DNA from: a candidate division WOR-3 bacterium
GTDB taxonomy: Bacteria > Hydrothermota > UBA3072
Direction of reading: 5' to 3'
DNA length: 64,000 nucleotides
NCBI GenBank assembly: GCA_039804165.1
Contig: JBDRZZ010000010.1
Span: 1-64,000 of the forward strand
In this document: positions 1 through 64,000 of the stretch, piece after piece
How the letters are laid out: every line of letters starts with the position of its first letter
Numbering within the stretch: position 1 is the first letter of the stretch
The notes under the pieces: model-generated
The model's database searches: none
What the model was told of the DNA's origin: nothing
Seen by the model: the letters and a program-made list of their open reading frames with translations, nothing else
Program-made: the position numbers and the translations under genes

Positions 1-1071
1 TCCTATTTAGAAATAAACAGAAAGATTATAGAGGGTATGAGGTATATTGTAATTGATGATACTGATATTCAAAAGAAATACGCGAAGAAAATGGAAGGTC
101 TTTGTCAAGTAAGAGATGGCGATAGAAAAGAAGAGAAAAGAAAAATTGGGAACGGATATCCTTTGTTAAATATTCTTGGGGTAGATAAAGACAGAGAAGA
201 TATGATAAGCATCTATAGTGAGTTATTCAGTTTTAAGAAATTCAATATGGAGAGTATCCATACCAAGGTATTTGAGGCATTAGAGAGAGTTTTCTCAGTT
301 GTCAAGAATTCCACTCATATTCTTGTTTTTGACAGAGCCTTTGATGCGATTAGAGTAATTGAATGGTTGATAGGCAAGGGTTTTTACTTTGTCCTCCGTT
401 TAAGGGAGCAGAGGCATTTATATATTGATGGAGAAAAAGTGGGATATGAAGGATGGCGGAGAATTCCTTTATTGAAGGAAGTTATCGTTGATAAAATCAC
501 GAGGGAAAATAGGATAAAGAAGGAACATTATTTAGCTGGAATAAAAGAAGTTTACCTTCCATATTCGGAACATCGAGAAGAGAAATTATGGTTGCTGGTA
601 ATGAAGAAAAAGCGAGTGGAAGGGGAAGAGAATGGATTCAGTTATTTTCTTGGTTGAGTTCCGGAAGAGATGACACCAGAAGAAGTATTCAGAGAAATGT
701 TGAGAGCGTATGGAGCGAGATGGAAAATAGAGGAATTTCACCGTCAAATGAAGCAAGATTTCAGAATAGAAAATGTTCAAATGAAGAGATACGAAGCCTT
801 AAGGAATATGATGACGATAGTATGGACAATAGCCAGTTATTTTGTTCTGCAAGGGTTTAAGAGACTAATGATAGAAATAATTAGGGAACGGATGAGCAAC
901 AAGAAACAAAGGCAATATCTCAAAAAGGAATGGAGGTATATTTATTATCGCATCTTTGAGGAGTTGAACTATTGGTTCACTCAAATCCAGTTCAGACGAG
1001 GAGTACGGTTGGAATCCAATGAGAAAACAAAATTTATAAGCCTCTTTCCCGAAATGGAGGTGTCTCTATGA
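1..1071 (+). pseudogene. IS4-like DDE transposase, broken by an in-frame TGA
   Basis: The reading frame is open from the left edge of the window, so the 5' end lies outside it. It stops at an in-frame TGA (655-657), resumes without frame change and ends at 1071. Visible DDE elements are the first Asp in IDDTDIQKKY, the second in LVFDRAFD, and the Glu in the IS4 signature YGARWKIEEFHRQMK near 705-750 (the Y-R-E-K pattern). Such proteins cut and rejoin insertion-sequence ends. Both halves are clean apart from the single nonsense codon, so the inactivation looks recent. TGA is a normal stop elsewhere in the window (mgtE and transketolase end with it), so recoding is unlikely. The family call rests on motifs only. 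Confidence 0.8.
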
Positions 1072-1098
1072 AAAAATGGGGGGTTGTCAGTTACTATT

Positions 1099-1117
1099 TA
1101 ACTCTGAAGTAGAGTTA
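1099..1117. terminator. small hairpin after the transposase remnant
   Basis: A 7-base-pair stem (TAACTCT / AGAGTTA) with a 5-base loop is followed by a T-rich stretch. It lies between the transposase stop and the next promoter, so it could be a weak terminator or part of the insertion sequence's right end. The matching left end lies outside the window. Confidence 0.35.
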
Positions 1118-1154
1118 CATTAATTTTTATATTAAGTTAACAACAATTAAACAA

Positions 1155-1182
1155 TTGACTTATTTTGTATTCTAATTATAAT
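1155..1182 (+). promoter_or_regulatory. sigma70-type promoter of the aminotransferase gene
   Basis: TTGACT (1155-1160) and a perfect TATAAT (1177-1182) are separated by 16 bases. The start codon follows only 8 bases after the -10 box, so the expected transcript would begin at or next to the ATG. No Shine-Dalgarno is present. Confidence 0.75.
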
Positions 1183-1190
1183 AATAAACT

Positions 1191-2327
1191 ATGAATTCAA
1201 TTTTAGAAAAAATAGAAGAATCTATAATAGCTAAGGTTGTTAAATCTATAGAAGAAAGTAAAGCCATTAACTTTGCCGAAAATTCCATGGAACTTTTCAC
1301 TCCAGAGTCTATTATAGAAAGTGCTAAAGAAGCAGTAGAAGGAGGGTTCAACGGTTATATTACCGGTGAGGGAAGAAAACCCCTAAGAGAATTAATTTCC
1401 AAAATGATCTCCGAAGAAACTGGAGTGGTTTTTGATCCCGAAACCGAAATCACAATAACTTCAGGATCGAGCGAAGCTCTTATTTCCTCAATGCTGAGCC
1501 TTGTAGAGGGGGAAAACGGCGTTGTAATTCCTGAACCTTTCTATGAAAATTACTTACCTCTCACTCTCCTAAGTCGAGGTAAGCCAATTTTCATCTCACT
1601 TTTTGACCCTGATTATTCGTTTCATATTAGTGACTTTAAAAAATTACCCACTTTTAAGGTATTCATCTTAAATAATCCACACAATCCCACAGGCAAAGTT
1701 TTTAATGAAGAAGAGATAAAACTTATAGAAGACATTGTCCTTCAAAAGGAGGCATATTTAATTATAGATGAAACCTATAAGCACCTCCTTTATGATACTG
1801 AATACATTTCCCCTTTAAGAAATAAGGAACTTATTGATAGGACAATTCTAGTGGGCAGCATTTCTACATTTCTTTCCGTAAAAGGATGGAGAGTTGGCTA
1901 TGTAGTTGCAAAAGCTCCTATTATGGAAGGAATTAGAAAAGTCCATCACTACATTTCCCTTTCAGCTCCCACTCCCTTTCAATGGGCGTGTGAAAATTTT
2001 GAAATAACACCAAATTTTATCCAAAATCTTAGAGAAAGATACAAAGAAAAAAGGGATTTTCTGTGTAAAGCTTTGGAAAAAACAGGATTTACTTTCTACA
2101 AACCCAAAGGAGGTTACTACATATTTACAAACTTTGAAAATGTATGGGATGGAAATGATTGGGGGTTTTATAAATATTTACTAAAAAGTAAGAATATAGG
2201 AGTTGTTCCTGGATCAGCCTTTTATTACAACAAAAATAAGGGAAAGAAAAAAGTTAGATTCACCTTTTCTCAATCCGAGGCTAATTTAAAAGAACTCAAT
2301 TCTATCTTATCAGCAGGCATTACTTAA
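1191..2327 (+). CDS. PLP-dependent aminotransferase, class I/II
   Basis: The 378-residue cytoplasmic protein has the fold-type I aminotransferase pattern: an N-terminal GRKPLRELISK segment, the substrate/PLP motif NNPHNPTG, the Asp-Tyr motif DETYKHLLYD, and a Schiff-base lysine (K231) in SVKGWRVGY. Length and motifs fit the aspartate/aromatic aminotransferase group, which moves amino groups between amino acids and 2-oxo acids; the substrate cannot be read from sequence. It starts immediately after a strong promoter with no Shine-Dalgarno, suggesting a leaderless message. Its 3' end overlaps the convergent dehydrogenase gene by 8 bases. Confidence 0.9.
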   Translation: MNSILEKIEESIIAKVVKSIEESKAINFAENSMELFTPESIIESAKEAVEGGFNGYITGEGRKPLRELISKMISEETGVVFDPETEITITSGSSEALISSMLSLVEGENGVVIPEPFYENYLPLTLLSRGKPIFISLFDPDYSFHISDFKKLPTFKVFILNNPHNPTGKVFNEEEIKLIEDIVLQKEAYLIIDETYKHLLYDTEYISPLRNKELIDRTILVGSISTFLSVKGWRVGYVVAKAPIMEGIRKVHHYISLSAPTPFQWACENFEITPNFIQNLRERYKEKRDFLCKALEKTGFTFYKPKGGYYIFTNFENVWDGNDWGFYKYLLKSKNIGVVPGSAFYYNKNKGKKKVRFTFSQSEANLKELNSILSAGIT

Positions 2328-3366
2328 AGTCAAGAAGACTAATTATTGCTTTTATAACGCCGTTTTGGTATTTCTCTACAATCTCAAAGGCCATTGGAGC
2401 ATCTTCAAACTTAAAATTATGAGTAACTATAAGGTCTATATTTATTCTTTTTCTAAGAAGAAAATTAATAGCTTTCTCCACACAATTATTCTGTCTCCTT
2501 ACATTAAAAATGGTAAGCTCTTTTCTTCTTAGTTTATTAATATCAAAACTTATTATCTCTACCTCTGGAATACCTATAATTATTAACTTTCCTCCAGGTT
2601 TTAATAACTCTACACCTTCTTTAATAGCTTCTATCTCACCACAACATTCAAAAACTGCATCCAAGCCTCCACTTTCTATCTTCCCTACTTCCTCTATTAT
2701 ATCTATCTCATCAGGATTCCCAGTCCAATCCGCTCCTAAATTTCTTGCTACAAAAAGTCTTTCATCTATCTTATCAGTCATAAAAATTCTCTCAATACCA
2801 ATTTCTTTCGCTCTCAATAAAACACACAAACCAATTGGCCCTGAACCAAGAATTCCAATTATCTTCTCTTTCTTAGGGTTTAAAAATTGAGTAGCATAAA
2901 TACCAATTGATAAAGGCTCCACTAATACTCCCTCTATAAAATTTAAAGTAAAAGGAAGTTTATAACAGTTTTCCTCTGGGATAACAATAAATTCAGACAA
3001 ACAACCTTCAAGCTCTCCAGGGCAACCAAGAAATTTCAAATTTCTACAAGTATTGTATCTCCCATCTCTGCATTGATCACATTTACCGCAAGATATAGCT
3101 GGATCAATAGCAACCCAATCCCCAGGACTAACCTTTGTTACAGATTTTCCCACTTTTTCTACAATCCCAGAACACTCATGACCAATAGTAAAGGGAAACT
3201 CTATAACTTGATCTCCTATCCGTCCTCTTGTATAATAATGAATATCAGAACCACAAATTCCAACTTTGGCCACTCTAACTAAGACATCTTTTTCTCCTTT
3301 TATCTCTGGAGGTGACTTTTCCAAAAATTCAAATTTTCTAATTCCAGCTAACACAAGAGACTTCAC
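2320..3366 (-). CDS. zinc-dependent medium-chain alcohol/polyol dehydrogenase
   Basis: The protein has 348 residues. Catalytic zinc ligands C38 (in GICGSD) and H63-E64 (in GHECSG) and the structural-zinc cysteines C93, C96, C99 and C107 are all present. The Rossmann motif GSGPIGL is followed by an acidic residue in MTDKIDE, favouring NAD over NADP. The HYYTRGRIGD stretch recalls sorbitol/xylitol dehydrogenases, so oxidation of a polyol or similar secondary alcohol is likely; threonine dehydrogenase is an alternative. The start is GTG with AAGGAAG upstream. The gene converges with the aminotransferase. Confidence 0.88.
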   Translation of the reverse strand: MKSLVLAGIRKFEFLEKSPPEIKGEKDVLVRVAKVGICGSDIHYYTRGRIGDQVIEFPFTIGHECSGIVEKVGKSVTKVSPGDWVAIDPAISCGKCDQCRDGRYNTCRNLKFLGCPGELEGCLSEFIVIPEENCYKLPFTLNFIEGVLVEPLSIGIYATQFLNPKKEKIIGILGSGPIGLCVLLRAKEIGIERIFMTDKIDERLFVARNLGADWTGNPDEIDIIEEVGKIESGGLDAVFECCGEIEAIKEGVELLKPGGKLIIIGIPEVEIISFDINKLRRKELTIFNVRRQNNCVEKAINFLLRKRINIDLIVTHNFKFEDAPMAFEIVEKYQNGVIKAIISLLDFK

Positions 3367-3439
3367 TTAAACTTCCTTCTTAAAGATAAAACAAACTTTC
3401 TAATTAAGCAAGCTCTAAAAAATAAAATTTAATTATAAG

Positions 3440-3466
3440 AATGGCTACCCTTTTGGGGCAGCCATT
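3440..3466. terminator. hairpin in the 3367-3676 intergenic region
   Basis: AATGGCT (3440-3446) pairs with AGCCATT (3460-3466), extended by CCC/GGG around a TTTT loop with a small bulge. No T-run follows on either strand, so it is a likely but unconventional terminator for the minus-strand gene ending at 3677. The 310-base gap also holds the palindrome at 3519-3548 and no coding sequence I can support. Confidence 0.45.
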
Positions 3467-3518
3467 TCCCCTAACCAATAAATCCATATTCTTTATTAGT
3501 GATGAGACGCCTTTTATC

Positions 3519-3548
3519 TATAAAAAGAACAAATTTGTTCTTTTTATA
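3519..3548. repeat. perfect 30-base palindrome
   Basis: Two 15-base arms with no loop are exact reverse complements, centred between 3533 and 3534 with AAATTT in the middle. It could be a symmetric protein-binding site or a bidirectional terminator, since each arm ends in a run of A or T. It lies between the end of the 3677-4913 gene and the dehydrogenase promoter region. Confidence 0.7.
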
Positions 3549-3676
3549 ATATCTCCTTACATATCCGATCTCACAGAAAAGAACAATTAGACGTTTTTGA
3601 TATTAAATAAAAAACCTAAATAAAAAATCAATTTCTCTTTATCCTTAAATTTTAATAATCCAATGGATTATAATAA

Positions 3677-4913
3677 TTAATTTCTTACAACTGTTCCTAT
3701 GTAAAGAGAAAAAGAGGGATTAACTCTACCAAAAGCATCAACATTCTTAAAGTTATAAGAAAGAGAAACCTTGTTTCCTAAAATAAAAGAGGAAGTCGTT
3801 TTTGATATATATTCTATTCCAAACTCACTTACAATCTGAGGAGTAAAATAAACTTCCTTAGGAAACAACCTTTCAATCTTCCGATCTCCATACTCTCCTT
3901 TCCATGTATATCTAATAGCTGTAAACTCTTCTCTTGAAAGATGTACATATCCTAAACCGAGGTTAACAAATGGACGTACTCCAACTTCTTCTCTAAATAA
4001 GAATTTTAAATAAGATTTGATGATTCTTTCTGTGGTTTTAAAACTATAAAACCAAGGATTAAGATCTATAGATTCTCCAGAGTAAGTAGTATACCAAAAA
4101 CTTAAATCAAAACCAAGAAGATATTTTTTGTATAAAGAAATAGCACCAAGAAATGAACATCCAAAATTACCCATTCTTAAACCAGGAGTAATCAATAAGA
4201 TCTCACGCTCTAAGGGATATTTAAAACCCAAATTCCCACCCATATTGAAATTAAGAAAATATCCTGCTTTTTCTTTTCTTCTCCATAATAATTGATCCAT
4301 TTCAAATTTTTCTTTGGTCTCTAATAATTTATTTCTAAATGAGTTAACTTTATCATTCAAAGACTTCAATTTTAAATTAGCACTCGGCATAACCTTTATA
4401 CTGTCAAGGGTGTTGAGAGCCTCTATAATCTTCCCCTTTTCATAAAATTCCTTTGCTCTTTCAAATTTTGCTTCAGCTTGATATATTTGATCCTCTACAT
4501 ATTTCTCCTTAAAAAAAGAAGCTAAAATGTAAAATCTTATCGCCTCTATAAAATTAAAACTTTCTACGAGACTTGAAAACTTAGAATATGAAACATTTGC
4601 TTTTTCTCCTGCGCATTCTTTTCTAAAATTTTCTTCATCTTTCTTATATTTTTCTATTAACTCTTTTATATATCTGGAATCTTCAGCAACAGTCTCTAAT
4701 TCTTCTATGTTTTTAAAAAAATTTAAATAATTTTCCCTAAGCTCATAAGGGAGAAAAACTTGCCTTGAATTTAACAAATCTTTAACTACCTGAAATTCTC
4801 CAAGAATTAAAAGTGAATCTATTTTCTTCTCTTTTTCGCGGAAATCTTCTATCAGGTTTTGAGCATTTAGTGAAAAAACTATTATTAAAAAGATAGAAAA
4901 AAAATTTCTTCAT
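3677..4913 (-). CDS. secreted hypothetical protein, frameshifted in its signal peptide
   Basis: I do not recognise the family. The clean frame covers 3677 to about 4905 but contains no good start. The ATG at 4913, preceded by a strong GGAGGAG, is one base out of frame. Removing one base from the A8 tract at 4897-4904 gives a classical signal peptide (MKKFFSIFLIIVFSLNAQ) fused to the frame, for a 411-residue product. The N-terminal half is charged and helical (possible coiled coil or TPR-like, about 30-200). The C-terminal half is aromatic and Gly-rich with alternating strands, like a small outer-membrane barrel ending in VVRN. It follows the BNR gene by 60 bases on the same strand. Either a slippage (phase-variable) gene, a recent mutation or an assembly error. 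Confidence 0.65.
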
Positions 4914-4973
4914 ATTCTCCTCCTCTCTATTTTTTATTATATATCAAAAATTTTTTACAATACCGGTCATTAG

Positions 4974-7211
4974 CTATTTCAACAAAGTCATTTTCTTAAC
5001 CTTAGAAACATTTCCAATTGTCATTTTATAGAAATAAATTCCTGAAGGTAAATTTTTAGAATCCCAACTAACTTTATAGGAACCAGCTTTTACATCCTCA
5101 TTAATCAATGTCGCTATCTCTTCCCCAAGCAAATTAAAAACTTTCAAAATAACATAGCTATCACGATAAAGAGAGTAACTAATCGTTGTAATTTCGTTAA
5201 ACGGATTTGGGTAATTCTGATCGAGTTTAAAGTCACAATTAACATCATCATTTTTTACAACATCAAGAATTCCACTAAGATCCTCTACAAAATAACTCAC
5301 TCCATCATACCATGTTCTACATACATCCCCAACCCTCGGTCCAGTTGTTCCAGTTTGAATTGCCTCATCATCAACAAAAACTTCTATGGTATCTCCAGAA
5401 AGAAGTTCAATTTTTCCAAGATAAGCTTGATATAAAAAAGTATTTCCACTCCCCTCAAGCTGAATCTGGGTTGTATGTGCACCTTCATCTACTTTCTTAG
5501 ATGCCATATGTCGGTAGATTTGCATATTCTGGTTACTAAGTCCTGCTTTAATTCTCCAATCTGCATTAGGATTTGCCCAAAAATTAACCCAAATATGATA
5601 AATTCCATCCATAGGAGCAATTATTTGTGTCTTTATAAGAGGAGCATCTTCTCCTCCTGCCTCAGCCGATGTCAAAACCATCTCACCATTTCCATAACCT
5701 GTCCTCCAATGCCAATTGTTGTCTACTGGTCCTTGATTGGCATCCGGACCAGTTGCCCCAAGAGTAGATCCATCAGCACGAAAAGTATTTCCTTCTGTGG
5801 CATCCACATAGTTCATTAATCCTATAGAATCTTCTCCTTCAATAATTCCAACAATAGCAGCGTCATAATTTTGAGCTGAGAGATAAGTCCCTCTAAACCA
5901 TAATAAAGCTGTCTTACCATTCTTCCAGGAAGGAATTATTGGACGAAAGTTATCCATTGTAGAATTCTCAGTTATTGGAGTCCAAGTCCAACTCAAACCA
6001 TTATCGGTGGTCACACCTTTAAAGATTTCACGACGATTTAAATTCTCATTATTTCGAGGATCTATATGGGTAGAAATGTATATTATATTTGGATCATTAG
6101 GATGAAGAGCTCCTAAACCTGTATAATCAGCCTCAGAAGAGTACATTTTCTTTCCGGCTTGTCCCAGGTAAGTATAAGACCAACTAACTCCATTAAATCT
6201 ACAGTAAATAAATGCATGATCTGGATCAATACTTTCATCATTACCATTTACAGCGTTATTTATCCTACAGGTCAAAATTGCAGCAATTGTTCCATCTTTG
6301 TACCTAACCAAATCAGCGTCCCAAATTTTTCTCATATAATCATCTCCAATTTTTGTATTATCTGGGAAAACAACTGTAAAACTGTTTTCTATTACCGGAA
6401 TATTAGAGCTATTATAGATGTCACTATCCACCTCATTTCCATAAGAGTCATAAGTTTTACCACCCTTGACATATCCATGATAAATGCTTGTATTGTAATT
6501 CCTTGGATGAGTTTCTGTGCATATAAAATCAATCCTATCAATTCCATTTCCCCAATATTTGAAATATCCTCTGCTATATCCACTAATATTACTTCTTGCT
6601 AACTGTCCCCCATAATCCCAGTTAGTTCCTCCGTCAGTAGAGTACATAAAATTTGGGCTACCATTGTCATGCCCACGAGCAAAATTGAACATCCTTCCTT
6701 CACTTGAAAGATAAAATAAATTAGAATAAGTAGTGTTATAGTTTACTCCACCAGGCCTCTCTGTATTCCAATTAAATACCTCTTGAGAGCCCCAATTTTC
6801 ACCATCAAAAATTCTATAATATGACAATTTTTCTGAATTGTGTAATGCATAGAAAGTAATATACCTCCCATCTGGACAAATAAGAAATGCAGGAGCATTA
6901 TGGTCATCACAATAGTTATCCATTAATGTGTATTTCTTCAAAGACATATTTTTAAGATCCATTATAACAGCTTCAATAAGCCCATCGCGGGGGCTTCCTC
7001 CAACTCCATTATCGCTTGCCACAGAACCTATTATTAATTTTCCTTCTACAGTGTCAATTATTGCTCGTTCATCTTGATACCAGCACCAAGCTCCATTCTC
7101 ATTAAATTGAATTAAGTTTCCATGAACAATATCCTTAACCTGAGCTCTTAGAGTAAAGACAAAAAGGAAAGCAAATAAGACTATTCTACCTATCTTAATA
7201 AATTTATACAT
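4974..7211 (-). CDS. secreted BNR-repeat protein with type IX-like C-terminal sorting domain
   Basis: The 745-residue protein has an N-terminal signal peptide (about 1-24, ending LRAQ). Residues about 35-460 match the BNR_4 type of beta-propeller, with the hallmark GAWCWYQDERAII near the start and an NAPAF box. Members of this family include polysaccharide lyases such as ulvan lyases, so carbohydrate binding or cleavage is plausible but unproven. A beta-sandwich-like segment (about 480-630) follows. From about 658 there is a Por/type IX A-type sorting domain (DQNYPNPFN, then LPSGIYFYK, ending KKMTLLK), which directs export across the outer membrane in T9SS bacteria. The start is supported by GGAGG upstream. 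Confidence 0.82.
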   Translation of the reverse strand: MYKFIKIGRIVLFAFLFVFTLRAQVKDIVHGNLIQFNENGAWCWYQDERAIIDTVEGKLIIGSVASDNGVGGSPRDGLIEAVIMDLKNMSLKKYTLMDNYCDDHNAPAFLICPDGRYITFYALHNSEKLSYYRIFDGENWGSQEVFNWNTERPGGVNYNTTYSNLFYLSSEGRMFNFARGHDNGSPNFMYSTDGGTNWDYGGQLARSNISGYSRGYFKYWGNGIDRIDFICTETHPRNYNTSIYHGYVKGGKTYDSYGNEVDSDIYNSSNIPVIENSFTVVFPDNTKIGDDYMRKIWDADLVRYKDGTIAAILTCRINNAVNGNDESIDPDHAFIYCRFNGVSWSYTYLGQAGKKMYSSEADYTGLGALHPNDPNIIYISTHIDPRNNENLNRREIFKGVTTDNGLSWTWTPITENSTMDNFRPIIPSWKNGKTALLWFRGTYLSAQNYDAAIVGIIEGEDSIGLMNYVDATEGNTFRADGSTLGATGPDANQGPVDNNWHWRTGYGNGEMVLTSAEAGGEDAPLIKTQIIAPMDGIYHIWVNFWANPNADWRIKAGLSNQNMQIYRHMASKKVDEGAHTTQIQLEGSGNTFLYQAYLGKIELLSGDTIEVFVDDEAIQTGTTGPRVGDVCRTWYDGVSYFVEDLSGILDVVKNDDVNCDFKLDQNYPNPFNEITTISYSLYRDSYVILKVFNLLGEEIATLINEDVKAGSYKVSWDSKNLPSGIYFYKMTIGNVSKVKKMTLLK

Positions 7212-7256
7212 AAAACCTCCATTTTATGATTCAGATTTTGAGATTATCTTTAAATT

Positions 7257-7284
7257 AAAATAATCAAATTTGGATTTTTTGCAA
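7257..7284 (-). promoter_or_regulatory. probable promoter of the BNR-protein gene
   Basis: On the minus strand TTGCAA (7284-7279) is followed after 16 bases by TATTTT (7262-7257), giving a leader of roughly 40 bases with GGAGG before the ATG at 7211. The 16-base spacing matches other promoters in the window. Confidence 0.45.
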
Positions 7285-7310
7285 CCTTTATCTTAGTCCA
7301 AAAATTTAAA

Positions 7311-7880
7311 TTACTTTTTTCCTATTACATAAAAATAATTAGAAACAAAATATTTTATTTCTTTAAAACCAGCTTTTTTTAGCATTTGAATAAAAATCTT
7401 TTTTTCTGGAAGAAAGTGGTTAGCAATCGCTCCTCCTATTTCTCTATGCATTTTATTTATTTCCTCTGGAGGCATTGAATGAGCTATAATTAATTTTCCT
7501 TTCCTTTTTAAAACCCTATAAGATTCAGATAAAACTTTCCCCTTATCATCAAAGTGAGGAAAAGAATTAAAAATTATTATAGCATCAAATTTTTCATTAA
7601 TAAAAGGGATATTTTCTCCTTCACCTCTTATTGCAAACTCATTGGGATAAGCTTCTTTCAATCCCTTTATCATTTTAAAGGCTTTATCTATATAAAATAC
7701 AGAAGCACGAGGGACATATTTCTTAAAACAGTTCCTCAGCACTCCTTTCCCACAACCTAAATCTAAAATAAACTTTGATTCTCTATCTATTAAATCTCTA
7801 ACAATAATATCAGCTACAGCTTTTGTTTCATGAGAAACTTTCCAGGCTTCAGCTTGCTTTTCAAAAAACTCAATGCTCAT
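7311..7880 (-). CDS. class I SAM-dependent methyltransferase
   Basis: The protein has 189 residues. Motif I of the Rossmann-fold SAM site is ILDLGCGKG, the acidic end of beta2 is YIDKA, and IIIFNSFPHF and RVLKRKGKLIIAHS are the post-motif strands (Methyltransf_11 type). A longer frame reaches 8003, but the ATG at 7880 is preferred because it overlaps the permease stop as ATGA and begins at the natural N-terminus (MSIEFFEK). It is the last gene of the metal-uptake-like operon. The methyl acceptor is unknown; modifying a metal chelator is a speculative possibility from context. Confidence 0.82.
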   Translation of the reverse strand: MSIEFFEKQAEAWKVSHETKAVADIIVRDLIDRESKFILDLGCGKGVLRNCFKKYVPRASVFYIDKAFKMIKGLKEAYPNEFAIRGEGENIPFINEKFDAIIIFNSFPHFDDKGKVLSESYRVLKRKGKLIIAHSMPPEEINKMHREIGGAIANHFLPEKKIFIQMLKKAGFKEIKYFVSNYFYVIGKK

Positions 7881-8677
7881 TTTTTTCCTTTTAAACTTAG
7901 AAGAATAAGAAATATAAGTGAGGAGAAGATTATTATAGCACTTGAGGCAGGAACCCCTATTAAAAAAGATAAAAAAAGTCCACAAAGGCAAGAAAAAATA
8001 CAAAATAAAATTGAAAGAAGATACATCTTAGAAAGGCTATGAGTGAGGATCCGCGCTGAGGAGGGAGGATTTATAAGAAGGCTAAAAATTAATATTCCTC
8101 CAATTGTATTTAAATTCAAACAAATTACAAAACCTGAAAGAAAAAGAAGACTAAAAAAAATAAATCTCTCAGGGATTCCACAAGAAAAAGCCACTTCTCT
8201 ATTATAAAATACAGCTTTTATCTCTTTATTAAAAAGAAACAAAAACAAAATAATAAAAGCTGTAATTCCACTATTAATAATAAGATCTCTTTTAGTAAGA
8301 GTCAAAATACTACCCCATATGAGATTAAAAGCCTCTGTTTTCGGCCCTTTTATTAGTCCAAGAGAAAAAAAGGCAATCCCTAAAACAAGAGAAAATACAA
8401 TTCCTATAATTATATTTGCCTCAAGGCCACTTCGCTCAACAAGAGGTCCAATTAAAATTGAAGCAAAAAGAGAAAAAACAATAGCCATTATTATAGGATC
8501 TACACCAATAAGCAGTCCAACAACAGAACCTGCAAAGGCAGCGTGAGAGATAGCAACACCTACAAAGGGAATTCTTAAAAGAATAACCCATACACCAACG
8601 ATCCCAAGTCCCAAACCTGCAAGAATTGACCCAATTAAAGCATTTTGAAAATAACTATACTTCAAAAAATCCCACAT
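7877..8677 (-). CDS. metal ABC transporter permease, ZnuB/ABC-3 family
   Basis: The 266-residue integral membrane protein has about eight predicted helices. The ABC-3 pattern is visible: WVILLRIPFVGVAISHAAFAG near the N-terminus and NTIGGILIFSLLINPPSSA near the cytoplasmic coupling region. The family imports zinc, manganese or related divalent cations with a ZnuA-like binding protein. It overlaps the ATPase gene upstream by 23 bases and the methyltransferase downstream by 4 bases, so translation is coupled. The metal is not shown by this protein; the operator upstream of the operon hints at nickel. Confidence 0.9.
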   Translation of the reverse strand: MWDFLKYSYFQNALIGSILAGLGLGIVGVWVILLRIPFVGVAISHAAFAGSVVGLLIGVDPIIMAIVFSLFASILIGPLVERSGLEANIIIGIVFSLVLGIAFFSLGLIKGPKTEAFNLIWGSILTLTKRDLIINSGITAFIILFLFLFNKEIKAVFYNREVAFSCGIPERFIFFSLLFLSGFVICLNLNTIGGILIFSLLINPPSSARILTHSLSKMYLLSILFCIFSCLCGLFLSFLIGVPASSAIIIFSSLIFLILLSLKGKK

Positions 8678-9410
8678 ATTTCCTTAAATTTTCTTCATCA
8701 ATATCATAAAGATTAGCCAAATCTTTTGAACTCACCTTAGAAGTTAAAGAATCAAAAAAGATCTTCCCTTTTTTAAGTGCCATAAACCTATTAACCCCTT
8801 TTGGTAAATATCTAAGGAGATGAGTCACAAAAACAATTGTCAATTTATACCTTTTATATACCTCAAAAATAAGATTATTTATCTCCATTTGTGAAGCAGG
8901 ATCTAAATTTGTAAGAAGCTCATCAAGAAGAAGAATCCTAACTTCTCTTGCTAATTCTCTTGCTATTGAAAGTTTCTTTTGTTCCCCACCCGAAAGAAAA
9001 CCCGCTGGTCTTTTTCTTAAATCTATAATACCAACCTCCTCCATAACCTCCTCAATTTTCCTCAAATCCTCTTTACTAAGTTTTTTAAAAACACCTCTTA
9101 TACCTATCCTTCCTATAGAAACAACATCCTCTACAGAAAGAGGCACATCTTTTGGAATGAATTCATTCTGAAAGACAAAACCAATATTTTTTTTGAGATA
9201 AATACCACTCTTCGCCGGATTAAGTCCAAAAACTTTTACCTCACCAATCTCAGGAGATAAAATCCCATTAATTATTTTAAGAAGTGTTGACTTCCCAGCT
9301 CCATTCGGTCCAATTATTGCAACAAATTCACCTTCCTCTACCTCAAAAGAAATATCAGATAAAACTTTCCTCTTACGAAAATACTTACTAACATTTTTTA
9401 ACTGAATCAC
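8655..9410 (-). CDS. metal ABC transporter ATP-binding protein, ZnuC-like
   Basis: The 251-residue ATPase is complete: Walker A GPNGAGKST, Q-loop in VFQNEF, signature LSGGEQKKLSIAREL, Walker B ILLLDE, and the switch His in FVTHLL. The Walker B segment reads LDELLTNLD rather than the common DEPxxxLD. It would energise the permease encoded at 7877-8677. It overlaps the binding-protein gene by 4 bases (ATGA) and the permease gene by 23 bases. Confidence 0.92.
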   Translation of the reverse strand: MIQLKNVSKYFRKRKVLSDISFEVEEGEFVAIIGPNGAGKSTLLKIINGILSPEIGEVKVFGLNPAKSGIYLKKNIGFVFQNEFIPKDVPLSVEDVVSIGRIGIRGVFKKLSKEDLRKIEEVMEEVGIIDLRKRPAGFLSGGEQKKLSIARELAREVRILLLDELLTNLDPASQMEINNLIFEVYKRYKLTIVFVTHLLRYLPKGVNRFMALKKGKIFFDSLTSKVSSKDLANLYDIDEENLRKYVGFFEV

Positions 9411-10156
9411 TTTAATCCTTCCAATATAATTTTTATATTATCAAGAACTGTTTCCTTATATCCTTTTCTATCTGGAAAATTAGACAGAATTACAAAAGGT
9501 TTGCTCAACTCAATAGCAATCATCCTTCCAATTTTCCCCCTAGTTTGTAAATTATCCACTACAATTTCTACATTTTTCTCTTTCCCAATATTTAAAATAT
9601 TGGAAAGTTCCTTCAGGGTGAGTTTTTCCTCCTTTGGAAAAGTGGAAATAACTTCCATTCCAAGAAAAGAAAGAAACTCCCTTTGGTATTCATTACATAT
9701 AACCTTTATTCCATTAAGAGAATCCCTTTTTAACATTATCTTTAAAGAAAGGGAGTCTATTTTACTTATTAGTCTTTTATAATTTTCCTCAATCAATTTG
9801 CGATTTGAGCTATCTTCCATCTCCATTTTTAGAACTTCACAAATCTCTAAAGCTCCCTTTAAATACACAGAAGGAACCATCCAGCTTTCATCTGTTTTAA
9901 GGTCTATCAACTTTACTTTTGAATTTATTTTTCTTATTTTCTTAATCCATGGTTCAAAACCATGATAAATTATCAAATCAGCCCTATTAAGAAAACCTGC
10001 TTCCCTTGGAGAAAGGTCAAAATGACCAGGACAACTTCCCTCTGGAACTAAATTTAAAACCTCAGTTTGAAAAGGAGCGATCTCTTTCACCACAGAATAG
10101 ATGTCACTTGTTGAAGTTATGATACATAAATCCAAAACAAATAGTAGGAAAATCAT
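9407..10156 (-). CDS. metal-binding periplasmic protein, ZnuA-like (short)
   Basis: The 249-residue protein has a hydrophobic N-terminal export signal (MIFLLFVLDLCII). Family landmarks are VKEIAPFQTEV, the metal-ligand region GSCPGHFDLSP, a second His in LIIYHGFEPW and a C-terminal EIVVDNLQ strand. It lacks the His/Asp-rich loop of many zinc-specific ZnuA proteins and is shorter than the usual 290-320 residues. It is expected to hand a divalent metal to the permease at 7877-8677. Its start overlaps the receptor gene's stop (ATGA at 10153-10156), so receptor and binding protein are translated together. Confidence 0.85.
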   Translation of the reverse strand: MIFLLFVLDLCIITSTSDIYSVVKEIAPFQTEVLNLVPEGSCPGHFDLSPREAGFLNRADLIIYHGFEPWIKKIRKINSKVKLIDLKTDESWMVPSVYLKGALEICEVLKMEMEDSSNRKLIEENYKRLISKIDSLSLKIMLKRDSLNGIKVICNEYQREFLSFLGMEVISTFPKEEKLTLKELSNILNIGKEKNVEIVVDNLQTRGKIGRMIAIELSKPFVILSNFPDRKGYKETVLDNIKIILEGLK

Positions 10157-11937
10157 TTTCTTAAAACAATTCCTATTTTAAAGCTCCTACCCGGCATTTC
10201 GTAGATCCCTGATCTAGCAGGTATTTCTACATATCGGAGATAGTCTCTATTAAAGATATTATCAATTCCAAGAGATAGATAAAGATAAGGCTTGGGTTTA
10301 ATATTCAGGTGAAAATCAAAAACAGAATAAGAAGGAAGCTTCTCTTTATGATCATCTTGTGCATAATAATCCGTTATATACCTTCCGCTTAAACGCGCTT
10401 CCAAGAAGTTTTTTTCAAAAGTAAGATTACCACTCCATTTTTGTCCTGGAATACCTTGGGTTTTATTACCTCTATCTATATAAGAATAGAAAAGTTCAAG
10501 ATATAACCAGTTCATTGGATAAAATCCTAAAGAAGTTTCCATTCCTTTCTCTCTAAGAGAGTCTATATTTTCAAATTTCTTACTTATGGAAGAGAACCTA
10601 ATAAAATTATCTGTCTCTAAATAATAAAGAGAAAAATCAAAATCTATAATCTTTGATATTTTTTGCCTTAACCCAACTTCCCAACTCCATAGTTCTTCAG
10701 GTTTTAAGAAAGGATTTGAAGATGGATATAAATAAAGATCATTAAAAGCTGGAAGTCTAAAACCTTTCCCTAATCTTGTTCTTATTCTCATTTCTTTAAT
10801 TTTCAAAACGAACCCACCGTCATAGGAAAAGATACCTCTTGATTGTTCAGAATAAGTATATCTAAGACCCCCTGAAATGTTAAAAAAAGAAGTTTTTTGT
10901 TGAGTATGAAAGAAGCACTCGTAAACATTTCTAACCCACTCATTATGAGCTACCCAAAATCCATCCTGTCTATAAAATTCAATTCCACCCTGGGTCCTAT
11001 TTCCTTCTATTAATGGAAATAAAAACGAAGAAGAAATTCCATCTGTTTTATCCTCTGAATTCCAACCATCTGAAAATTTATGAAACCCAAAAGTCCTGTA
11101 AAGTTTTGTCTCACTTTCTATCATTTCATTAATCTTGCCAGAAATAGAAAAATCAAAAGAACCTCTTCTATACCATTGATAATCTTTAGAACTCACCGTA
11201 TCACCAAAAGCTGGTGGGTTTTCTTGGTAAGTGTCTACATATCTAAGATAGGTATCTATTTTCCAATCTTTATTAAAATCATAAATTAAATCACCTTCAT
11301 AACTATCAGTCCGAGAAGCAGAATTTGGTAGGTGCCCATCCGAAGAATTCTTTTGAGCTCCTCCCAGGAAACTTAATTTACCAAAAGATTCTCTAAAAGA
11401 AGTCGTTAAATTTCGCGTATTAAAACTTCCATAATCAACTTCAAACTCTACCTTATTTTCCTCCTCCGCAGAATTTGTCAAAATGTTTACAACCCCTCCC
11501 ATAGCTCCAGAACCATAAAGAGAAGAAAGAGGACCCTTAAAAACCTCTATTTTTTTAACATTATGGAGAGGAAAAGTATGAGTGACAGCACAGCTAAATA
11601 TAGACATTTTCTCTGGTCTTCCATTAATAAAAAAACCGAGCCTCCTTCCGTTATTCCCAATCCCTCTAATCACAACATCAGCTCTTCCAAAATTTCCAGT
11701 TTTCATAACTTCTACGCCCGTAACCCCAATAAGTAAATCCGGGGAAACATAAGAATTGGCAAATTTTATATCTCCTTCCCCAATAACTGAAATAGAAGCA
11801 GAAATATCGGATATATCTTCATTATATCTTGTTGCAGTAACCACAATACCTTCGGAAATATATCTTTTCATTCCTATAGTATCAGAAACCACACCAAGAG
11901 AATCTATAACAGAAATAACAAAAAATAAAAATTCCAT
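10153..11937 (-). CDS. TonB-dependent outer-membrane receptor
   Basis: The protein has 594 residues. A short signal peptide is followed by the TonB box-like EGIVVTATR, a plug domain (about 40-150: SVIGEGDIKF, IRGIGNNGRR, KIEVFKGPLSSLYGSGAMGG) and a 22-strand-type barrel ending in an aromatic-rich strand (SFKIGIVLRK). It belongs to the small BtuB-like group. It is the first gene of a five-gene operon with a ZnuABC-like transporter, so the substrate is probably a metal ion or metal chelate. Translation starts after AAAGGAGG. The promoter overlaps an inverted repeat that should confer metal-dependent repression. Confidence 0.9.
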   Translation of the reverse strand: MEFLFFVISVIDSLGVVSDTIGMKRYISEGIVVTATRYNEDISDISASISVIGEGDIKFANSYVSPDLLIGVTGVEVMKTGNFGRADVVIRGIGNNGRRLGFFINGRPEKMSIFSCAVTHTFPLHNVKKIEVFKGPLSSLYGSGAMGGVVNILTNSAEEENKVEFEVDYGSFNTRNLTTSFRESFGKLSFLGGAQKNSSDGHLPNSASRTDSYEGDLIYDFNKDWKIDTYLRYVDTYQENPPAFGDTVSSKDYQWYRRGSFDFSISGKINEMIESETKLYRTFGFHKFSDGWNSEDKTDGISSSFLFPLIEGNRTQGGIEFYRQDGFWVAHNEWVRNVYECFFHTQQKTSFFNISGGLRYTYSEQSRGIFSYDGGFVLKIKEMRIRTRLGKGFRLPAFNDLYLYPSSNPFLKPEELWSWEVGLRQKISKIIDFDFSLYYLETDNFIRFSSISKKFENIDSLREKGMETSLGFYPMNWLYLELFYSYIDRGNKTQGIPGQKWSGNLTFEKNFLEARLSGRYITDYYAQDDHKEKLPSYSVFDFHLNIKPKPYLYLSLGIDNIFNRDYLRYVEIPARSGIYEMPGRSFKIGIVLRK

Positions 11938-11950
11938 AAAACCTCCTTTA

Positions 11951-11977
11951 GTGTTACTTTTTTGATAAAAATAACAC
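11951..11977. promoter_or_regulatory. NikR-like inverted-repeat operator
   Basis: GTGTTAC (11951-11957), a 13-base gap, then ATAACAC (11971-11977) form a dyad with one mismatch in the 7-base half-sites. From memory this closely matches the GTGTTAC-N13/14-GTAACAC pattern proposed for nickel regulator NikR outside enterobacteria. It covers the -10 box of the operon's promoter, so binding should block transcription of the receptor and transporter genes. No regulator gene is visible nearby. Confidence 0.55.
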
Positions 11978-11995
11978 CATTTTTATTTTTGTCAA
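11968..11995 (-). promoter_or_regulatory. promoter of the TonB-receptor/ABC operon
   Basis: On the minus strand TTGACA (11995-11990) and TATTTT (11973-11968) are 16 bases apart. The leader of about 25 bases contains AAAGGAGG. The -10 box lies inside the inverted repeat at 11951-11977. Confidence 0.7.
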
Positions 11996-12130
11996 GAGGA
12001 TTTTTGTATATTTTATTCTAAACCTAAAGTCAAAAATCAATTATTCAAAATAACCACCATAAAAGCCCATCAAGGTTCTATTGAAATCCAAAGATTCAAA
12101 GCCAGTTCCTTTAAATGAGAATATACGCTA

Positions 12131-12158
12131 TTGCAATTTTTTTGTTTTTTATTAAAAT
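12131..12158 (+). promoter_or_regulatory. possible promoter of the histidine kinase gene
   Basis: TTGCAA (12131-12136) and TAAAAT (12153-12158) are 16 bases apart, with the ATG only 12 bases further. The predicted message would have a leader of about 6 bases. AAGG touches the ATG directly, too close to act as a Shine-Dalgarno. Confidence 0.4.
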
Positions 12159-12170
12159 TTATTTATAAGG

Positions 12171-14426
12171 ATGAGAAAAAAAATAAAAAATGAGGAAAAA
12201 GAATTTCATCTGATTTTTGAATGTTCCCCCTACCCTATTTTTTTGCTCAATAAAGAAGGATTTATTGAAGATTTAAATAAAGCGGGGGCTAAGTTATTAG
12301 GTTATAGAAAGAATAAAGTAAAAGGTAAACCTTTCACCAGCTTCTTAACAAAAGATCTTAGGGGTTCAGTTAGTGAAAAAATTTCTATTCTCTCAGAAAA
12401 AGGAACCACTTCTGAAGAGTTAACATTAATATTTAATAATAAAGTAAAATTTAATTATCCGGTCGTTTTATTTAAGAATAAAGAAATCTTTCCAGATAAA
12501 ATTATTATATTTGGTAACAATAATCTACAGAAACCAATAGAAGATATAAAAACAGCAGTGTTTAAGAGTAATTTACTAACTTATCTTCTTGATCACATTC
12601 CAGATCACATTTACTTTAAGGACAGAGAAAGCCGTTTTGTCTTAGCAAGTAAATCGGTTGCAGAACAATTTGGGCTCAAAAGAATAGAAGATTTAATAGG
12701 CAAAACAGATTTTGATTATTTCACTAAAGAGCACGCAGAAGCAGCCTTTCAGGATGAACAAGAAATAATGAAAACAGGTAAACCAATAACGAATAAAATC
12801 GAAAAAGAGACCCATCCTGATGGAAGAATAACCTGGGTCTCTACTACAAAAATCCCAAGATATGATGAAAATGGAAATATCATTGGCATCTTAGGTATTT
12901 CAAGAGACATAACTGAAAAGAAAATTCTTGAAGAAAAATTAAAAGAAAGGCTTGAAGAATTAGGGGAAGAAGTCGTTTTTAAGAGCCGCCTACTTACCTC
13001 TTTATTAGATAACATACCAGATAGAATTTACTTCAAAGATGAAAAGAGTCGATTCATTGCTGTAAGTAATTCTCTTGTTAAATGGCTAAAAGCTCGAAGT
13101 GCAGAGGAAATGATAGGCAAGACAGATTTTGATTATTTTACTGAAGAGCATGCAGAAGCAGCCTTTCAGGATGAACAAGAAATAATGAAAACAGGTAAAC
13201 CAATTGAAGGAAAAATCGAAAAAGAGACCCATCCTGATGGAAGAATAACCTGGGTCTCTACTACAAAAATCCCAAGATATGATGAAAATGGAAATGTAAT
13301 CGGAACTCTTGGGATATCAAGAGATATAACGGATAAACTCTTAGCGGAAAGAAAACTTGAAGAAACTGTAAATAAATTACAGACAATTGTTAACGCTGTT
13401 AATCAAGGTCTTGCAATAGTCAGTGAAAATTATGTAATTCTTGAAACTAACAACTTCCTTTGCGAATTATTTGGCTTAAATAGGGAAGAAATCATTAATA
13501 AGAAATGTTTTGAGGTATTTCCTCCGTGGAAAGAATCTTGCAAAGAATGTCCTCTTGAAAAATTATTTAAGAAAGGACAGCGATCCCCCACTGTGGAAAA
13601 AACGAAAGTTCTTAAGAATGGAACAATAAGATACTTCAGTATTCAAGCCTATCCAATTCCAAATTACGACAATGAAAATAAAGAACTCAAAGGTGTAATT
13701 TCTATAATGGATATTACAGATAGAAAGAATATGGAAGAAAAAAGGATCCAAAATTATAAAAGGAAAATGAAAAGTCTTTCTCATAAATTAACCCTAGCTG
13801 AGGAACACGAAAGAAAAAGAATTGCAACTGAACTTCACGCTGAGATTGGACAAGTTTTAGCCTTTTTAAAATTCAAAATAGGAGAATTAAAAGAAAAGAA
13901 ATCTATAATGAATTCAAACATTAAAGATTCTTTAGAAGAAATTTATAATCTTGTTCAAAATGCAATTATTGCTACTCGTTCTTTAATGAGTCAAATTAGT
14001 CCCACAATACTTTATGAGCTTGGCTTCGTTCCTGCAGTTGATTGGCTTGCAGAAAAAATTTTAAAGGAAAATAAAATCGAATATGAGTTTAATGATGATG
14101 GAAAAGAAAAACCTTTATCTGATGACTTAAGGATTTTACTATTCCAAGCTGTGCGAGAACTCTTAGTAAATGTAAAAAAACACGCAAAGGCAAAGAAAGT
14201 TTGGATCTCTATAAAGAGAATCGACGAGGAAATTGCAATAGAGGTAAAAGATAATGGTGTGGGCTTTGATATATCTCAATTAGATTCTTACTACGAAAAA
14301 GATGTAGGCTTTGGTCTATTAAACATTAGGAGCCGCATTGAGGTTGTTGGAGGCTCCTTTGAAATAGAATCACATAAAAATAAGGGAACAAAAATAACAT
14401 TAAAAGCGCCTCTTAGTTTAAAATAA
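12171..14426 (+). CDS. PAS-domain histidine kinase, NarL/HPK7 type
   Basis: The 751-residue kinase has no transmembrane segments and is probably cytosolic. Four PAS modules are seen at about 12-115, 130-253, 268-391 and 400-520. The second and third are near duplicates; the fourth has a C-x11-C-x2-C cluster (KKCFEVF then CKECPLE) that could sense redox or bind a cofactor. A HisKA_3 dimerisation helix follows with phospho-acceptor H556 in ELHAEIGQ, then an HATPase_c domain (RELLVNVKKHAKA, VKDNGVGFD, GFGLLNIRSRI). The usual acidic residue right after the His is Ala. The response regulator gene starts 13 bases downstream and is the obvious partner. Confidence 0.92.
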   Translation: MRKKIKNEEKEFHLIFECSPYPIFLLNKEGFIEDLNKAGAKLLGYRKNKVKGKPFTSFLTKDLRGSVSEKISILSEKGTTSEELTLIFNNKVKFNYPVVLFKNKEIFPDKIIIFGNNNLQKPIEDIKTAVFKSNLLTYLLDHIPDHIYFKDRESRFVLASKSVAEQFGLKRIEDLIGKTDFDYFTKEHAEAAFQDEQEIMKTGKPITNKIEKETHPDGRITWVSTTKIPRYDENGNIIGILGISRDITEKKILEEKLKERLEELGEEVVFKSRLLTSLLDNIPDRIYFKDEKSRFIAVSNSLVKWLKARSAEEMIGKTDFDYFTEEHAEAAFQDEQEIMKTGKPIEGKIEKETHPDGRITWVSTTKIPRYDENGNVIGTLGISRDITDKLLAERKLEETVNKLQTIVNAVNQGLAIVSENYVILETNNFLCELFGLNREEIINKKCFEVFPPWKESCKECPLEKLFKKGQRSPTVEKTKVLKNGTIRYFSIQAYPIPNYDNENKELKGVISIMDITDRKNMEEKRIQNYKRKMKSLSHKLTLAEEHERKRIATELHAEIGQVLAFLKFKIGELKEKKSIMNSNIKDSLEEIYNLVQNAIIATRSLMSQISPTILYELGFVPAVDWLAEKILKENKIEYEFNDDGKEKPLSDDLRILLFQAVRELLVNVKKHAKAKKVWISIKRIDEEIAIEVKDNGVGFDISQLDSYYEKDVGFGLLNIRSRIEVVGGSFEIESHKNKGTKITLKAPLSLK
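12696..12879 (+). repeat. first copy of an internal PAS-coding DNA duplication
   Basis: This 184-base segment recurs 417 bases (139 codons) downstream at 13113-13296 with only a handful of differences, including a small cluster around the ITNK / IEGK codons. The repeat preserves frame and covers the core of PAS modules two and three. Confidence 0.85.
13113..13296 (+). repeat. second copy of the PAS-coding DNA duplication
   Basis: Partner of 12696-12879. Flanking PAS sequence is much more diverged (SVAEQFGLKR versus SLVKWLKARS), so only the core has been homogenised. That suggests recent gene conversion or selection on the shared ligand pocket. Confidence 0.85.
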
Positions 14427-14438
14427 AAGGAGTTAAGA

Positions 14439-15086
14439 ATGAGCATAAAAATAATGATAGTAGATGAACATAAAATCTTAAGAGAAGGTTTAGCAACATT
14501 AATCTCAAGACAACCAAATATGGAAATAGTAGGAGAAGCAACAAATGGGCGAGAAGCCATAGAATTAGTAGATAAAGTTTCTCCTGATCTCATATTGATG
14601 GATGTAGCTATGCCAAGCTTAAATGGGATTGAAGCAACCCGGAAAATTAAATCAAAGCATCCAAATATTGAAATAATAGGACTCTCCTTACATTCTGATA
14701 GAAGATATGTATTGGGTATGATAGAAGCCGGAGCTTCAGGATATCTTCTCAAAGAATGCGCTTTTGAAGAACTAGTTCGCGCAATAAATACAGTTATGTC
14801 AAAGAAGAAATATTTAAGCCCAGAAATTTCAGATATCTTAATTGATGAATATGCAAAAAAAACAGCAAAAGAAAAGCCCATTGTTTATTCAAAATTAACG
14901 CCCAGAGAAAGAGAAATTCTACAATTAATTGCTGAAGGTTACAACACAAAGGAAATTGCAAGTCAACTATTTCTTTCCATAAAGACTGTAGAAACACATA
15001 GAAGACATATAAAAAAGAAATTAAAAGTTGAAAGTGTGGCTGATCTAACAAAAATTGCAATAAAAGAAGGACTCACTACTTTATAA
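14439..15086 (+). CDS. NarL/FixJ-family response regulator
   Basis: The 215-residue DNA-binding regulator has an N-terminal receiver domain (about 4-120) with acidic pocket residues in IVDEH, phospho-acceptor D55 in LILMDVAMP, and the switch Lys in GYLLKECA. A LuxR-type helix-turn-helix (about 148-210) reads LTPREREILQLIAEG then TVETHRRHIKKKL. AAAGGAG precedes the ATG, and the gene sits 12 bases after the kinase stop, so the two form a two-component pair. Target genes are not evident. Confidence 0.94.
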   Translation: MSIKIMIVDEHKILREGLATLISRQPNMEIVGEATNGREAIELVDKVSPDLILMDVAMPSLNGIEATRKIKSKHPNIEIIGLSLHSDRRYVLGMIEAGASGYLLKECAFEELVRAINTVMSKKKYLSPEISDILIDEYAKKTAKEKPIVYSKLTPREREILQLIAEGYNTKEIASQLFLSIKTVETHRRHIKKKLKVESVADLTKIAIKEGLTTL

Positions 15087-15124
15087 TTTCTAATTCTTAT
15101 AAAATCCTAAATTTTTTATATAAA

Positions 15125-15197
15125 TGCGTCAGGGAGGCTTCGAACCCCCGACCCGCGGATTAAGAGTCCGCTGCTCTACCAACTGAGCTACTGACGC
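15125..15197 (-). tRNA. tRNA-Lys (CUU)
   Basis: A cloverleaf folds on the minus strand: acceptor GCGTCAG/CTGACGC, D-arm GCTCAGTTGGTAGAGC, anticodon loop CTCTTAA with anticodon CTT, and T-loop GTTCGAA. CCA is not encoded. It is the last of four clustered tRNAs in transcription order. Confidence 0.95.
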
Positions 15198-15203
15198 TTT
15201 ATT

Positions 15204-15281
15204 TGGGGTGAGTGAGGGGACTTGAACCCCCAACCACTGGAGCCACAGTCCAGTGCTCTAACCAGTTGAGCTACACTCACC
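15204..15281 (-). tRNA. tRNA-His (GUG)
   Basis: A minus-strand cloverleaf with anticodon GTG in loop CTGTGGC. The acceptor GTGAGTG/CACTCAC carries the extra 5' G(-1) opposite C73 that marks tRNA-His. The three bases after C73 read CCA, so the tail may be encoded. Confidence 0.95.
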
Positions 15282-15290
15282 ATATTTTTA

Positions 15291-15364
15291 TACGCCTGGA
15301 GGGACTCGAACCCCCAACCGTCGGATTAGAAATCCGATGCTCTATCCTGTTGAGCTACAGGCGT
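15291..15364 (-). tRNA. tRNA-Arg (UCU)
   Basis: A minus-strand cloverleaf with acceptor ACGCCTG/CAGGCGT, anticodon loop TTTCTAA (anticodon TCT, reading AGA/AGG) and T-loop GTTCGAG. No CCA is encoded. Confidence 0.94.
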
Positions 15365-15377
15365 ATTTCTCAATTTT

Positions 15378-15453
15378 TCGGGGTGAGTGGATTTGAACCA
15401 CCGACCCCCTGCTCCCAAAGCAGGTGCGCTAAACCAGACTGCGCTACACCCCG
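15378..15453 (-). tRNA. tRNA-Pro (UGG)
   Basis: A minus-strand cloverleaf with acceptor CGGGGTG/CACCCCG, anticodon loop TTTGGGA (anticodon TGG) and T-loop GTTCAAA. Its first base lies only 3 bases after the rdgB stop codon, so it is probably cut out of an rdgB-containing transcript. Confidence 0.95.
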
Positions 15454-15456
15454 CTT

Positions 15457-16056
15457 TCATTTACAAAATTCTTCTATCTTTTCTCTATTAGTATAAATAT
15501 AATTAATCAATTTTTCAAGTGCTATCCTTCTATGACTTATTTTGTTCTTCTCCTCCTCATTCATCTCACCAAAAGTCTTGGTATATCCAAGAGGCATAAA
15601 AACCGAATCATATCCAAAGCCCTTCTCTCCAATCTCCTTTTCCGTAATCCTTCCTTTTACCTCTCCCTCAAAAAATTCAATCCATTTCTCTGTTATTACA
15701 AAAGCAATTACAGTTTTAAAATAAGCTTCCCTGTTATTTTTTCCTTTTAATTCAGAAAGTAACCTCTTTCTATTACTCGCATCTCCACTTCCTCCATATC
15801 TTGCAGCATAAACTCCGGGAGCCCCTCCCAAAGCTTTCACAAAAAGTCCTGTATCCTCTCCGATTGTACAAATTTTTGTTTTTTGGAAGTATGTAAGCGC
15901 CTTCTTTAGGCTATTATCCTGTAATGTCAATCCGTCTTCCAATATATTAAGTTTTAGACCAATGTCAAGAGGCGTTAATATTTCTACTAAACCCTTAGTA
16001 ATTTCCTTTATTTCCCGAATTTTACCTTCATTTTCTGTAGCAACCAGTAGCCTCAT
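15457..16056 (-). CDS. rdgB: XTP/dITP pyrophosphatase (RdgB/HAM1)
   Basis: The 199-residue enzyme hydrolyses non-canonical purine triphosphates (ITP, dITP, XTP) to monophosphates, keeping them out of DNA and RNA. Signature elements are the N-terminal VATENEGKIREI, GEDTGLFVKALGGAPGVYAARYGG, the catalytic-loop GFGYDSVFMP and the C-terminal KISHRRIAL. The start overlaps the SPOR lipoprotein stop by 4 bases (ATGA). The stop codon is 3 bases from tRNA-Pro on the same strand. Confidence 0.96.
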   Translation of the reverse strand: MRLLVATENEGKIREIKEITKGLVEILTPLDIGLKLNILEDGLTLQDNSLKKALTYFQKTKICTIGEDTGLFVKALGGAPGVYAARYGGSGDASNRKRLLSELKGKNNREAYFKTVIAFVITEKWIEFFEGEVKGRITEKEIGEKGFGYDSVFMPLGYTKTFGEMNEEEKNKISHRRIALEKLINYIYTNREKIEEFCK

Positions 16057-16535
16057 TCAACATTTATCTCAGACTCAACCACCCAAGCCCTTTCATAAGA
16101 GCCTTTTACGTATTGATTCATATACTGAGTAGCTTCATATTTATCAAGAAAATCTCCAACTCTTACTTTGTAAAAAGGTGGTATATATTGAACATACACT
16201 TTCTTCCCTAACTGTGCCCTTGCTCTTGCCGCTAAAATATTTGCTTCCCCTTCATCCCTAAAAGCTCCAATTTGGATTCTATAACCTTGTCTTTTTATAG
16301 GAGTAACTGAAGGTGCTTCTTTTTCTTTAGGAGTGGGTGAAGTAACTCCTGAGAAAGGAGTTTCAACCTGTGGAGCAGAAGGTGTAACTTCTTCAAAAAC
16401 AATAGAAGATGTATCCTCTAAAGAAGGAACTTCCTCAAATATCACTTCAGTTGGAGTTTCCTCTTTCACTGTTTGCTCTTTTACGCAAGCTCCTAAAAGA
16501 AGAAAGATGCTAAAGGCTACATATAAATATTTCAT
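16053..16535 (-). CDS. SPOR-domain lipoprotein
   Basis: The 160-residue protein has a lipobox (LLGAC, lipidated C17), then a Glu/Pro/Thr/Ser-rich linker (about 18-85), then a SPOR domain (about 85-155: GYRIQIGAFRDEGEAN, FYKVRVGDFLDKYEA). SPOR domains bind denuded glycan strands of septal peptidoglycan, so a cell-envelope or division-site role is likely. It sits 15 bases downstream of the mannose-1-phosphate guanylyltransferase gene and overlaps rdgB. Confidence 0.88.
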   Translation of the reverse strand: MKYLYVAFSIFLLLGACVKEQTVKEETPTEVIFEEVPSLEDTSSIVFEEVTPSAPQVETPFSGVTSPTPKEKEAPSVTPIKRQGYRIQIGAFRDEGEANILAARARAQLGKKVYVQYIPPFYKVRVGDFLDKYEATQYMNQYVKGSYERAWVVESEINVE

Positions 16536-16550
16536 AATATTACCTCCTTT

Positions 16551-17579
16551 TTATTTATAATTTTTTGGAAGCTCTTCCACAATCTCTTTCAATTCCTGGG
16601 CTTCCCCTTTTGGTATAATTAATGTGGCATCTTTTGTGCGAACAACAATCATTCTTGAAAGGTTCTTTGCCACAATTATTCCATCTTCTGAATAAAATAT
16701 ATTATCATTACAGTTTATCGCAATAACCTCCCCTTTTTTAATATTCCCATTCTCATCTGGAATTTGAGTTCTCTCAAGAGAAGCCCAACTTCCAACATCA
16801 TCCCAACCAAAATGAGACTCCACCACCACTACTTTCTTACTTCTCTCAAGAACACCATAATCTATAGAAATTGGAACCCCCTTTTCATAAAGAATCTTTA
16901 TATTTCTTTGAGTAGGATTTTTCTCAATTTCTTCTATATACTTAGAAATCTCTGGACGGTGCTCCTTTATTTCCTCAAGAATTGTCTTAGCTTGCCACAA
17001 AAAAATCCCACTATTCCAAAGAAATTTCTTACTTTTTACATAATCATTTGCCGTTTTTATCTTTGGCTTCTCTGTAAACCTTTCCGCTCTCATTACAGAA
17101 CTCTCTAACTTTTGTCCTTTTTCTATATACCCATAACCTGTCTCCACCCTAGTAGGGACAATCCCATAAGTCACAAGGTAACCTAAATCAGCCCATTTTA
17201 TTCCTTTTTTAATCGTATCTATGAACTTTTCGGAATCTGGAATCCAATGATCAGAGGGTAAAACGAGCATCAAGGCTCCTTTGTCTTCCTTTAGAAGTTT
17301 GGCTGCAGAATAAGCAATTGCGTAAAGAGTATTCATCCCTTTAGGTTCAACAAAAATGCTTTCCTTTTCAAAACCACATTCCATAATTTGCTTTTTTAGC
17401 TCTGGAGTTGTAATAACTTTGATCCTTTCTGGGGGGGTAAGAGATTTTACTCTTTCTTTTGTATGGACTATAAGAGGCCTATCTCCAACGATAGAAAGAA
17501 ATTGCTTTGGTTTTTTTTCTGTTGAAACAGGCCAAAATCTTGTTCCTCTACCTCCGGCCATTATCACAGTATAAATCAT
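16551..17579 (-). CDS. manC: mannose-1-phosphate guanylyltransferase
   Basis: The 342-residue enzyme makes GDP-mannose from mannose-1-phosphate and GTP. It shows the nucleotidyltransferase signature VIMAGGRGTRFWP with K24PKQF just after it, LPSDHW, GYGYIEKG, FTEKPK, LWNSGIFLW and FGWDDVGSW. It has only the guanylyltransferase part, without the C-terminal isomerase domain of bifunctional ManC/AlgA proteins. GDP-mannose would feed surface glycan or lipopolysaccharide synthesis. The start overlaps the DUF3108 gene's stop (ATGA). Confidence 0.93.
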   Translation of the reverse strand: MIYTVIMAGGRGTRFWPVSTEKKPKQFLSIVGDRPLIVHTKERVKSLTPPERIKVITTPELKKQIMECGFEKESIFVEPKGMNTLYAIAYSAAKLLKEDKGALMLVLPSDHWIPDSEKFIDTIKKGIKWADLGYLVTYGIVPTRVETGYGYIEKGQKLESSVMRAERFTEKPKIKTANDYVKSKKFLWNSGIFLWQAKTILEEIKEHRPEISKYIEEIEKNPTQRNIKILYEKGVPISIDYGVLERSKKVVVVESHFGWDDVGSWASLERTQIPDENGNIKKGEVIAINCNDNIFYSEDGIIVAKNLSRMIVVRTKDATLIIPKGEAQELKEIVEELPKNYK

Positions 17580-18262
17580 TTCGTTTCCTCTAAACTCATA
17601 CTTTCTAATTCAAATCTAATTCTTCCAAATTTAAGTTTACTCTCTATCTTAACAGGAATGTGTTCAGGATCTACAGTAACCCAGATTTTTATTGGTTCCT
17701 CTGAACCGAAGATTTTATCTTCCTTCACCTGTGGTGTTAGCAAGAGAGTTCTAAATTTACCCATTGGAACTACTGTCCATTGCAATTCTGAAACAGGAAC
17801 AATCATCTCCTCATTTTTTCCAGATGAATGAAAAGGAACTTTTAAAGTATCTCCTGGGGAAAAAGTTAAGGTTCGGATCCAATAAAGAGCTGCGAAAATA
17901 TCTTTTGCTCCCGGAATCTTTTCGAATCTTCTTCCATCAGTGTAAAAAACCGAATCTTCTCTAAATCTCAAGGTAAGATTATTTTTATATTTTCCTTCAG
18001 AAATATTTTTTGTATAAGAAATCGTTGAAAAAGTAGATGTATCTACAACTGACTTATAATAATCGTCTATTCGATAAATTATAGAAAAGGCAGGATCAGT
18101 TCTCTGAACGCTTTCAATCACATAAGAAGGAGTCCCTTCAAACTCCTCCTCTTTTATTTCCATAAAAGAATATCCAGCTCTAATAGGTCCAAAATAAGCT
18201 CCGTAATTTAGCCTTTCTCCAATAGAATAAGTTAAATAAATGGAAAAGAAATAAATAATCAT
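17576..18262 (-). CDS. exported DUF3108-like protein
   Basis: The 228-residue protein starts at the ATG at 18262, 2 bases after the phoU-like stop; the longer frame to 18328 would overlap that gene. The N-terminus (MIIYFFSIYLTYSIGE) is a signal peptide. The rest resembles DUF3108: LNYGAYFGPIRAGYSF, then beta-strands with SFSTISYTKN, a DIFAALYWIRTL helix and a late WVTVDPEHIPVKIE. The family is periplasmic with no defined biochemical role. Its place between phosphate-transport and GDP-mannose genes suggests an envelope function. Confidence 0.78.
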   Translation of the reverse strand: MIIYFFSIYLTYSIGERLNYGAYFGPIRAGYSFMEIKEEEFEGTPSYVIESVQRTDPAFSIIYRIDDYYKSVVDTSTFSTISYTKNISEGKYKNNLTLRFREDSVFYTDGRRFEKIPGAKDIFAALYWIRTLTFSPGDTLKVPFHSSGKNEEMIVPVSELQWTVVPMGKFRTLLLTPQVKEDKIFGSEEPIKIWVTVDPEHIPVKIESKLKFGRIRFELESMSLEETK

Positions 18263-18264
18263 TT

Positions 18265-18927
18265 TTAAACTTCTTCCTCTAAAGGTCGATAACCCAAACG
18301 ATAAAAAGGATTCACAACACTGGAACAAACATTTCTTATATGGGAAGATACTCTCTTAAGATGTCTAACTAAAAGTGCATATATTATCCCTTCTTTTGCA
18401 GTTAAAGAAGAATCTTCTATCAACTCTTCCAAAAGAACCTGACACCCTTTTACAACTTCAGAAAGTTCCTCTGTTATTTTTCTCCCTTTAATTTCATCCT
18501 GCTCTTTATAAACTTTCATTGTTTCTTTAAAGTAAAGTTGAACCTTCTTCTCTAATTCTTTTATTCTATCTATGTATTTACCTTTTAAAGGTTCTGGATA
18601 CATATGAGAAACTTCAACAAAATTCTTTGAATAATCTCCAATTCTCTCTATGTCAATCACTATAGTTACAAGAATTAAAGAAGGAGTAATGTCCTGGCTC
18701 GGGTTAATCGAAAGATGTTCAAGAATCTTTTTCCTAACATTTATTTCAAGCTCATTCAGTTTTTTATCAACTTCATATATATCCTTTTTCTCTTTCCCCT
18801 TCTCAATCACCATTCTCATTGAATAGTGAAACATATTATAAGCAATCTCCATCATCTCCTCTACCATTTCCTCGGCTTCTTCTATTAAACCTTTTCCCTT
18901 AAAGAATCTACTAATCCAATTTAACAT
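18265..18927 (-). CDS. PhoU-like domain protein
   Basis: The 220-residue all-helical protein has repeated PhoU-type bundles: EEMVEEMMEIAYNMFHYSM at the N-terminus, and DIERIGDYSKNFVEV with the acidic metal-binding pattern in the middle. PhoU proteins modulate phosphate uptake. Here the gene follows the Na/Pi cotransporter gene by a single base, and in related loci a PhoU domain is fused to that transporter's C-terminus, so it most likely gates it. Only the first helices of the second bundle are clear. Confidence 0.85.
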   Translation of the reverse strand: MLNWISRFFKGKGLIEEAEEMVEEMMEIAYNMFHYSMRMVIEKGKEKKDIYEVDKKLNELEINVRKKILEHLSINPSQDITPSLILVTIVIDIERIGDYSKNFVEVSHMYPEPLKGKYIDRIKELEKKVQLYFKETMKVYKEQDEIKGRKITEELSEVVKGCQVLLEELIEDSSLTAKEGIIYALLVRHLKRVSSHIRNVCSSVVNPFYRLGYRPLEEEV

Positions 18928-18928
18928 C

Positions 18929-20026
18929 TTACCTCCCTAAAAGTATTCCAATCATAGGGATAATTATAAATATAACAATTATATAAACAAATGCAAGTAA
19001 TCTTCTCCTACCTGATAATGCTCCTATCTTTTTTGCAATAGTTAACGGGACTCTCCTTAAAGGATACCAAACCAAAATCCCAAAGAAATTAAAAAGAGAA
19101 TGAGAAAAAGCTATTGCAACCCCATTAGAATTACCTGTGGCAAGAGCTGCTAAAATTGCAGTTACTGTTGTCCCAAGATTTGCTCCAAGAGTATAGGGAT
19201 AAGCTTTCTCTATCGTTATGATCTGTGTTCCTACAAGAGAAACCACCAAAGATGTTGTAATTGAACTCGATTGAATAAAAGCTGTAAGACAAAGTCCCAA
19301 AACCCATGCGGAAAAGTCATTCCTAAAAAGGTATTGGTCAATGAGAATTTCAAACCTCTCTGCAGAAGCTTTCCTTAAAATACTAACAAAAGACGTTATT
19401 GCAAGGATGATTACTCCTAAAGAGATAATAGCCAAAAAAATGCAATGAGTTCCAAATAAAATCATTATTCTTTCCACAATAGGAGCAACCACTAATTTTA
19501 ACGGTGAAGTAAAACAAACTGTTTCTTTCCCTATAAAAAAATGAGTAAGCAATATTGAGACCCGCTCAACCGGATGGAAAAATAACTCTATTGGTAAAAA
19601 AATAATCACCGAGAGAATGTTGAAAATATCATGAACAATTGCTGCGGGGAAAGCTTTTGAAAACTCTCTTTCTATAGAAAAATGTCCAAAAGAAGCAATT
19701 GCACAAGTAATTGTCGTCCCTATATTCGCTCCCATTATAATTGGAATGGCGTTCCGAATCGTCAAAGTTCCCGCAGAGACAAAGCCAACTGTAATGGAAG
19801 TTGTAACAGAACTGGATTGAATTATTGCTGTTGAGAGAAGTCCGATAAAAAGACCTGTGAAAGGATTCGTTGTTGCCGTTATTAATTTCCTTGCAAAATC
19901 ACTTCCAAAAGCTTTAAGAGAAGAGGTCAAAAGTTCCACTCCTAAAAAGAATAAATAAAGAAAAAAAATAGAAAAAATTAAATGAAAAAGAACCTTATAT
20001 TTCGACTTGTAAACTTTGTGTAACAA
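18929..20026 (-). CDS. Na+/phosphate cotransporter, PiT-unrelated NptA/SLC34 type
   Basis: The 365-residue membrane protein has the two inverted Na_Pi_cotrans repeats. Each carries a QSSS motif (LLSTAIIQSSSVTTSI and AFIQSSSITTSLVV) followed by a GAN(I/L)GTT motif. It would import phosphate with sodium. The start is TTG at 20026 with GGAGAGGAG upstream; no ATG gives a better N-terminus. It heads an operon of six genes plus probably four tRNAs. The PhoU-like partner is encoded directly behind it rather than fused. Confidence 0.9.
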   Translation of the reverse strand: MLHKVYKSKYKVLFHLIFSIFFLYLFFLGVELLTSSLKAFGSDFARKLITATTNPFTGLFIGLLSTAIIQSSSVTTSITVGFVSAGTLTIRNAIPIIMGANIGTTITCAIASFGHFSIEREFSKAFPAAIVHDIFNILSVIIFLPIELFFHPVERVSILLTHFFIGKETVCFTSPLKLVVAPIVERIMILFGTHCIFLAIISLGVIILAITSFVSILRKASAERFEILIDQYLFRNDFSAWVLGLCLTAFIQSSSITTSLVVSLVGTQIITIEKAYPYTLGANLGTTVTAILAALATGNSNGVAIAFSHSLFNFFGILVWYPLRRVPLTIAKKIGALSGRRRLLAFVYIIVIFIIIPMIGILLGR

Positions 20027-20069
20027 TTAGTAACTCCTCTCCTTAATTTTCCATTAAGCTTTCATTACA

Positions 20070-20097
20070 AAAATATAAAATTTACTCATTTTGTCAA
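20070..20097 (-). promoter_or_regulatory. promoter of the Na/Pi transporter operon
   Basis: On the minus strand TTGACA (20097-20092) and TATTTT (20075-20070) are 16 bases apart, about 45 bases before the TTG start. This is the only clear promoter seen for the run of genes down to the tRNA cluster. Confidence 0.6.
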
Positions 20098-20193
20098 TTC
20101 AAAAATTACACTTGCGAAATTCATTATCTTTATTAAAATTGTCTGACTTCCTTCTTAGAGAAAAAATATATATAAATTTAGTAGGAGGAATTT

Positions 20194-21582
20194 ATGCCAA
20201 AGAAAAAAAGGATTATAAGCCCAATTTCAATCCTACTTAAACCTGAAATAAAGGACTTGATCAAGGAAGAAGACTGGAATACCTTGAAAGAAGTTTTGCC
20301 AGAGTGGGAACCAGTAGATATAGCAGAGTTAATAAGAGAGCTTGAAGATAAAGAAAGATTAATTCTATTCCGGTTACTTCCTCCAAAATTACAATCTGAA
20401 GTTTTTGCTGAATTTGATTCTAAGATGCAAAAGTATATTCTAAAAAATTTAACAAATGAGTATATCAAATCAATTATCACAGGATTAGACCCTGATGATA
20501 GGACCCGCCTATTTGAAGAACTTCCACCAGAAGTTACAAGAAAACTCCTTAATTTACTATCTCCTGAAGACAGAAAGGAATCCCTACAACTTCTCGGTTA
20601 TCCAGAAGACAGCGTTGGAAGATTGATGACGCCTGATTATATAGCAGTTAAGCCCAGTTGGAGCATTAAAGAAGCTATCCAACATATTAGAAATAAAGGA
20701 AAGGATGCAGAAACAATAAATATGATATATGTTGTGGACGACGAATGGCACCTCATCGATGATATTCCAATTCGCAGATTAATCCTATCAAAATCTAACC
20801 AGAGTATTGAGTCTATTATGGATTATCATTTCGTTTCCATAAATGCAATGGTTGACCAAGAAGAAGCAATAAAACTAATTCAAAAATACAATCTTTATTC
20901 TCTCCCTGTAACAGATTCAAAAGGACATCTCCTCGGAATTGTAACGCACGATGATATAATAGACGTCCTTAGAGAAGAGGAAACAGAGGACTTCACAAAA
21001 CTCTCCGCAATTGAAGCAAAATCAATCGGAATGGAATTCATAACAAGAATAAAAGAAGTTCCTCTGGCAAAAATGTTTAAGGTAAGAATTGTATGGCTTC
21101 TTGCTCTTTTAATTATGGATCTTATTGTTGGAGGGATTATTAAAGGATTTGAAGGAATGATTGCAAAATACGTCGTTCTTGTAACCTTCCTTCCCGTTCT
21201 CATAGATACAGCAGGAAATGCAGGCTCTCAATCGGCAACTTTGGTTATAAGAGCGTTGGCTCTTGGAACTGTAAAGATAAAAGATTGGATATATTTACTT
21301 GGTAGAGAATTACTTATAGCTGGAGCCTTAGGTGTTGCTATGGGGTTTGGCATATCTATAATGGGTTTTTTAAGAGGGGGCGGAGGGACAATCGTTAAAG
21401 TTATTGTTTTAGCAATGATTACAAATGTCGTGGTTGGAAGTCTTATAGGGGTTTCTCTCCCATTTATTTTCACGAAATTTAGAAAAGACCCTGCGACAGC
21501 AAGCACTCCTCTTATCACCACTCTCGCAGACATATTTGGAACCGGGATCTATCTTGGAATTGCCCATTTAATATTAGGTTGA
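20194..21582 (+). CDS. mgtE: magnesium transporter MgtE
   Basis: The 462-residue Mg2+ channel has an N-terminal superhelical domain (about 10-130: EWEPVDIAELIRELE, LFEELPPEVTRKLLNLL), a CBS pair (about 135-260: GRLMTPDYIAVKP, LPVTDSKGHLLGIVT) and a five-helix membrane domain (about 285-460) with the pore signature TFLPVLIDTAGNAGSQSAT. Cytosolic Mg2+ binding to the N and CBS domains closes the channel in characterised members. GGAGG precedes the ATG. The 3' end overlaps the convergent glycosyltransferase gene by 9 bases. I saw no Mg2+ riboswitch upstream. Confidence 0.95.
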   Translation: MPKKKRIISPISILLKPEIKDLIKEEDWNTLKEVLPEWEPVDIAELIRELEDKERLILFRLLPPKLQSEVFAEFDSKMQKYILKNLTNEYIKSIITGLDPDDRTRLFEELPPEVTRKLLNLLSPEDRKESLQLLGYPEDSVGRLMTPDYIAVKPSWSIKEAIQHIRNKGKDAETINMIYVVDDEWHLIDDIPIRRLILSKSNQSIESIMDYHFVSINAMVDQEEAIKLIQKYNLYSLPVTDSKGHLLGIVTHDDIIDVLREEETEDFTKLSAIEAKSIGMEFITRIKEVPLAKMFKVRIVWLLALLIMDLIVGGIIKGFEGMIAKYVVLVTFLPVLIDTAGNAGSQSATLVIRALALGTVKIKDWIYLLGRELLIAGALGVAMGFGISIMGFLRGGGGTIVKVIVLAMITNVVVGSLIGVSLPFIFTKFRKDPATASTPLITTLADIFGTGIYLGIAHLILG

Positions 21583-22707
21583 TAAAATTCTATAAATTCT
21601 TCCCTTCCAAGTAACAGCTTTATTCAACAAAGTAAGTCTCATAGAATTAAGAGCTATTAGTAAGGCGAATATAAGAGCAAAAGGATGCAAAAAGATGAGC
21701 CAATAGTTTATTTTAAATCTTGCGGAAAGAAAATATCTATGTAAGAGAATCAAAAAGAATTGAATGGTTGAGAAAAAGCCCAATTTAAATCTTACTATTC
21801 CCAAAACGAAAGAAAAGATAGGAAATAAATAAAGAGACAAAATAAAAGAAATAAACAAAAGAAAAGCAATAATAGAATTATTAAAAGCCCCAAAAGAATT
21901 TTTAGAAAAACCATTCCATAAATCTTTAAAATTATCATAAAATCTTAAAGAAACTTTTTCTCTTCCATCCATAAAAACAACCTTTCCTCCATTCCTCTTT
22001 ACTTCCTTAGCAAGTTCCAAATCATCCACAATCTTATCTTTAATTTTCTCATGCCCCCCGATTTTTCTATAAAATTTAGAATTAATCAGCATAAAAGGTC
22101 CAAGGGCTATAACAACATTCGGATTTTTTATAGAGTTCATAAGTCCTAAAGGAATAAAACTAAAAAATGCAAAATGAACAAGAGGTATAAATAATTTCTC
22201 AGATAATGTTCCCATCACCAAATCCGGCATTATTGACAAAAGATCAGCTTTTTCCTCTATAGCGGAATTCACAGCTAAAGAAATTGAATCTTGGGAATGG
22301 ACCGTATCAGCATCTGTAAAGAGTAACCACTCTCCCTTAGCATACTTAGACAAAAAATGGCAGGCAAAATTCTTCCCAGTCCAACCAGGAGGTAAAAAAT
22401 CATTTGTATAAATTTTCAATTGAGGATATTTTTCCTTTATTCTTTCCAATTTCATTAAAGTATCATCCAATGAATTATCATTAAAAACCATCACCTCAAA
22501 ATTGGGATAATCTTGTTCTAAAATAGAAAGCACACATTTTTCAATATTTCCACTCTCATTCCTTGCCGGAATAAGGACAGAAACAAAAGGCATTTTTTTA
22601 TTCCGCTTATTGCTTCCCTTAAAAGACTTCAGCAATCTAAGATTATTCAAAAGATTTATTAAAATAACTAATAGTAAGCCTGTTACAACAAAGTTGTAAA
22701 CTCTCAT
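21574..22707 (-). CDS. membrane glycosyltransferase, family 2
   Basis: The 377-residue protein has an N-terminal membrane segment, then a GT-A domain: VSVLIPARNESGNIEKCV, FNDNSLDDT, the DxD motif in LLFTDADT, and a late KIVDDLELAKEVKR acceptor/base region. Two or three C-terminal transmembrane segments follow. The layout resembles the HpnB/CrtQ-like group that glycosylates lipids such as hopanoids or carotenoids, but the acceptor cannot be told from sequence. The start overlaps plsY's stop (ATGA), so the pair is co-translated, consistent with a membrane-lipid role. Confidence 0.85.
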   Translation of the reverse strand: MRVYNFVVTGLLLVILINLLNNLRLLKSFKGSNKRNKKMPFVSVLIPARNESGNIEKCVLSILEQDYPNFEVMVFNDNSLDDTLMKLERIKEKYPQLKIYTNDFLPPGWTGKNFACHFLSKYAKGEWLLFTDADTVHSQDSISLAVNSAIEEKADLLSIMPDLVMGTLSEKLFIPLVHFAFFSFIPLGLMNSIKNPNVVIALGPFMLINSKFYRKIGGHEKIKDKIVDDLELAKEVKRNGGKVVFMDGREKVSLRFYDNFKDLWNGFSKNSFGAFNNSIIAFLLFISFILSLYLFPIFSFVLGIVRFKLGFFSTIQFFLILLHRYFLSARFKINYWLIFLHPFALIFALLIALNSMRLTLLNKAVTWKGRIYRILST

Positions 22708-23300
22708 CCTTTATCCCATCCCGATTTTTTCTTTACTTCCCTCATATGAGGTTCATCTATAAGTCTTTTTATCCCAAGAAAGGAAAGATAGCTTATTGTA
22801 AATATTATTTCTTTAAAAGAATTCTTAAAAAGAGGCATCCACAAAATTGGTAAACTCCCAATTCCAATACTCACAGCGAAATGAAAATATCTCCTAATAG
22901 AAAACATAATTAACATAAAAGTAAGAGAAACCACCATAGGAAGAGGAAACAAAATAAGCAAAAACCCAATTGCAGTAGCCAACCCTTTACCTCCCTTAAA
23001 GCCAAGGAATATTGGAAAATCGTGGCCTAAAACTACTCCAAAACCTCCAATCACAATTGTGGTAAATGATAAATTCAAAGACAAGCATAAAATTGCTACT
23101 ATAACTCCTTTCAATGCATCTAAGATCCCAACAATTATCCCATAAGGCTTTCCCACAGTGTGTAAAACATTTCTCGCCCCCACATTTCCTTCCCCTGCAT
23201 ATCTAATATCAATTCCCTTTACAAGTTTTCCTGTTATAAAGGCAAAAGGAACACTCCCTATCAAATAGGAACTTAAAAAAACAAAAATATTTCCTATCAT
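22704..23300 (-). CDS. plsY: glycerol-3-phosphate acyltransferase PlsY
   Basis: The 198-residue integral membrane enzyme transfers an acyl group from acyl-phosphate to glycerol-3-phosphate, the first step of phospholipid synthesis. The three conserved loops are visible: SYLIGSVPFAF, GNVGARNVLHTVG, and LGHDFPIFLGFKGGKGLAT. There is no Shine-Dalgarno; the ATG comes 9 bases after a TAATTT -10 box, suggesting a leaderless message. It is followed directly by the glycosyltransferase gene. Confidence 0.95.
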   Translation of the reverse strand: MIGNIFVFLSSYLIGSVPFAFITGKLVKGIDIRYAGEGNVGARNVLHTVGKPYGIIVGILDALKGVIVAILCLSLNLSFTTIVIGGFGVVLGHDFPIFLGFKGGKGLATAIGFLLILFPLPMVVSLTFMLIMFSIRRYFHFAVSIGIGSLPILWMPLFKNSFKEIIFTISYLSFLGIKRLIDEPHMREVKKKSGWDKG

Positions 23301-23309
23301 CTTTTGGTT

Positions 23310-23337
23310 AAATTAATAATAAATTTAATTTTGTCAA
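23310..23337 (-). promoter_or_regulatory. promoter of the plsY operon
   Basis: On the minus strand TTGACA (23337-23332) and TAATTT (23315-23310) are 16 bases apart. The start codon begins 9 bases beyond the -10 box. The -35 box lies back to back with the transketolase -35 box at 23346. Confidence 0.5.
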
Positions 23338-23345
23338 CAAGTTTC

Positions 23346-23373
23346 TTGACAAAAATACAATAATTTATATATT
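23346..23373 (+). promoter_or_regulatory. promoter of the transketolase gene
   Basis: TTGACA (23346-23351) and TATATT (23368-23373) are 16 bases apart, followed by a leader of about 50 bases with AGGAG at 23421-23425. Confidence 0.65.
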
Positions 23374-23431
23374 TTCATACAAAAACGGAAGGGTATTTAC
23401 TAAAGGGAACCAAAATAAAAAGGAGAAAAAA

Positions 23432-25360
23432 ATGAGTAATAATTTAAAAAATTGGTTTAAAGAAAGAGAAGAATACAGATTCAAGAGCAAAAAGATTTCT
23501 AAAGAAGTGCTATCAAAATTAGAAGAAATAGCTCATTTATGCAGAGGCGACATCCTGAAAATGACCACAGTTGCAGGTTCAGGACATCCTGGAGGATCAC
23601 TTTCTTCAATTGATATCTTTACAACAGTATATAGCCTTGCAGATCTAACAAAAGATGAAGTTGTAGTAAGTCACGGACACACCTCTCCCGGAGTATATGC
23701 AATTCTTGGGAGGCTTGGAATTCTTGATATAGAAGAGGTAATAACTTTCTTTAGACATATTTCAGGCCCTTACGAAGGACACGTAGAATCCCATCTTCCA
23801 GGAATAGTTTGGTCTACTGGTAACTTAGGACAAGGACTTTCTGCAGCCTGTGGATTTGCTCTTGCAAAAAAACTAAAAGGAGATTCTTCGAGGGTCTTTG
23901 CCCTTATGAGCGACGCAGAACAAGCAAAAGGACAAGTAGCTGAAGCAAGAAGATTCGCCTCCAAGTTTAAATGTAACAATATAACTGTCGTTATTGATTA
24001 TAACAATAGACAAATCTCAGGTAAAGTAGAAGATATAATGCCTATCAATATAAAAGAGGACTACCTCGCAGATGGATGGAAAGTTCTCGAAGTATGTGGC
24101 CATGATATTAGAGAATTATATGAAGCAATCCATAATGCAATAAACGATGAGTCTAAGCCTTATGCAATAATTGCAAATACTATAATGTGTAAAGGGGTTC
24201 CTTTCATAGAGGGAGATGAAAGCTATCATGGAAAAGCTCTTTCTAAAGAAGAATTGGATAAGGCCCTTAAAGTTTTAGGGATAGAAAACGATATAGAAAA
24301 ATATATTCAGAAAAGGAATTCTACAACTGCAAAACCCATAAAAAAGAACAATAATGTCTATCCCCTCCCAAAGTTGAACTTAGGAAAGCCTATAGAATAT
24401 AAAGTTGGAGAAAAAGTCGCAAATAGAGATGCTTATGGTAATGCTTTAGCAGACCTTGCAAAAATAAATGAGCCGGGGACAATTGTAGTAACAGATTGCG
24501 ATTTGGCAAGCTCTGTTAAAACAGATAAATTTGCAAAGATTCATCCTGATTATTTCATTCAGAATGGAGTTAGTGAACATAACACTGCTACAATTTCTGG
24601 GGTCCTCTCTATAAGAGGGTTCCAAACCTTTTATTCTGATTTTGGAGTTTTCTCTTTTGATGAAACCTATAATCAACATAGATTAAATGCAATAAACAAT
24701 ACAAAACTCAGGATTGTGTCCACTCATAATGGTCTTAATGTTGGAGAGGATGGAAAAACTCATCAATGCATAGATTATATTGGGTTAATAAAAAATATTC
24801 CCGGATTCTCAATCATTATTCCCGCAGATGCGAACCAGACTGACAGGGTAATTCGGTATATAACAAAAATGGAAACTAATGTTGCAGTTGTTGTAGGAAG
24901 AGAAAAAAGCCCTATAATAGAAGATGAAAATGGAAAAGCTTTTTTTGGGGGGGACTATCAATTTGAATATGGTAAAATTGATAGAGTAAGAGAAGGAAAA
25001 GACGGAATAATTCTTTCTTATGGATACACATTATTTCTTGCTCTACAAGCGAGAAAAATACTTCAAGAAAAAGGCTTTGAACTCGCAATCTGGAACGTTT
25101 CTTGTCCACTTGCAATTAGAAAAGAAGATGTTAAAAAAATTACTGAGTACAAAAATGTTTTCACTTATGAAGAACACTTAATAAATAGTGGGTTAGGTTG
25201 TATTTTGGGAAACCTTATGGCAAAAAGTGGAACTTCTGTTAACTTCCATAGCTATGGAGTTTTAGACTTCTCTCCTTCTGGAAGTGCAGAAGACCTATTC
25301 AAAGCCTTAGAATTATCTCCAGAAGCAATTGCAGAGAAAATCGAAAAAGCGTTAAAATGA
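23432..25360 (+). CDS. tkt: transketolase
   Basis: The 642-residue thiamine-diphosphate enzyme interconverts sugar phosphates of the pentose phosphate pathway. The N-terminal TPP domain has SGHPGGSLS, STGNLGQGLSAACGFA and the SDAEQAKGQVAE to DYNNRQISG TPP/Mg region. The pyrimidine domain follows (NGVSEHNTATISG and FSFDETYNQHRLNAI), then a C-terminal domain (NSGLGCILGNLMAKSG). It is a single chain, unlike the split N/C transketolases common in some anaerobes. Catalytic residue numbering and substrate specificity were not checked. AGGAG supports the ATG. Confidence 0.9.
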   Translation: MSNNLKNWFKEREEYRFKSKKISKEVLSKLEEIAHLCRGDILKMTTVAGSGHPGGSLSSIDIFTTVYSLADLTKDEVVVSHGHTSPGVYAILGRLGILDIEEVITFFRHISGPYEGHVESHLPGIVWSTGNLGQGLSAACGFALAKKLKGDSSRVFALMSDAEQAKGQVAEARRFASKFKCNNITVVIDYNNRQISGKVEDIMPINIKEDYLADGWKVLEVCGHDIRELYEAIHNAINDESKPYAIIANTIMCKGVPFIEGDESYHGKALSKEELDKALKVLGIENDIEKYIQKRNSTTAKPIKKNNNVYPLPKLNLGKPIEYKVGEKVANRDAYGNALADLAKINEPGTIVVTDCDLASSVKTDKFAKIHPDYFIQNGVSEHNTATISGVLSIRGFQTFYSDFGVFSFDETYNQHRLNAINNTKLRIVSTHNGLNVGEDGKTHQCIDYIGLIKNIPGFSIIIPADANQTDRVIRYITKMETNVAVVVGREKSPIIEDENGKAFFGGDYQFEYGKIDRVREGKDGIILSYGYTLFLALQARKILQEKGFELAIWNVSCPLAIRKEDVKKITEYKNVFTYEEHLINSGLGCILGNLMAKSGTSVNFHSYGVLDFSPSGSAEDLFKALELSPEAIAEKIEKALK

Positions 25361-25373
25361 ATTATTCCCCCTC

Positions 25374-25401
25374 TTGACTTTTTATCTTTTCCTTTTATAC
25401 T
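25374..25401 (+). promoter_or_regulatory. promoter of the LPP20-like lipoprotein gene
   Basis: TTGACT (25374-25379) and TATACT (25396-25401) are 16 bases apart. AAGGAGG at 25407-25413 begins about where transcription would start, giving a very short leader before the ATG at 25419. Confidence 0.65.
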
Positions 25402-25418
25402 TTCCTAAGGAGGCATAA

Positions 25419-26003
25419 ATGAGAAATTTATTAATAACACTTTTAATTATCTCGATATTAGGCTGTGCTTCTAAGGGAGAAACGAAATTAGGAGAAATAG
25501 AAATTCCAAGTTGGTATCTAACTACAGAAAGTGATCCAAATTATATATTAGGAAAGGCTACAGCTACTTCAGAAGATTTGCAACTCGCAATAGATAAAGC
25601 AAAACATGATGCAAGACTTGATATAGCAGAAAACCTTGAATCTCACATTATGGGTTTGATTAAGAAATTTGACGAAGAAGTTGGAAAAACGGAAGATGCA
25701 GAATTATTATCTCAGTTCACTAAAGTTTCGAAAAATGTCGTTGATCAGACCCTTATAGGGACAAAAGAACGCAAAGTAAAAATTGCGAAAGAAGGAACCG
25801 GTTATAGAGCCTTCGTCTTAATGGAACTTCCAATAGGAAAAGCGAAAGAGGAACTTCTGAAGCAACTATATTCAAGCGAAAATACCAATTTATATACTCG
25901 TTTTAGAGCTTCTCAGTCATTCCAAGAACTAAAAGAAGAAATTGAAAAACTCAGAGAATATAAAAAAGAAGAGGAAGAAGGCTTAAAGGAGCTAAATAAA
26001 TAA
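25419..26003 (+). CDS. LPP20-family lipoprotein
   Basis: The 194-residue protein has a lipobox (ISILGC, lipidated C16) and an LPP20-like core (about 25-150): EIPSWYLTTESDPNYILGKA, then a helix with AIDKAKHDARLDIAENLES and a QTLIGTKERKVKIAKEG strand. The C-terminus is a charged helix ending in a Glu/Lys-rich stretch. LPP20 proteins sit in the outer membrane or periplasm with unclear function. It is a single-gene unit with its own promoter and a strong hairpin terminator downstream. Confidence 0.82.
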   Translation: MRNLLITLLIISILGCASKGETKLGEIEIPSWYLTTESDPNYILGKATATSEDLQLAIDKAKHDARLDIAENLESHIMGLIKKFDEEVGKTEDAELLSQFTKVSKNVVDQTLIGTKERKVKIAKEGTGYRAFVLMELPIGKAKEELLKQLYSSENTNLYTRFRASQSFQELKEEIEKLREYKKEEEEGLKELNK

Positions 26004-26034
26004 CCAAAATATTTTTTTACCTCCTTAAATTTAC

Positions 26035-26068
26035 AAACCCTACAGTGTTAAATAACACTGTAGGGTTT
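26035..26068. terminator. strong hairpin terminator
   Basis: A perfect 16-base-pair stem (26035-26050 with 26053-26068, GC-rich in the middle) ends in a T-rich tract on the plus strand (TTTTATT) and in T-rich sequence on the minus strand as well. It ends the LPP20-like gene and insulates it from the next one. Confidence 0.85.
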
Positions 26069-26125
26069 TATTAAAAAATTGATTAACCCCTTGCAAAATT
26101 TGATTTTTAGAATAAATTTATATAA

Positions 26126-26737
26126 ATGATATTTGACATAAAAAAGGCAAAAAACTATCATTTATTTAGAATAACACTCTTTATGACCTTCTTAATCCCT
26201 GTTCAATTTCTACTCTCTATGAAAGAAACAAGATGGCGTAAAGAATATGAAGAGTTACGGCAAGAAGCTCTTTTATATGCTCGTTCTTGTGGTGTAGAAG
26301 GAGACAGCAAAATAATAAAAAGAGCGTATGATTACTCTGTACGTTTCTGGATGAGATGGCCAGTGGTCCTTAGATGGATTCAAACCGAGAGTGATTTTAT
26401 CCCAACTGCTAAGAGCAAAGCCAACGCTAAAGGGCTTACCCAAGTCTTAGAAGAAACAGCGAGTTATATTGGAGAAGTGCTTCTTTTCTCGGGTTCAGTT
26501 GGTTTAACCTTAGAAGAAGAAAAAAGGTTAAACGAAAGAAAGTATAACCTATACGAAATAGAGGACAATCTTCTTTTAGGATTTTCTTATCTAAAGTTCC
26601 TTTCAATATTTTCAAGTAATCCAGAAGAAGCTCTGGCAAGATACCTTGCGGGTAAAAAATGGGTTGATTTCTTAGATTCAAGGTATGTCCAGAGAATCTC
26701 GGATGGGAAACCAATAATTAGAGATACAACCTTATAA
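26126..26737 (+). CDS. membrane-anchored SLT-type lytic transglycosylase
   Basis: The 203-residue protein has one N-terminal membrane segment (ITLFMTFLIPVQFLLSM) followed by a Slt70-like catalytic core. The first motif is RWIQTESDFIPTAKS with the catalytic Glu in TESDF, then NAKGLTQVLEETA, then LLLGFSYLKFL and EEALARYLAG. It would cleave peptidoglycan with 1,6-anhydro formation at the outer face of the inner membrane. No Shine-Dalgarno precedes the ATG, so a leaderless start is possible. The 3' end overlaps the convergent gene by 6 bases. Confidence 0.82.
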   Translation: MIFDIKKAKNYHLFRITLFMTFLIPVQFLLSMKETRWRKEYEELRQEALLYARSCGVEGDSKIIKRAYDYSVRFWMRWPVVLRWIQTESDFIPTAKSKANAKGLTQVLEETASYIGEVLLFSGSVGLTLEEEKRLNERKYNLYEIEDNLLLGFSYLKFLSIFSSNPEEALARYLAGKKWVDFLDSRYVQRISDGKPIIRDTTL

Positions 26738-27316
26738 AATCTTCAAAATAATCTCCATAGCTACACCTGTAATTAAAGGAAGAGCAAAGTTATCATCTAT
26801 TCCAAAAGGAAAAAACTCTACAAGAGAAGCAACAATTGAGCCTAAAAAGAGAACCAACTTATTCGGATGAGGTAAAAAGATAGAAACAAATAAACAAACA
26901 ACAAAACATGCAACACTACCTTCTACTGTCTTTTCAGAGTCAAGGCGTATCTTCCCCCATTTTACCCCAATAATATGAGCTAAAGTATCTCCAAAAGATA
27001 AAAAAAGTAAAACAGCAATGGCAATCCATTTATCGAAAAAATAAATAGATAAAAATGCACCTGCAACATAATGAGTTCCAGCCGTTAAAGTCTTTTTCTC
27101 TTTTTCCCACAACAATTTTCCAAAATAACGATTAAAAATTTTATTTAACTTCTTAACCTCTAATCTTAAGAAATCTACCAAAAGCGTTATAAAACTCACA
27201 ATGGCAAGTGCAACAATCATCTTAAACCGAGGAACAAAAATATAACATATTGGAAATAAAGCTGTTCCTATATGTAATAACTTCCTTAAAATAACAAATT
27301 TTGTCAATGTTTTCAT
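26732..27316 (-). CDS. polyprenol/dolichol kinase-like (SEC59/VTE5 family) membrane protein
   Basis: The 194-residue protein has about six hydrophobic segments. Family landmarks are RKLLHIGTALFP at the N-terminus, SFGDTLAHIIGVKWGK, KTVEGSVACF, and a terminal DDNFALPLITG. These motifs are shared by CTP-dependent dolichol, phytol and diacylglycerol kinases and by related CDP-alcohol enzymes. It probably phosphorylates an isoprenoid or lipid alcohol. No Shine-Dalgarno is visible; a TATAAC box lies 8 bases upstream of the ATG, but its TTGACT partner is only 14 bases away. Confidence 0.78.
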   Translation of the reverse strand: MKTLTKFVILRKLLHIGTALFPICYIFVPRFKMIVALAIVSFITLLVDFLRLEVKKLNKIFNRYFGKLLWEKEKKTLTAGTHYVAGAFLSIYFFDKWIAIAVLLFLSFGDTLAHIIGVKWGKIRLDSEKTVEGSVACFVVCLFVSIFLPHPNKLVLFLGSIVASLVEFFPFGIDDNFALPLITGVAMEIILKIL

Positions 27317-27448
27317 AAAAAAAAGTTATAGAAATAACCTTTTAAGTCAAGATAGAACCTTTCATTCGATGGAGGTAAAAAATGTAAATTTATCCCCCAA
27401 CAAGTTAAGAAAACATTTTTACCTTTAGTATAAATATATTCTTTGAAA

Positions 27449-27479
27449 TTGACAAAGATAGGATTTCATATAATATATT
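27449..27479 (+). promoter_or_regulatory. probable promoter region of the CE15-like gene
   Basis: TTGACA (27449-27454) is followed by a perfect TATAAT (27469-27474, spacing 14) and an overlapping TATATT (27474-27479, spacing 19). Neither spacing is ideal, so the true pairing is uncertain. GAGGAGG precedes the ATG at 27510. The rest of 27317-27509 shows nothing else I can name. Confidence 0.5.
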
Positions 27480-27509
27480 TATATATAAATAAAGAGGAGG
27501 CGAAATAAA

Positions 27510-29060
27510 ATGAAGACGAAATGTATTCTATTAATCTTATTTACTTTTTTTAACTTATTAGGTAAAAAAATGCCACTTGTTTATGATATTGAAAATACAG
27601 GGATGGATTGCCCTTTACCGGATTTTCTTTCTTTTAGTGAATTACCAACAATAAAAACTTTACCCGACCCATTTATATGGGCTGATAGTAACAAAGGTCG
27701 AATTAAAAGCTGTGACGATTGGCGATGTCGCCGTGCAGAAATTAGTGCTTTAATTCAACACTATGAACTTGGAACCAAACCAGAGCCTCCAACTAACTTA
27801 AAAGCAAGTTTCTCTGATACAATTGTAAAATTGCCTCCTATATTTGAAGGTGGAGATTCTATAACTTTGTCAGGTAAAATCCTCGCAATAACCATTGTCG
27901 AAAACGAAGATACATTCAGGTTGTATGCTCCTATAAGTCTCCCTGAAGGAGAAGGCCCTTTTCCTGCTGTAATTGGTGTAGGGTGGTCTCCCACTGGAAG
28001 CCTTCCATCAGATCTCTTTATAACTCGTGGGATTGCAACAATCCATTATATGGATTGGCAAGTAGCTAATGCTTGGTCTAACAAGCGTGGTGATGGAGCA
28101 TTCTTTAAGCTTTATCCGGATCCTAAAAGAGGTAAATTTATCGCCTTTGCCTGGGGTGTAAGTAGAATTATAGATGGCTTAGAAATGTGCCCTCAGGCCA
28201 AAATCGACCTCTCCCATTTAGCTGTAACAGGGTGTTCCTACGCAGGAAAGATTGCGCTTTTTTCTGGGGCATTTGATGAGCGAATCGCTCTCACAATTGC
28301 ACAAGAACCTGGAGGAGGAGGAGATGCAGCATGGCGAGTAACAGAAACATTACCAGGTAATAGAGAAACTCTAAAAAACGCTCAAGGTTTTGCCTGGTAT
28401 AGCCAAGATCTTTCTCAATTCAACTATGCAGTTACAAAATTACCTTTTGATCATCATGAAGTAATGGCACTGGTAGCACCACGTGCACTTTTAATAATTG
28501 GCAACCCGGATATGGAGTGGCTTGCAGAAGAATCTGGACATGTGGCGTGTAAGGCTGCTCATGAAGTCTGGAAAGCTCTTGGAGTGCCTGACAGGTTTGG
28601 ATTTTCTAAAGTCGGTCACAGTGACCACTGCGTCCTTCCAGACATTCAGAGGCCAGAAGTAATAGCCTTCATAGAAAAATTTCTCCTTGGTGATACTACA
28701 ATAAACACCAATGTGGAGATTAGCCCATACAATCCTGATCTTTCTAAATGGATTACCTGGGAGACACCAAAGTTAAAAGAACCACTTTCTTTTACAGGAG
28801 ATTTCTATTTAGATCAAAACCACCCTAATCCATTCAATTCCATTACCACCATAGAATATTATTTAAAAGAAGAAGCTAATGTTGAAATTTCTATCTATGA
28901 TATTATGGGCAAGAAAATCACAACTGTATTAAATAAAAGACAATGCGCAGGCAAACAAACTCTCATTTTTAATGGCTCTGATTTACCAAGTGGTATTTAT
29001 ATTTATACACTTAAAGTTGGCAAAACACTTAAGAGTAAAAAAATGGTGTTATTACGATAG
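27510..29060 (+). CDS. secreted CE15-like (glucuronoyl) esterase with type IX-like sorting domain
   Basis: The 516-residue protein has a short hydrophobic export signal (about 1-20). The alpha/beta-hydrolase body (about 50-395) resembles CE15 glucuronoyl esterases, which cut ester links between lignin and glucuronoxylan. Visible are the nucleophile motif GCSYAGK with S243, the acidic EPGGGGDAAWR region, MALVAPRALL and a His region VGHSDHC (H370 or H373). The usual Arg of GCSRxGK is Tyr here, so substrate or mechanism may differ. From about 431 a sorting domain follows (DQNHPNPFN, LPSGIYIYT, KKMVLLR), implying secretion to the surface. GAGGAGG precedes the ATG. Confidence 0.82.
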   Translation: MKTKCILLILFTFFNLLGKKMPLVYDIENTGMDCPLPDFLSFSELPTIKTLPDPFIWADSNKGRIKSCDDWRCRRAEISALIQHYELGTKPEPPTNLKASFSDTIVKLPPIFEGGDSITLSGKILAITIVENEDTFRLYAPISLPEGEGPFPAVIGVGWSPTGSLPSDLFITRGIATIHYMDWQVANAWSNKRGDGAFFKLYPDPKRGKFIAFAWGVSRIIDGLEMCPQAKIDLSHLAVTGCSYAGKIALFSGAFDERIALTIAQEPGGGGDAAWRVTETLPGNRETLKNAQGFAWYSQDLSQFNYAVTKLPFDHHEVMALVAPRALLIIGNPDMEWLAEESGHVACKAAHEVWKALGVPDRFGFSKVGHSDHCVLPDIQRPEVIAFIEKFLLGDTTINTNVEISPYNPDLSKWITWETPKLKEPLSFTGDFYLDQNHPNPFNSITTIEYYLKEEANVEISIYDIMGKKITTVLNKRQCAGKQTLIFNGSDLPSGIYIYTLKVGKTLKSKKMVLLR

Positions 29061-29229
29061 CTGAAAATAAAAAACGAAAGAGTATTTAACGGATTCTTAA
29101 TTGTAAAAATTAAAATTTTTCTCAAATTCTTTATCTTTATAATTAGCAACCTATTTGTTATTTGTATTTTAGTAGAATGGAGGGAATTAGACATAGTTCT
29201 TTTCTATTATCTTACAATAAAAATAGACC

Positions 29230-29861
29230 TTCCAAGGCAGGTGGTGGACACTTTGAGATATTTTAACATTCACAAGGTCTAATTCCAGATCAAGAGTCAC
29301 ATCCATTTTCTTCTCCAGAAATTTATCAAGATCCGCCGCAAACAAGTGGACAAGTTCAGGAGATTTGTTTTCTCAATAAGTATCTCTAAAGAGTTTATCA
29401 TTCTTGTTTGAGTTCTTTCTCATCGTATTAAAGAAAAATAGATAATTATTGACTTTATGAAAGAAATGCTCTTTTCCTTCAAAGACTTCTATATCAAAGA
29501 ATTCTCTTTTTCTTCTTACTCTGCAACCTTTTTTCTTTAGGTAATTCGTCTCCTCTCGCATGTAAAATCCTTCTGGCGGTTTCATGGGAAACAGGAACTT
29601 AAAAATCTCTAACCAATACCTTTGTTGACATTTTACCCGTCTCTTTGCGTTTTTCTATGTGTTTGGGTGTCTTATTATGGACTCCCTGATGTGCTCTGGA
29701 AGGGTTATATAAGCCTTCTATGCCACATTTATCAAATCTTTTAAGCCATTTGTAAACGATAGGTCTTCCTGTATTAAAATTACGGGCTACATCTCTATAG
29801 ACTCTTCTTTCGCATTTTTTACCATCTCAAAACGAAATTTTACCTTATTAAAGGGTTGCAT
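29230..29861 (-). pseudogene. transposase remnant of the decayed insertion sequence
   Basis: Starting at an ATG at 29861 (QPFNKVKFRFEMVK), the minus strand encodes a recognisable helix-turn-helix only after a frameshift: RDVARNFNTGRPIVYKWLK then GIEGLYNPSRAHQG. Further frame changes lead through HETARRILHARG to a C-terminal piece (FFFNTMRKNSNKND, 29373-29585) resembling the end of IS481-type integrase-core transposases. The DDE core between them is largely missing. At least two frameshifts and stops make it non-functional. Confidence 0.65.
29232..29255 (+). repeat. left terminal inverted repeat of the decayed insertion sequence
   Basis: CCAAGGCAGG followed by TGGTGGACACTTTG. The reverse complement of 30091-30111 matches it with one substitution and a 3-base gap. 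The adjoining target duplication (29211-29224) is separated from it by 7 bases. Confidence 0.72.
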
Positions 29862-30090
29862 ATTTTTATAACCTCGTCCTATTGATAATAGAACGTGTTT
29901 CCTCCTTTTTTTGTTTGTCTTTAAAAGGAGGATATTTATTTTAACCATAATTGCAACTCCTTAATTCTTCTAACCAACAATTTAGAACAATTTCGCTCAT
30001 CTCTCTATAAATCTCATCCTTTTTTTGAAAAATACCTTATATTTTTTAGGTTTATATTTAAATCTACCCTCTTTATCTCCAAAACCTCCA

Positions 30091-30111
30091 CAAAGTGTCC
30101 ACCTGCTTTGG
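30091..30111 (-). repeat. right terminal inverted repeat of the decayed insertion sequence
   Basis: On the minus strand it reads CCAAAGCAGG then TGGACACTTTG. With the outer bases (30112-30119) the end begins TGTTAAAT, consistent with the TGT tips common in IS481 ends. The second target-duplication copy follows at 30120-30133. Confidence 0.72.
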
Positions 30112-30138
30112 ATTTAACACTTACAATAAAAATTTCTA

Positions 30139-30166
30139 TTGACAACAAACAAAAAATAAATAAAAT
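30139..30166 (+). promoter_or_regulatory. promoter of the large secreted-protein operon
   Basis: TTGACA (30139-30144) and TAAAAT (30161-30166) are 16 bases apart, just outside the insertion-sequence target duplication. AAGGAGG at 30225-30231 serves the first gene. The promoter belongs to the original host DNA, not to the inserted element. Confidence 0.6.
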
Positions 30167-30236
30167 AAATATTAAAAATCTCATCTTGCTTTTCAAAAAA
30201 TTTTTTAAATTAAGAAATAAAACCAAGGAGGAATTA

Positions 30237-33200
30237 ATGAAATTTTATAAAATCACAATTCTATTTATATTTTCTTTGTTCTTAAAAGCTCAGTTCACCT
30301 TAAGAATTCATCAACCTCCTCCAAATCAGTTGAAAATTGAAGATCTCTGGTGGATTGATATAACCAATAGTTCTAATACTTCTCGGAATGTCTATCTACG
30401 TGGAGAAGTAAGAGAACTAAGAAAAGGTCTTTTATTTAGGGGTAGCACAAATGAATTTACAATTCCTTTAGGAAAGACAAGAATAAAAGCAACTGATATA
30501 AAAGAGTTAAGAGATAAATGGTATAGAGAAGAAGATAAAGACTTTATTGTAAGAACAGGCTCTGTTCCTCCAGGGGATTACACTGCCTGTGTGTATCTAA
30601 TAGATGCTTCTACAAATCAAGAACTCACTCACCAATGCATAAATATCTTGGTTCAACCATCTGGACCGCCAAGATTAATTTCCCCTAAAACAGGAGAACC
30701 TTTAAAAAATAAAAGACCTATATTCACTTGGACAAGACCTACACCTTTACCCCCAGGAGAAAAAGTTTTTTATAAAATTAAAATCGTTGAAATATACGAA
30801 GGGCAAACAAAAGAAGAAGCAATAAGATCTAATCCAAGTTGGTATGAAGAAGAGAGAATTAGTAAAACCACTTTCCAATATCCTATTAAAGGTAGAGAAT
30901 TGGATCCCCAAAAAAGATATGCCTGGCAAGTTCAAGCCTTTTATAAAGAAGGATTCCCTCTAGGTGAAAACAGAGGGTTAAGCGAAGTATGGGAAATTGG
31001 TCCTATTATAAAGGTAAAACCAATACCTTTACTACCTTCTTATTTAATAATAGGAGAATTTTTAATAAAAAATATCACTTATACTTCCTTCTCTCTTGAC
31101 TCTCTCTCTGGAGTAGGAGAATCTTTTTTCTTAGAAAAGAACCTCCCTACCCATTTTGGAGGTCCTATTTTTACTTTAACTCCTGTAAAATTCCAGGTAA
31201 ATTTTCAAAAATTGAAAGTGAATTGGGAAAAAGGAGATACTGGTAAGGTTATCTCAGGAGAAATAATTGAAAGTTTTCCTAATCCAATTGAGGTGAAAGT
31301 TGAAGGTTATCCTGTTTTTGTCCACAATGTTCATCTTATGCCAGACTCAGCAATTGGAATTATAGGAGTAAGTATTCCCTGCCTATATGATACAGCTGGT
31401 TGTAAAACTATTGAAATAGAATCTTTTAAAACAAAAATTTCGCCTATTTTAGACATATATAAAGAGCTTGAGTCTGGAGAAAGAGGCCCTTATAGATTGG
31501 GAGAAACAGGGATTCTAATTAAATCTAAGGAGAAAATAATAATTGATTTAAGCCATAAAATTACTCCCGGGAAAATAGAAATTCAGTTAAAAAAAGGAGA
31601 AACAGTGGAACAAACTCAACTTGATACTTGCAACACCGGTTATCTTTACGCACATTATATTTTCAACAACGCCGTTTCTACTCCAGCTGGATTCAACGCA
31701 ACATTTCAGCTCGCCGCTCCTTGGACATTCCATTCTTTAATCCCAATGGGATTTGAGGTTCACATAAATGAAGGGTATCTAAAAATAGATAGTTGTAAGA
31801 TAAAAGAAGGTAAATTTAAAAACGGTTATATTGTCCTTCCCTCAGACAGTAATGGAGTAACTGATGAGATGGGAAACCCAATTCAAGCTACTTATGATTC
31901 TCTCCTTGTCAACTCTTCCTTAGATATTGGAGGGAAGCTCAAAATAGATAAAGAGATGAGATGGGGTGGATTTGGACTTAAAGTCGTTCATAATTCTAAA
32001 ATTAAACTTCCAGCAACTTCTTATCAATACTACTCAATTGTAGAAAAAGACACTTTTGTCACAATAAATCCAGACACCTTAATAGGTCTTGTAATTTCAA
32101 GAATAGACCAGAGATACGACTTATTAACTGTTTATTCCAAAGACTCTAAAGCCCCTATAAGGTTTGAAAGATTAGGAGCCCCAGAAAACAAAACTGGAGG
32201 CGGATGGTTTAACCTTGAAATGCAAGGAATGAGAGGTTATTTATCCTCAGATAGTAGAACTCCTCCTTTAAATGTAAAACTCGGAATTCCAGGAAAAACA
32301 GGTTATTTATCAGACAGCTCTTTTAACACAACCTTCACTCATAATGAAATAGACTCAACTTTTATGAAATTCTGGTTTTTGGGAAATTCCTCTTTTAATA
32401 CCGATCTTAGAGGAAAATTCCAAATTCCTTATCCTTCTAATATAAAACCTCCTTTCAGAGAATTGGGGATCACTTCAACAGGAAGTTTTGCTGGGGGAAA
32501 TGCATTTTTCCCAAGCCTAGCTCTTACTTTAGATTACTGGGGAGTTGGGATTTCTTCTAAAAGAGGAGTAATTAGTGTTAAAAAAGGAGAAATTGTTTAC
32601 ACAAATGCAGAAATCTATGAACCTGTCCATTTCTCTAAAGGATTTAATATAATCTGGGGAGAAATGCTTTCTGATGGAGACTTGGGAGAATTTTACTTTA
32701 ACCACAATGCAGCGCACCAGAAATTTGATGGATTTCCAATAACACTTGATTCAGCTGCTCTATCAGAATTTGATCCATCAAGATCTGGAGAACTTGTCGT
32801 AAAATGTGGAATTCATTTTAATTTCTTTGGTGAACCTGATACACTCATCACAATCCATGATGCAAAATATTCAGCAACAACATCACCCTATTTTGGACGA
32901 ATCGTTTCCATAGAACCAAGCAAATTTTCTATTTATAGAAACTGGGGGTCTGGTCTTGCAAAAATGGACTTCAAAGAAGTTGGTTATGATGCTATAGATC
33001 AGAACGGATTCATTGGCTTGGGAAAGGTTGATTTTAACTTTTTTACATCCTCACCTATAAATGCAGAAATTGAGCTTGATAGTATTTATATAAAAATATG
33101 TATTTTAGAAACAAAGCAACATAATCTAAGACTCTCTTATGTTGAACTCACAAGTCTTGGAGAAATTTGGGGGTGCGCTGTGATTGAAGGAGACGAGCTA

Positions 33201-34058
33201 AATACAATAGCTTTGGGAGGAAGATTAGAAACTTCTACAGGAGGAGGCTTTGAACTCCTATCACCAAAAGCTGGAACTGGCGTTGAAGTGAAAATGGCAA
33301 TTACCCCAAACATCATAAATTTTGATGCAAACGGAATAATGTATCTATATGTCTTTGGTGTCGATCTTGAAATTAATGGAAGTCTGTTTCTTAAAACCGA
33401 TCTATCAAGAGGAAGTGTAGAAGGAGAAATAAAAGGAGCTTTTGATTTAAGTGCTTTAGGTTTAGATATTGAAGCAGATGGTCAAGCTAACTGGTGTTTT
33501 GCACCTCTTTCAAATTATATCCAAGGAAGATTGGCTGTTAATATATGCGAAGTCGGTTTCGGTAGTGGTCTTTCTGGAGGCCTATTTATAGGAATTAACG
33601 CCCCAAAGGATAAACTTTGGGTTCTTCGTGAAGGTAGTAGTCTTAATAGAAAGTTTGGAATTAACCTAAATTATATCCCGAATAATGTAACAGGTGTTTA
33701 CGTCTTTGGAGATACAGAATTTTCCATTAGCCTTGCCGGAGTTATTGAAGGAGGGATTGAAATGTATGCAGGGGTTGGGGCTTTCTTGAATTTAACCCCA
33801 ACAGAAGATGGTAGTATAATTTACAGCACTCTACTACCACTACCCTATGCTGTTGGAATAGTTGGAGTTTACATATATGGAGAAATCTTATGGGGAGTCC
33901 TCTCGGCTTCAGCTTGGGGAAAACTTGCAATGTATTTGGGAGATCCAATGGGATTTGAAGGAACTTTCGGTCTTCGTGCGTGTGCACTTTGGGTCTTTTG
34001 CGGAGAAGTAGAAGTAACCGCAGGAATGAATTCAAAGGACGGCTTCTATTTAGAATAG
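30237..34058 (+). CDS. giant secreted protein with fibronectin-like N-terminal region
   Basis: The 1273-residue protein starts at the ATG at 30237, with AAGGAGG at 30225-30231 and an immediate signal peptide (about 1-19, ending FLKAQ); the frame is open further upstream but without support. Residues about 20-140 (YLRGEVREL, PPGDYTACVYLIDA) recall the TANFOR-type N-terminal domain of some T9SS surface proteins; this is from memory. A fibronectin-like module (about 143-255: RPIFTWTRP, RYAWQVQAF) follows. The remaining thousand residues are beta-strand-rich, with a Gly- and aromatic-rich C-terminal half and no sorting domain. I do not recognise a catalytic motif. It leads a five-gene operon. Confidence 0.78.
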   Translation: MKFYKITILFIFSLFLKAQFTLRIHQPPPNQLKIEDLWWIDITNSSNTSRNVYLRGEVRELRKGLLFRGSTNEFTIPLGKTRIKATDIKELRDKWYREEDKDFIVRTGSVPPGDYTACVYLIDASTNQELTHQCINILVQPSGPPRLISPKTGEPLKNKRPIFTWTRPTPLPPGEKVFYKIKIVEIYEGQTKEEAIRSNPSWYEEERISKTTFQYPIKGRELDPQKRYAWQVQAFYKEGFPLGENRGLSEVWEIGPIIKVKPIPLLPSYLIIGEFLIKNITYTSFSLDSLSGVGESFFLEKNLPTHFGGPIFTLTPVKFQVNFQKLKVNWEKGDTGKVISGEIIESFPNPIEVKVEGYPVFVHNVHLMPDSAIGIIGVSIPCLYDTAGCKTIEIESFKTKISPILDIYKELESGERGPYRLGETGILIKSKEKIIIDLSHKITPGKIEIQLKKGETVEQTQLDTCNTGYLYAHYIFNNAVSTPAGFNATFQLAAPWTFHSLIPMGFEVHINEGYLKIDSCKIKEGKFKNGYIVLPSDSNGVTDEMGNPIQATYDSLLVNSSLDIGGKLKIDKEMRWGGFGLKVVHNSKIKLPATSYQYYSIVEKDTFVTINPDTLIGLVISRIDQRYDLLTVYSKDSKAPIRFERLGAPENKTGGGWFNLEMQGMRGYLSSDSRTPPLNVKLGIPGKTGYLSDSSFNTTFTHNEIDSTFMKFWFLGNSSFNTDLRGKFQIPYPSNIKPPFRELGITSTGSFAGGNAFFPSLALTLDYWGVGISSKRGVISVKKGEIVYTNAEIYEPVHFSKGFNIIWGEMLSDGDLGEFYFNHNAAHQKFDGFPITLDSAALSEFDPSRSGELVVKCGIHFNFFGEPDTLITIHDAKYSATTSPYFGRIVSIEPSKFSIYRNWGSGLAKMDFKEVGYDAIDQNGFIGLGKVDFNFFTSSPINAEIELDSIYIKICILETKQHNLRLSYVELTSLGEIWGCAVIEGDELNTIALGGRLETSTGGGFELLSPKAGTGVEVKMAITPNIINFDANGIMYLYVFGVDLEINGSLFLKTDLSRGSVEGEIKGAFDLSALGLDIEADGQANWCFAPLSNYIQGRLAVNICEVGFGSGLSGGLFIGINAPKDKLWVLREGSSLNRKFGINLNYIPNNVTGVYVFGDTEFSISLAGVIEGGIEMYAGVGAFLNLTPTEDGSIIYSTLLPLPYAVGIVGVYIYGEILWGVLSASAWGKLAMYLGDPMGFEGTFGLRACALWVFCGEVEVTAGMNSKDGFYLE

Positions 34059-34068
34059 GAGGTAATAG

Positions 34069-37068
34069 ATGTTTTTAATATTTCTTTTGGGAACCACATT
34101 AAATCTTTACACAAATGATGTTACAATTAAAAGGAAAGATACTACTCTCATTCCTACAATTGGGATGGAATTAAAAGAAATTGATACTATAATTGTTAAA
34201 GATAGCTCACGAGCCGAAATTCTTTATCCTGATAGTTCTATTATATATTTGGACGAAAACACGAAAATTACCACAAGCGGTAAAGAAAAACGTTCTATTT
34301 TTATGTCTTTTGGAAGAATCTGGGCTAAGGTTAAAAAGTTAATAAAAGGAGAATCTTTTGAAGTTAAAACTCCTCTCTCAATTTCTGGAATTATAGGAAC
34401 AGAATTTGAAGCTTATTATATAGAAGATAAAATGGAAGTAAAAGTCATTTCAGGAAATTTAAATTTAAGAAATATAGAAACAGGGAAAGAGACTATTCTA
34501 AAAGAAGGGAGAATGGCTTTAATTGAAAAAGGGATGGAAACAAAAATCCAGAAATTTAGAAAAGACCAGCTAAAACATTGGTATGAATGGAAAAAAGAAG
34601 ATATTGATTTCCTTTTAAGGAAACTATCCGAAGCTAAAAAATTAGGTGATGTAACAAAAGAAGAAGCTTTAACTTCCCAAATAAGAGCCCTTGCGGAAAG
34701 ATTAAACATGCTTGAAGAATACAAGAGAAAAATTGATGAAACTAAAGGTTTAGTTCCACTTTTAAAAGGGGAAATTAAGCCAACCGAAAAGGACTTCCTT
34801 TATGCTATAAGTGGTGATGTTTCAAGAGGAAAAACATTTATTCTACTTAAATGGCCTAAAAAGGAAGGAATTGAAGCCTATGATATTTACAGAATAGAAC
34901 TTCCCTCCACTTTAATTCCAGAAAAGCCAATCAATTCTGAACCCATCTCTATTATGAAAGATTGCGAAAAAATAAAGAAAATTATTCTTCCAGGTTCAGA
35001 AGAATACGAAGTTATTGTGAAGGTTTTATCTTCTTTGAAAACAAAAAGTGCAAAGGAAATTCTTCCTAAAACTCCTCTTGATGATGCTCTTTTAATAAAG
35101 CCTATTACACCATGTGCTATCTCCCTAATTTCAGAAACCAGCGAAGCTTACAAAAGCCTTCTTGCTTTAAGTAACAAATATTGGAAAATAGCTTTACTCC
35201 TTGGTCAAGCCTATCTTGATAGCAATGTGGTTGTTGGAAAAAAATATTTGTATTTAATAACTCCATCAAAGAAAACAGAAAGAGAAATTATCCCCATTGA
35301 CACTGCAATAGTTAAAGCTGGAAGCTTCACTCCTCTACCAGCTCCAACAGAAGTTACAGCTCAAGCTGGGGATAACAAGGTTCTTATTCGCTGGAATGAT
35401 GTAAAAAATTCTCTTGGTTATGAGATTTACAGAAGATCTCCCACTGAACCAGCGATCAAGATAAACGAAGCAGAAATAATGCAAAAATGCACTCTTGACC
35501 TTTATGGGAATAAAATCTCAGCAAAAAATTGCTTTATAGATTTCATGCGATGGGATGAAGGAGGGAATCCCAAAAAACACTTGGTTGGAACAGATTCTAT
35601 TTATGGCCCCTATAATGGAGTTAATTATTCTTATAAAATAAGAGGTTTAGATCTCCTCGGAAGACCAGGGGCTTTTAGCTCTCCGGTTTCTGCAAAACCT
35701 CAAGACAAAACACCCCCTGCAATTCCTTATGGAATAACTGTAGAAGCTTATCCTGATGGACTTTTAGCAAAATGGCATAGAGTCACCCACGATGAACTGG
35801 GACATCTTGAACTTGGAGGGATAAAAGGATATAGAGTTTACCGTTTTAACTCTGCCGATTCTCTTAAAGATAGTGTGCTTATAAAAGCTCTACTTCCAGA
35901 CACTTTTGGAGCTTTCCCATTCTTCAAAGACACAGATCCTTCTTTATTTTCTGCCTATGGAGAAAAGACTTTCTGGTATAGGGTAAAAAGTGTAGACAAT
36001 TCAGGAAATGTAAGTGGATTCTCCCCATCAGCTGGAAATCATCTTCCAGACACAACACCACCATCTCCTCCACAAGATCTAAAAGCAGAAAGCCACTCTA
36101 ATCATATTGCTCTTTCCTGGAAAAAACCAAATCCAGTTCCATCTGATCTTGCTGGATACAACATATATAGGGGAGTTTGCGGAGGAGATTCTGTTTGCGC
36201 TGATAGTGAGAGAATTGGCGAGAGAAAAGAATGGGTGTGTATAAAAACAGAATATAGAATCTATCCATTATATCTTGTGGGTAACAAAGATCACCCTGAT
36301 AGTCTCTCTTTCAATGACTATACTGTTCCAGAAGGCTCTCCAATTTGTTATAGGTATTCCATCAAAGCTTATGATAGAAGTCAAAATTTAAGCGACACTT
36401 CTAAGACTGTTTGTCAAAAACTAAGAGAAGAAACACCCCCACCACCACCTATTATCGTCGGTTTAAAAGCAAGAGACCGCGCAATAAAAATTGAATGGGT
36501 TGCCCCACCGGTTCAAGACTTATTTGGCTTTATTGTAGAAAGAGCGGAAAAAGAGGAAGGACCTTATAAGAGAGTAAGCGATACACTTATTTTTCCTGTA
36601 GCAATAGGTTGTGAAGACATTCCCCCTATAAACCGTTGGGCAGCTGACTCAGTTTTTTCCTTTCTTGATACGACAGTTATTGAAAAGAAGGTCTATTGGT
36701 ACAGAATAAAAGCGGCAGATTACCAAGGCAATATTGGTAAACCTTCCATTCCAATAGAAACATACACTTATAGTTTAAGAACTCCTCCTACTCCTTATAA
36801 CTTATCAGTTACTCAAGTTCCTGGAGAGTGCGCTCTACAGGTAACCTGGAGACCAACCTATGACCCAAAATACGCCGGGTTTGTTGTATTCAGAAGTATA
36901 GAACCAACAAAAGGGTATCGTCAAATAAGTCCTATAATAAGAGGAAATAAGTTTATAGACAAAAAGATAATTCCGAATAAAGAATATTGGTATAAAGTTC
37001 AGTATTTTGCTAAAAATGGAAACCGGTCTCCTACTGGAGGAGCAGAAAAGGGGAAAGCAACTCCTTGA
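34069..37068 (+). CDS. secreted FecR-domain protein with multiple fibronectin type III modules
   Basis: The 999-residue protein begins with a short signal-like segment. A FecR domain spans about 20-165 (DSSRAEILYPDSSIIYLDENT, GRIWAKVKK, FEVKTPLSISGIIGTEFE, GNLNLRN). A helical, charged segment spans about 170-240. About six fibronectin type III-like modules then start near 242, 427, 554, 667, 794 and 907, each with the Trp and the Tyr-x-I/V-Y-R pattern (ALSWKKP, YNIYRG). FecR domains of this kind, without a sigma factor or cytoplasmic part, are typical of secreted adhesion or scaffold proteins. It starts 10 bases after the giant protein gene, with AGGAGG. Confidence 0.85.
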   Translation: MFLIFLLGTTLNLYTNDVTIKRKDTTLIPTIGMELKEIDTIIVKDSSRAEILYPDSSIIYLDENTKITTSGKEKRSIFMSFGRIWAKVKKLIKGESFEVKTPLSISGIIGTEFEAYYIEDKMEVKVISGNLNLRNIETGKETILKEGRMALIEKGMETKIQKFRKDQLKHWYEWKKEDIDFLLRKLSEAKKLGDVTKEEALTSQIRALAERLNMLEEYKRKIDETKGLVPLLKGEIKPTEKDFLYAISGDVSRGKTFILLKWPKKEGIEAYDIYRIELPSTLIPEKPINSEPISIMKDCEKIKKIILPGSEEYEVIVKVLSSLKTKSAKEILPKTPLDDALLIKPITPCAISLISETSEAYKSLLALSNKYWKIALLLGQAYLDSNVVVGKKYLYLITPSKKTEREIIPIDTAIVKAGSFTPLPAPTEVTAQAGDNKVLIRWNDVKNSLGYEIYRRSPTEPAIKINEAEIMQKCTLDLYGNKISAKNCFIDFMRWDEGGNPKKHLVGTDSIYGPYNGVNYSYKIRGLDLLGRPGAFSSPVSAKPQDKTPPAIPYGITVEAYPDGLLAKWHRVTHDELGHLELGGIKGYRVYRFNSADSLKDSVLIKALLPDTFGAFPFFKDTDPSLFSAYGEKTFWYRVKSVDNSGNVSGFSPSAGNHLPDTTPPSPPQDLKAESHSNHIALSWKKPNPVPSDLAGYNIYRGVCGGDSVCADSERIGERKEWVCIKTEYRIYPLYLVGNKDHPDSLSFNDYTVPEGSPICYRYSIKAYDRSQNLSDTSKTVCQKLREETPPPPPIIVGLKARDRAIKIEWVAPPVQDLFGFIVERAEKEEGPYKRVSDTLIFPVAIGCEDIPPINRWAADSVFSFLDTTVIEKKVYWYRIKAADYQGNIGKPSIPIETYTYSLRTPPTPYNLSVTQVPGECALQVTWRPTYDPKYAGFVVFRSIEPTKGYRQISPIIRGNKFIDKKIIPNKEYWYKVQYFAKNGNRSPTGGAEKGKATP

Positions 37069-37079
37069 AAGGAGGATAA

Positions 37080-38663
37080 ATGAAGAAGATAAATTTAATC
37101 TTTGCCATTTTTATTTTTCTAGCAACAGCTTCTTTACAAAGCGGAGATGAGTTTACAAAACTCCACACCTGGAGATTCGAAAATGTAACTTACTTTACTG
37201 ATGCAAGTGGAAAAACAGTCTTACCTTGGGAAATATACACGCGGGCTTTTATAGGAATTTGCAAAGACTCAAATACTGCAAAGGTCCTTTGTCCTTTAGA
37301 TTATGCTTTTTATAAAGCTTATAATGCAGCCTTTGCCATTGCATCTGGAAATTGTTTTGGAATGAGTTTACTCGCAAACATTATATACAAAGAAGAAGGA
37401 CATCTTGGTTTTTGTAAACCTATTTATACTTATTCTGGTGATTATAATGGCCCTGCTTCAGCCAAATTATGCACCACAATTACAGTGATGCAATGTCATG
37501 AATGGAGTCATGCTGGAATTTTGTGGATAGCAGAAAATATAACTGGAACTCATCCAAAGGATCCAAATTACGCTTATAAACAAATTGAATATTATCTATC
37601 TATGGGAGACTTACCTCTTATTACCCTTGTAAAAAATGATAGTATGGTAGGACATACATTGATCCCATATAGATTAAAGGAAACTGCTTCGAAACGCTAC
37701 ATTTATTTATATGACCCAAATAAATGGTATCCTCCCGATTCGGATTTCTACGATAACAATAAAAATTACATAGAGATTGACCGCGGAAGTGGTAACTGGT
37801 CTTATGAATTTAAACCTGGAGAAATTTGGGGGTCTCCTGACGGTTACATTTTTGCAACACCAATGTCTATTGTAAAACCACCCTCTCGCAATCCTCTACA
37901 GCTTGGAGGAATAACTGATGCGTTAAATCATATTTTCTTAACAGGAGCAAATATAGCTCAAATCACAGATGGAGAAGGTCATAAGTTTTATAAAACAAGC
38001 GGATCTTCACACACCCGACTCTCAGATATAGAAGATAACCCTAGACTCAGAATAAAAAACTTATTTAGAATGCCAGTTAATTCCGCAAAAAGAGGCTCAA
38101 ATATAAAGGAAATTCCTGAGATTTATTTTGCAATTAATTCTTTAGGAAAAGATCTTAATTTTGAGATTGCTTCAAGAGGTGAAAAATACAATTTTGAAAT
38201 AGCAGGTAAGGATAATATTATAAAATTGACTTCTCAAGGAGGTCTTAATGGAAGAGACCTTTTAAACATAAAGAAACTTTCCACTCTTAACGAAGAAATA
38301 GAATTAACAACCAAAAGAAGCAATCCTAATTTTGAAATAGAAATCTATAAAAAACTCCCAGAAAAAGAGATGGCAAGAAGGTTTAAGATTTCTAATTTAA
38401 GTCTTCCAGGTTCTATACCTATTAAAATAAGATTATCTAAAGATAGAGAAAGTCTTCTTGTTAAAGGAGAAAAAGAATCAATTACTTGTAATCTTGAGAT
38501 TACCCAAGTTATAGGTAACAAAATAACAAAGATGCCAGTTAAAGTAATAAATGTTCCTGGTAAAGATTGGCATGAGGTCTCTCCAAGTGATTGGGATAAA
38601 TTAAATGATGCTACAATAAAAATAAACAAATTACCAATTACCCCTCAGCTCCCTAAAAAATAA
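37080..38663 (+). CDS. secreted protein with predicted papain-like cysteine peptidase domain
   Basis: The 527-residue protein has a signal peptide (about 1-20, MKKINLIFAIFIFLATASLQ). Residues about 60-260 show the papain-fold order of catalytic residues: Cys in SGNCFGMS (C92), His in VGHTLIPY (H192) and Asp in YLYDPN (D212). This suggests a cysteine peptidase or transamidase, although I cannot place it in a named family. The C-terminal half (about 270-527) is beta-rich and unrecognised. AAAGGAGG precedes the ATG, 11 bases after the FecR gene. It could process the two large neighbours outside the cell. Confidence 0.65.
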   Translation: MKKINLIFAIFIFLATASLQSGDEFTKLHTWRFENVTYFTDASGKTVLPWEIYTRAFIGICKDSNTAKVLCPLDYAFYKAYNAAFAIASGNCFGMSLLANIIYKEEGHLGFCKPIYTYSGDYNGPASAKLCTTITVMQCHEWSHAGILWIAENITGTHPKDPNYAYKQIEYYLSMGDLPLITLVKNDSMVGHTLIPYRLKETASKRYIYLYDPNKWYPPDSDFYDNNKNYIEIDRGSGNWSYEFKPGEIWGSPDGYIFATPMSIVKPPSRNPLQLGGITDALNHIFLTGANIAQITDGEGHKFYKTSGSSHTRLSDIEDNPRLRIKNLFRMPVNSAKRGSNIKEIPEIYFAINSLGKDLNFEIASRGEKYNFEIAGKDNIIKLTSQGGLNGRDLLNIKKLSTLNEEIELTTKRSNPNFEIEIYKKLPEKEMARRFKISNLSLPGSIPIKIRLSKDRESLLVKGEKESITCNLEITQVIGNKITKMPVKVINVPGKDWHEVSPSDWDKLNDATIKINKLPITPQLPKK

Positions 38664-38668
38664 AAGAT

Positions 38669-40309
38669 ATGAAAAATAGAATATTAATCCTCATTTTTTT
38701 CTCCTTTCCTTTTTATGCTGAATTAATTAAATTCTCAGGTTATACCACTTTATATGGAGAATATAATGATATAAATGGAGACACTCTAATTGAACCCACT
38801 ACACAAATGAGATTCTTTCTCAATCCAACAATATCAATCGCAGAAATGCCCATTTCTTTCGAACTATGTTTAAGCTCTTTAGAATCAAAAGCTCGTCAAG
38901 CTTTAAATAAATATAGAATAAGTATCCAACCCGAAAAACTATTAAAAGAAAAGGCCAACCTTCCAAGTTTTATATTTTCTATCTCTAACATTGAATTTGG
39001 AACCTGTTATCCATATTTTTCTTCTCTTACTCTCTCTGGGATTCCTCTAACTGGAGGTGTGTTTGAACTAAATCCAGGAATTTTCCATCTTGAAGGTGCA
39101 AAGGGAACTATACAAAGAGGTGTAACTGGGTCTGATTCAACCTTTACAGAATACGCTTATGAAAGAAGTATGTTTGCCTTTACGCTTGGATTAGGTAGGA
39201 AAGAAAACTCCCATTTACATTTTATTTTTCTTCATGGAATTGATGATACAAATTCTGTTTCTCCTTATTTTATTCCTTTAGGAAGTGATACGGATAGTGT
39301 AGAGGTTTTAAAACCAATGGAGAATTACCTCCTTGGAGCTCTTCTAAAACTTTCTTTCTTCAATAATAAGTTCAATATAGAATCAGAATTTGTAGGCAGT
39401 GAACTTGTAAGGGACATAAGGACTCCAGAGCTCCCTTCTTCTGAAATCCCCTCTTTTATTAAGAATCTCTTGCATCCGAAAATCAGTAGCTCTTTTGACT
39501 TAGCTTTTCTAATAAATTCCTCTCTAACCATTTACAATACAGAAATTAGTGGTTCACTCACTCTTGTAGGACCAGGTTTCTTTTCTTTTGGAAATCCATA
39601 TCAAAGAAATGACCTTTTGTCCTACAAAGGAGGCTTAAAACAAAATCTATTTAACAACACCCTATTTTTATTCGCCTCTCTTTCAAAAGAAAAAGACAAT
39701 CTAATTGGAATAAAAGGTTCAACAACTGCTTTCCAAACGCACGAATTAGGAATTGGTTTCAATTTTTCTGATTTTCCTTCTATCCAGTTTAGTTATAGCC
39801 CTTATAGTGAAAAAAATGATTCTATTAATTTAGATAGAAAGTGTGATATGTTTTCCATAAATACAGGATACAATTATAATTTTATGAATTTAAACAACAA
39901 CACCACTCTCTTCCTCTCTTATCAAAATTACGAAGACACTAATGATTCTTCAAATTATTCAGGCAAAGCTATTTCTCTTTATCATGACATCAGTTTTATA
40001 AAACCCTTAACAATTTCTTTTGAGATTGACTTCTCAGAAACAAATTATCCTGATACAGTAGAAAAAACTTTATCTCTTGACTTTGGAACCTATTACACTT
40101 TCCTTGAAAAATTAACAAATGGAATTGGAGTTAATATCTCTAAGGAAAAAGAAACTTCTAAAAAGGGTTTATATTTAAACTCCTCTCTATCTACCAAATT
40201 TCTTGGAAATTTAACCTTGGAGGTAGAAAGAAATTTTTATTCCGGAAAGCTTGAAAAAGAAAATTATGATGAATGGCGAATAATTGGAAGTGCCTCAAGA
40301 AAATGGTAA
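38669..40309 (+). CDS. predicted outer-membrane beta-barrel protein
   Basis: The 546-residue protein has a signal peptide (about 1-18, ending FPFYAE). The rest alternates polar and aromatic residues in strand-length blocks (YTTLYGEYNDI, IQFSYSPYSE, TTLFLSYQNYED) and ends in an aromatic residue (GSASRKW), the usual barrel signal for outer-membrane insertion. I do not recognise a family. It sits 5 bases after the peptidase-like gene and 4 bases before the receiver gene, so it may be the membrane anchor or exit pore for the operon's secreted proteins. Confidence 0.68.
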   Translation: MKNRILILIFFSFPFYAELIKFSGYTTLYGEYNDINGDTLIEPTTQMRFFLNPTISIAEMPISFELCLSSLESKARQALNKYRISIQPEKLLKEKANLPSFIFSISNIEFGTCYPYFSSLTLSGIPLTGGVFELNPGIFHLEGAKGTIQRGVTGSDSTFTEYAYERSMFAFTLGLGRKENSHLHFIFLHGIDDTNSVSPYFIPLGSDTDSVEVLKPMENYLLGALLKLSFFNNKFNIESEFVGSELVRDIRTPELPSSEIPSFIKNLLHPKISSSFDLAFLINSSLTIYNTEISGSLTLVGPGFFSFGNPYQRNDLLSYKGGLKQNLFNNTLFLFASLSKEKDNLIGIKGSTTAFQTHELGIGFNFSDFPSIQFSYSPYSEKNDSINLDRKCDMFSINTGYNYNFMNLNNNTTLFLSYQNYEDTNDSSNYSGKAISLYHDISFIKPLTISFEIDFSETNYPDTVEKTLSLDFGTYYTFLEKLTNGIGVNISKEKETSKKGLYLNSSLSTKFLGNLTLEVERNFYSGKLEKENYDEWRIIGSASRKW

Positions 40310-40313
40310 AATA

Positions 40314-41066
40314 ATGAGAAGGAAGAAAATCCTAATAATAGAAGACGATTACGACCTTTCTGCCTTAATGATAAGACACCTTCGTTCAGCCAATTATGAT
40401 GTTTTTAATGTGAGTGATGTAATTCAAGGCGTTCAGATTGCAAGAAAAGAAAAACCTGACTTAATCGTTCTTGATTTAATGATTCCGGGAGGTGGAGGAA
40501 TCACTGTGTTAGAAAGATTAAGTAGACTCCCCGAAACGCAAAATATACCAGTTATAGTGCTTACAGGGGTAGAAGATCCTGAAATAAAAGAAAGAGCTCT
40601 TAAAGCTGGAGCAAAGGAATACATAGAAAAGCCATATAATGCTCAAAAGCTTCTTAAAAGTATAGAAGAAAATATTAAAGAAGAAGAAAAAATAATTGAG
40701 GGTAGTTCAGGCCATATATTAATAGTGGATGATGATAAAGATTTCACAAAAAAACTATCCATAGATTTACAGAAAGCCAATTACAAAACTACCATTGCTT
40801 ATGATGTTGATCAAGGTCTAAAGATCGCAAGAGAGGAAAAACCAGACTTAATAATTCTTGATATATTAATCCCTGGTGGAGGTGGATTTACCTTTTTAAA
40901 AACCTTAAGAAGTATCATTTATACTCAAAACATCCCTGTTATTGTGCTCACTGCTGTAAAAGACGAAGAATATAAAAAGAAAATGATAGAGGCGGGTGTA
41001 AAATATTACATTGAAAAGCCTTACGACTTAAATATTTTACTAAATGCAATTGAAGTTGCTATTTAA
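40314..41066 (+). CDS. tandem two-receiver response regulator without output domain
   Basis: The 250-residue protein has two complete receiver domains: first about 5-122 with the acidic pair in IIEDD and phospho-acceptor D54 in IVLDLMIPGGGG; second about 132-250 with IVDDD and D183 in IILDILIPGGGG. Each ends with the switch Lys in a YIEKPY motif. No DNA-binding or enzymatic output is present. The ATG at 40314 lies 4 bases after the previous stop; the longer frame from 40284 begins at TTG inside the barrel gene. No kinase is encoded nearby. It probably works through protein contacts, for example in controlling secretion or motility. Confidence 0.88.
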   Translation: MRRKKILIIEDDYDLSALMIRHLRSANYDVFNVSDVIQGVQIARKEKPDLIVLDLMIPGGGGITVLERLSRLPETQNIPVIVLTGVEDPEIKERALKAGAKEYIEKPYNAQKLLKSIEENIKEEEKIIEGSSGHILIVDDDKDFTKKLSIDLQKANYKTTIAYDVDQGLKIAREEKPDLIILDILIPGGGGFTFLKTLRSIIYTQNIPVIVLTAVKDEEYKKKMIEAGVKYYIEKPYDLNILLNAIEVAI

Positions 41067-41862
41067 GTTTTAATAATTCTATTAAAGCTTTTGCATTCTC
41101 ATACATTTGGTAATTATTAAACATACAATAAATTCTTTCTTTTTTATTTAAAAGAGTTTCAAGTTTCTCAGCTAAAATCTCTATTTCTTCTTTTTTATAA
41201 TTATAATTGTAGTTATACTTATTCTTATTTAACCCATGAAGTCTTATATATCCAATTGGATGATTAGAAAGAGGTTCCTCTCTCATAATATCTACTATAT
41301 GAATAATGTTAAGAGAATCACAGATATACTTTATCTTTTCAGGAAATTTTTCCCAAGATCCTCTTGGTTCCCAAGCTATCTCAAAATTTCCTCTTGTTAT
41401 TCCATCAAAAAATTCCATTATATTTTTTTCATTCTCCTCAGAATAACCAAAGCTTATAGGTGTTTGGATCACACAAACTTTAATCTTTAATGCTTCTCCA
41501 ACTTCTTTTATCTTTTCCCAAGCCTTAAATATCTCTTGATTCGGTCTTAGATATCCAAAACTTTCCCTTTCTTTATCAGTTAAATTCCCCTTAAAACTTC
41601 TCCAGGTAGGGCTACTAAGGGGATGAGTTATTGCTTGCCAAGACTTCATAGTAAACTCAAAATCTTTCGGGACTTCTTCCCTCCATTTAATTGCTGTCTC
41701 TACCTTAGGGAGTTTATAAAAAGTTTCATTTAATTCTAAAGAAGGGAAAATATAAGAATAAGCCCTTAATTTACTACCATATTTTTCCTTCCAGTTTTCC
41801 TCGGGTTTATACCTTGTATAACCACAGGTTCCAATTATAATTCTTCTTAAAAGACTCCTCAT
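41059..41862 (-). CDS. DUF72 family protein
   Basis: The 267-residue protein is typical of DUF72 (YecE-like) TIM-barrel proteins: GTCGYTRYKPEENW at the N-terminus, SLELNETFYKLP, WREEVPKDFEFTMKSWQAITHP, FEIAWEPRGSW and a late YCMFNNYQMYENA. No biochemical role is established for the family. It overlaps the DUF4416 gene start by 4 bases (ATGA) and the convergent receiver gene by 8 bases, and lies at the end of a long minus-strand operon. Confidence 0.9.
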   Translation of the reverse strand: MRSLLRRIIIGTCGYTRYKPEENWKEKYGSKLRAYSYIFPSLELNETFYKLPKVETAIKWREEVPKDFEFTMKSWQAITHPLSSPTWRSFKGNLTDKERESFGYLRPNQEIFKAWEKIKEVGEALKIKVCVIQTPISFGYSEENEKNIMEFFDGITRGNFEIAWEPRGSWEKFPEKIKYICDSLNIIHIVDIMREEPLSNHPIGYIRLHGLNKNKYNYNYNYKKEEIEILAEKLETLLNKKERIYCMFNNYQMYENAKALIELLKLK

Positions 41863-42395
41863 TTTACTCTAAAATTATTTTTCATCTCCAAAAACTTTTT
41901 CTTACACTTCATAGCAAATTCTAGAAAAATTTCACTCTGATAATCAGGATATGTCCAAGCTTGGGGCTGAAAACCAGTCCCTTTATAAATTAGTGTAACC
42001 TCAGCAAAAACTCCTTCTCCAAGATAAATCCTATGAGAAAAATTTTTTGTCGTCACAAGAACAACCCTATTATCACAGATTCCCCCCGGATCACAATTTA
42101 CAGTTCTCTTATCCCCTACACAAAGACTTTTTTCCCAAAAAAGAGTTTTATGTTTTATCTTTACCAACTCATTTTCTGGTATCACCTTCTCAATAGAAAC
42201 CCATTTCCTCCTTAAAGAATCTCCCATTTCATCTTTATAGTAATCTGTAAAATTAAAAGGAATTTCAGGGCTCTGAATATCTATTTTCCCTATTTTACTT
42301 ATTTCGTTTAAAACAAAAGAAAGCCCTTCTTGCTCTTTATATATAATTCCAAAAAATATTTTTGTTAGGGGAGGAAAAACCGGATTATTATCCAT
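41859..42395 (-). CDS. DUF4416 family protein
   Basis: The 178-residue protein starts at the ATG at 42395 ([16 protein letters not shown]). The frame is open up to 42551, but that part lies inside the prepilin peptidase gene and does not resemble the family. Conserved family segments are PEIPFNFTDYYKDEMG, SIEKVIPE, VNCDPGG and HRIYLGEGVFAEVTLIYK. The function is unknown. It overlaps the prepilin peptidase gene by 31 bases and the DUF72 gene by 4. Confidence 0.85.
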   Translation of the reverse strand: MDNNPVFPPLTKIFFGIIYKEQEGLSFVLNEISKIGKIDIQSPEIPFNFTDYYKDEMGDSLRRKWVSIEKVIPENELVKIKHKTLFWEKSLCVGDKRTVNCDPGGICDNRVVLVTTKNFSHRIYLGEGVFAEVTLIYKGTGFQPQAWTYPDYQSEIFLEFAMKCKKKFLEMKNNFRVK

Positions 42396-43123
42396 TCTCC
42401 ATAGAAAAAGATAATAACACCACCGATCGCCAAAAAAGGACCATAAGGAATCTGAGACTTTATTGAAAGTTTCCTTCTCCTTATTTGAATTAATCCATAA
42501 ATAGAACCTAACAAAGCACTCACCATAACTACAAGAAGTAGTCCAGCCCATCCAAGAAAAGCTCCTATTAAAGCAGCAAGCTTCAAATCTCCAAAACCCA
42601 TAACATCCTGTTTGTATACAAGCTTACCAAAAGTTATTATTATCAAAATAATTATAGCTCCTAAAATAGCCCCTAAAAAAGAAATAAAAGCTATTCCCCG
42701 AAAAATAGAAAGAATTAGCCCAATCACAATCCCGGAAATAGAAAGGGAATCAGGGATAAGAGTTGTTTTAAGGTCAATAAAAGAGATTGGAATAAGCAAA
42801 GATATAAAAACAAGAAAAGTAAATAGTTCAAGGGATATTCCAAGACGAAAATAGCTATAAAGAAAAAAGAAAGCACTCAATATCTCTACCAAAAGATACG
42901 TAATAGGGATATCAAATTTACAATTTCTACACTTTCCATTAAGAATAACATAACTTAAAATAGGAAGATTATCTCGCCACCGTATCTTTTCTCCGCAGTT
43001 AGGACAATGAGAAGGAGGATTTATTAAAGAAATCCCTTTTGGTAACCTATATATAATTACATTAAAAAAACTCCCAAAAGCCGCACCAAGAGAAAAAAAG
43101 AATATCCCTAAAAGAATTTTCAT
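42365..43123 (-). CDS. prepilin peptidase (type IV leader peptidase)
   Basis: The 252-residue polytopic aspartic protease cleaves and N-methylates type IV prepilins. The N-terminal part has the zinc-binding four-cysteine motif (CPNCGE then CRNCK), followed by the two catalytic Asp sites: [11 protein letters not shown] and [17 protein letters not shown]. The N-terminal methyltransferase part is retained. Nearby TPR and ExeA-like ATPase genes in the same operon suggest a type IV pilus or type II secretion link. Start and stop overlap neighbours by 4 and 31 bases. Confidence 0.95.
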
Positions 43124-44961
43124 TTCACTATTTTTGCTTCTTCCTTTTTACTCTTTTTCCTTCTTTGAATATAAAACATTAAAGCCTGCATATCTGTGGG
43201 TTTAACTCCGGAAATCCTAAAAGCCTGCCCAAGGGTCTCAGGTCTAATTAAAGAAAGCTTCTCAACACTTTCAGTGCAAATTCCATGAATTTCAGCATAA
43301 TTAATATCTAAAGGAATTCTGACATTTTCCATTTTTTTAAATTCTTCTATTTTCCTTTCCAACCTTTGTATATATCCATCGTATCTTATGTTTACCTTAA
43401 CAGTTTCCCTAATATTTTCATCAATTTTTATATTCAAAACTTTTTCTAACTCTTCAAGTTCTGTTCTCTTTAAGAGACAGAAAGCTGTCGTTGGTTTCCT
43501 TATAGCTGGAAATTCCTTTGGAGTAACAACTCTTTTTTTAAGGAATTTTTCTGTTTCCTCTATTTTCCTTTTTCTTTCTATAACCTCTTCATATCTTTCT
43601 TTACTCAAAAGTCCAAGTTCATATCCATATTTGCTAAGCCTAAGATCGGCATTATCTTGTCTAAGAATCAAACGATATTCCGCTCTTGAGGTAAACATTC
43701 TATAAGGCTCTTCAGTGCCCTTAGTTACAAGATCATCTATAAGAACCCCTATATAAGCTTCGTCTCTCCTAAGAACTAAAGGGGGTCTACCTTCTATTCT
43801 ACAAGTAGCATTTATCCCTGCAATTATTCCTTGAGCAGCAGCTTCTTCATATCCTGAAGTCCCGTTTATTTGTCCTGCAAGAAATAATCCATCTATTATT
43901 TTTGTCTCAAGAGAAGCCTTAAGTTGGGTTGGATAAACAAAATCATATTCAATTGCATAACCTGGTTTTAAGATTTCAACATTTTCGAGCCCTGGAATTG
44001 TTCTTAAAAATTTCTCTTGAATCTCAAGAGGCAAAGAGGAGGAAACTCCATTTAAATAAACCTCATAAGTATCTAAACCATCTGGTTCTACAAAAACATG
44101 GTGATGTTCTTTCTCTGGAAATTTCAAAACCTTTGTTTCAATAGAAGGACAATATCTTGGTTCTTTCCCCACAATTCTTCCTTGAACAAGAGGAGAATAT
44201 TTTAAATTTTCTCTAACAATTTTATGAGTATTTTCATTTGTCCAAGTAAGATAGCAGGGAACATTTGGAGGATTAAAATTTTTGGTTCTATAAGAGAAAT
44301 GAAGAGGAGCTTCATCCCCAGGCTCGGGGGTCATCTTAGAAATATCAATACTCCTCATATCCACTCTTGCTGAGGTTCCGGTTTTCAAGCGACCTAGTTG
44401 AAAACCTGCTTTCCTTAAAGAATCTGACAGCCCCAAAGAAGGAGGTTCTCCAAGCCTTCCGGAAGGGAAAGATTCCAACCCTATATGAATAAGACCAGAT
44501 AGAAATGTCCCTGTTGTAAGAATCACTGTTTTTCCAAGAAATTCTTTCCCATTAGATGTTCTTACCCCTCTAATCTTTTTTCCTTCTAAAATTAAATCTG
44601 TAACCTCACCTTCAACCACTTCTAACTCTTCCATTACTCTCCTTTTTATTGTCTCTCTATACAATTTACGGTCGCTCTGGGCTCTTAAAGCCCAAATAGC
44701 AGGGCCTTTTTTTGCGTTCAATAATTTAAACTGTATTCCAGTTAAATCAGTATTGTAACCCATTTCCCCTCCCAAAGAATCAACCTCAAACACAAGTTGA
44801 GATTTAGCTCCTCCCCCCACAGATGGATTACAAGACATCTGTCCAATAAACTCTTTATTTATTGTAATAAGTAGACAACCAAAACCCCTTCTTGAAGCAA
44901 CAAGCCCTGCTTCTATTCCAGCGTGTCCTCCTCCTACTACTATAACGTCAAACTCTTCCAA
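43120..44961 (-). CDS. mnmG: tRNA uridine-5-carboxymethylaminomethyl modification enzyme MnmG
   Basis: The 613-residue FAD enzyme acts with MnmE on wobble uridine 34. It has the dinucleotide-binding motif [12 protein letters not shown], the CNPSVGG segment, [32 protein letters not shown] and a C-terminal helical domain ([30 protein letters not shown]). Length matches the family. No mnmE is in the window. It overlaps the prepilin peptidase gene by 4 bases and follows the TPR gene by 43 bases. Confidence 0.97.
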
Positions 44962-45004
44962 CTTATCTCCTTTTGAAACTAAAAATAACCACAGTCAAAG
45001 CAAA

Positions 45005-46885
45005 CTAAATATAAGAAATTTTACCGCCCTTTTTCTTCTCAATGGATTCGCTTTTCTTCCCAACTTCTTCCACCTCGCCAGATAAAACCGAATCCCATAA
45101 ATTAGCCCCTTCTTCTGAAAGCTCCTCCCCCAAAGAAAAAGCTAATTCTTCTTCCACTTCCTCCCCATTCATTTTCCTACTAATAAGTTCAATTTTCTTT
45201 TTAGCATTTACAAATTCAGGATCTATCTCAACAGACTTTTTATAATTAATAAGAGCCTCTTCATATTTATCTTCTTTAGCGTATAAATTCCCAAGATGAT
45301 AATAAAACGCCGCTTTTTCATCCTCCCTAAAATTATCAGTATTTACAACAATCTTATAAACATTCTTAGCCTTTTCATTCTCTCCTAATAGCTCATGACA
45401 AAGACCCAACATCTCAAGAGACTTTAATCTCCAAGTTCTTTCTTTCATCGCTTTCTTAAATTCTTCCATTGCTTCTTCTATAAGACCCATTTCTTTATAA
45501 GTAATTCCAAGGTTAAAATGAGCAGCATAATCAGTAATATCCAATTCCTCTTTTGCTTTCTTCTTAAATTCCTCTAACAAAACCTCAAAAGGAACTCCCT
45601 TTTCTTCCCCTTCTTCCTCTAAAAAGATTTCTTCTTTTACCTCTTCTTTAAACAAATTATCAAAATCAATCTTTCCTTTTACTTCTTGTGATACTTCTTC
45701 TCGAATCCCTCTAAGGGCATTTGGATCTATCTTCTCTATTTTATCTAAGATTTTCTCAGCTTCAAGATGAGCTTCCTTTTTCTTCAAACATTCATAAAGA
45801 GCAAAATATCCTTCGATCGTTTTTTCCTTATCGTTTAACTTTAAAGCACTTTGAACCATCTTTTGTCTAAAGATTATGCTCAAAGGTTCTAACTCTGCTA
45901 TCTTTTTGTATATATTATAAGCTTCCTCATAAACCCCTTTATTAAAACTAAACTCTGCAGCTTTATTATAATACTCCAAAGCTTCCTCTTTAGCTCCCAC
46001 AGATTCATAAAGCTCTGCAAGACTAATCCAGTCTTCCCAACCAGAAACAGTTACCTCTATCTCCTCCTTTGGAGAAATAGAAGTAACACTTTCTATTTCC
46101 TCCTTCATGTCTAATAAATCTGCAGCACTTTCAATAAAAGGTTCCACACTTTCATCTAAAACCAACTCTTCCTCAGGTTCCACAACAAGACCAATCCCCT
46201 CTTGTTCAAACTCTACTTTTACTTCCTCTGGTATAACTGTCTTTTTATCTTCTAATATCTTAGTTTCCTTTACAGAACCCATCTTTGAGGACAGAGCCTT
46301 TATCTTAGATTCTATTCTCTCAACATCCTCTACTCTTCCTTGTTCTTCATATATGTTTTTTACTTCCTCTAATTCTGAAAGAGCCTTATCATATTTATTC
46401 TTACTTTCATAAATTTCTACAAGTTTAAGCCTAATCCCTATCTTTTTAGGCATTATATTTACAATATGTTCAAGGCTTTCAAGAACCCCTTCAAAATCCC
46501 CTTCTTTTTTATACAACTCAGCTAACTCTTCATACGCTAGGACTGCATCTCCTATAAGACCTTGTTTTTCATAAAGAAAAGCAAGCTCTTGTTTAACTAA
46601 TAATTCGTCTTCTCCAAATCTTGAAAGCATTTGAGCTAAAGCAGTTGCATTCTCATAATATTCCAATTCCTTATACCTTTCTAAGGCTTTCCAAAAATAG
46701 TCCTTTGCCTTCTTTTTATTTCCTAATCTACTATAAAGAGTGCCCAATTCCTTAGCATTATTGGCATCATTTGGATCTAATTCATAAACGTTCTCCAGAT
46801 ATTCTACTGCTTTTTGATAATCACCTTTAAGTTTTGCCTTATTTGCTTCGTTTTTTAAAGCCGCTATTTTAGTATCTTTTAGCAT
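45005..46885 (-). CDS. large tetratricopeptide-repeat protein
   Basis: The 626-residue soluble protein is made of TPR arrays at about 5-205 (YQKAVEYLENVYELDPND, LGNKKKAKDYFWKALERY), about 285-400 and about 455-580, separated by acidic, Glu-rich linkers (about 205-280 and 415-445). TPR arrays scaffold protein complexes; no catalytic part is seen. It begins 2 bases upstream of the ATPase gene's stop on the same strand, and shares an operon with a second TPR protein, an ExeA-like ATPase and prepilin peptidase. That context hints at pilus or secretion assembly. Confidence 0.85.
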   Translation of the reverse strand: MLKDTKIAALKNEANKAKLKGDYQKAVEYLENVYELDPNDANNAKELGTLYSRLGNKKKAKDYFWKALERYKELEYYENATALAQMLSRFGEDELLVKQELAFLYEKQGLIGDAVLAYEELAELYKKEGDFEGVLESLEHIVNIMPKKIGIRLKLVEIYESKNKYDKALSELEEVKNIYEEQGRVEDVERIESKIKALSSKMGSVKETKILEDKKTVIPEEVKVEFEQEGIGLVVEPEEELVLDESVEPFIESAADLLDMKEEIESVTSISPKEEIEVTVSGWEDWISLAELYESVGAKEEALEYYNKAAEFSFNKGVYEEAYNIYKKIAELEPLSIIFRQKMVQSALKLNDKEKTIEGYFALYECLKKKEAHLEAEKILDKIEKIDPNALRGIREEVSQEVKGKIDFDNLFKEEVKEEIFLEEEGEEKGVPFEVLLEEFKKKAKEELDITDYAAHFNLGITYKEMGLIEEAMEEFKKAMKERTWRLKSLEMLGLCHELLGENEKAKNVYKIVVNTDNFREDEKAAFYYHLGNLYAKEDKYEEALINYKKSVEIDPEFVNAKKKIELISRKMNGEEVEEELAFSLGEELSEEGANLWDSVLSGEVEEVGKKSESIEKKKGGKISYI

Positions 46886-46887
46886 AG

Positions 46888-47709
46888 TTACCTATTAAGC
46901 ATAAGTTCTTCGCCAACTCTTTTTATTATTGATTCCTCTATTATCTTTCTTCTTAGTAAAGCCCCTTCTAAAAGCGCATTATCACAAATTACATTAATTG
47001 ACCTTGGAATACCCAAAGTAAAATCATATATCAATTTATAAGCTTCCTCACTAAATATCTTACTTGTCGCTCCTGCTTGTTCCAATCTATAATTTATATA
47101 ATCTATGGTTGAATTAAGAGTTAAAGGAGGTAGGCTAACAATCGCTCCGAGCCTTTGTCTAAAAGAAATATTGTCTTTTATTCTCTCATATATTTCTTTC
47201 ATCCCACTCAAAATAATCGTGAGCAACCTAAACCCCTCCAATTCCAAATTTGAAAGACCCCTTATTTCTTCAATCACCTCTGGATTTGTAATATTATTAG
47301 CCTCATCAATAAGAATTACTGTTTTTTTATTGGTTTTCCTAAGCCTTCTTTCAAGTTCCCTAACCAATTTTGTTTTCATCTCCGTTCTATCTTCAGAACC
47401 AAATTCAAGACCAAGAATCTCTCCCAATTTTTTATCAAACCACTCAACAGAAAAATTCGGCTGAGTAATTGTCAAAATACTAACAAAAAACTCGGTATTC
47501 CCATCCAAATCTGCAAAAATTTTTCTTATAATAGTCGTCTTCCCACAACCCACATCCCCTGTTAATAAACCCAAAGCTCTATTTTTTCTTATAATATGAA
47601 GCAATTTAACAAGAGCTCTTGAATGCTCAGGTCCATTATAGAAAAAACTTGGATCCGGAATATCACGAAAAGGTTCTTTATTTAACCCATAAAAAGATTC
47701 ATAATTCAC
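46888..47709 (-). CDS. ExeA/GspA-like AAA ATPase
   Basis: The 273-residue ATPase begins with the family hallmark YGLNKEPFRDIPDPSFFY. It has Walker A GDVGCGKTT (about 43-51), Walker B TVILIDEANN, a sensor region LSGMKEIYERI and RQRLGAIVSLPPL, ending in the lid (TLGIPRSINVICDNALL). Proteins of this type help assemble type II secretion secretins or work in polysaccharide export and pilus systems. The peptidoglycan-binding extension of full-length ExeA is absent. It lies between two TPR genes. Confidence 0.9.
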   Translation of the reverse strand: MNYESFYGLNKEPFRDIPDPSFFYNGPEHSRALVKLLHIIRKNRALGLLTGDVGCGKTTIIRKIFADLDGNTEFFVSILTITQPNFSVEWFDKKLGEILGLEFGSEDRTEMKTKLVRELERRLRKTNKKTVILIDEANNITNPEVIEEIRGLSNLELEGFRLLTIILSGMKEIYERIKDNISFRQRLGAIVSLPPLTLNSTIDYINYRLEQAGATSKIFSEEAYKLIYDFTLGIPRSINVICDNALLEGALLRRKIIEESIIKRVGEELMLNR

Positions 47710-47722
47710 TCTTTAAATCCCC

Positions 47723-48685
47723 TTATAGAAAAACAATTTTTTTCTCTTTAAATTCCCCCTCTTCAGGTTTAATGTCCCTTTCCACTTTTTCTCTTACAGT
47801 TACTCTTAAAGGAACCTTCTCTTCTCCTTTTTCCTCTTTCCTTACTTCTTTTGGAATACCCAAAAGTTCTCTTACATTCTTAAAATCCGGATCAATTTCA
47901 TATATCTCTCTCAAAACAGATCTTGCCTCTTCTAACTTCCCAAAATTTCTAAAAGATTGAGATATAGAATACAATTCTTCTAATTTCTCTATTCCTTCTA
48001 ACTCTCTTGCAAGAAAAAGAGAACTCTCTAACGAGCCTCTCTCACGTAAAAGAGCCACAAGCAACCTCTTAGAGTTATGAGAACTATCTAACTCTAAAAT
48101 CCTTCTATAATTAGATTCCGCCTCTTGAAGTAAATTCTCTTTATGAAAAGCCCTTGCAAGGGCGTATCTTAAATCTATTTCATAATCAGGTTGTGGCGGA
48201 ATAAAACTCTTAAGTCTAGAAAGGATTTCTTCTTTTACATCTCTAAATACAAGTTTTTTTACACCTTCATCTTCTGGGTAATTTTCTCTAAGAATTTTTA
48301 AAACCTGCTCGGCAGACTCTCTATTACCCAAAAGAACGTAAAACTCAAAAGCCTTCAAATAATTCTCTTTCGCCTCGTCCGGAGAACCAATTTCCCAGAG
48401 GAGAGTGCCCATTTCAAGAAAAGAATCCGCATCAAACTCTCCTTCTAAGATAAGTTGACTTGGCCAAATAACATTTTTTAATTCCATTGGAAGATCTTTT
48501 AAAATAGCCACAAGATCCTTTACACTTCCTCCTTTTTCAAGAAATTCTTCAATATATCGCTTGGCTTCTTCAAAAAAACCCAAACTTCCATATCCTTTAA
48601 CGATTTTAAGAATATCTTCAAGATTTCCTCTTTTTTTATACTCCTTCAATGTCTTTACTATTAAATCAATATTTTCTTCCTTCAA
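47723..48685 (-). CDS. tetratricopeptide-repeat protein
   Basis: The 320-residue helical protein has recurring TPR-like units (about 10-290: GSPDEAKENYLKAFEFYVLLG, KENLLQEAESNYRRILELD, GKLEEARSVLREIYEIDPDF) and a charged tail (about 290-320). No enzyme motif is seen. The start is TTG at 48685 with AAGGAG seven bases upstream. It is the first gene of a minus-strand operon running to 41059, so it is probably produced with the ATPase and the larger TPR protein. Confidence 0.82.
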   Translation of the reverse strand: MKEENIDLIVKTLKEYKKRGNLEDILKIVKGYGSLGFFEEAKRYIEEFLEKGGSVKDLVAILKDLPMELKNVIWPSQLILEGEFDADSFLEMGTLLWEIGSPDEAKENYLKAFEFYVLLGNRESAEQVLKILRENYPEDEGVKKLVFRDVKEEILSRLKSFIPPQPDYEIDLRYALARAFHKENLLQEAESNYRRILELDSSHNSKRLLVALLRERGSLESSLFLARELEGIEKLEELYSISQSFRNFGKLEEARSVLREIYEIDPDFKNVRELLGIPKEVRKEEKGEEKVPLRVTVREKVERDIKPEEGEFKEKKIVFL

Positions 48686-48705
48686 TAAAAACTCCTTTTT
48701 ATTTT

Positions 48706-48734
48706 AAAATAAACAAAAACTAAAGAAAAGTCAA
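48706..48734 (-). promoter_or_regulatory. promoter of the TPR/ATPase/mnmG operon
   Basis: On the minus strand TTGACT (48734-48729) and TATTTT (48711-48706) are 17 bases apart. The leader is about 15 bases and contains AAGGAG before the TTG start at 48685. Confidence 0.55.
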
Positions 48735-48766
48735 GAGTTTATGTCATTTAGTCTTAGAAACTCCTG

Positions 48767-48794
48767 TTGACAAATAGAACAGATTTAATAGAAT
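48767..48794 (+). promoter_or_regulatory. promoter of the isoaspartyl peptidase gene
   Basis: TTGACA (48767-48772) and TAGAAT (48789-48794) are 16 bases apart. The ATG starts 7 bases past the -10 box and no Shine-Dalgarno is present, so the transcript is predicted to be leaderless. Confidence 0.7.
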
Positions 48795-48801
48795 TAATCT
48801 T

Positions 48802-49671
48802 ATGATAGAAGAAATACTTTTATTAGTTCATGGAGGAGCAAGTAAGAAATTAAGAGACTCCTCTTTAAGAGAAAAAGTGCTTGGGGAAGCTCTAGAGGCA
48901 GGTTTCGTGGTCCTAAAAGAAGGAGGAGAAGCAGCTCTTGCAGTTGTCAAAGCAATTATGGTAATTGAAGATTCCTCTGCTTTCAATGCAGGAAGTGGCT
49001 CTGTCCCAAATCTTTATGGAGAAGCAGAAATGGATGCCTCAGTTGCAACTTCAGAAGGAAAATTTGGCGCTGTAATCTCAATAAAAAATGTAAAAAATCC
49101 TGTAAGAGTAGCTTACGAAGTAATGGATAAAACGGAACATTTAATTCTTGCCGGAGAAGGAGCACTTCAATTTGCAAGAAGCAGAGGTTTCAAAGAATAT
49201 AATCCATTAAGCGATGAAATGAAAAAGCTATTTAAAGAAAAAAACCAATGTGATGAAAAAGAAATAGAAAAATTGAAAAGTTTATATTCTAACGAAACAG
49301 TTGGAGCAATCGCAAAGGATAGCTTTGGTAATATAGCCGCAGCCCTTTCCACAGGTGGTCCTATTTTTCATCTTCCAGGTAGAGTTAGTGACGTGCCTAT
49401 CTTAGGTGGAGGAATTTATGCCTCTCCAAGAGGAGCAACCACAATTACTGGACCTGGGGAGGTTATAATAAAAGAAATGATTGCCAAAAAAGTGGATGAT
49501 TATCTTGCTGAGCATAGTGCCGAAGAAGCTGCCATGGATTTAATCCAAGAATTTGACATAGACTTTGGCATTGCCATAGTAGATCAAGATGGTAAAGTTG
49601 GAATAGCTTATAACACGGAATCAATGAGTTGGGGGATCAAAACCTCTACTTACAAAGAAGTGCAAGTATAA
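48802..49671 (+). CDS. isoaspartyl peptidase / plant-type L-asparaginase
   Basis: The 289-residue Ntn hydrolase is made as a precursor that cleaves itself before the nucleophile Thr (T166, in NETVGAIA), giving alpha and beta subunits. Other family marks are the N-terminal LLVHGGAS, SSAFNAGSGSVPNLYGEAEMDA, and SDVPILGGGIYA after the Thr. It hydrolyses beta-aspartyl dipeptides and often asparagine. The promoter implies a leaderless message. The stop overlaps the next gene's ATG (TAATG). Confidence 0.93.
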   Translation: MIEEILLLVHGGASKKLRDSSLREKVLGEALEAGFVVLKEGGEAALAVVKAIMVIEDSSAFNAGSGSVPNLYGEAEMDASVATSEGKFGAVISIKNVKNPVRVAYEVMDKTEHLILAGEGALQFARSRGFKEYNPLSDEMKKLFKEKNQCDEKEIEKLKSLYSNETVGAIAKDSFGNIAAALSTGGPIFHLPGRVSDVPILGGGIYASPRGATTITGPGEVIIKEMIAKKVDDYLAEHSAEEAAMDLIQEFDIDFGIAIVDQDGKVGIAYNTESMSWGIKTSTYKEVQV

Positions 49672-50897
49672 TGACGGTTATTCTATTATTTTCTTTTATT
49701 GAATATAATGTGGAAATTGAAACATTTAAAAGAGGTTCAATATATTCAAATAATTTAAATTTATCTTTAGCAAATAGAGGAAAATGGCTATTTTCTCAAA
49801 TCGAAGGAGGAATTGGTTTTGATTATACATCCACTAAAAATGATTTTGGGCTTTCAGATATATTAATAAAAAGTGGAGCAAACAGGAGTATAAGAGAATT
49901 TCACTTAAGCCTCTTTCCTATCTTTCATTTTCCTGGCAGAACCAAAGAGGGTCTTTTAAGAAACTTCTCTATTAAAGAAAAGGGAAAAGGTATAGGGATA
50001 GACCTTTTGACAAAACTTTTAATGTTTCGTATTGAGAACGAGTTTGAATTTATAACTTATTCAACAGAACCTGTTCTAAGACACTATTTATTTAATTCAA
50101 AAATTCAATTTAACCCTGATACTTTAATCTTTAGTATTAGCTACAAATTAGAGAGATTTTTAATGTTAAGTCAAACTCCTTTTATGTCTGTTTATATAAC
50201 ACCAAATATAATTCTATCAAAATGGAATAACTTTGAGCTTTCCTTAGGGATCTCGTTCCTTTTATTTGGGGAAAGAAAAGAAGAAATAACTCCATCAAAT
50301 ATCCTTTTAAGGGAAGCCGGGGTAAATACAGGATATTACGGAATTCCTTCTTGGAGCTTCTCTTTTGGGATTTCCTCAAAAAATTATGAAAAAAAAATAA
50401 AAGAGCTTTTATCATTAAGAATATTTCTTGTTGATGAAGAAGGGAATCCAATCTCAGGATTTGTCTCCGTTGCGGATTTAGGTAGTTTTCAGATAAGAGA
50501 AGGAGAAATGAAATTTGAATTACCAAAAGGAATTTATCCAATTTCTGCTTACGCAGATAATTTCATTTCTACTGATACTGTTGTTTTACTTAAAGAAAAA
50601 ACAGATATATTTTTAAAATTAAGAGAAAGAAAACAAATTTCTCTTCTCAAAGGAAAAATTAAAGATGTAGAAACTGAAGAGCCAATCAGCGCTAAAATTA
50701 TTATTGAAAATTCTGATACAATAAAAACACAAAATGAAACAGAAACAGGAGAATATAACATTTACCTTTCCCCTGGAAATTACATTTTAAAGATTATCTC
50801 CGAAGGTTACTATCCTTACACATCTCTAATTGAAGTGAAACAAGAAGAAGTTATTGAATATGACTTCAAGATGCTACCAATTAAAAGGAAAAAATAA
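49671..50897 (+). CDS. exported protein with C-terminal carboxypeptidase-regulatory-like domain
   Basis: The 408-residue protein starts at the ATG at 49671, which overlaps the preceding stop (TAATG); an upstream frame extension lies inside the asparaginase gene. The first 10-12 residues are hydrophobic (TVILLFSFI), possibly a short signal. Residues about 15-245 are strand-rich and barrel-like (SNNLNLSLANRGKW, WSFSFGISS). About 250-405 holds two beta-sandwich repeats of the PEGA/carboxypeptidase-regulatory type (GNPISGFVSVADLG, TEEPISAKIIIENSD, YNIYLSPGNYILKI). Overall function unknown; an envelope location is likely. Confidence 0.7.
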   Translation: MTVILLFSFIEYNVEIETFKRGSIYSNNLNLSLANRGKWLFSQIEGGIGFDYTSTKNDFGLSDILIKSGANRSIREFHLSLFPIFHFPGRTKEGLLRNFSIKEKGKGIGIDLLTKLLMFRIENEFEFITYSTEPVLRHYLFNSKIQFNPDTLIFSISYKLERFLMLSQTPFMSVYITPNIILSKWNNFELSLGISFLLFGERKEEITPSNILLREAGVNTGYYGIPSWSFSFGISSKNYEKKIKELLSLRIFLVDEEGNPISGFVSVADLGSFQIREGEMKFELPKGIYPISAYADNFISTDTVVLLKEKTDIFLKLRERKQISLLKGKIKDVETEEPISAKIIIENSDTIKTQNETETGEYNIYLSPGNYILKIISEGYYPYTSLIEVKQEEVIEYDFKMLPIKRKK

Positions 50898-51019
50898 TGA
50901 CTTTTAAAAAGCGTTTTCAAAAATATACATATAAGCCAAAGTCCTATGGTTATCTAATAATTTTGCTTTTATTGATAATGAGCCTTATAATATTTCTGAA
51001 GGTTTTCAAAGGAGGTTAA
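50897..51019 (+). CDS. 40-residue single-span membrane protein
   Basis: This small gene is predicted from its position. Its ATG (50897) overlaps the preceding stop codon (TAATG) and its TAA (51017-51019) directly abuts trpS. The product begins with a basic stretch (MTFKKRFQKYTYKPKSYGY), then one hydrophobic helix (LIILLLLIMSLIIFL), then KVFKGG. By the positive-inside rule its N-terminus should be cytoplasmic. The trpS Shine-Dalgarno (AAAGGAGG) is encoded in its last codons. I do not recognise a family. Confidence 0.7.
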   Translation: MTFKKRFQKYTYKPKSYGYLIILLLLIMSLIIFLKVFKGG

Positions 51020-51997
51020 ATGCAAAGAATACTTAGTGGAATAAGACCAACAGGTAAAATCCATATTGGGAATTATTTTGGTGCCTTAAAAAACTGGGTA
51101 GTGCTTCAAAGTGAATATGAAACATTTTATATGGTAGCTGACTGGCACACTCTAACCACCAATTACGAAGAATCTCAAGAGTTAAGGAACAGAATAATCG
51201 AAACTGTTGTTGATTGGTTAGCAGTAGGGATTGATCCAAAGAAATCGGTTCTCTTTGTTCAGTCCCAGATAAAAGAACATGCAGAACTTCATCTTCTCTT
51301 CTCTATGTTAATAACTGTTCCAAGGCTTGAAAGGAATCCAACCCTTAAAGAAATGATAAAAGATAGTGGACTTAAAGGGCAGGTAAGCTATGGACTGCTT
51401 GGATACCCGGTTCTTCAAGCTTCTGATATATTAATTTATAGAGCAAATAAAGTCCCAATTGGAGAAGATCAACTTCCTCATCTCGAAATCACTCGTGAAT
51501 TTGCAAGAAAATTTAATAGTGTATATAAAACCATATTCCCAGAGGTAGAACCAATCTTAACAAAAACACCAAGAATTCCTGGTTTAGATGGCAGAAAAAT
51601 GTCAAAATCCTTGGGCAATGCTATATACATTTCGGATAGTTACTCAGAAATTAAAAAAAAGTTACTCTCAGCTTTCACAGATCCTAAAAAAATTAGAAAA
51701 AATGATCCTGGGCATCCAAAAGGTTGTGTGATTTTCGCATATCTTTCTGCCATTGAGATTCCTAATCTTAAGGAAGTAGAGAAAGAATGCAAAAAGGGAC
51801 AACGAGGCTGTGTTGAATGTAAAGAGAAAGCAGCCTCTTCACTTAACGAATTTCTTACTCCTATAAGAGAAAAAAGAGAAATTATATTAAAGGAAGTTGA
51901 TGTAGCTGATATCCTCTATGAAGGAGCAAAAAAAGCCTCTATTAAAGCTAAAGAAACAATGGATATGGTAAGAGAGGCAATGGGTTTGTGGGTTTAA
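51020..51997 (+). CDS. trpS: tryptophanyl-tRNA synthetase
   Basis: The 325-residue class Ic synthetase charges tRNA-Trp. It has the HIGH-type motif (GKIHIGNYFG), the substrate region VADWHTLTT, GEDQLPHLEITREFA and the KMSKS loop (GRKMSKSLGN). A cysteine cluster follows near residues 250-265 (CKKGQRGCVECKEKA), reminiscent of the Fe-S or Zn-binding site in some TrpS proteins. The start is positioned by AAAGGAGG. The 3' end overlaps the convergent fusA by 4 bases. Confidence 0.96.
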   Translation: MQRILSGIRPTGKIHIGNYFGALKNWVVLQSEYETFYMVADWHTLTTNYEESQELRNRIIETVVDWLAVGIDPKKSVLFVQSQIKEHAELHLLFSMLITVPRLERNPTLKEMIKDSGLKGQVSYGLLGYPVLQASDILIYRANKVPIGEDQLPHLEITREFARKFNSVYKTIFPEVEPILTKTPRIPGLDGRKMSKSLGNAIYISDSYSEIKKKLLSAFTDPKKIRKNDPGHPKGCVIFAYLSAIEIPNLKEVEKECKKGQRGCVECKEKAASSLNEFLTPIREKREIILKEVDVADILYEGAKKASIKAKETMDMVREAMGLWV

Positions 51998-54066
51998 GCT
52001 TCAACTTCTTTCTCCATAACTTTCTCTGGAACTTTTTCATATTTATGAAACTCCATAAAATACACCCCTCTCCCTCCTGTTAAAGAACGAAGATCTGTAG
52101 CGTAACCAAAAAGATTTGCAAGTGGAATAAGAGCCTCAATCATTGTTACTTCTCCCTTATGTTCTACATGTTTTATTTCTCCTCTTCGCGAATTAACATC
52201 ATCCAAAATAACCCCAAAAAATTCATTTGGAACGGTTATTTCTACTTTCATAATAGGTTCTAAAAGAACAGGATTGGCTTTCTTATATGCACTTTTGAAT
52301 GCCTTAGAAGCAGCTATCTTATATGCAATATCTGTTGAATCCACCTCATGATAAGAGCCACCCACCAAAACAACTTTACATCCTAAAATTTCAAAACCTC
52401 CCAAGCTCCCAGAAGACATTGCCTCCTTAATTCCCTCTTCAATTGCTCCCAAGAATTCCTTAGGAATTTCAGTAGCTTTAGCTTCGTTTACAAACTGAAA
52501 TTCCTCTGCTGGTTCTAACCTTAAAATAACATCCCCATATTGTCCTTTTCCACCTGTTTGTTTTATAAACCTTCCTTCAGCTGTAGCTTTTTGTGTAATA
52601 GTTTCTTTATAAGCAACTCTTGGCTTTCTCACTCGTGCTTCAACTTTTGATTCCCTTCTTAGTCTTTCCATTATAACCTCAAGGTGTAATTCTCCCATTC
52701 CATAGATTAAAGTTTCCCCTGTGTCTTTATCATTTTTAACCAAGAAAGTAGGATCTTCTTCTTGAATTTTGTTTAAAGCAGCCATTAGTCTCTCCTGATC
52801 TGAAGCAGTCTTTGGAGAAACACTTGTAAAAATAACTGGCTCAGGAACTCTTGGGGGCTCAAAAAGAATTGGCCTAAGAGGATCTGTTAATGTATGTCCT
52901 GTAGCAATCTCTGATGGGCCAACAAAAGCTCCAATCTCTCCCGCTTCTATAGAATCAATTTCTTGTCGTCTATTAGCGTGGACAAGAAAAATTTTAGAAA
53001 TCCTCTCTATTTTACCCGTATTAACATTTAAAACTTTTTCTCCTCTTTGGATCTTCCCTGAATAAATTCTTACAAAAGCAAGCTTACCATGAGGTTCTGC
53101 CGCTATTTTAAAAACAAGAGCACTAAAAGGTTCTGAAGGATCGTTCTTTCTCTCTTCTATTTCATCTGTTCCTGGCACCTTCCCTTTGGGAGGAACAACT
53201 TCTAAGGGCGAGGGGAGATAATCAACAATTGCATCCATAACTTTCTGAACGCCAACATTCTTAAGAGCAGATCCTCCAAGAACAGGGAAAAAATCACCCT
53301 TAATTGTTCCTTTTCTAATGGCTCTTTTCAAAAGGGAGGGTTCTATCTCTTCCTCTTTAAGGAACTTCTCAACCACCTCATCATCATAAAGACTAACCTT
53401 ATCAAGAAGTTCATCCCTATATTTTTTTGCTAAATCAAGATATTCTTGAGGAATTGGAAGTGATTCAAAATTAAGACCCATCTCATCCTTCCAAATCCAA
53501 GCTTTCATTTCAACAATATCAACCAATCCTCTTACCATATCATTATGAAATAGAGGAATGCCTAAAACAAGAGGTGTTACTTTCAACTTCCTTTTCATCT
53601 CCTCTACGGTTTCAAAAAAATCCGCCCCTTTTCTATCTAACTTATTCACAAAAGTAATTCTGGGAACATTATATCTATTTGCTTGTCTCCAGACCGTTTC
53701 AGACTGAGCCTCAACGCCCTCCACCCCACTAAAAACAACCACTCCTCCATCAAGAATTCTAAGACTCCTTTCAACCTCAACAGTAAAATCAACATGTCCA
53801 GGTGTATCTATCAAATTTATCCTCTTCCCTTTCCAATAGATAGTTGTAGCAGCAGAAGTAATAGTAATTCCTCTTTCTCTCTCTTGATCCATATAGTCCA
53901 TAACAGTCGTCCCCTCATCTACTTCTCCCATTCGATGGACCTTCCCGCTGTAAAAAAGAATCCTCTCTGTAAGAGTGGTCTTTCCTGCATCAATATGTGC
54001 TATTATTCCTATATTCCGGACGTTTGGAATTTCAACCCTTTTATCAGAGTAATTTTCCTCGGACAT
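51994..54066 (-). CDS. fusA: translation elongation factor G
   Basis: The 690-residue GTPase drives ribosome translocation. G1 is AHIDAGKTTLTERIL, G3 is DTPGHVDF and G4 is NKLDRKGAD; domains II-V follow, with GMGELHLEVI in domain III and GRGVYFMEFHKYEKVP at the end. It is the last gene of the rplA-to-fusA cluster and lies 29 bases after rpsG. No tuf gene follows; the gene converges with trpS, so EF-Tu must be encoded elsewhere. Confidence 0.97.
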   Translation of the reverse strand: MSEENYSDKRVEIPNVRNIGIIAHIDAGKTTLTERILFYSGKVHRMGEVDEGTTVMDYMDQERERGITITSAATTIYWKGKRINLIDTPGHVDFTVEVERSLRILDGGVVVFSGVEGVEAQSETVWRQANRYNVPRITFVNKLDRKGADFFETVEEMKRKLKVTPLVLGIPLFHNDMVRGLVDIVEMKAWIWKDEMGLNFESLPIPQEYLDLAKKYRDELLDKVSLYDDEVVEKFLKEEEIEPSLLKRAIRKGTIKGDFFPVLGGSALKNVGVQKVMDAIVDYLPSPLEVVPPKGKVPGTDEIEERKNDPSEPFSALVFKIAAEPHGKLAFVRIYSGKIQRGEKVLNVNTGKIERISKIFLVHANRRQEIDSIEAGEIGAFVGPSEIATGHTLTDPLRPILFEPPRVPEPVIFTSVSPKTASDQERLMAALNKIQEEDPTFLVKNDKDTGETLIYGMGELHLEVIMERLRRESKVEARVRKPRVAYKETITQKATAEGRFIKQTGGKGQYGDVILRLEPAEEFQFVNEAKATEIPKEFLGAIEEGIKEAMSSGSLGGFEILGCKVVLVGGSYHEVDSTDIAYKIAASKAFKSAYKKANPVLLEPIMKVEITVPNEFFGVILDDVNSRRGEIKHVEHKGEVTMIEALIPLANLFGYATDLRSLTGGRGVYFMEFHKYEKVPEKVMEKEVEA

Positions 54067-54095
54067 TGAAGATTTTTATTTTATTGAAAAATAAC

Positions 54096-54563
54096 CTACC
54101 AGCCGAAAAATGCAAAAGCCTTATTAGCTTCTGCCATCTTATGGGTTTCTTCTTTTTTCTTATAAGCTGCCCCTTCTTTTCTGGAAGCAGCAATAATTTC
54201 ATTACAAAGTCTCTCTTCCATTCTGTATTCTTCCCTATTCCTCGCAGCTTCTATTATCCACTTAATAGCGAGAGAATTTTTCCTACTAGGTCTTACCTCA
54301 ATCGGTATTTGATAGGTTTGCCCGCCAATTCTTCTCGGGCGAACTTCAACCATTGGTTTAACATTATTAATTGCTTGATTAAGAACATCAATGCCTTCTC
54401 TTCCTGTTCTTTCTGTAATAAGATCTATTGCTCTATAGAAGATTTTCTCCGCTATAGTTTTTTTCCCTTTTTTCATCAACTTATTTATAAACTTTGTCAC
54501 CAATTCAGAATGGTACTTATAATCTGGAGGAACTTTCCTTTCTACAGCTCTTCTTCTTCTCAT
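54096..54563 (-). CDS. rpsG: ribosomal protein S7
   Basis: The 155-residue S7 nucleates assembly of the 30S head by binding 16S rRNA. It shows the N-terminal [29 protein letters not shown], the long beta-hairpin [18 protein letters not shown], and WIIEAARNR. The start overlaps rpsL by 4 bases (ATGA), coupling the two. Confidence 0.97.
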
Positions 54564-54970
54564 TTCTCCTCTCCTTTATCACCAGAACTAACTACACCAC
54601 TTTTAGGCATTTTCGTTCCATAACAAGAGCGACTTCTTTTTCTATCCTCCACACCTGCTGCGTCATAAACCCCTCTTATTATATGATATCTCACTCCTGG
54701 TAAATCTTTAACTCTCCCCCCTCTAACCAAAACAATTGAATGTTCCTGAAGATTGTGTCCCTCTCCAGGTATATAAGCTGTAACAACCTTTCCATTAGAC
54801 AACTTAACCCTAGCCACTTTACGCAATGCAGAATTAGGTTTCTTAGGAGTTGTTGTATAAACTCTCAAACAAACTCCCCTTTTCTGTGGACAGCCTCCAA
54901 GAGCTGGGGTTTTCGTTTTTTTCTTTATTTTTTTTCTTCCCAATCTTACTAATTGATTTATTGTAGGCAT
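54560..54970 (-). CDS. rpsL: ribosomal protein S12
   Basis: The 136-residue S12 takes part in decoding. It shows the conserved loops [17 protein letters not shown] and [13 protein letters not shown]; both lysines linked to streptomycin resistance when mutated (K42/K43 and K87/K88 equivalents) are wild type. The C-terminus is extended and charged. It follows rpoC by 11 bases and overlaps rpsG by 4. Confidence 0.97.
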
Positions 54971-54981
54971 AAAAAAACCTC

Positions 54982-57900
54982 CTATGCTGTTTTTGCTTCT
55001 TCTGCTAATTCTTCTTTCTTATATTTAACTTCTATCTTCCTAAACTCTCTAAATCCTGTTCCAGCAGGAATCATTCCACCTATTATCACGTTTTCTTTCA
55101 AACCCTTAAGATAATCACTTTTACCTTCCAAAGCAGCATTCAAAAGCACTTTTGTAGTGTGTTGGAAAGAAGCTGCTGCTATAACAGAATCGTGAGAAAG
55201 TGAAGAATGGGTAATTCCAAGAAGAACGGGCTCAAAAATTGCGGGTTGTCCGCCTTCAGCAACAATCTTTTTGTTCACCTCTCTTACTTCCTTAGCATCC
55301 ACCACCTGTCCCTCAAGGAAAGTAGTATCTCCACTTTCTACTATCCTAACTTTTCTAAACATCTGGCGAACAATTATCCCTATATGTTTATCGTCAATAT
55401 TAACTCCTTGCATCCTATAAACTTCCTGAATTTCATTAAGTAAATACTGTTGAGCTGCAATTACACCTTTTACTCTAAGAATGTCATGAGGATCGACAAA
55501 TCCCTCACACAATTTATCTCCAGCTTCCACTCTTTGTCCTTCATGAACCATAAAATACTTACCATAAGGAATGGTATATTTTCTTCTTTCTTTATCTGAT
55601 TCAACAAATATAATCCTCTTACCCCTTGTTACTTTGCCGAAATGAACAATTCCATCAATTTCTGAGATAATAGCCTTATCCTTTGGGGACCTTGCTTCAA
55701 CAAGAGCTTCTACTCTTGGAAGACCTCCTGTTATATCCTGGGTTCTGGCAATCTCTCTTGGCTTTTTAGCCAAAAGAGAACCAACATCAACCTTAGCACC
55801 ATCCTCAACAAATAAATAAGAACCAGTTGGAATAGAATATTCAGCAACTTTCTTATTACCAGATATAATCTCAATTGTAGGTAGATACTTACTCTTTGAA
55901 CCATAAACTAAAACTCTCTGACTCTTACCGGTTTCATCAACCATTTCCTTCAGAGTCACATCTTCTATAATATCTACAAATCTAACCACTCCAGCTTTCT
56001 CTGAAATTATCAAATTAGAATAAGGCTCATACTCAAATAAAATAGTCCCTTTTGTAACCTCTTGTCCATCTTTAACCTTAAGAATAGACCCATAAGGAAT
56101 TCTATATCTTATCCTTCCTTCAGGATAGGTAAGATAAAGAGAAGAATTCCTGGAAAGAACAACAATAGGTTTCCCAGGTGCCTTATTATAAATTATATCT
56201 TTACCATACTCTACCTTTCCATCTCTTGGAGCCTTTTGATAATATTCAGCAGCCTCTCCTCCTGCAATTCCTCCAACGTGGAATGTCCTCAAAGTCAATT
56301 GAGTCCCAGGCTCTCCAATAGATTGAGCTGCGATTATTCCAACCGCTGTTCCAAGTTGAACCAATTCTCCTGTAGATAGATCTTTACCATAACACTTCTG
56401 ACAAATCCCTGTTTCAGACTCACAAGTAAGAACAGAACGAATTTTAACTGATTCCACTCCTGCTTCTTCAATTTGTCTACCAATCTCCTCATCAATCCAC
56501 TCTCCCGCAGGAACAATAATTTCTCCTGTTAAAGGATGGATTACATCATCAGCAGTATAAGAACCTTCTATTCTATCAAACAAAGACTCCACAACTTTTC
56601 CCCCTTCAACAAGAGCAGAAACATCTACTCCCATAACAGTTCCACAGTCTTCTTCTGTAATAACAACTCCTTGAGCCACATCAACAAGCCTTCTAGTTAA
56701 ATATCCAGCTTCAGCGGTCTTTAACGCAGTATCCGTTAGTCCCTTCCTTGCTCCATGAGAAGAGATAAAGTATTCCATTTCATTCAATCCTTCTTTAAAC
56801 GAATGTAAAATAGGAGTTTCTATTATTGCCTGGGTAGAAAGCTTTTTCTGTGGCTTCGCCATTAGACCCCTAAGACCACAGATTTGTCTTATTTGATCCA
56901 TATTACCTCTTGCTCCAGAGGTGCTCATCATATAAATAGGATTAAATCCATCTTTATCTTGAGCAAGAGCTCTTTCCAATTCTCTTTCTATAACCTCTGT
57001 AGCCCAAGCCCAAGTATCAATAACTTTATTATATCTTTCCCCTTCAGTAATAATTCCCTGAACCTTATGCTGTCTCTCTGCTTCTTGAACTTTCTTTTGA
57101 GCTTCTTCAATTATTTTCTCCCTTCCCTCTGGAATAATCATATCTGTTACACCAAAAGTTAACCCAGACTTAGTGGCAAAATCAAATCCAAGTTTCTTAA
57201 TCTCGTCAAGAAACTCAGCCGCTTTCTCCATACCAAGTTTTTTAACGCATTGTAAGACCAAATTTTTTAGCCCTTTACTTTCTAAGGTTTCATTAATCCA
57301 CCTTAAAGGTTCGGGAACAATCTCATTAAAAATAACTCTACCTACTGTCGTCTCTATCCATTCTTCTTTATACCTCAATTTTATCCAATCATGAAGTCCA
57401 ATTATTTTTTCCTCATAAGCACAGATCACCTCATCCATACTATCAAAATAGCCTTTTATTTTCTTTTCTCCCAAGCGAGTCTTTGTTAGATAATAAATAC
57501 CTATAACAATGTCCTGAGTAGGAACCATCAAGGGAGTACCATTAGCTGGAGAAAGAATATTTCTGGAAGACAAAAGAAGGAAATAACTCTCCAACTGTGC
57601 ATAAGGGGATAGAGGCACGTGAACAGCCATCTGATCTCCATCAAAATCTGCATTAAAAGGAGGACAAACCATAGGATGAATACGAATAGCATTCCCTTCC
57701 ACAAGTTTTGGTAAGAAGGCTTGTATAGAAACCCTATGGAGAGTAGGAGCTCGGTTAAGAAGAATGGGATATCCTTCTACTACTTCTTCTAAAAGATCCC
57801 AAGCTCTTGGATCGTTAGCTTCCAAAACTTTCCTTGCTTGTCTTATTGAATCAACAATGCCCGCCTCTTCTAACTTTCTTATGAGGAAAGGCTTAAAGAG

Positions 57901-59022
57901 TTCTTTAGCCATTTTCTTTGGCAAACCGCATTCATAAAGCTTAAGAGTAGGATCCACTGTAATAACAGACCTACCAGAGTAATCAACTCTCTTACCTAAA
58001 AGATTTCTTCTAAATCTACCCTTCTTTCCTTTTATAGAGTCTGTTAAAGACTTAAGCGGTCTATTCCCTCTACCAGTAATAGCTCTACTTAATCTTGAAT
58101 TATCAAAAAGTGCATCAACAGATTCCTGTAGCATCCTCATTTCATTCCTAAGTATTGTAGGAGGTGCATCTATCTCGATCAAATTTTTAAGCCTGTTATT
58201 TCTTGTGATTACTCTTCTATAAAGATCATTCACATCAGAGGTAGCAAAAATTCCTCCTTCAAGAGGAACAAGAGGTCTAACATCAGGAGGAATCACAGGT
58301 AAGACCCTGAGGACCATCCATTCTGGCTTATTTCCTGATTTCAGGAATGCTTCCACAATAGAAAGCTTTTGCAATAGTTTTTTCTTTATATGTTTTGAAT
58401 CCGCTGTTTTTATTTCCTTCTTAAGTTCATCCGATAATTTTACAAGATCCAATTCTTTAAGAAGATCATAAATTGCCTCTCCACCCATCTTAGCAACAAA
58501 AGCCCCTTTATATTTTTCTTTAAGAGTTAAATAACTCTCATAAGAGATCACCTGCCCTTTTTTAAGAGGAGCGGTTCCTGGGTCTATCACTATATAAGAC
58601 TCATAATAAAGAATTCTCTGCAATTGAAGTTTCTTCAACCCCAAAAGCGTTCCTATAATACTTGGATTAACCCTATAATACCAGATATGAACAACTGGGA
58701 TTGCAAGTTCTATATGACCCATCCTTTCTCTTCTTACGCTTGACTTCGTAACTTCAACTTTACATCTTTCACATATATGCCCTTTATATTTTGGTCCTTT
58801 ATATTTTCCGCAGTTACATTCATAATCTTTTACAGGACCAAAAATCCTTTCGCAGAACAATCCTCCTATCTCAGGTTTTTGAGTTCTATAATTTATTGTT
58901 TCTGCTTTTTTTACCTCTCCATAAGACCAAGATAAGATCTTTTCTGGAGAAGCAAGCGAAAATCTAATGAAGTCAAAGTGTTTGGGTAAACCATCTTTAT
59001 ATCTACCCTCATTAAACCTCAT
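54982..59022 (-). CDS. rpoC: RNA polymerase subunit beta-prime
   Basis: The 1346-residue catalytic subunit has the N-terminal zinc ribbon (CNCGKY then CERCKVEV), the active-site Mg-binding [12 protein letters not shown], the second zinc cluster ([13 protein letters not shown]), the trigger-loop-containing [13 protein letters not shown] and the C-terminal [17 protein letters not shown]. Its start overlaps the rpoB stop by 4 bases, and it is not fused or split. The length is at the short end of the range because no lineage-specific insertions are evident. Confidence 0.98.
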
Positions 59023-62000
59023 CTTTTTTCCTCCTCACCTTCCTTTAAAAGTTCAACATTCAAAGCTAAGCCTCTTAACTCTTTAACGAGAACATCAAAG
59101 GAAGTTGGCATCCCTGGTTCTGGTGGAGGTTCTCCCTTTACAATAGCTTCATAGGCTTTATTCCTACCCTCCACATCATCTGATTTAATTGTTAGCATTT
59201 CCTGCAAAGTGTATGCAGCGCCATATCCTTCTAAAGCCCAAACTTCCATTTCTCCAAATCTCTGTCCACCATATTGAGCTTTTCCACCAAGTGGTTGTTG
59301 AGTAATTAGGGAATAGGGTCCTGTAGCCCTAGCATGGTGTTTATCCTCCACCATATGATAGAGTTTCATCAAATAAATATAACCAACAGTCACCTTTTGA
59401 TCAAAAGGCTCTCCTGTCCTACCATCATAAAGGACAACCTTTCCATCATCAGGAAGACCTGCTTCTTTAAGTAATTCTCTTATCTTCTCAATAGGAACTC
59501 CTTCAAAAATAGGGCTGGCAACCTTTATATTTAACTTTTGGGCAGCCCATCCAAGATGAGTCTCAAGAATCTGCCCTACATTCATCCTTGAAGGAACTCC
59601 CAAAGGATTAAGAACAACATCCACAGGAGTCCCATCCTCCATAAAAGGCATATCCTCTTCTGGAACAATTGCAGCTATCACTCCTTTATTACCATGTCGT
59701 CCTGAAAGCTTATCTCCTATTGAAAGCCTTCTTCTTTGTCCAATATAGACTTTTACCATTTTATTTACACCTGCTGGAAGTTCATCTCCTCTCTCTGCAA
59801 TCTTAAGAGCATTTTCTTTCTGCTTTTCTACTTCTTCAATCAACTTATCAATCTTCTCAACAAATTTCTGAACTTCTGGATAAGAATTAAATTCCATTAT
59901 CCCATCTACATTTTTAAAATGCTCTTCCTTAATTACTTCATTCTTCCTAACCAAAAGTTGTCTCTTCCCTTTACCTTTTTTTCTTAGAGGGGTAATATAT
60001 ATAGAATCCTTGGCTTTTTCTCCAACTAAAGCTCCAATTAAAAACTTTCTTTTTCTACTTTTCAATTCTTCTATTCTTTTCCCAAATTCTTCCATTACTT
60101 TTGTCACATTCGCCTTACGAGCATTTCTCTCCAAAACCACACTTCCAATAACCACTCCATAAACATCTGAAGGAACCCTTAAAGAAGTGTCTTTAACATC
60201 TTCGGCTTTCTTTCCAAAAATAGCTCTTAAGAGTTTTTCCTCAGGGGTAAGTTCTGTTTCCCCTTTTGGAGAAACTTTCCCTACCAAAATATCTCCCTCT
60301 TTAACTTCTGTTCCAATTCTCACAATACCTTCTTCATCTAAATTAGCTGTTCCTTCCTCAGAAACATTTGGGATTTCCCTTGTTGTTTCTTCAGGACCAA
60401 GCTTTGTATCTCTAACTTCACAAGTGTATTCTTCAATATGATAGGAAGAAAAAATATCTTCCTTTAATAACCTTTCGGAAACAACAATTGCGTCCTCATA
60501 ATTCCATCCAAAATAAGGGAGAAAAGCGACAAGGACATTCTGCCCAAGGGCTAGTTCTCCATAAGAAGTTGCAGCCCCATCTGCAATAACTTCTCCCTTT
60601 TTAACTTTATCGCCTTTATTAACGATGGGAATCTGATTAACACAAGTATCCTGGTTAGTTCTCTCAAACTTCCTAAGAGTATAAATATCGTAAGGAGGTC
60701 CTTCTTTATCGTCCTTTGGTTTAATCCAAATTTCTTTAGCAGTCACTTTTTCTACAATTCCATCTCTTTTGGCAAGAACAACTGCTCCAGAATCCTTAGC
60801 TACCTTAGCCTCTACCCCTGTCCCAACAAGAGGAGCTTCTGGTTTTATAAGGGGCACTGCTTGACGTTGCATATTTGAACCCATAAGAGCTCTATTTACA
60901 TCATCATGTTCCAAAAATGGGATTAAAGCAGAAGAAACAGAAACAAGCTGTTGAGGTAAAAGATCTACATAATCAACTTCTTCTCTTTTTACAAATGGAT
61001 AACTATCTCTTTCCCTTGCTATAACATACTCGTCTAAGATTCTACCCTTTGAGTCTACCCTCAAATTAGCAGGAGCTATTGTATATTTATCTTCTTCGTT
61101 CACATCAAGATATTCAACTTCATTGGTCAAAACTCCATTTTTAACTCTTCTATAAGGTGTCTCTATAAAACCATCTTCATTCACCCTTGCAAGAGAAGCA
61201 AGTGAAGTGATAAGACCTATATTGGGTCCTTCTGGAGTCTCTATTGGACAAATTCGCCCATAATGGGAATAGTGAACATCTCTAACCGCAAAACCCGCCG
61301 TATCTCTTGTAAGACCACCAGGGCCGAGCGCTGACAAACGTCTTTTATTTGTGAGTTCAGCAAGAGGATTAGTTTGATCAAGAAATTGAGAAAGCTGTCC
61401 TGTTCCAAAGAAAGAATTAAGAACACTCTTAATTTGTCTTGAATGTATAAGCTCCTGAGGAGTTAACTCTCCACTTTCAGAAATTACCATCCTTTCCGCA
61501 ACAGTTTTAGCCACCCTTCCCAAAGCGATTCTCATTTGATTTTCAAGTTGTTCTCCTACCGTTCTAATTCTCCTATTACCAAGGTGGTCTATATCATCCT
61601 CTTCTCTCTTTCCATCAGCAAGTTCTATTAATCCCTTAATCACATTTATAAAATCTTCCGTGCAAAGAGAAAGAATATTTTCATCAACATTTTGATTCAA
61701 CTTTCTATTCAAAACGTGTCTTCCCACCTTAGATAGATTAAATCTAATAGGGTCAAAAAAAGAAGAAACAAAAAAGTCCTTCGCGACCCTCAAATTTGGA
61801 GCATCAGTTCCTCTCAAATAGTAATAAACTTCAAGAATTGCTTCCCTTCCATTTTTGGTTTTATCTTTCTTAAAAGAATTCAATATATAATCTACCGTCT
61901 TCTTCTCAACATCCTTTAAAACCTCAACCTCTTCTAAACCAAGCTTCTTAAACTCTTTAATGTGAGGTTCTTCTATCTTAGTTCCAGCTTCTAAAAAGAC

Positions 62001-62939
62001 TTCCCCTGTATCTTTTGAAAAGAGATCCTTTGCGAGAACCTTATCAATAATTTTGTTGTTAACAGGAATCTTCTCAACCTCAAAGAAAAGAGGAAGGATC
62101 TTCTCTGCACTATTCCATCTACCTTCACAAGACTCAAGCTGTCTTTCAATCTCTCTTATTCTTTCTATATATTCTTTTTTATAACCTTTATCTCTAAGTA
62201 AATTCAAAAGTTCTCTTCTTTCTTTCTCAAGTTCTTTCACATCCTCAAGATATCCCAAAGCTTTAACAAGAATTGTAACAGGGAAATTTCTTCTTCCATT
62301 TAAATTAGCTTTTATTGCCTCAGTTAGTTTTATATTAAACTTTAACCATTGACCCCTATCAGGAATTATTTGTGCAGTGCATTTACTCCGAATTTCATCC
62401 ACTTCCTCTTTTTCAAAATAAACACCAGGTGCCCTATGAAATTGAGAAACAATCACCCTTTCCACTCCATTTATTATAAAATCCCCCCTTTCAGTCATTA
62501 GCGGAAAATCTACAAGAAAAACATCTTGTTCAATAGACTGCTTAACCTCCCTATGAGGCTCAAACCCTTCTATTTCTTCCTCAAATTCAATCCTTTCAGG
62601 CTCTTCATATTCAATCAGCCTAAATCTGCCATAAAGAGGCGCCGAATAAGTAAGTTCTTTCTCCTTCGCCTGTTCTGGAGTATATTTTGGTTCTCCAAGA
62701 TAGTAGTATAAATATTCCAATTTATATCTACCTTGGATATCTTCCACAGGGAAAACTTCCCTGAACACCCCCTCTAGACCCAAAGGTGGTCTATTCTGAG
62801 GTGTATGGTTATATCTTTGTAAAATAAAATTTTCAAAAGATTCTATCTGGACAGCCAAAAAATCAGGAGGAGAGAAATTCAGTTCTTCCAAATCAATAAG
62901 ACTCCTCCCATTATGGAAAAATTTCCTTTTTGGAGTCAA
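59019..62939 (-). CDS. rpoB: RNA polymerase subunit beta
   Basis: The 1306-residue subunit begins at a TTG (62939) with AGGAGG seven bases upstream; no ATG lies nearby. Conserved blocks include the rifampicin pocket (FGTGQLSQFLDQ then RRLSALGPGGLTR), YGRICPIETPEGPNIG, the flap region and the C-terminal YGGQRFGEMEVWALEGYGA. In the rifampicin cluster the residue matching E. coli His526 is Asn (ELTNKRR). It is separated from rplL by 60 bases and overlaps rpoC by 4. Confidence 0.98.
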   Translation of the reverse strand: MTPKRKFFHNGRSLIDLEELNFSPPDFLAVQIESFENFILQRYNHTPQNRPPLGLEGVFREVFPVEDIQGRYKLEYLYYYLGEPKYTPEQAKEKELTYSAPLYGRFRLIEYEEPERIEFEEEIEGFEPHREVKQSIEQDVFLVDFPLMTERGDFIINGVERVIVSQFHRAPGVYFEKEEVDEIRSKCTAQIIPDRGQWLKFNIKLTEAIKANLNGRRNFPVTILVKALGYLEDVKELEKERRELLNLLRDKGYKKEYIERIREIERQLESCEGRWNSAEKILPLFFEVEKIPVNNKIIDKVLAKDLFSKDTGEVFLEAGTKIEEPHIKEFKKLGLEEVEVLKDVEKKTVDYILNSFKKDKTKNGREAILEVYYYLRGTDAPNLRVAKDFFVSSFFDPIRFNLSKVGRHVLNRKLNQNVDENILSLCTEDFINVIKGLIELADGKREEDDIDHLGNRRIRTVGEQLENQMRIALGRVAKTVAERMVISESGELTPQELIHSRQIKSVLNSFFGTGQLSQFLDQTNPLAELTNKRRLSALGPGGLTRDTAGFAVRDVHYSHYGRICPIETPEGPNIGLITSLASLARVNEDGFIETPYRRVKNGVLTNEVEYLDVNEEDKYTIAPANLRVDSKGRILDEYVIARERDSYPFVKREEVDYVDLLPQQLVSVSSALIPFLEHDDVNRALMGSNMQRQAVPLIKPEAPLVGTGVEAKVAKDSGAVVLAKRDGIVEKVTAKEIWIKPKDDKEGPPYDIYTLRKFERTNQDTCVNQIPIVNKGDKVKKGEVIADGAATSYGELALGQNVLVAFLPYFGWNYEDAIVVSERLLKEDIFSSYHIEEYTCEVRDTKLGPEETTREIPNVSEEGTANLDEEGIVRIGTEVKEGDILVGKVSPKGETELTPEEKLLRAIFGKKAEDVKDTSLRVPSDVYGVVIGSVVLERNARKANVTKVMEEFGKRIEELKSRKRKFLIGALVGEKAKDSIYITPLRKKGKGKRQLLVRKNEVIKEEHFKNVDGIMEFNSYPEVQKFVEKIDKLIEEVEKQKENALKIAERGDELPAGVNKMVKVYIGQRRRLSIGDKLSGRHGNKGVIAAIVPEEDMPFMEDGTPVDVVLNPLGVPSRMNVGQILETHLGWAAQKLNIKVASPIFEGVPIEKIRELLKEAGLPDDGKVVLYDGRTGEPFDQKVTVGYIYLMKLYHMVEDKHHARATGPYSLITQQPLGGKAQYGGQRFGEMEVWALEGYGAAYTLQEMLTIKSDDVEGRNKAYEAIVKGEPPPEPGMPTSFDVLVKELRGLALNVELLKEGEEEKR

Positions 62940-62999
62940 CTAGTTACCTCCTTTTTTAAACTTATCTAAAGAGTCTCTATTATTTATTCTCAAAAGCCT

Positions 63000-63404
63000 T
63001 TACTTAATCTCTACTTCGCCACCGGCTTTTTCAATAGTAGCTTTAATATTTTCCGCTACTTCCTTAGAGACTCCTTCCTTCAAAACTGAGGGAACCGATT
63101 CTACAAGTTCTTTTGCCTCTTTAAGTCCTAACGAAAGCAAAGACCTTACTTCTTTAATAACAGCAAGTTTACTGTTTCCAAAAGATTTCAGAATAACATT
63201 GTATTCAGCCTTTTCTTCCTTAGCCGGAGCTCCAGGCGCTTGTTCAGCAACACTCACAGCTTGAACTACTGGAGCAGCCACAGCAGAAACACCAAATTTT
63301 TCTTCCATTGCTTCTACAAGAGCGTTTAATTCTAAAATTGTCATACCTTCAATTAACTCTATTACCTTCTCAGCATTTTTGGATAATTTAGTCCCTTCTG
63401 ACAT
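63000..63404 (-). CDS. rplL: ribosomal protein L7/L12
   Basis: The 134-residue stalk protein recruits translation GTPases. It has the N-terminal dimerisation domain ([22 protein letters not shown]), the Ala/Pro-rich hinge (about 46-65) and the factor-binding C-terminal domain ([31 protein letters not shown]). Its ATG overlaps the rplJ stop codon region by 1 base. It starts after AGGAGG and precedes rpoB in the standard order. Confidence 0.97.
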
Positions 63405-63925
63405 TATTCCTCCTTTTGTTTTGCTACAAGAGATAAAACAGAAACAACCTTTCTTGGCACTCCCCTCAAAATAAAGACAAATCTATTAATAGGAGCACTC
63501 AAAGAAGAAACAATCTTCCTATAAAGTTCCTCTTTTGAGGGTATAGAAATAAGCTTACCAAAGACTTCATAATTAAAGAATTCCCCTTCAATTAATCCTC
63601 CATTAATCACAAGTTGCTCATTATCTTTTTTAAAGTTATAGAGAACCTTAAGAGGCTGAATGGGGTCTCCATAACAGAAAACCAAAGCTGTTGGTCCATT
63701 AATAAATTTCTCAATATTGTTTCCATCACCTTTCTCAGCGAATGCCTTTTTAATCAAAGTATTCTTAAACACCTTTAACTCTGCATTTTCCCTTTTAAGA
63801 CTTCTTCTAAGCTTGTTAATTTGATCCGCTTTCATTCCCAAAAAGCTGGTAAAGCACAAAGACTTTGCCCTTTTTAATCTTTCGCTAATCTCTTTTATTA
63901 AAATTTCATTTTCCTTTAACCCCAT
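63404..63925 (-). CDS. rplJ: ribosomal protein L10
   Basis: The 173-residue protein anchors L7/L12 dimers to 23S rRNA. It shows the N-terminal [20 protein letters not shown] and NTLIKKAF blocks and the C-terminal helix that carries L12. Its ATG lies inside the last codons of rplA (10-base overlap), and its stop overlaps the rplL start. In many bacteria L10-L12 represses this operon by binding a leader upstream; none is needed within the overlap and none is visible here. Confidence 0.96.
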
Positions 63926-64000
63926 TTTACTCCCCCAGCGATTATTTCTCTTCTTACATAATTAGGATCTATTTTAATTCCTGGTCCCATAGTTGTAGAA
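63916..64000 (-). CDS. rplA: ribosomal protein L1, C-terminal end (partial)
   Basis: The minus strand from the right edge encodes the C-terminus of L1: STTMGPGIKIDPNYVRREI then IAGGVKWG and a TAA at 63916-63918. The STTMGPGIK segment is the standard L1 ending, followed here by an extension of about 17 residues. Gene order rplA-rplJ-rplL-rpoB supports the call. The rest of the gene lies outside the window. Confidence 0.85.
   Translation of the reverse strand, partial: STTMGPGIKIDPNYVRREIIAGGVKWG

What the first reader, a model, noticed from the sequence alone, without database searches (positions are those of the whole stretch)
30237..41066. Candidate new surface system: giant protein, FecR/fibronectin protein, papain-like peptidase, barrel and double receiver in one operon
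Five genes with gaps of 4-11 bases encode two very large exported proteins, an exported predicted cysteine peptidase, a predicted outer-membrane barrel and a cytoplasmic two-receiver protein. The set could be an export or adhesion machine with an extracellular processing enzyme and cytoplasmic phospho-control. I know of no named system with this composition.
Basis: inference. Interest (0 to 1): 0.7.

Follow-up and report, generated by a model that had tools for sequence, protein, structure and literature searches.

The report
Outer-membrane barrel with swappable surface proteins
In an uncultured WOR-3 bacterium, five neighbouring genes encode a predicted cell-surface apparatus: a giant exported protein, its companion peptidase, a fibronectin-like protein, a large outer-membrane barrel and a cytoplasmic switch; its core pairing of barrel and shared start domain recurs, with swapped bodies, across distant bacteria including Bacteroidota toxin loci.

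Summary
In detail: five co-directional genes with gaps of 4-11 bases, exported except the last. The exact five-gene set occurs only in the genus. Its core is older. The papain-like gene and the giant's C-terminal half occur in the same 8 of 147 WOR-3 genomes (three families), with fibronectin-like and barrel genes beside them where the contig is intact. A wider unit underlies it: the giant's first ~260 residues form an Ig-like domain shared by proteins with unrelated bodies, and it co-occurs with a ~26-strand barrel (30 genomes with both, 2 and 6 with one, 109 with neither). All 25 nearby pairs lie on the same strand. The pair recurs outside the phylum, and exactly the same 4 of 72,556 plasmids carry both. 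In Runella the order is barrel, N-domain giant, fibronectin protein; in Emticicia the giant is annotated HNH endonuclease and followed by a SMI1/KNR4 gene. A second branch is N-domain, FecR, barrel, CHASE2 cyclase; the window's FecR-fibronectin fusion joins the branches. Most likely: a surface-display module whose barrel carries or anchors N-domain proteins, with FecR-type reporting. Closest known kind: TANFOR toxin loci of Bacteroidetes, whose paper mentions no barrel. Export is unproven.

The parts
30237..34058 (+). giant exported protein, 1273 aa: signal peptide, N-domain, all-beta body
   Evidence: AlphaFold2 of residues 148-1273 failed (pLDDT 38)
30237..31025 (+). N-domain (about 260 aa, two Ig/FN3-like halves) shared with proteins of unrelated bodies
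   Evidence: alignment A4 of 40 members; Ig_Rha78A_N in 18/40, DUF928 in 9/40, TANFOR TIGR02542 in 9/40, all weak
32424..34055 (+). conserved C-terminal half of the giant body (544 aa), present only in genomes that have the peptidase
   Evidence: A9; 8/147 phylum genomes; no Pfam or PDB sequence match
34069..37068 (+). FecR domain fused to a fibronectin-type-III-like protein, 999 aa
   Evidence: Pfam FecR at residues 39-130; first ~220 residues 56% identical to the FecR protein next to a CHASE2 cyclase at G000:C17; the rest is homologous over full length to FecR-less FN3 genes of L124 and L127
37080..38663 (+). predicted papain-like cysteine peptidase, exported, 527 aa; C92, H192, D212
38669..40309 (+). 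outer-membrane beta-barrel, 546 aa, about 26 strands
   Evidence: nearest solved fold MtrB (6r2q_B) Z 19.6, rmsd 5.7 over 448 residues
40314..41066 (+). cytoplasmic protein of two receiver domains, no output domain, 250 aa
   Evidence: Pfam Response_reg twice; also in the same-genus genome

Best explanation
The block is one version of a modular envelope apparatus. SHOWN: an Ig-like N-domain is carried by exported proteins whose bodies differ completely from locus to locus, and it is genetically tied to one family of large (~26-strand) outer-membrane barrels; in the window and seven other genomes the body is a conserved all-beta protein always accompanied by a secreted peptidase with a conserved Cys-His-Asp set; in the giant-type loci an FN3-like protein commonly completes the set. 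INFERRED: all four exported proteins leave by Sec; the barrel inserts in the outer membrane and the N-domain docks on or in it, so that the body is passed through or held at the surface; the FN3 protein is the stalk or periplasmic link; the papain-like enzyme trims or fixes the giant after export; the FecR domain reports assembly or load to the inner membrane, as its relatives probably do to CHASE2 cyclases, while in this genus the double receiver ties the apparatus to a phosphorelay.
For: Co-occurrence of N-domain and barrel in 147 WOR-3 genomes: 30 both, 2 barrel only, 6 N-domain only, 109 neither; 25 nearby pairs, all same strand, 24 with the N-domain upstream. Bodies swapped: gingipain-like protease (L050), RTX-like repeats (L048), short repeats (L049), giants of 2100-3100 aa (L125, L126, L133). 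Outside the phylum 14 of 15 N-domain genomes also have the barrel. The same 4 of 72,556 plasmids carry both; Runella order is barrel, N-domain giant, FN3. Peptidase and giant body: identical 8 genomes. Barrel fold pLDDT 89.9; its best solved matches include barrels that enclose or pass proteins: MtrB, FimD/PapC ushers. Ndom-FecR-barrel-CHASE2-cyclase operons (L054, L129, L187, L191, L192, L194, L196, L197), and the window's FecR-FN3 fusion links that branch to the giant branch.
Against: No direct evidence of transport, surface location or contact between N-domain and barrel. The barrel is also structurally close to solute channels (AlgE, OprD type), so it could be a receptor or porin. Two genomes have the barrel without a detected N-domain, and several N-domain genes stand alone (L051, L052). 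The giant body could not be modelled. No cytoplasmic partner of the receivers is known.
Confidence: 0.5

Rival explanations
1. Primarily a cell-surface signalling system: the barrel is a receptor, the N-domain protein its periplasmic or surface partner, FecR the relay, and the CHASE2 cyclase (in the window genus the double receiver) the output; giant bodies are ligand-binding add-ons.
For: The short form Ndom-FecR-barrel-CHASE2 cyclase recurs in at least 8 loci within and outside the phylum. The published FecR/CHASE2 operons act in signalling or biofilm control (PMC5192318, PMC9239204). The window genome keeps a CHASE2 cyclase-FecR pair at G000:C17.
Against: Most giant-type loci show no FecR, cyclase or receiver gene (L048, L049, L125, L126), and Bacteroidota relatives carry toxin bodies.
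Confidence: 0.25
2. The giant is a polymorphic toxin of the TANFOR class, delivered onto competitors, and the block is a contact-dependent weapon.
For: Related N-domain proteins next to the same barrel family are annotated HNH endonuclease with a SMI1/KNR4 gene in Emticicia, and deaminase-domain genes lie nearby in Bergeyella; N-domain members weakly match TIGR02542.
Against: The window giant's C-terminal half is conserved across three families, the opposite of polymorphic, with no toxin domain and no recognised immunity gene; TIGR02542 is not reached above its cut-off anywhere in 390 genomes.
Confidence: 0.1
3. Ordinary nutrient-uptake or polysaccharide porin operon with accessory surface proteins; the co-occurrence reflects shared ancestry only.
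For: AlgE and OprD-type channels are among the structural neighbours of the barrel.
Against: Linkage to the N-domain persists through body swaps, in other phyla and on plasmids.
Confidence: 0.1

Closest known systems
TANFOR-domain polymorphic toxins of Bacteroidetes (Jana et al. 2020, PMC7073777)
   Same: Large Sec-exported proteins with a conserved N-terminal domain, often with FN3 domains, and exchangeable bodies; neighbourhoods enriched in FN3 (COG3401) proteins; Bacteroidota relatives found here carry toxin-like and immunity-like genes.
   Different: Window giant has a conserved non-toxin body and a peptidase partner; match to TIGR02542 is sub-threshold; the constant barrel partner is not mentioned in that paper (0 occurrences of 'barrel').
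FecR/CHASE2 envelope signalling operons (Campylobacterota, PMC9239204; Burkholderia BiofilmReg, PMC5192318)
   Same: FecR-domain exported protein associated with CHASE2 sensors and, in Burkholderia, a response regulator; WOR-3 and other genomes here add N-domain and barrel to a CHASE2 cyclase-FecR operon.
   Different: No CHASE2 gene at the window locus; FecR is fused to a fibronectin-like protein; the receivers have no output domain.
MtrB barrel of the MtrCAB electron conduit
   Same: About 26 strands; best solved fold (Z 19.6, 448 residues).
   Different: No Pfam match to the MtrB family in the barrel and no multihaem cytochrome among the five proteins.
Two-partner secretion (type Vb)
   Same: Exported passenger with a conserved N-terminal domain encoded next to a dedicated outer-membrane barrel.
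   Different: Barrel has no POTRA/Omp85 match and the N-domain is Ig-like, with no Pfam haemagglutinin-activation-domain match.

Membership tests
TANFOR polymorphic toxins | N-terminal match to TIGR02542 above its cut-off (67 bits) | tested here: not met
   Window member: no match; 9/40 family members match weakly, best E 3.2e-5; best 24.5 bits in 390 genomes
TANFOR polymorphic toxins | Polymorphic C-terminal toxin domain with immunity gene | tested here: not met
   Window giant: C-terminal 544 aa conserved over three families, no Pfam hit; next genes are FN3 and peptidase
TANFOR polymorphic toxins | FN3 (COG3401-type) proteins in the neighbourhood | tested here: met
   P0002 and the FN3 genes of L124, L127, L185, L225, L227
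FecR/CHASE2 signalling operon | FecR domain in an exported protein | tested here: met
   Pfam FecR E 1.4e-14
FecR/CHASE2 signalling operon | CHASE2 sensor encoded in the same operon | tested here: not met
   None at the window locus; the CHASE2 cyclase-FecR pair lies on another contig, G000:C17
papain-like cysteine peptidase | Cys, His and Asp/Asn in that order, conserved | tested here: met
   C92, H192, D212 invariant in five members down to 24% identity; no family-level Pfam or PDB match
papain-like cysteine peptidase | papain-like fold and proteolytic activity | not tested
MtrB/MtrCAB conduit | large ~26-strand barrel fold | tested here: met
MtrB/MtrCAB conduit | multihaem cytochrome partner genes | tested here: not met
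   None of the five proteins has a Pfam cytochrome match or a run of CXXCH motifs by reading
Two-partner secretion (type Vb) | Omp85-type barrel with POTRA domains | tested here: not met
   No Pfam POTRA or Omp85 match in 32 barrel members; the predicted fold is a barrel starting at residue 19

The most novel reading that the evidence does not exclude
The barrel family is the dedicated outer-membrane translocon or anchor of a previously unrecognised two-partner surface-delivery system, used in WOR-3, Bacteroidota and other phyla to display bodies as different as adhesin-like proteins, gingipain-like proteases and polymorphic toxins, and it would explain how TANFOR-type toxins leave the cell.
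Probability: 0.3. Interest if true: 0.85.

Novelty: new variant of a known kind. Interest (0 to 1): 0.63.

Why it matters
It gives a constant, testable partner (a large barrel, annotated as hypothetical protein or not annotated in the four plasmid records) to a class of giant exported proteins whose export route is only hypothesised, and it joins that class to FecR/CHASE2 signalling through a natural domain fusion. If confirmed, it adds an outer-membrane delivery route found across several phyla.

Tried and rejected
Whole giant in genome contigs: no relatives. AlphaFold2 of the giant (residues 148-1273, 5 sequences) failed, pLDDT 38, so nothing is claimed on its fold. PDB sequence searches with barrel, peptidase, N-domain and giant-body profiles: no meaningful match. 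TIGR02542 search in 390 genomes: two weak WOR-3 hits only, so the relation to TANFOR stays suggestive. The type-I barrel (L191) found nothing in plasmids. 'All five genes are one conserved machine' was rejected: FecR and double receiver are lineage additions. The structural list also holds porins; the absence of other folds there proves nothing. Literature searches for DUF928 or TANFOR with a barrel, and for Stahlbacteria secretion, gave nothing relevant.

Full report
OBSERVATION. A same-genus genome has all five in the same order and orientation (L003; the four exported proteins 60-66% identical). That genome is the WOR-3 MAG Zod_Metabat.145, so the window belongs to phylum WOR-3 (NCBI Caldifarciminota).

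PARTS. FecR and two receiver domains are clear Pfam matches; FN3 is sub-threshold and the giant, peptidase and barrel have no family above cut-off. The peptidase keeps C92, H192 and D212 in five members down to 24% identity. The barrel is predicted with mean pLDDT 89.9 and about 26 strands (strands counted from the listed elements); the best solved fold is MtrB (Z 19.6, 448 residues, rmsd 5.7), followed by AlgE and the FimD/PapC ushers among others. The giant's body could not be modelled.

CONSERVATION OF THE BLOCK. The peptidase profile hits 8 of 147 phylum genomes and the giant-body profile hits the same 8, none other. In L124, L127 and the contig pair L137/L138 the order is peptidase, giant, a ~740-aa FN3 gene, barrel (for L137 the FN3 gene is inferred from size and position). 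In L124 and L127 the FN3 gene lacks FecR, and L124 has no receiver downstream of the barrel. Thus a four-part core spans three families; FecR fusion and double receiver were seen only in the window's genus.

THE WIDER UNIT. The first ~260 residues of the giant form a domain found on proteins with unrelated bodies: a gingipain-like protease (L050, by motif), RTX-like repeats (L048), short repeats (L049) and giants up to 3138 aa (L126). In the phylum this N-domain and the barrel co-occur in 30 genomes, occur singly in 2 (barrel) and 6 (N-domain), and are both absent in 109 (Fisher p 5e-23, which ignores relatedness). Twenty-five barrel loci have an N-domain gene within about 13 kb, all on the same strand, 24 of them upstream. 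In some N-domain-only cases the barrel is weak or probably lost at a contig end (L151, L148, L133).

OUTSIDE THE PHYLUM. Of 15 genomes with the N-domain, 14 also have the barrel. In six of these loci (L187, L191, L192, L194, L196, L197) and in L054 and L129 the operon is short N-domain protein, FecR protein, barrel with an N-terminal extension, CHASE2 cyclase (CHASE2 and cyclase domains confirmed by Pfam for L191). Among 72,556 plasmids, Bacteroidota N-domain and barrel queries hit exactly the same four records: Emticicia, Persicobacter, Runella and Bergeyella. Runella has barrel, N-domain giant and FN3 gene in a row, with a T9SS-sorted giant two genes further on. Emticicia has barrel, N-domain protein annotated as HNH endonuclease, and SMI1/KNR4 gene. 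Persicobacter has barrel, FN3 and N-domain giant on one strand.

MEANING. The N-domain family weakly matches TANFOR (9/40, best 3.2e-5), DUF928 (9/40, best 1.3e-6) and Ig-like models. TANFOR proteins are described as polymorphic toxins whose neighbourhoods are rich in FN3 and T9SS substrates, with export hypothesised to use T9SS (PMC7073777); no barrel is mentioned there. The Bacteroidota loci found here match that description and add the barrel. The curated TANFOR cut-off is not met, so I do not file the window protein as TANFOR. The window's FecR is 56% identical to a FecR protein encoded directly after a CHASE2 cyclase elsewhere in the same genome, so the FecR-FN3 fusion links the signalling branch and the giant branch.

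MECHANISM. Best reading: the barrel holds or exports the N-domain protein, the FN3 protein links, the peptidase matures the giant, FecR reports to the inner membrane, and the double receiver is a local phospho-input or output. Shown: gene linkage, body swapping, barrel fold (prediction), conserved catalytic residues. Inferred: every physical step. Rivals are a signalling receptor, a toxin weapon and a porin operon.

VERDICT. The finding is real and better supported than its author could know, but it has to be recast: the unit is N-domain plus barrel, not the five genes. New variant of a known kind, interest 0.63.

Noticed in passing
window 29232-30115: Degenerate insertion sequence directly upstream of the block: imperfect inverted ends (CAGGTGGACACTTTG type) and, on the minus strand, broken remnants that look like a transposase helix-turn-helix.
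   Followed up: partly
window 27510-29060 and 4974-7211: Two exported proteins end in the 'DQN(Y/H)PNPFN...' tail typical of T9SS type A sorting domains, although this phylum lies outside Bacteroidota; whether T9SS core genes exist here was not tested.
   Followed up: no
G000:C17 (L055:4346-7544): CHASE2 adenylate/guanylate-cyclase-like gene followed at once by a 392-aa FecR protein; FecR relatives at 49-56% identity to the window FecR domain occur in G001, G002, G004 and G005.
   Followed up: partly
L117, L122, L115, L114/L050: N-domain genes are followed by a ~460-aa protein with a gingipain-propeptide-like start and a PKD-like end, before or after the barrel: apparently a protease-type variant of the module.
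   Followed up: partly
L125:6911-8755, L126:12074-14014: A 614-646 aa TPR protein sits between the FN3 gene and the barrel in the 2-3 kaa giant variant.
   Followed up: no
window 37-1071: Transposase in two adjacent reading frames at the start of the window, probably frameshifted.
   Followed up: no
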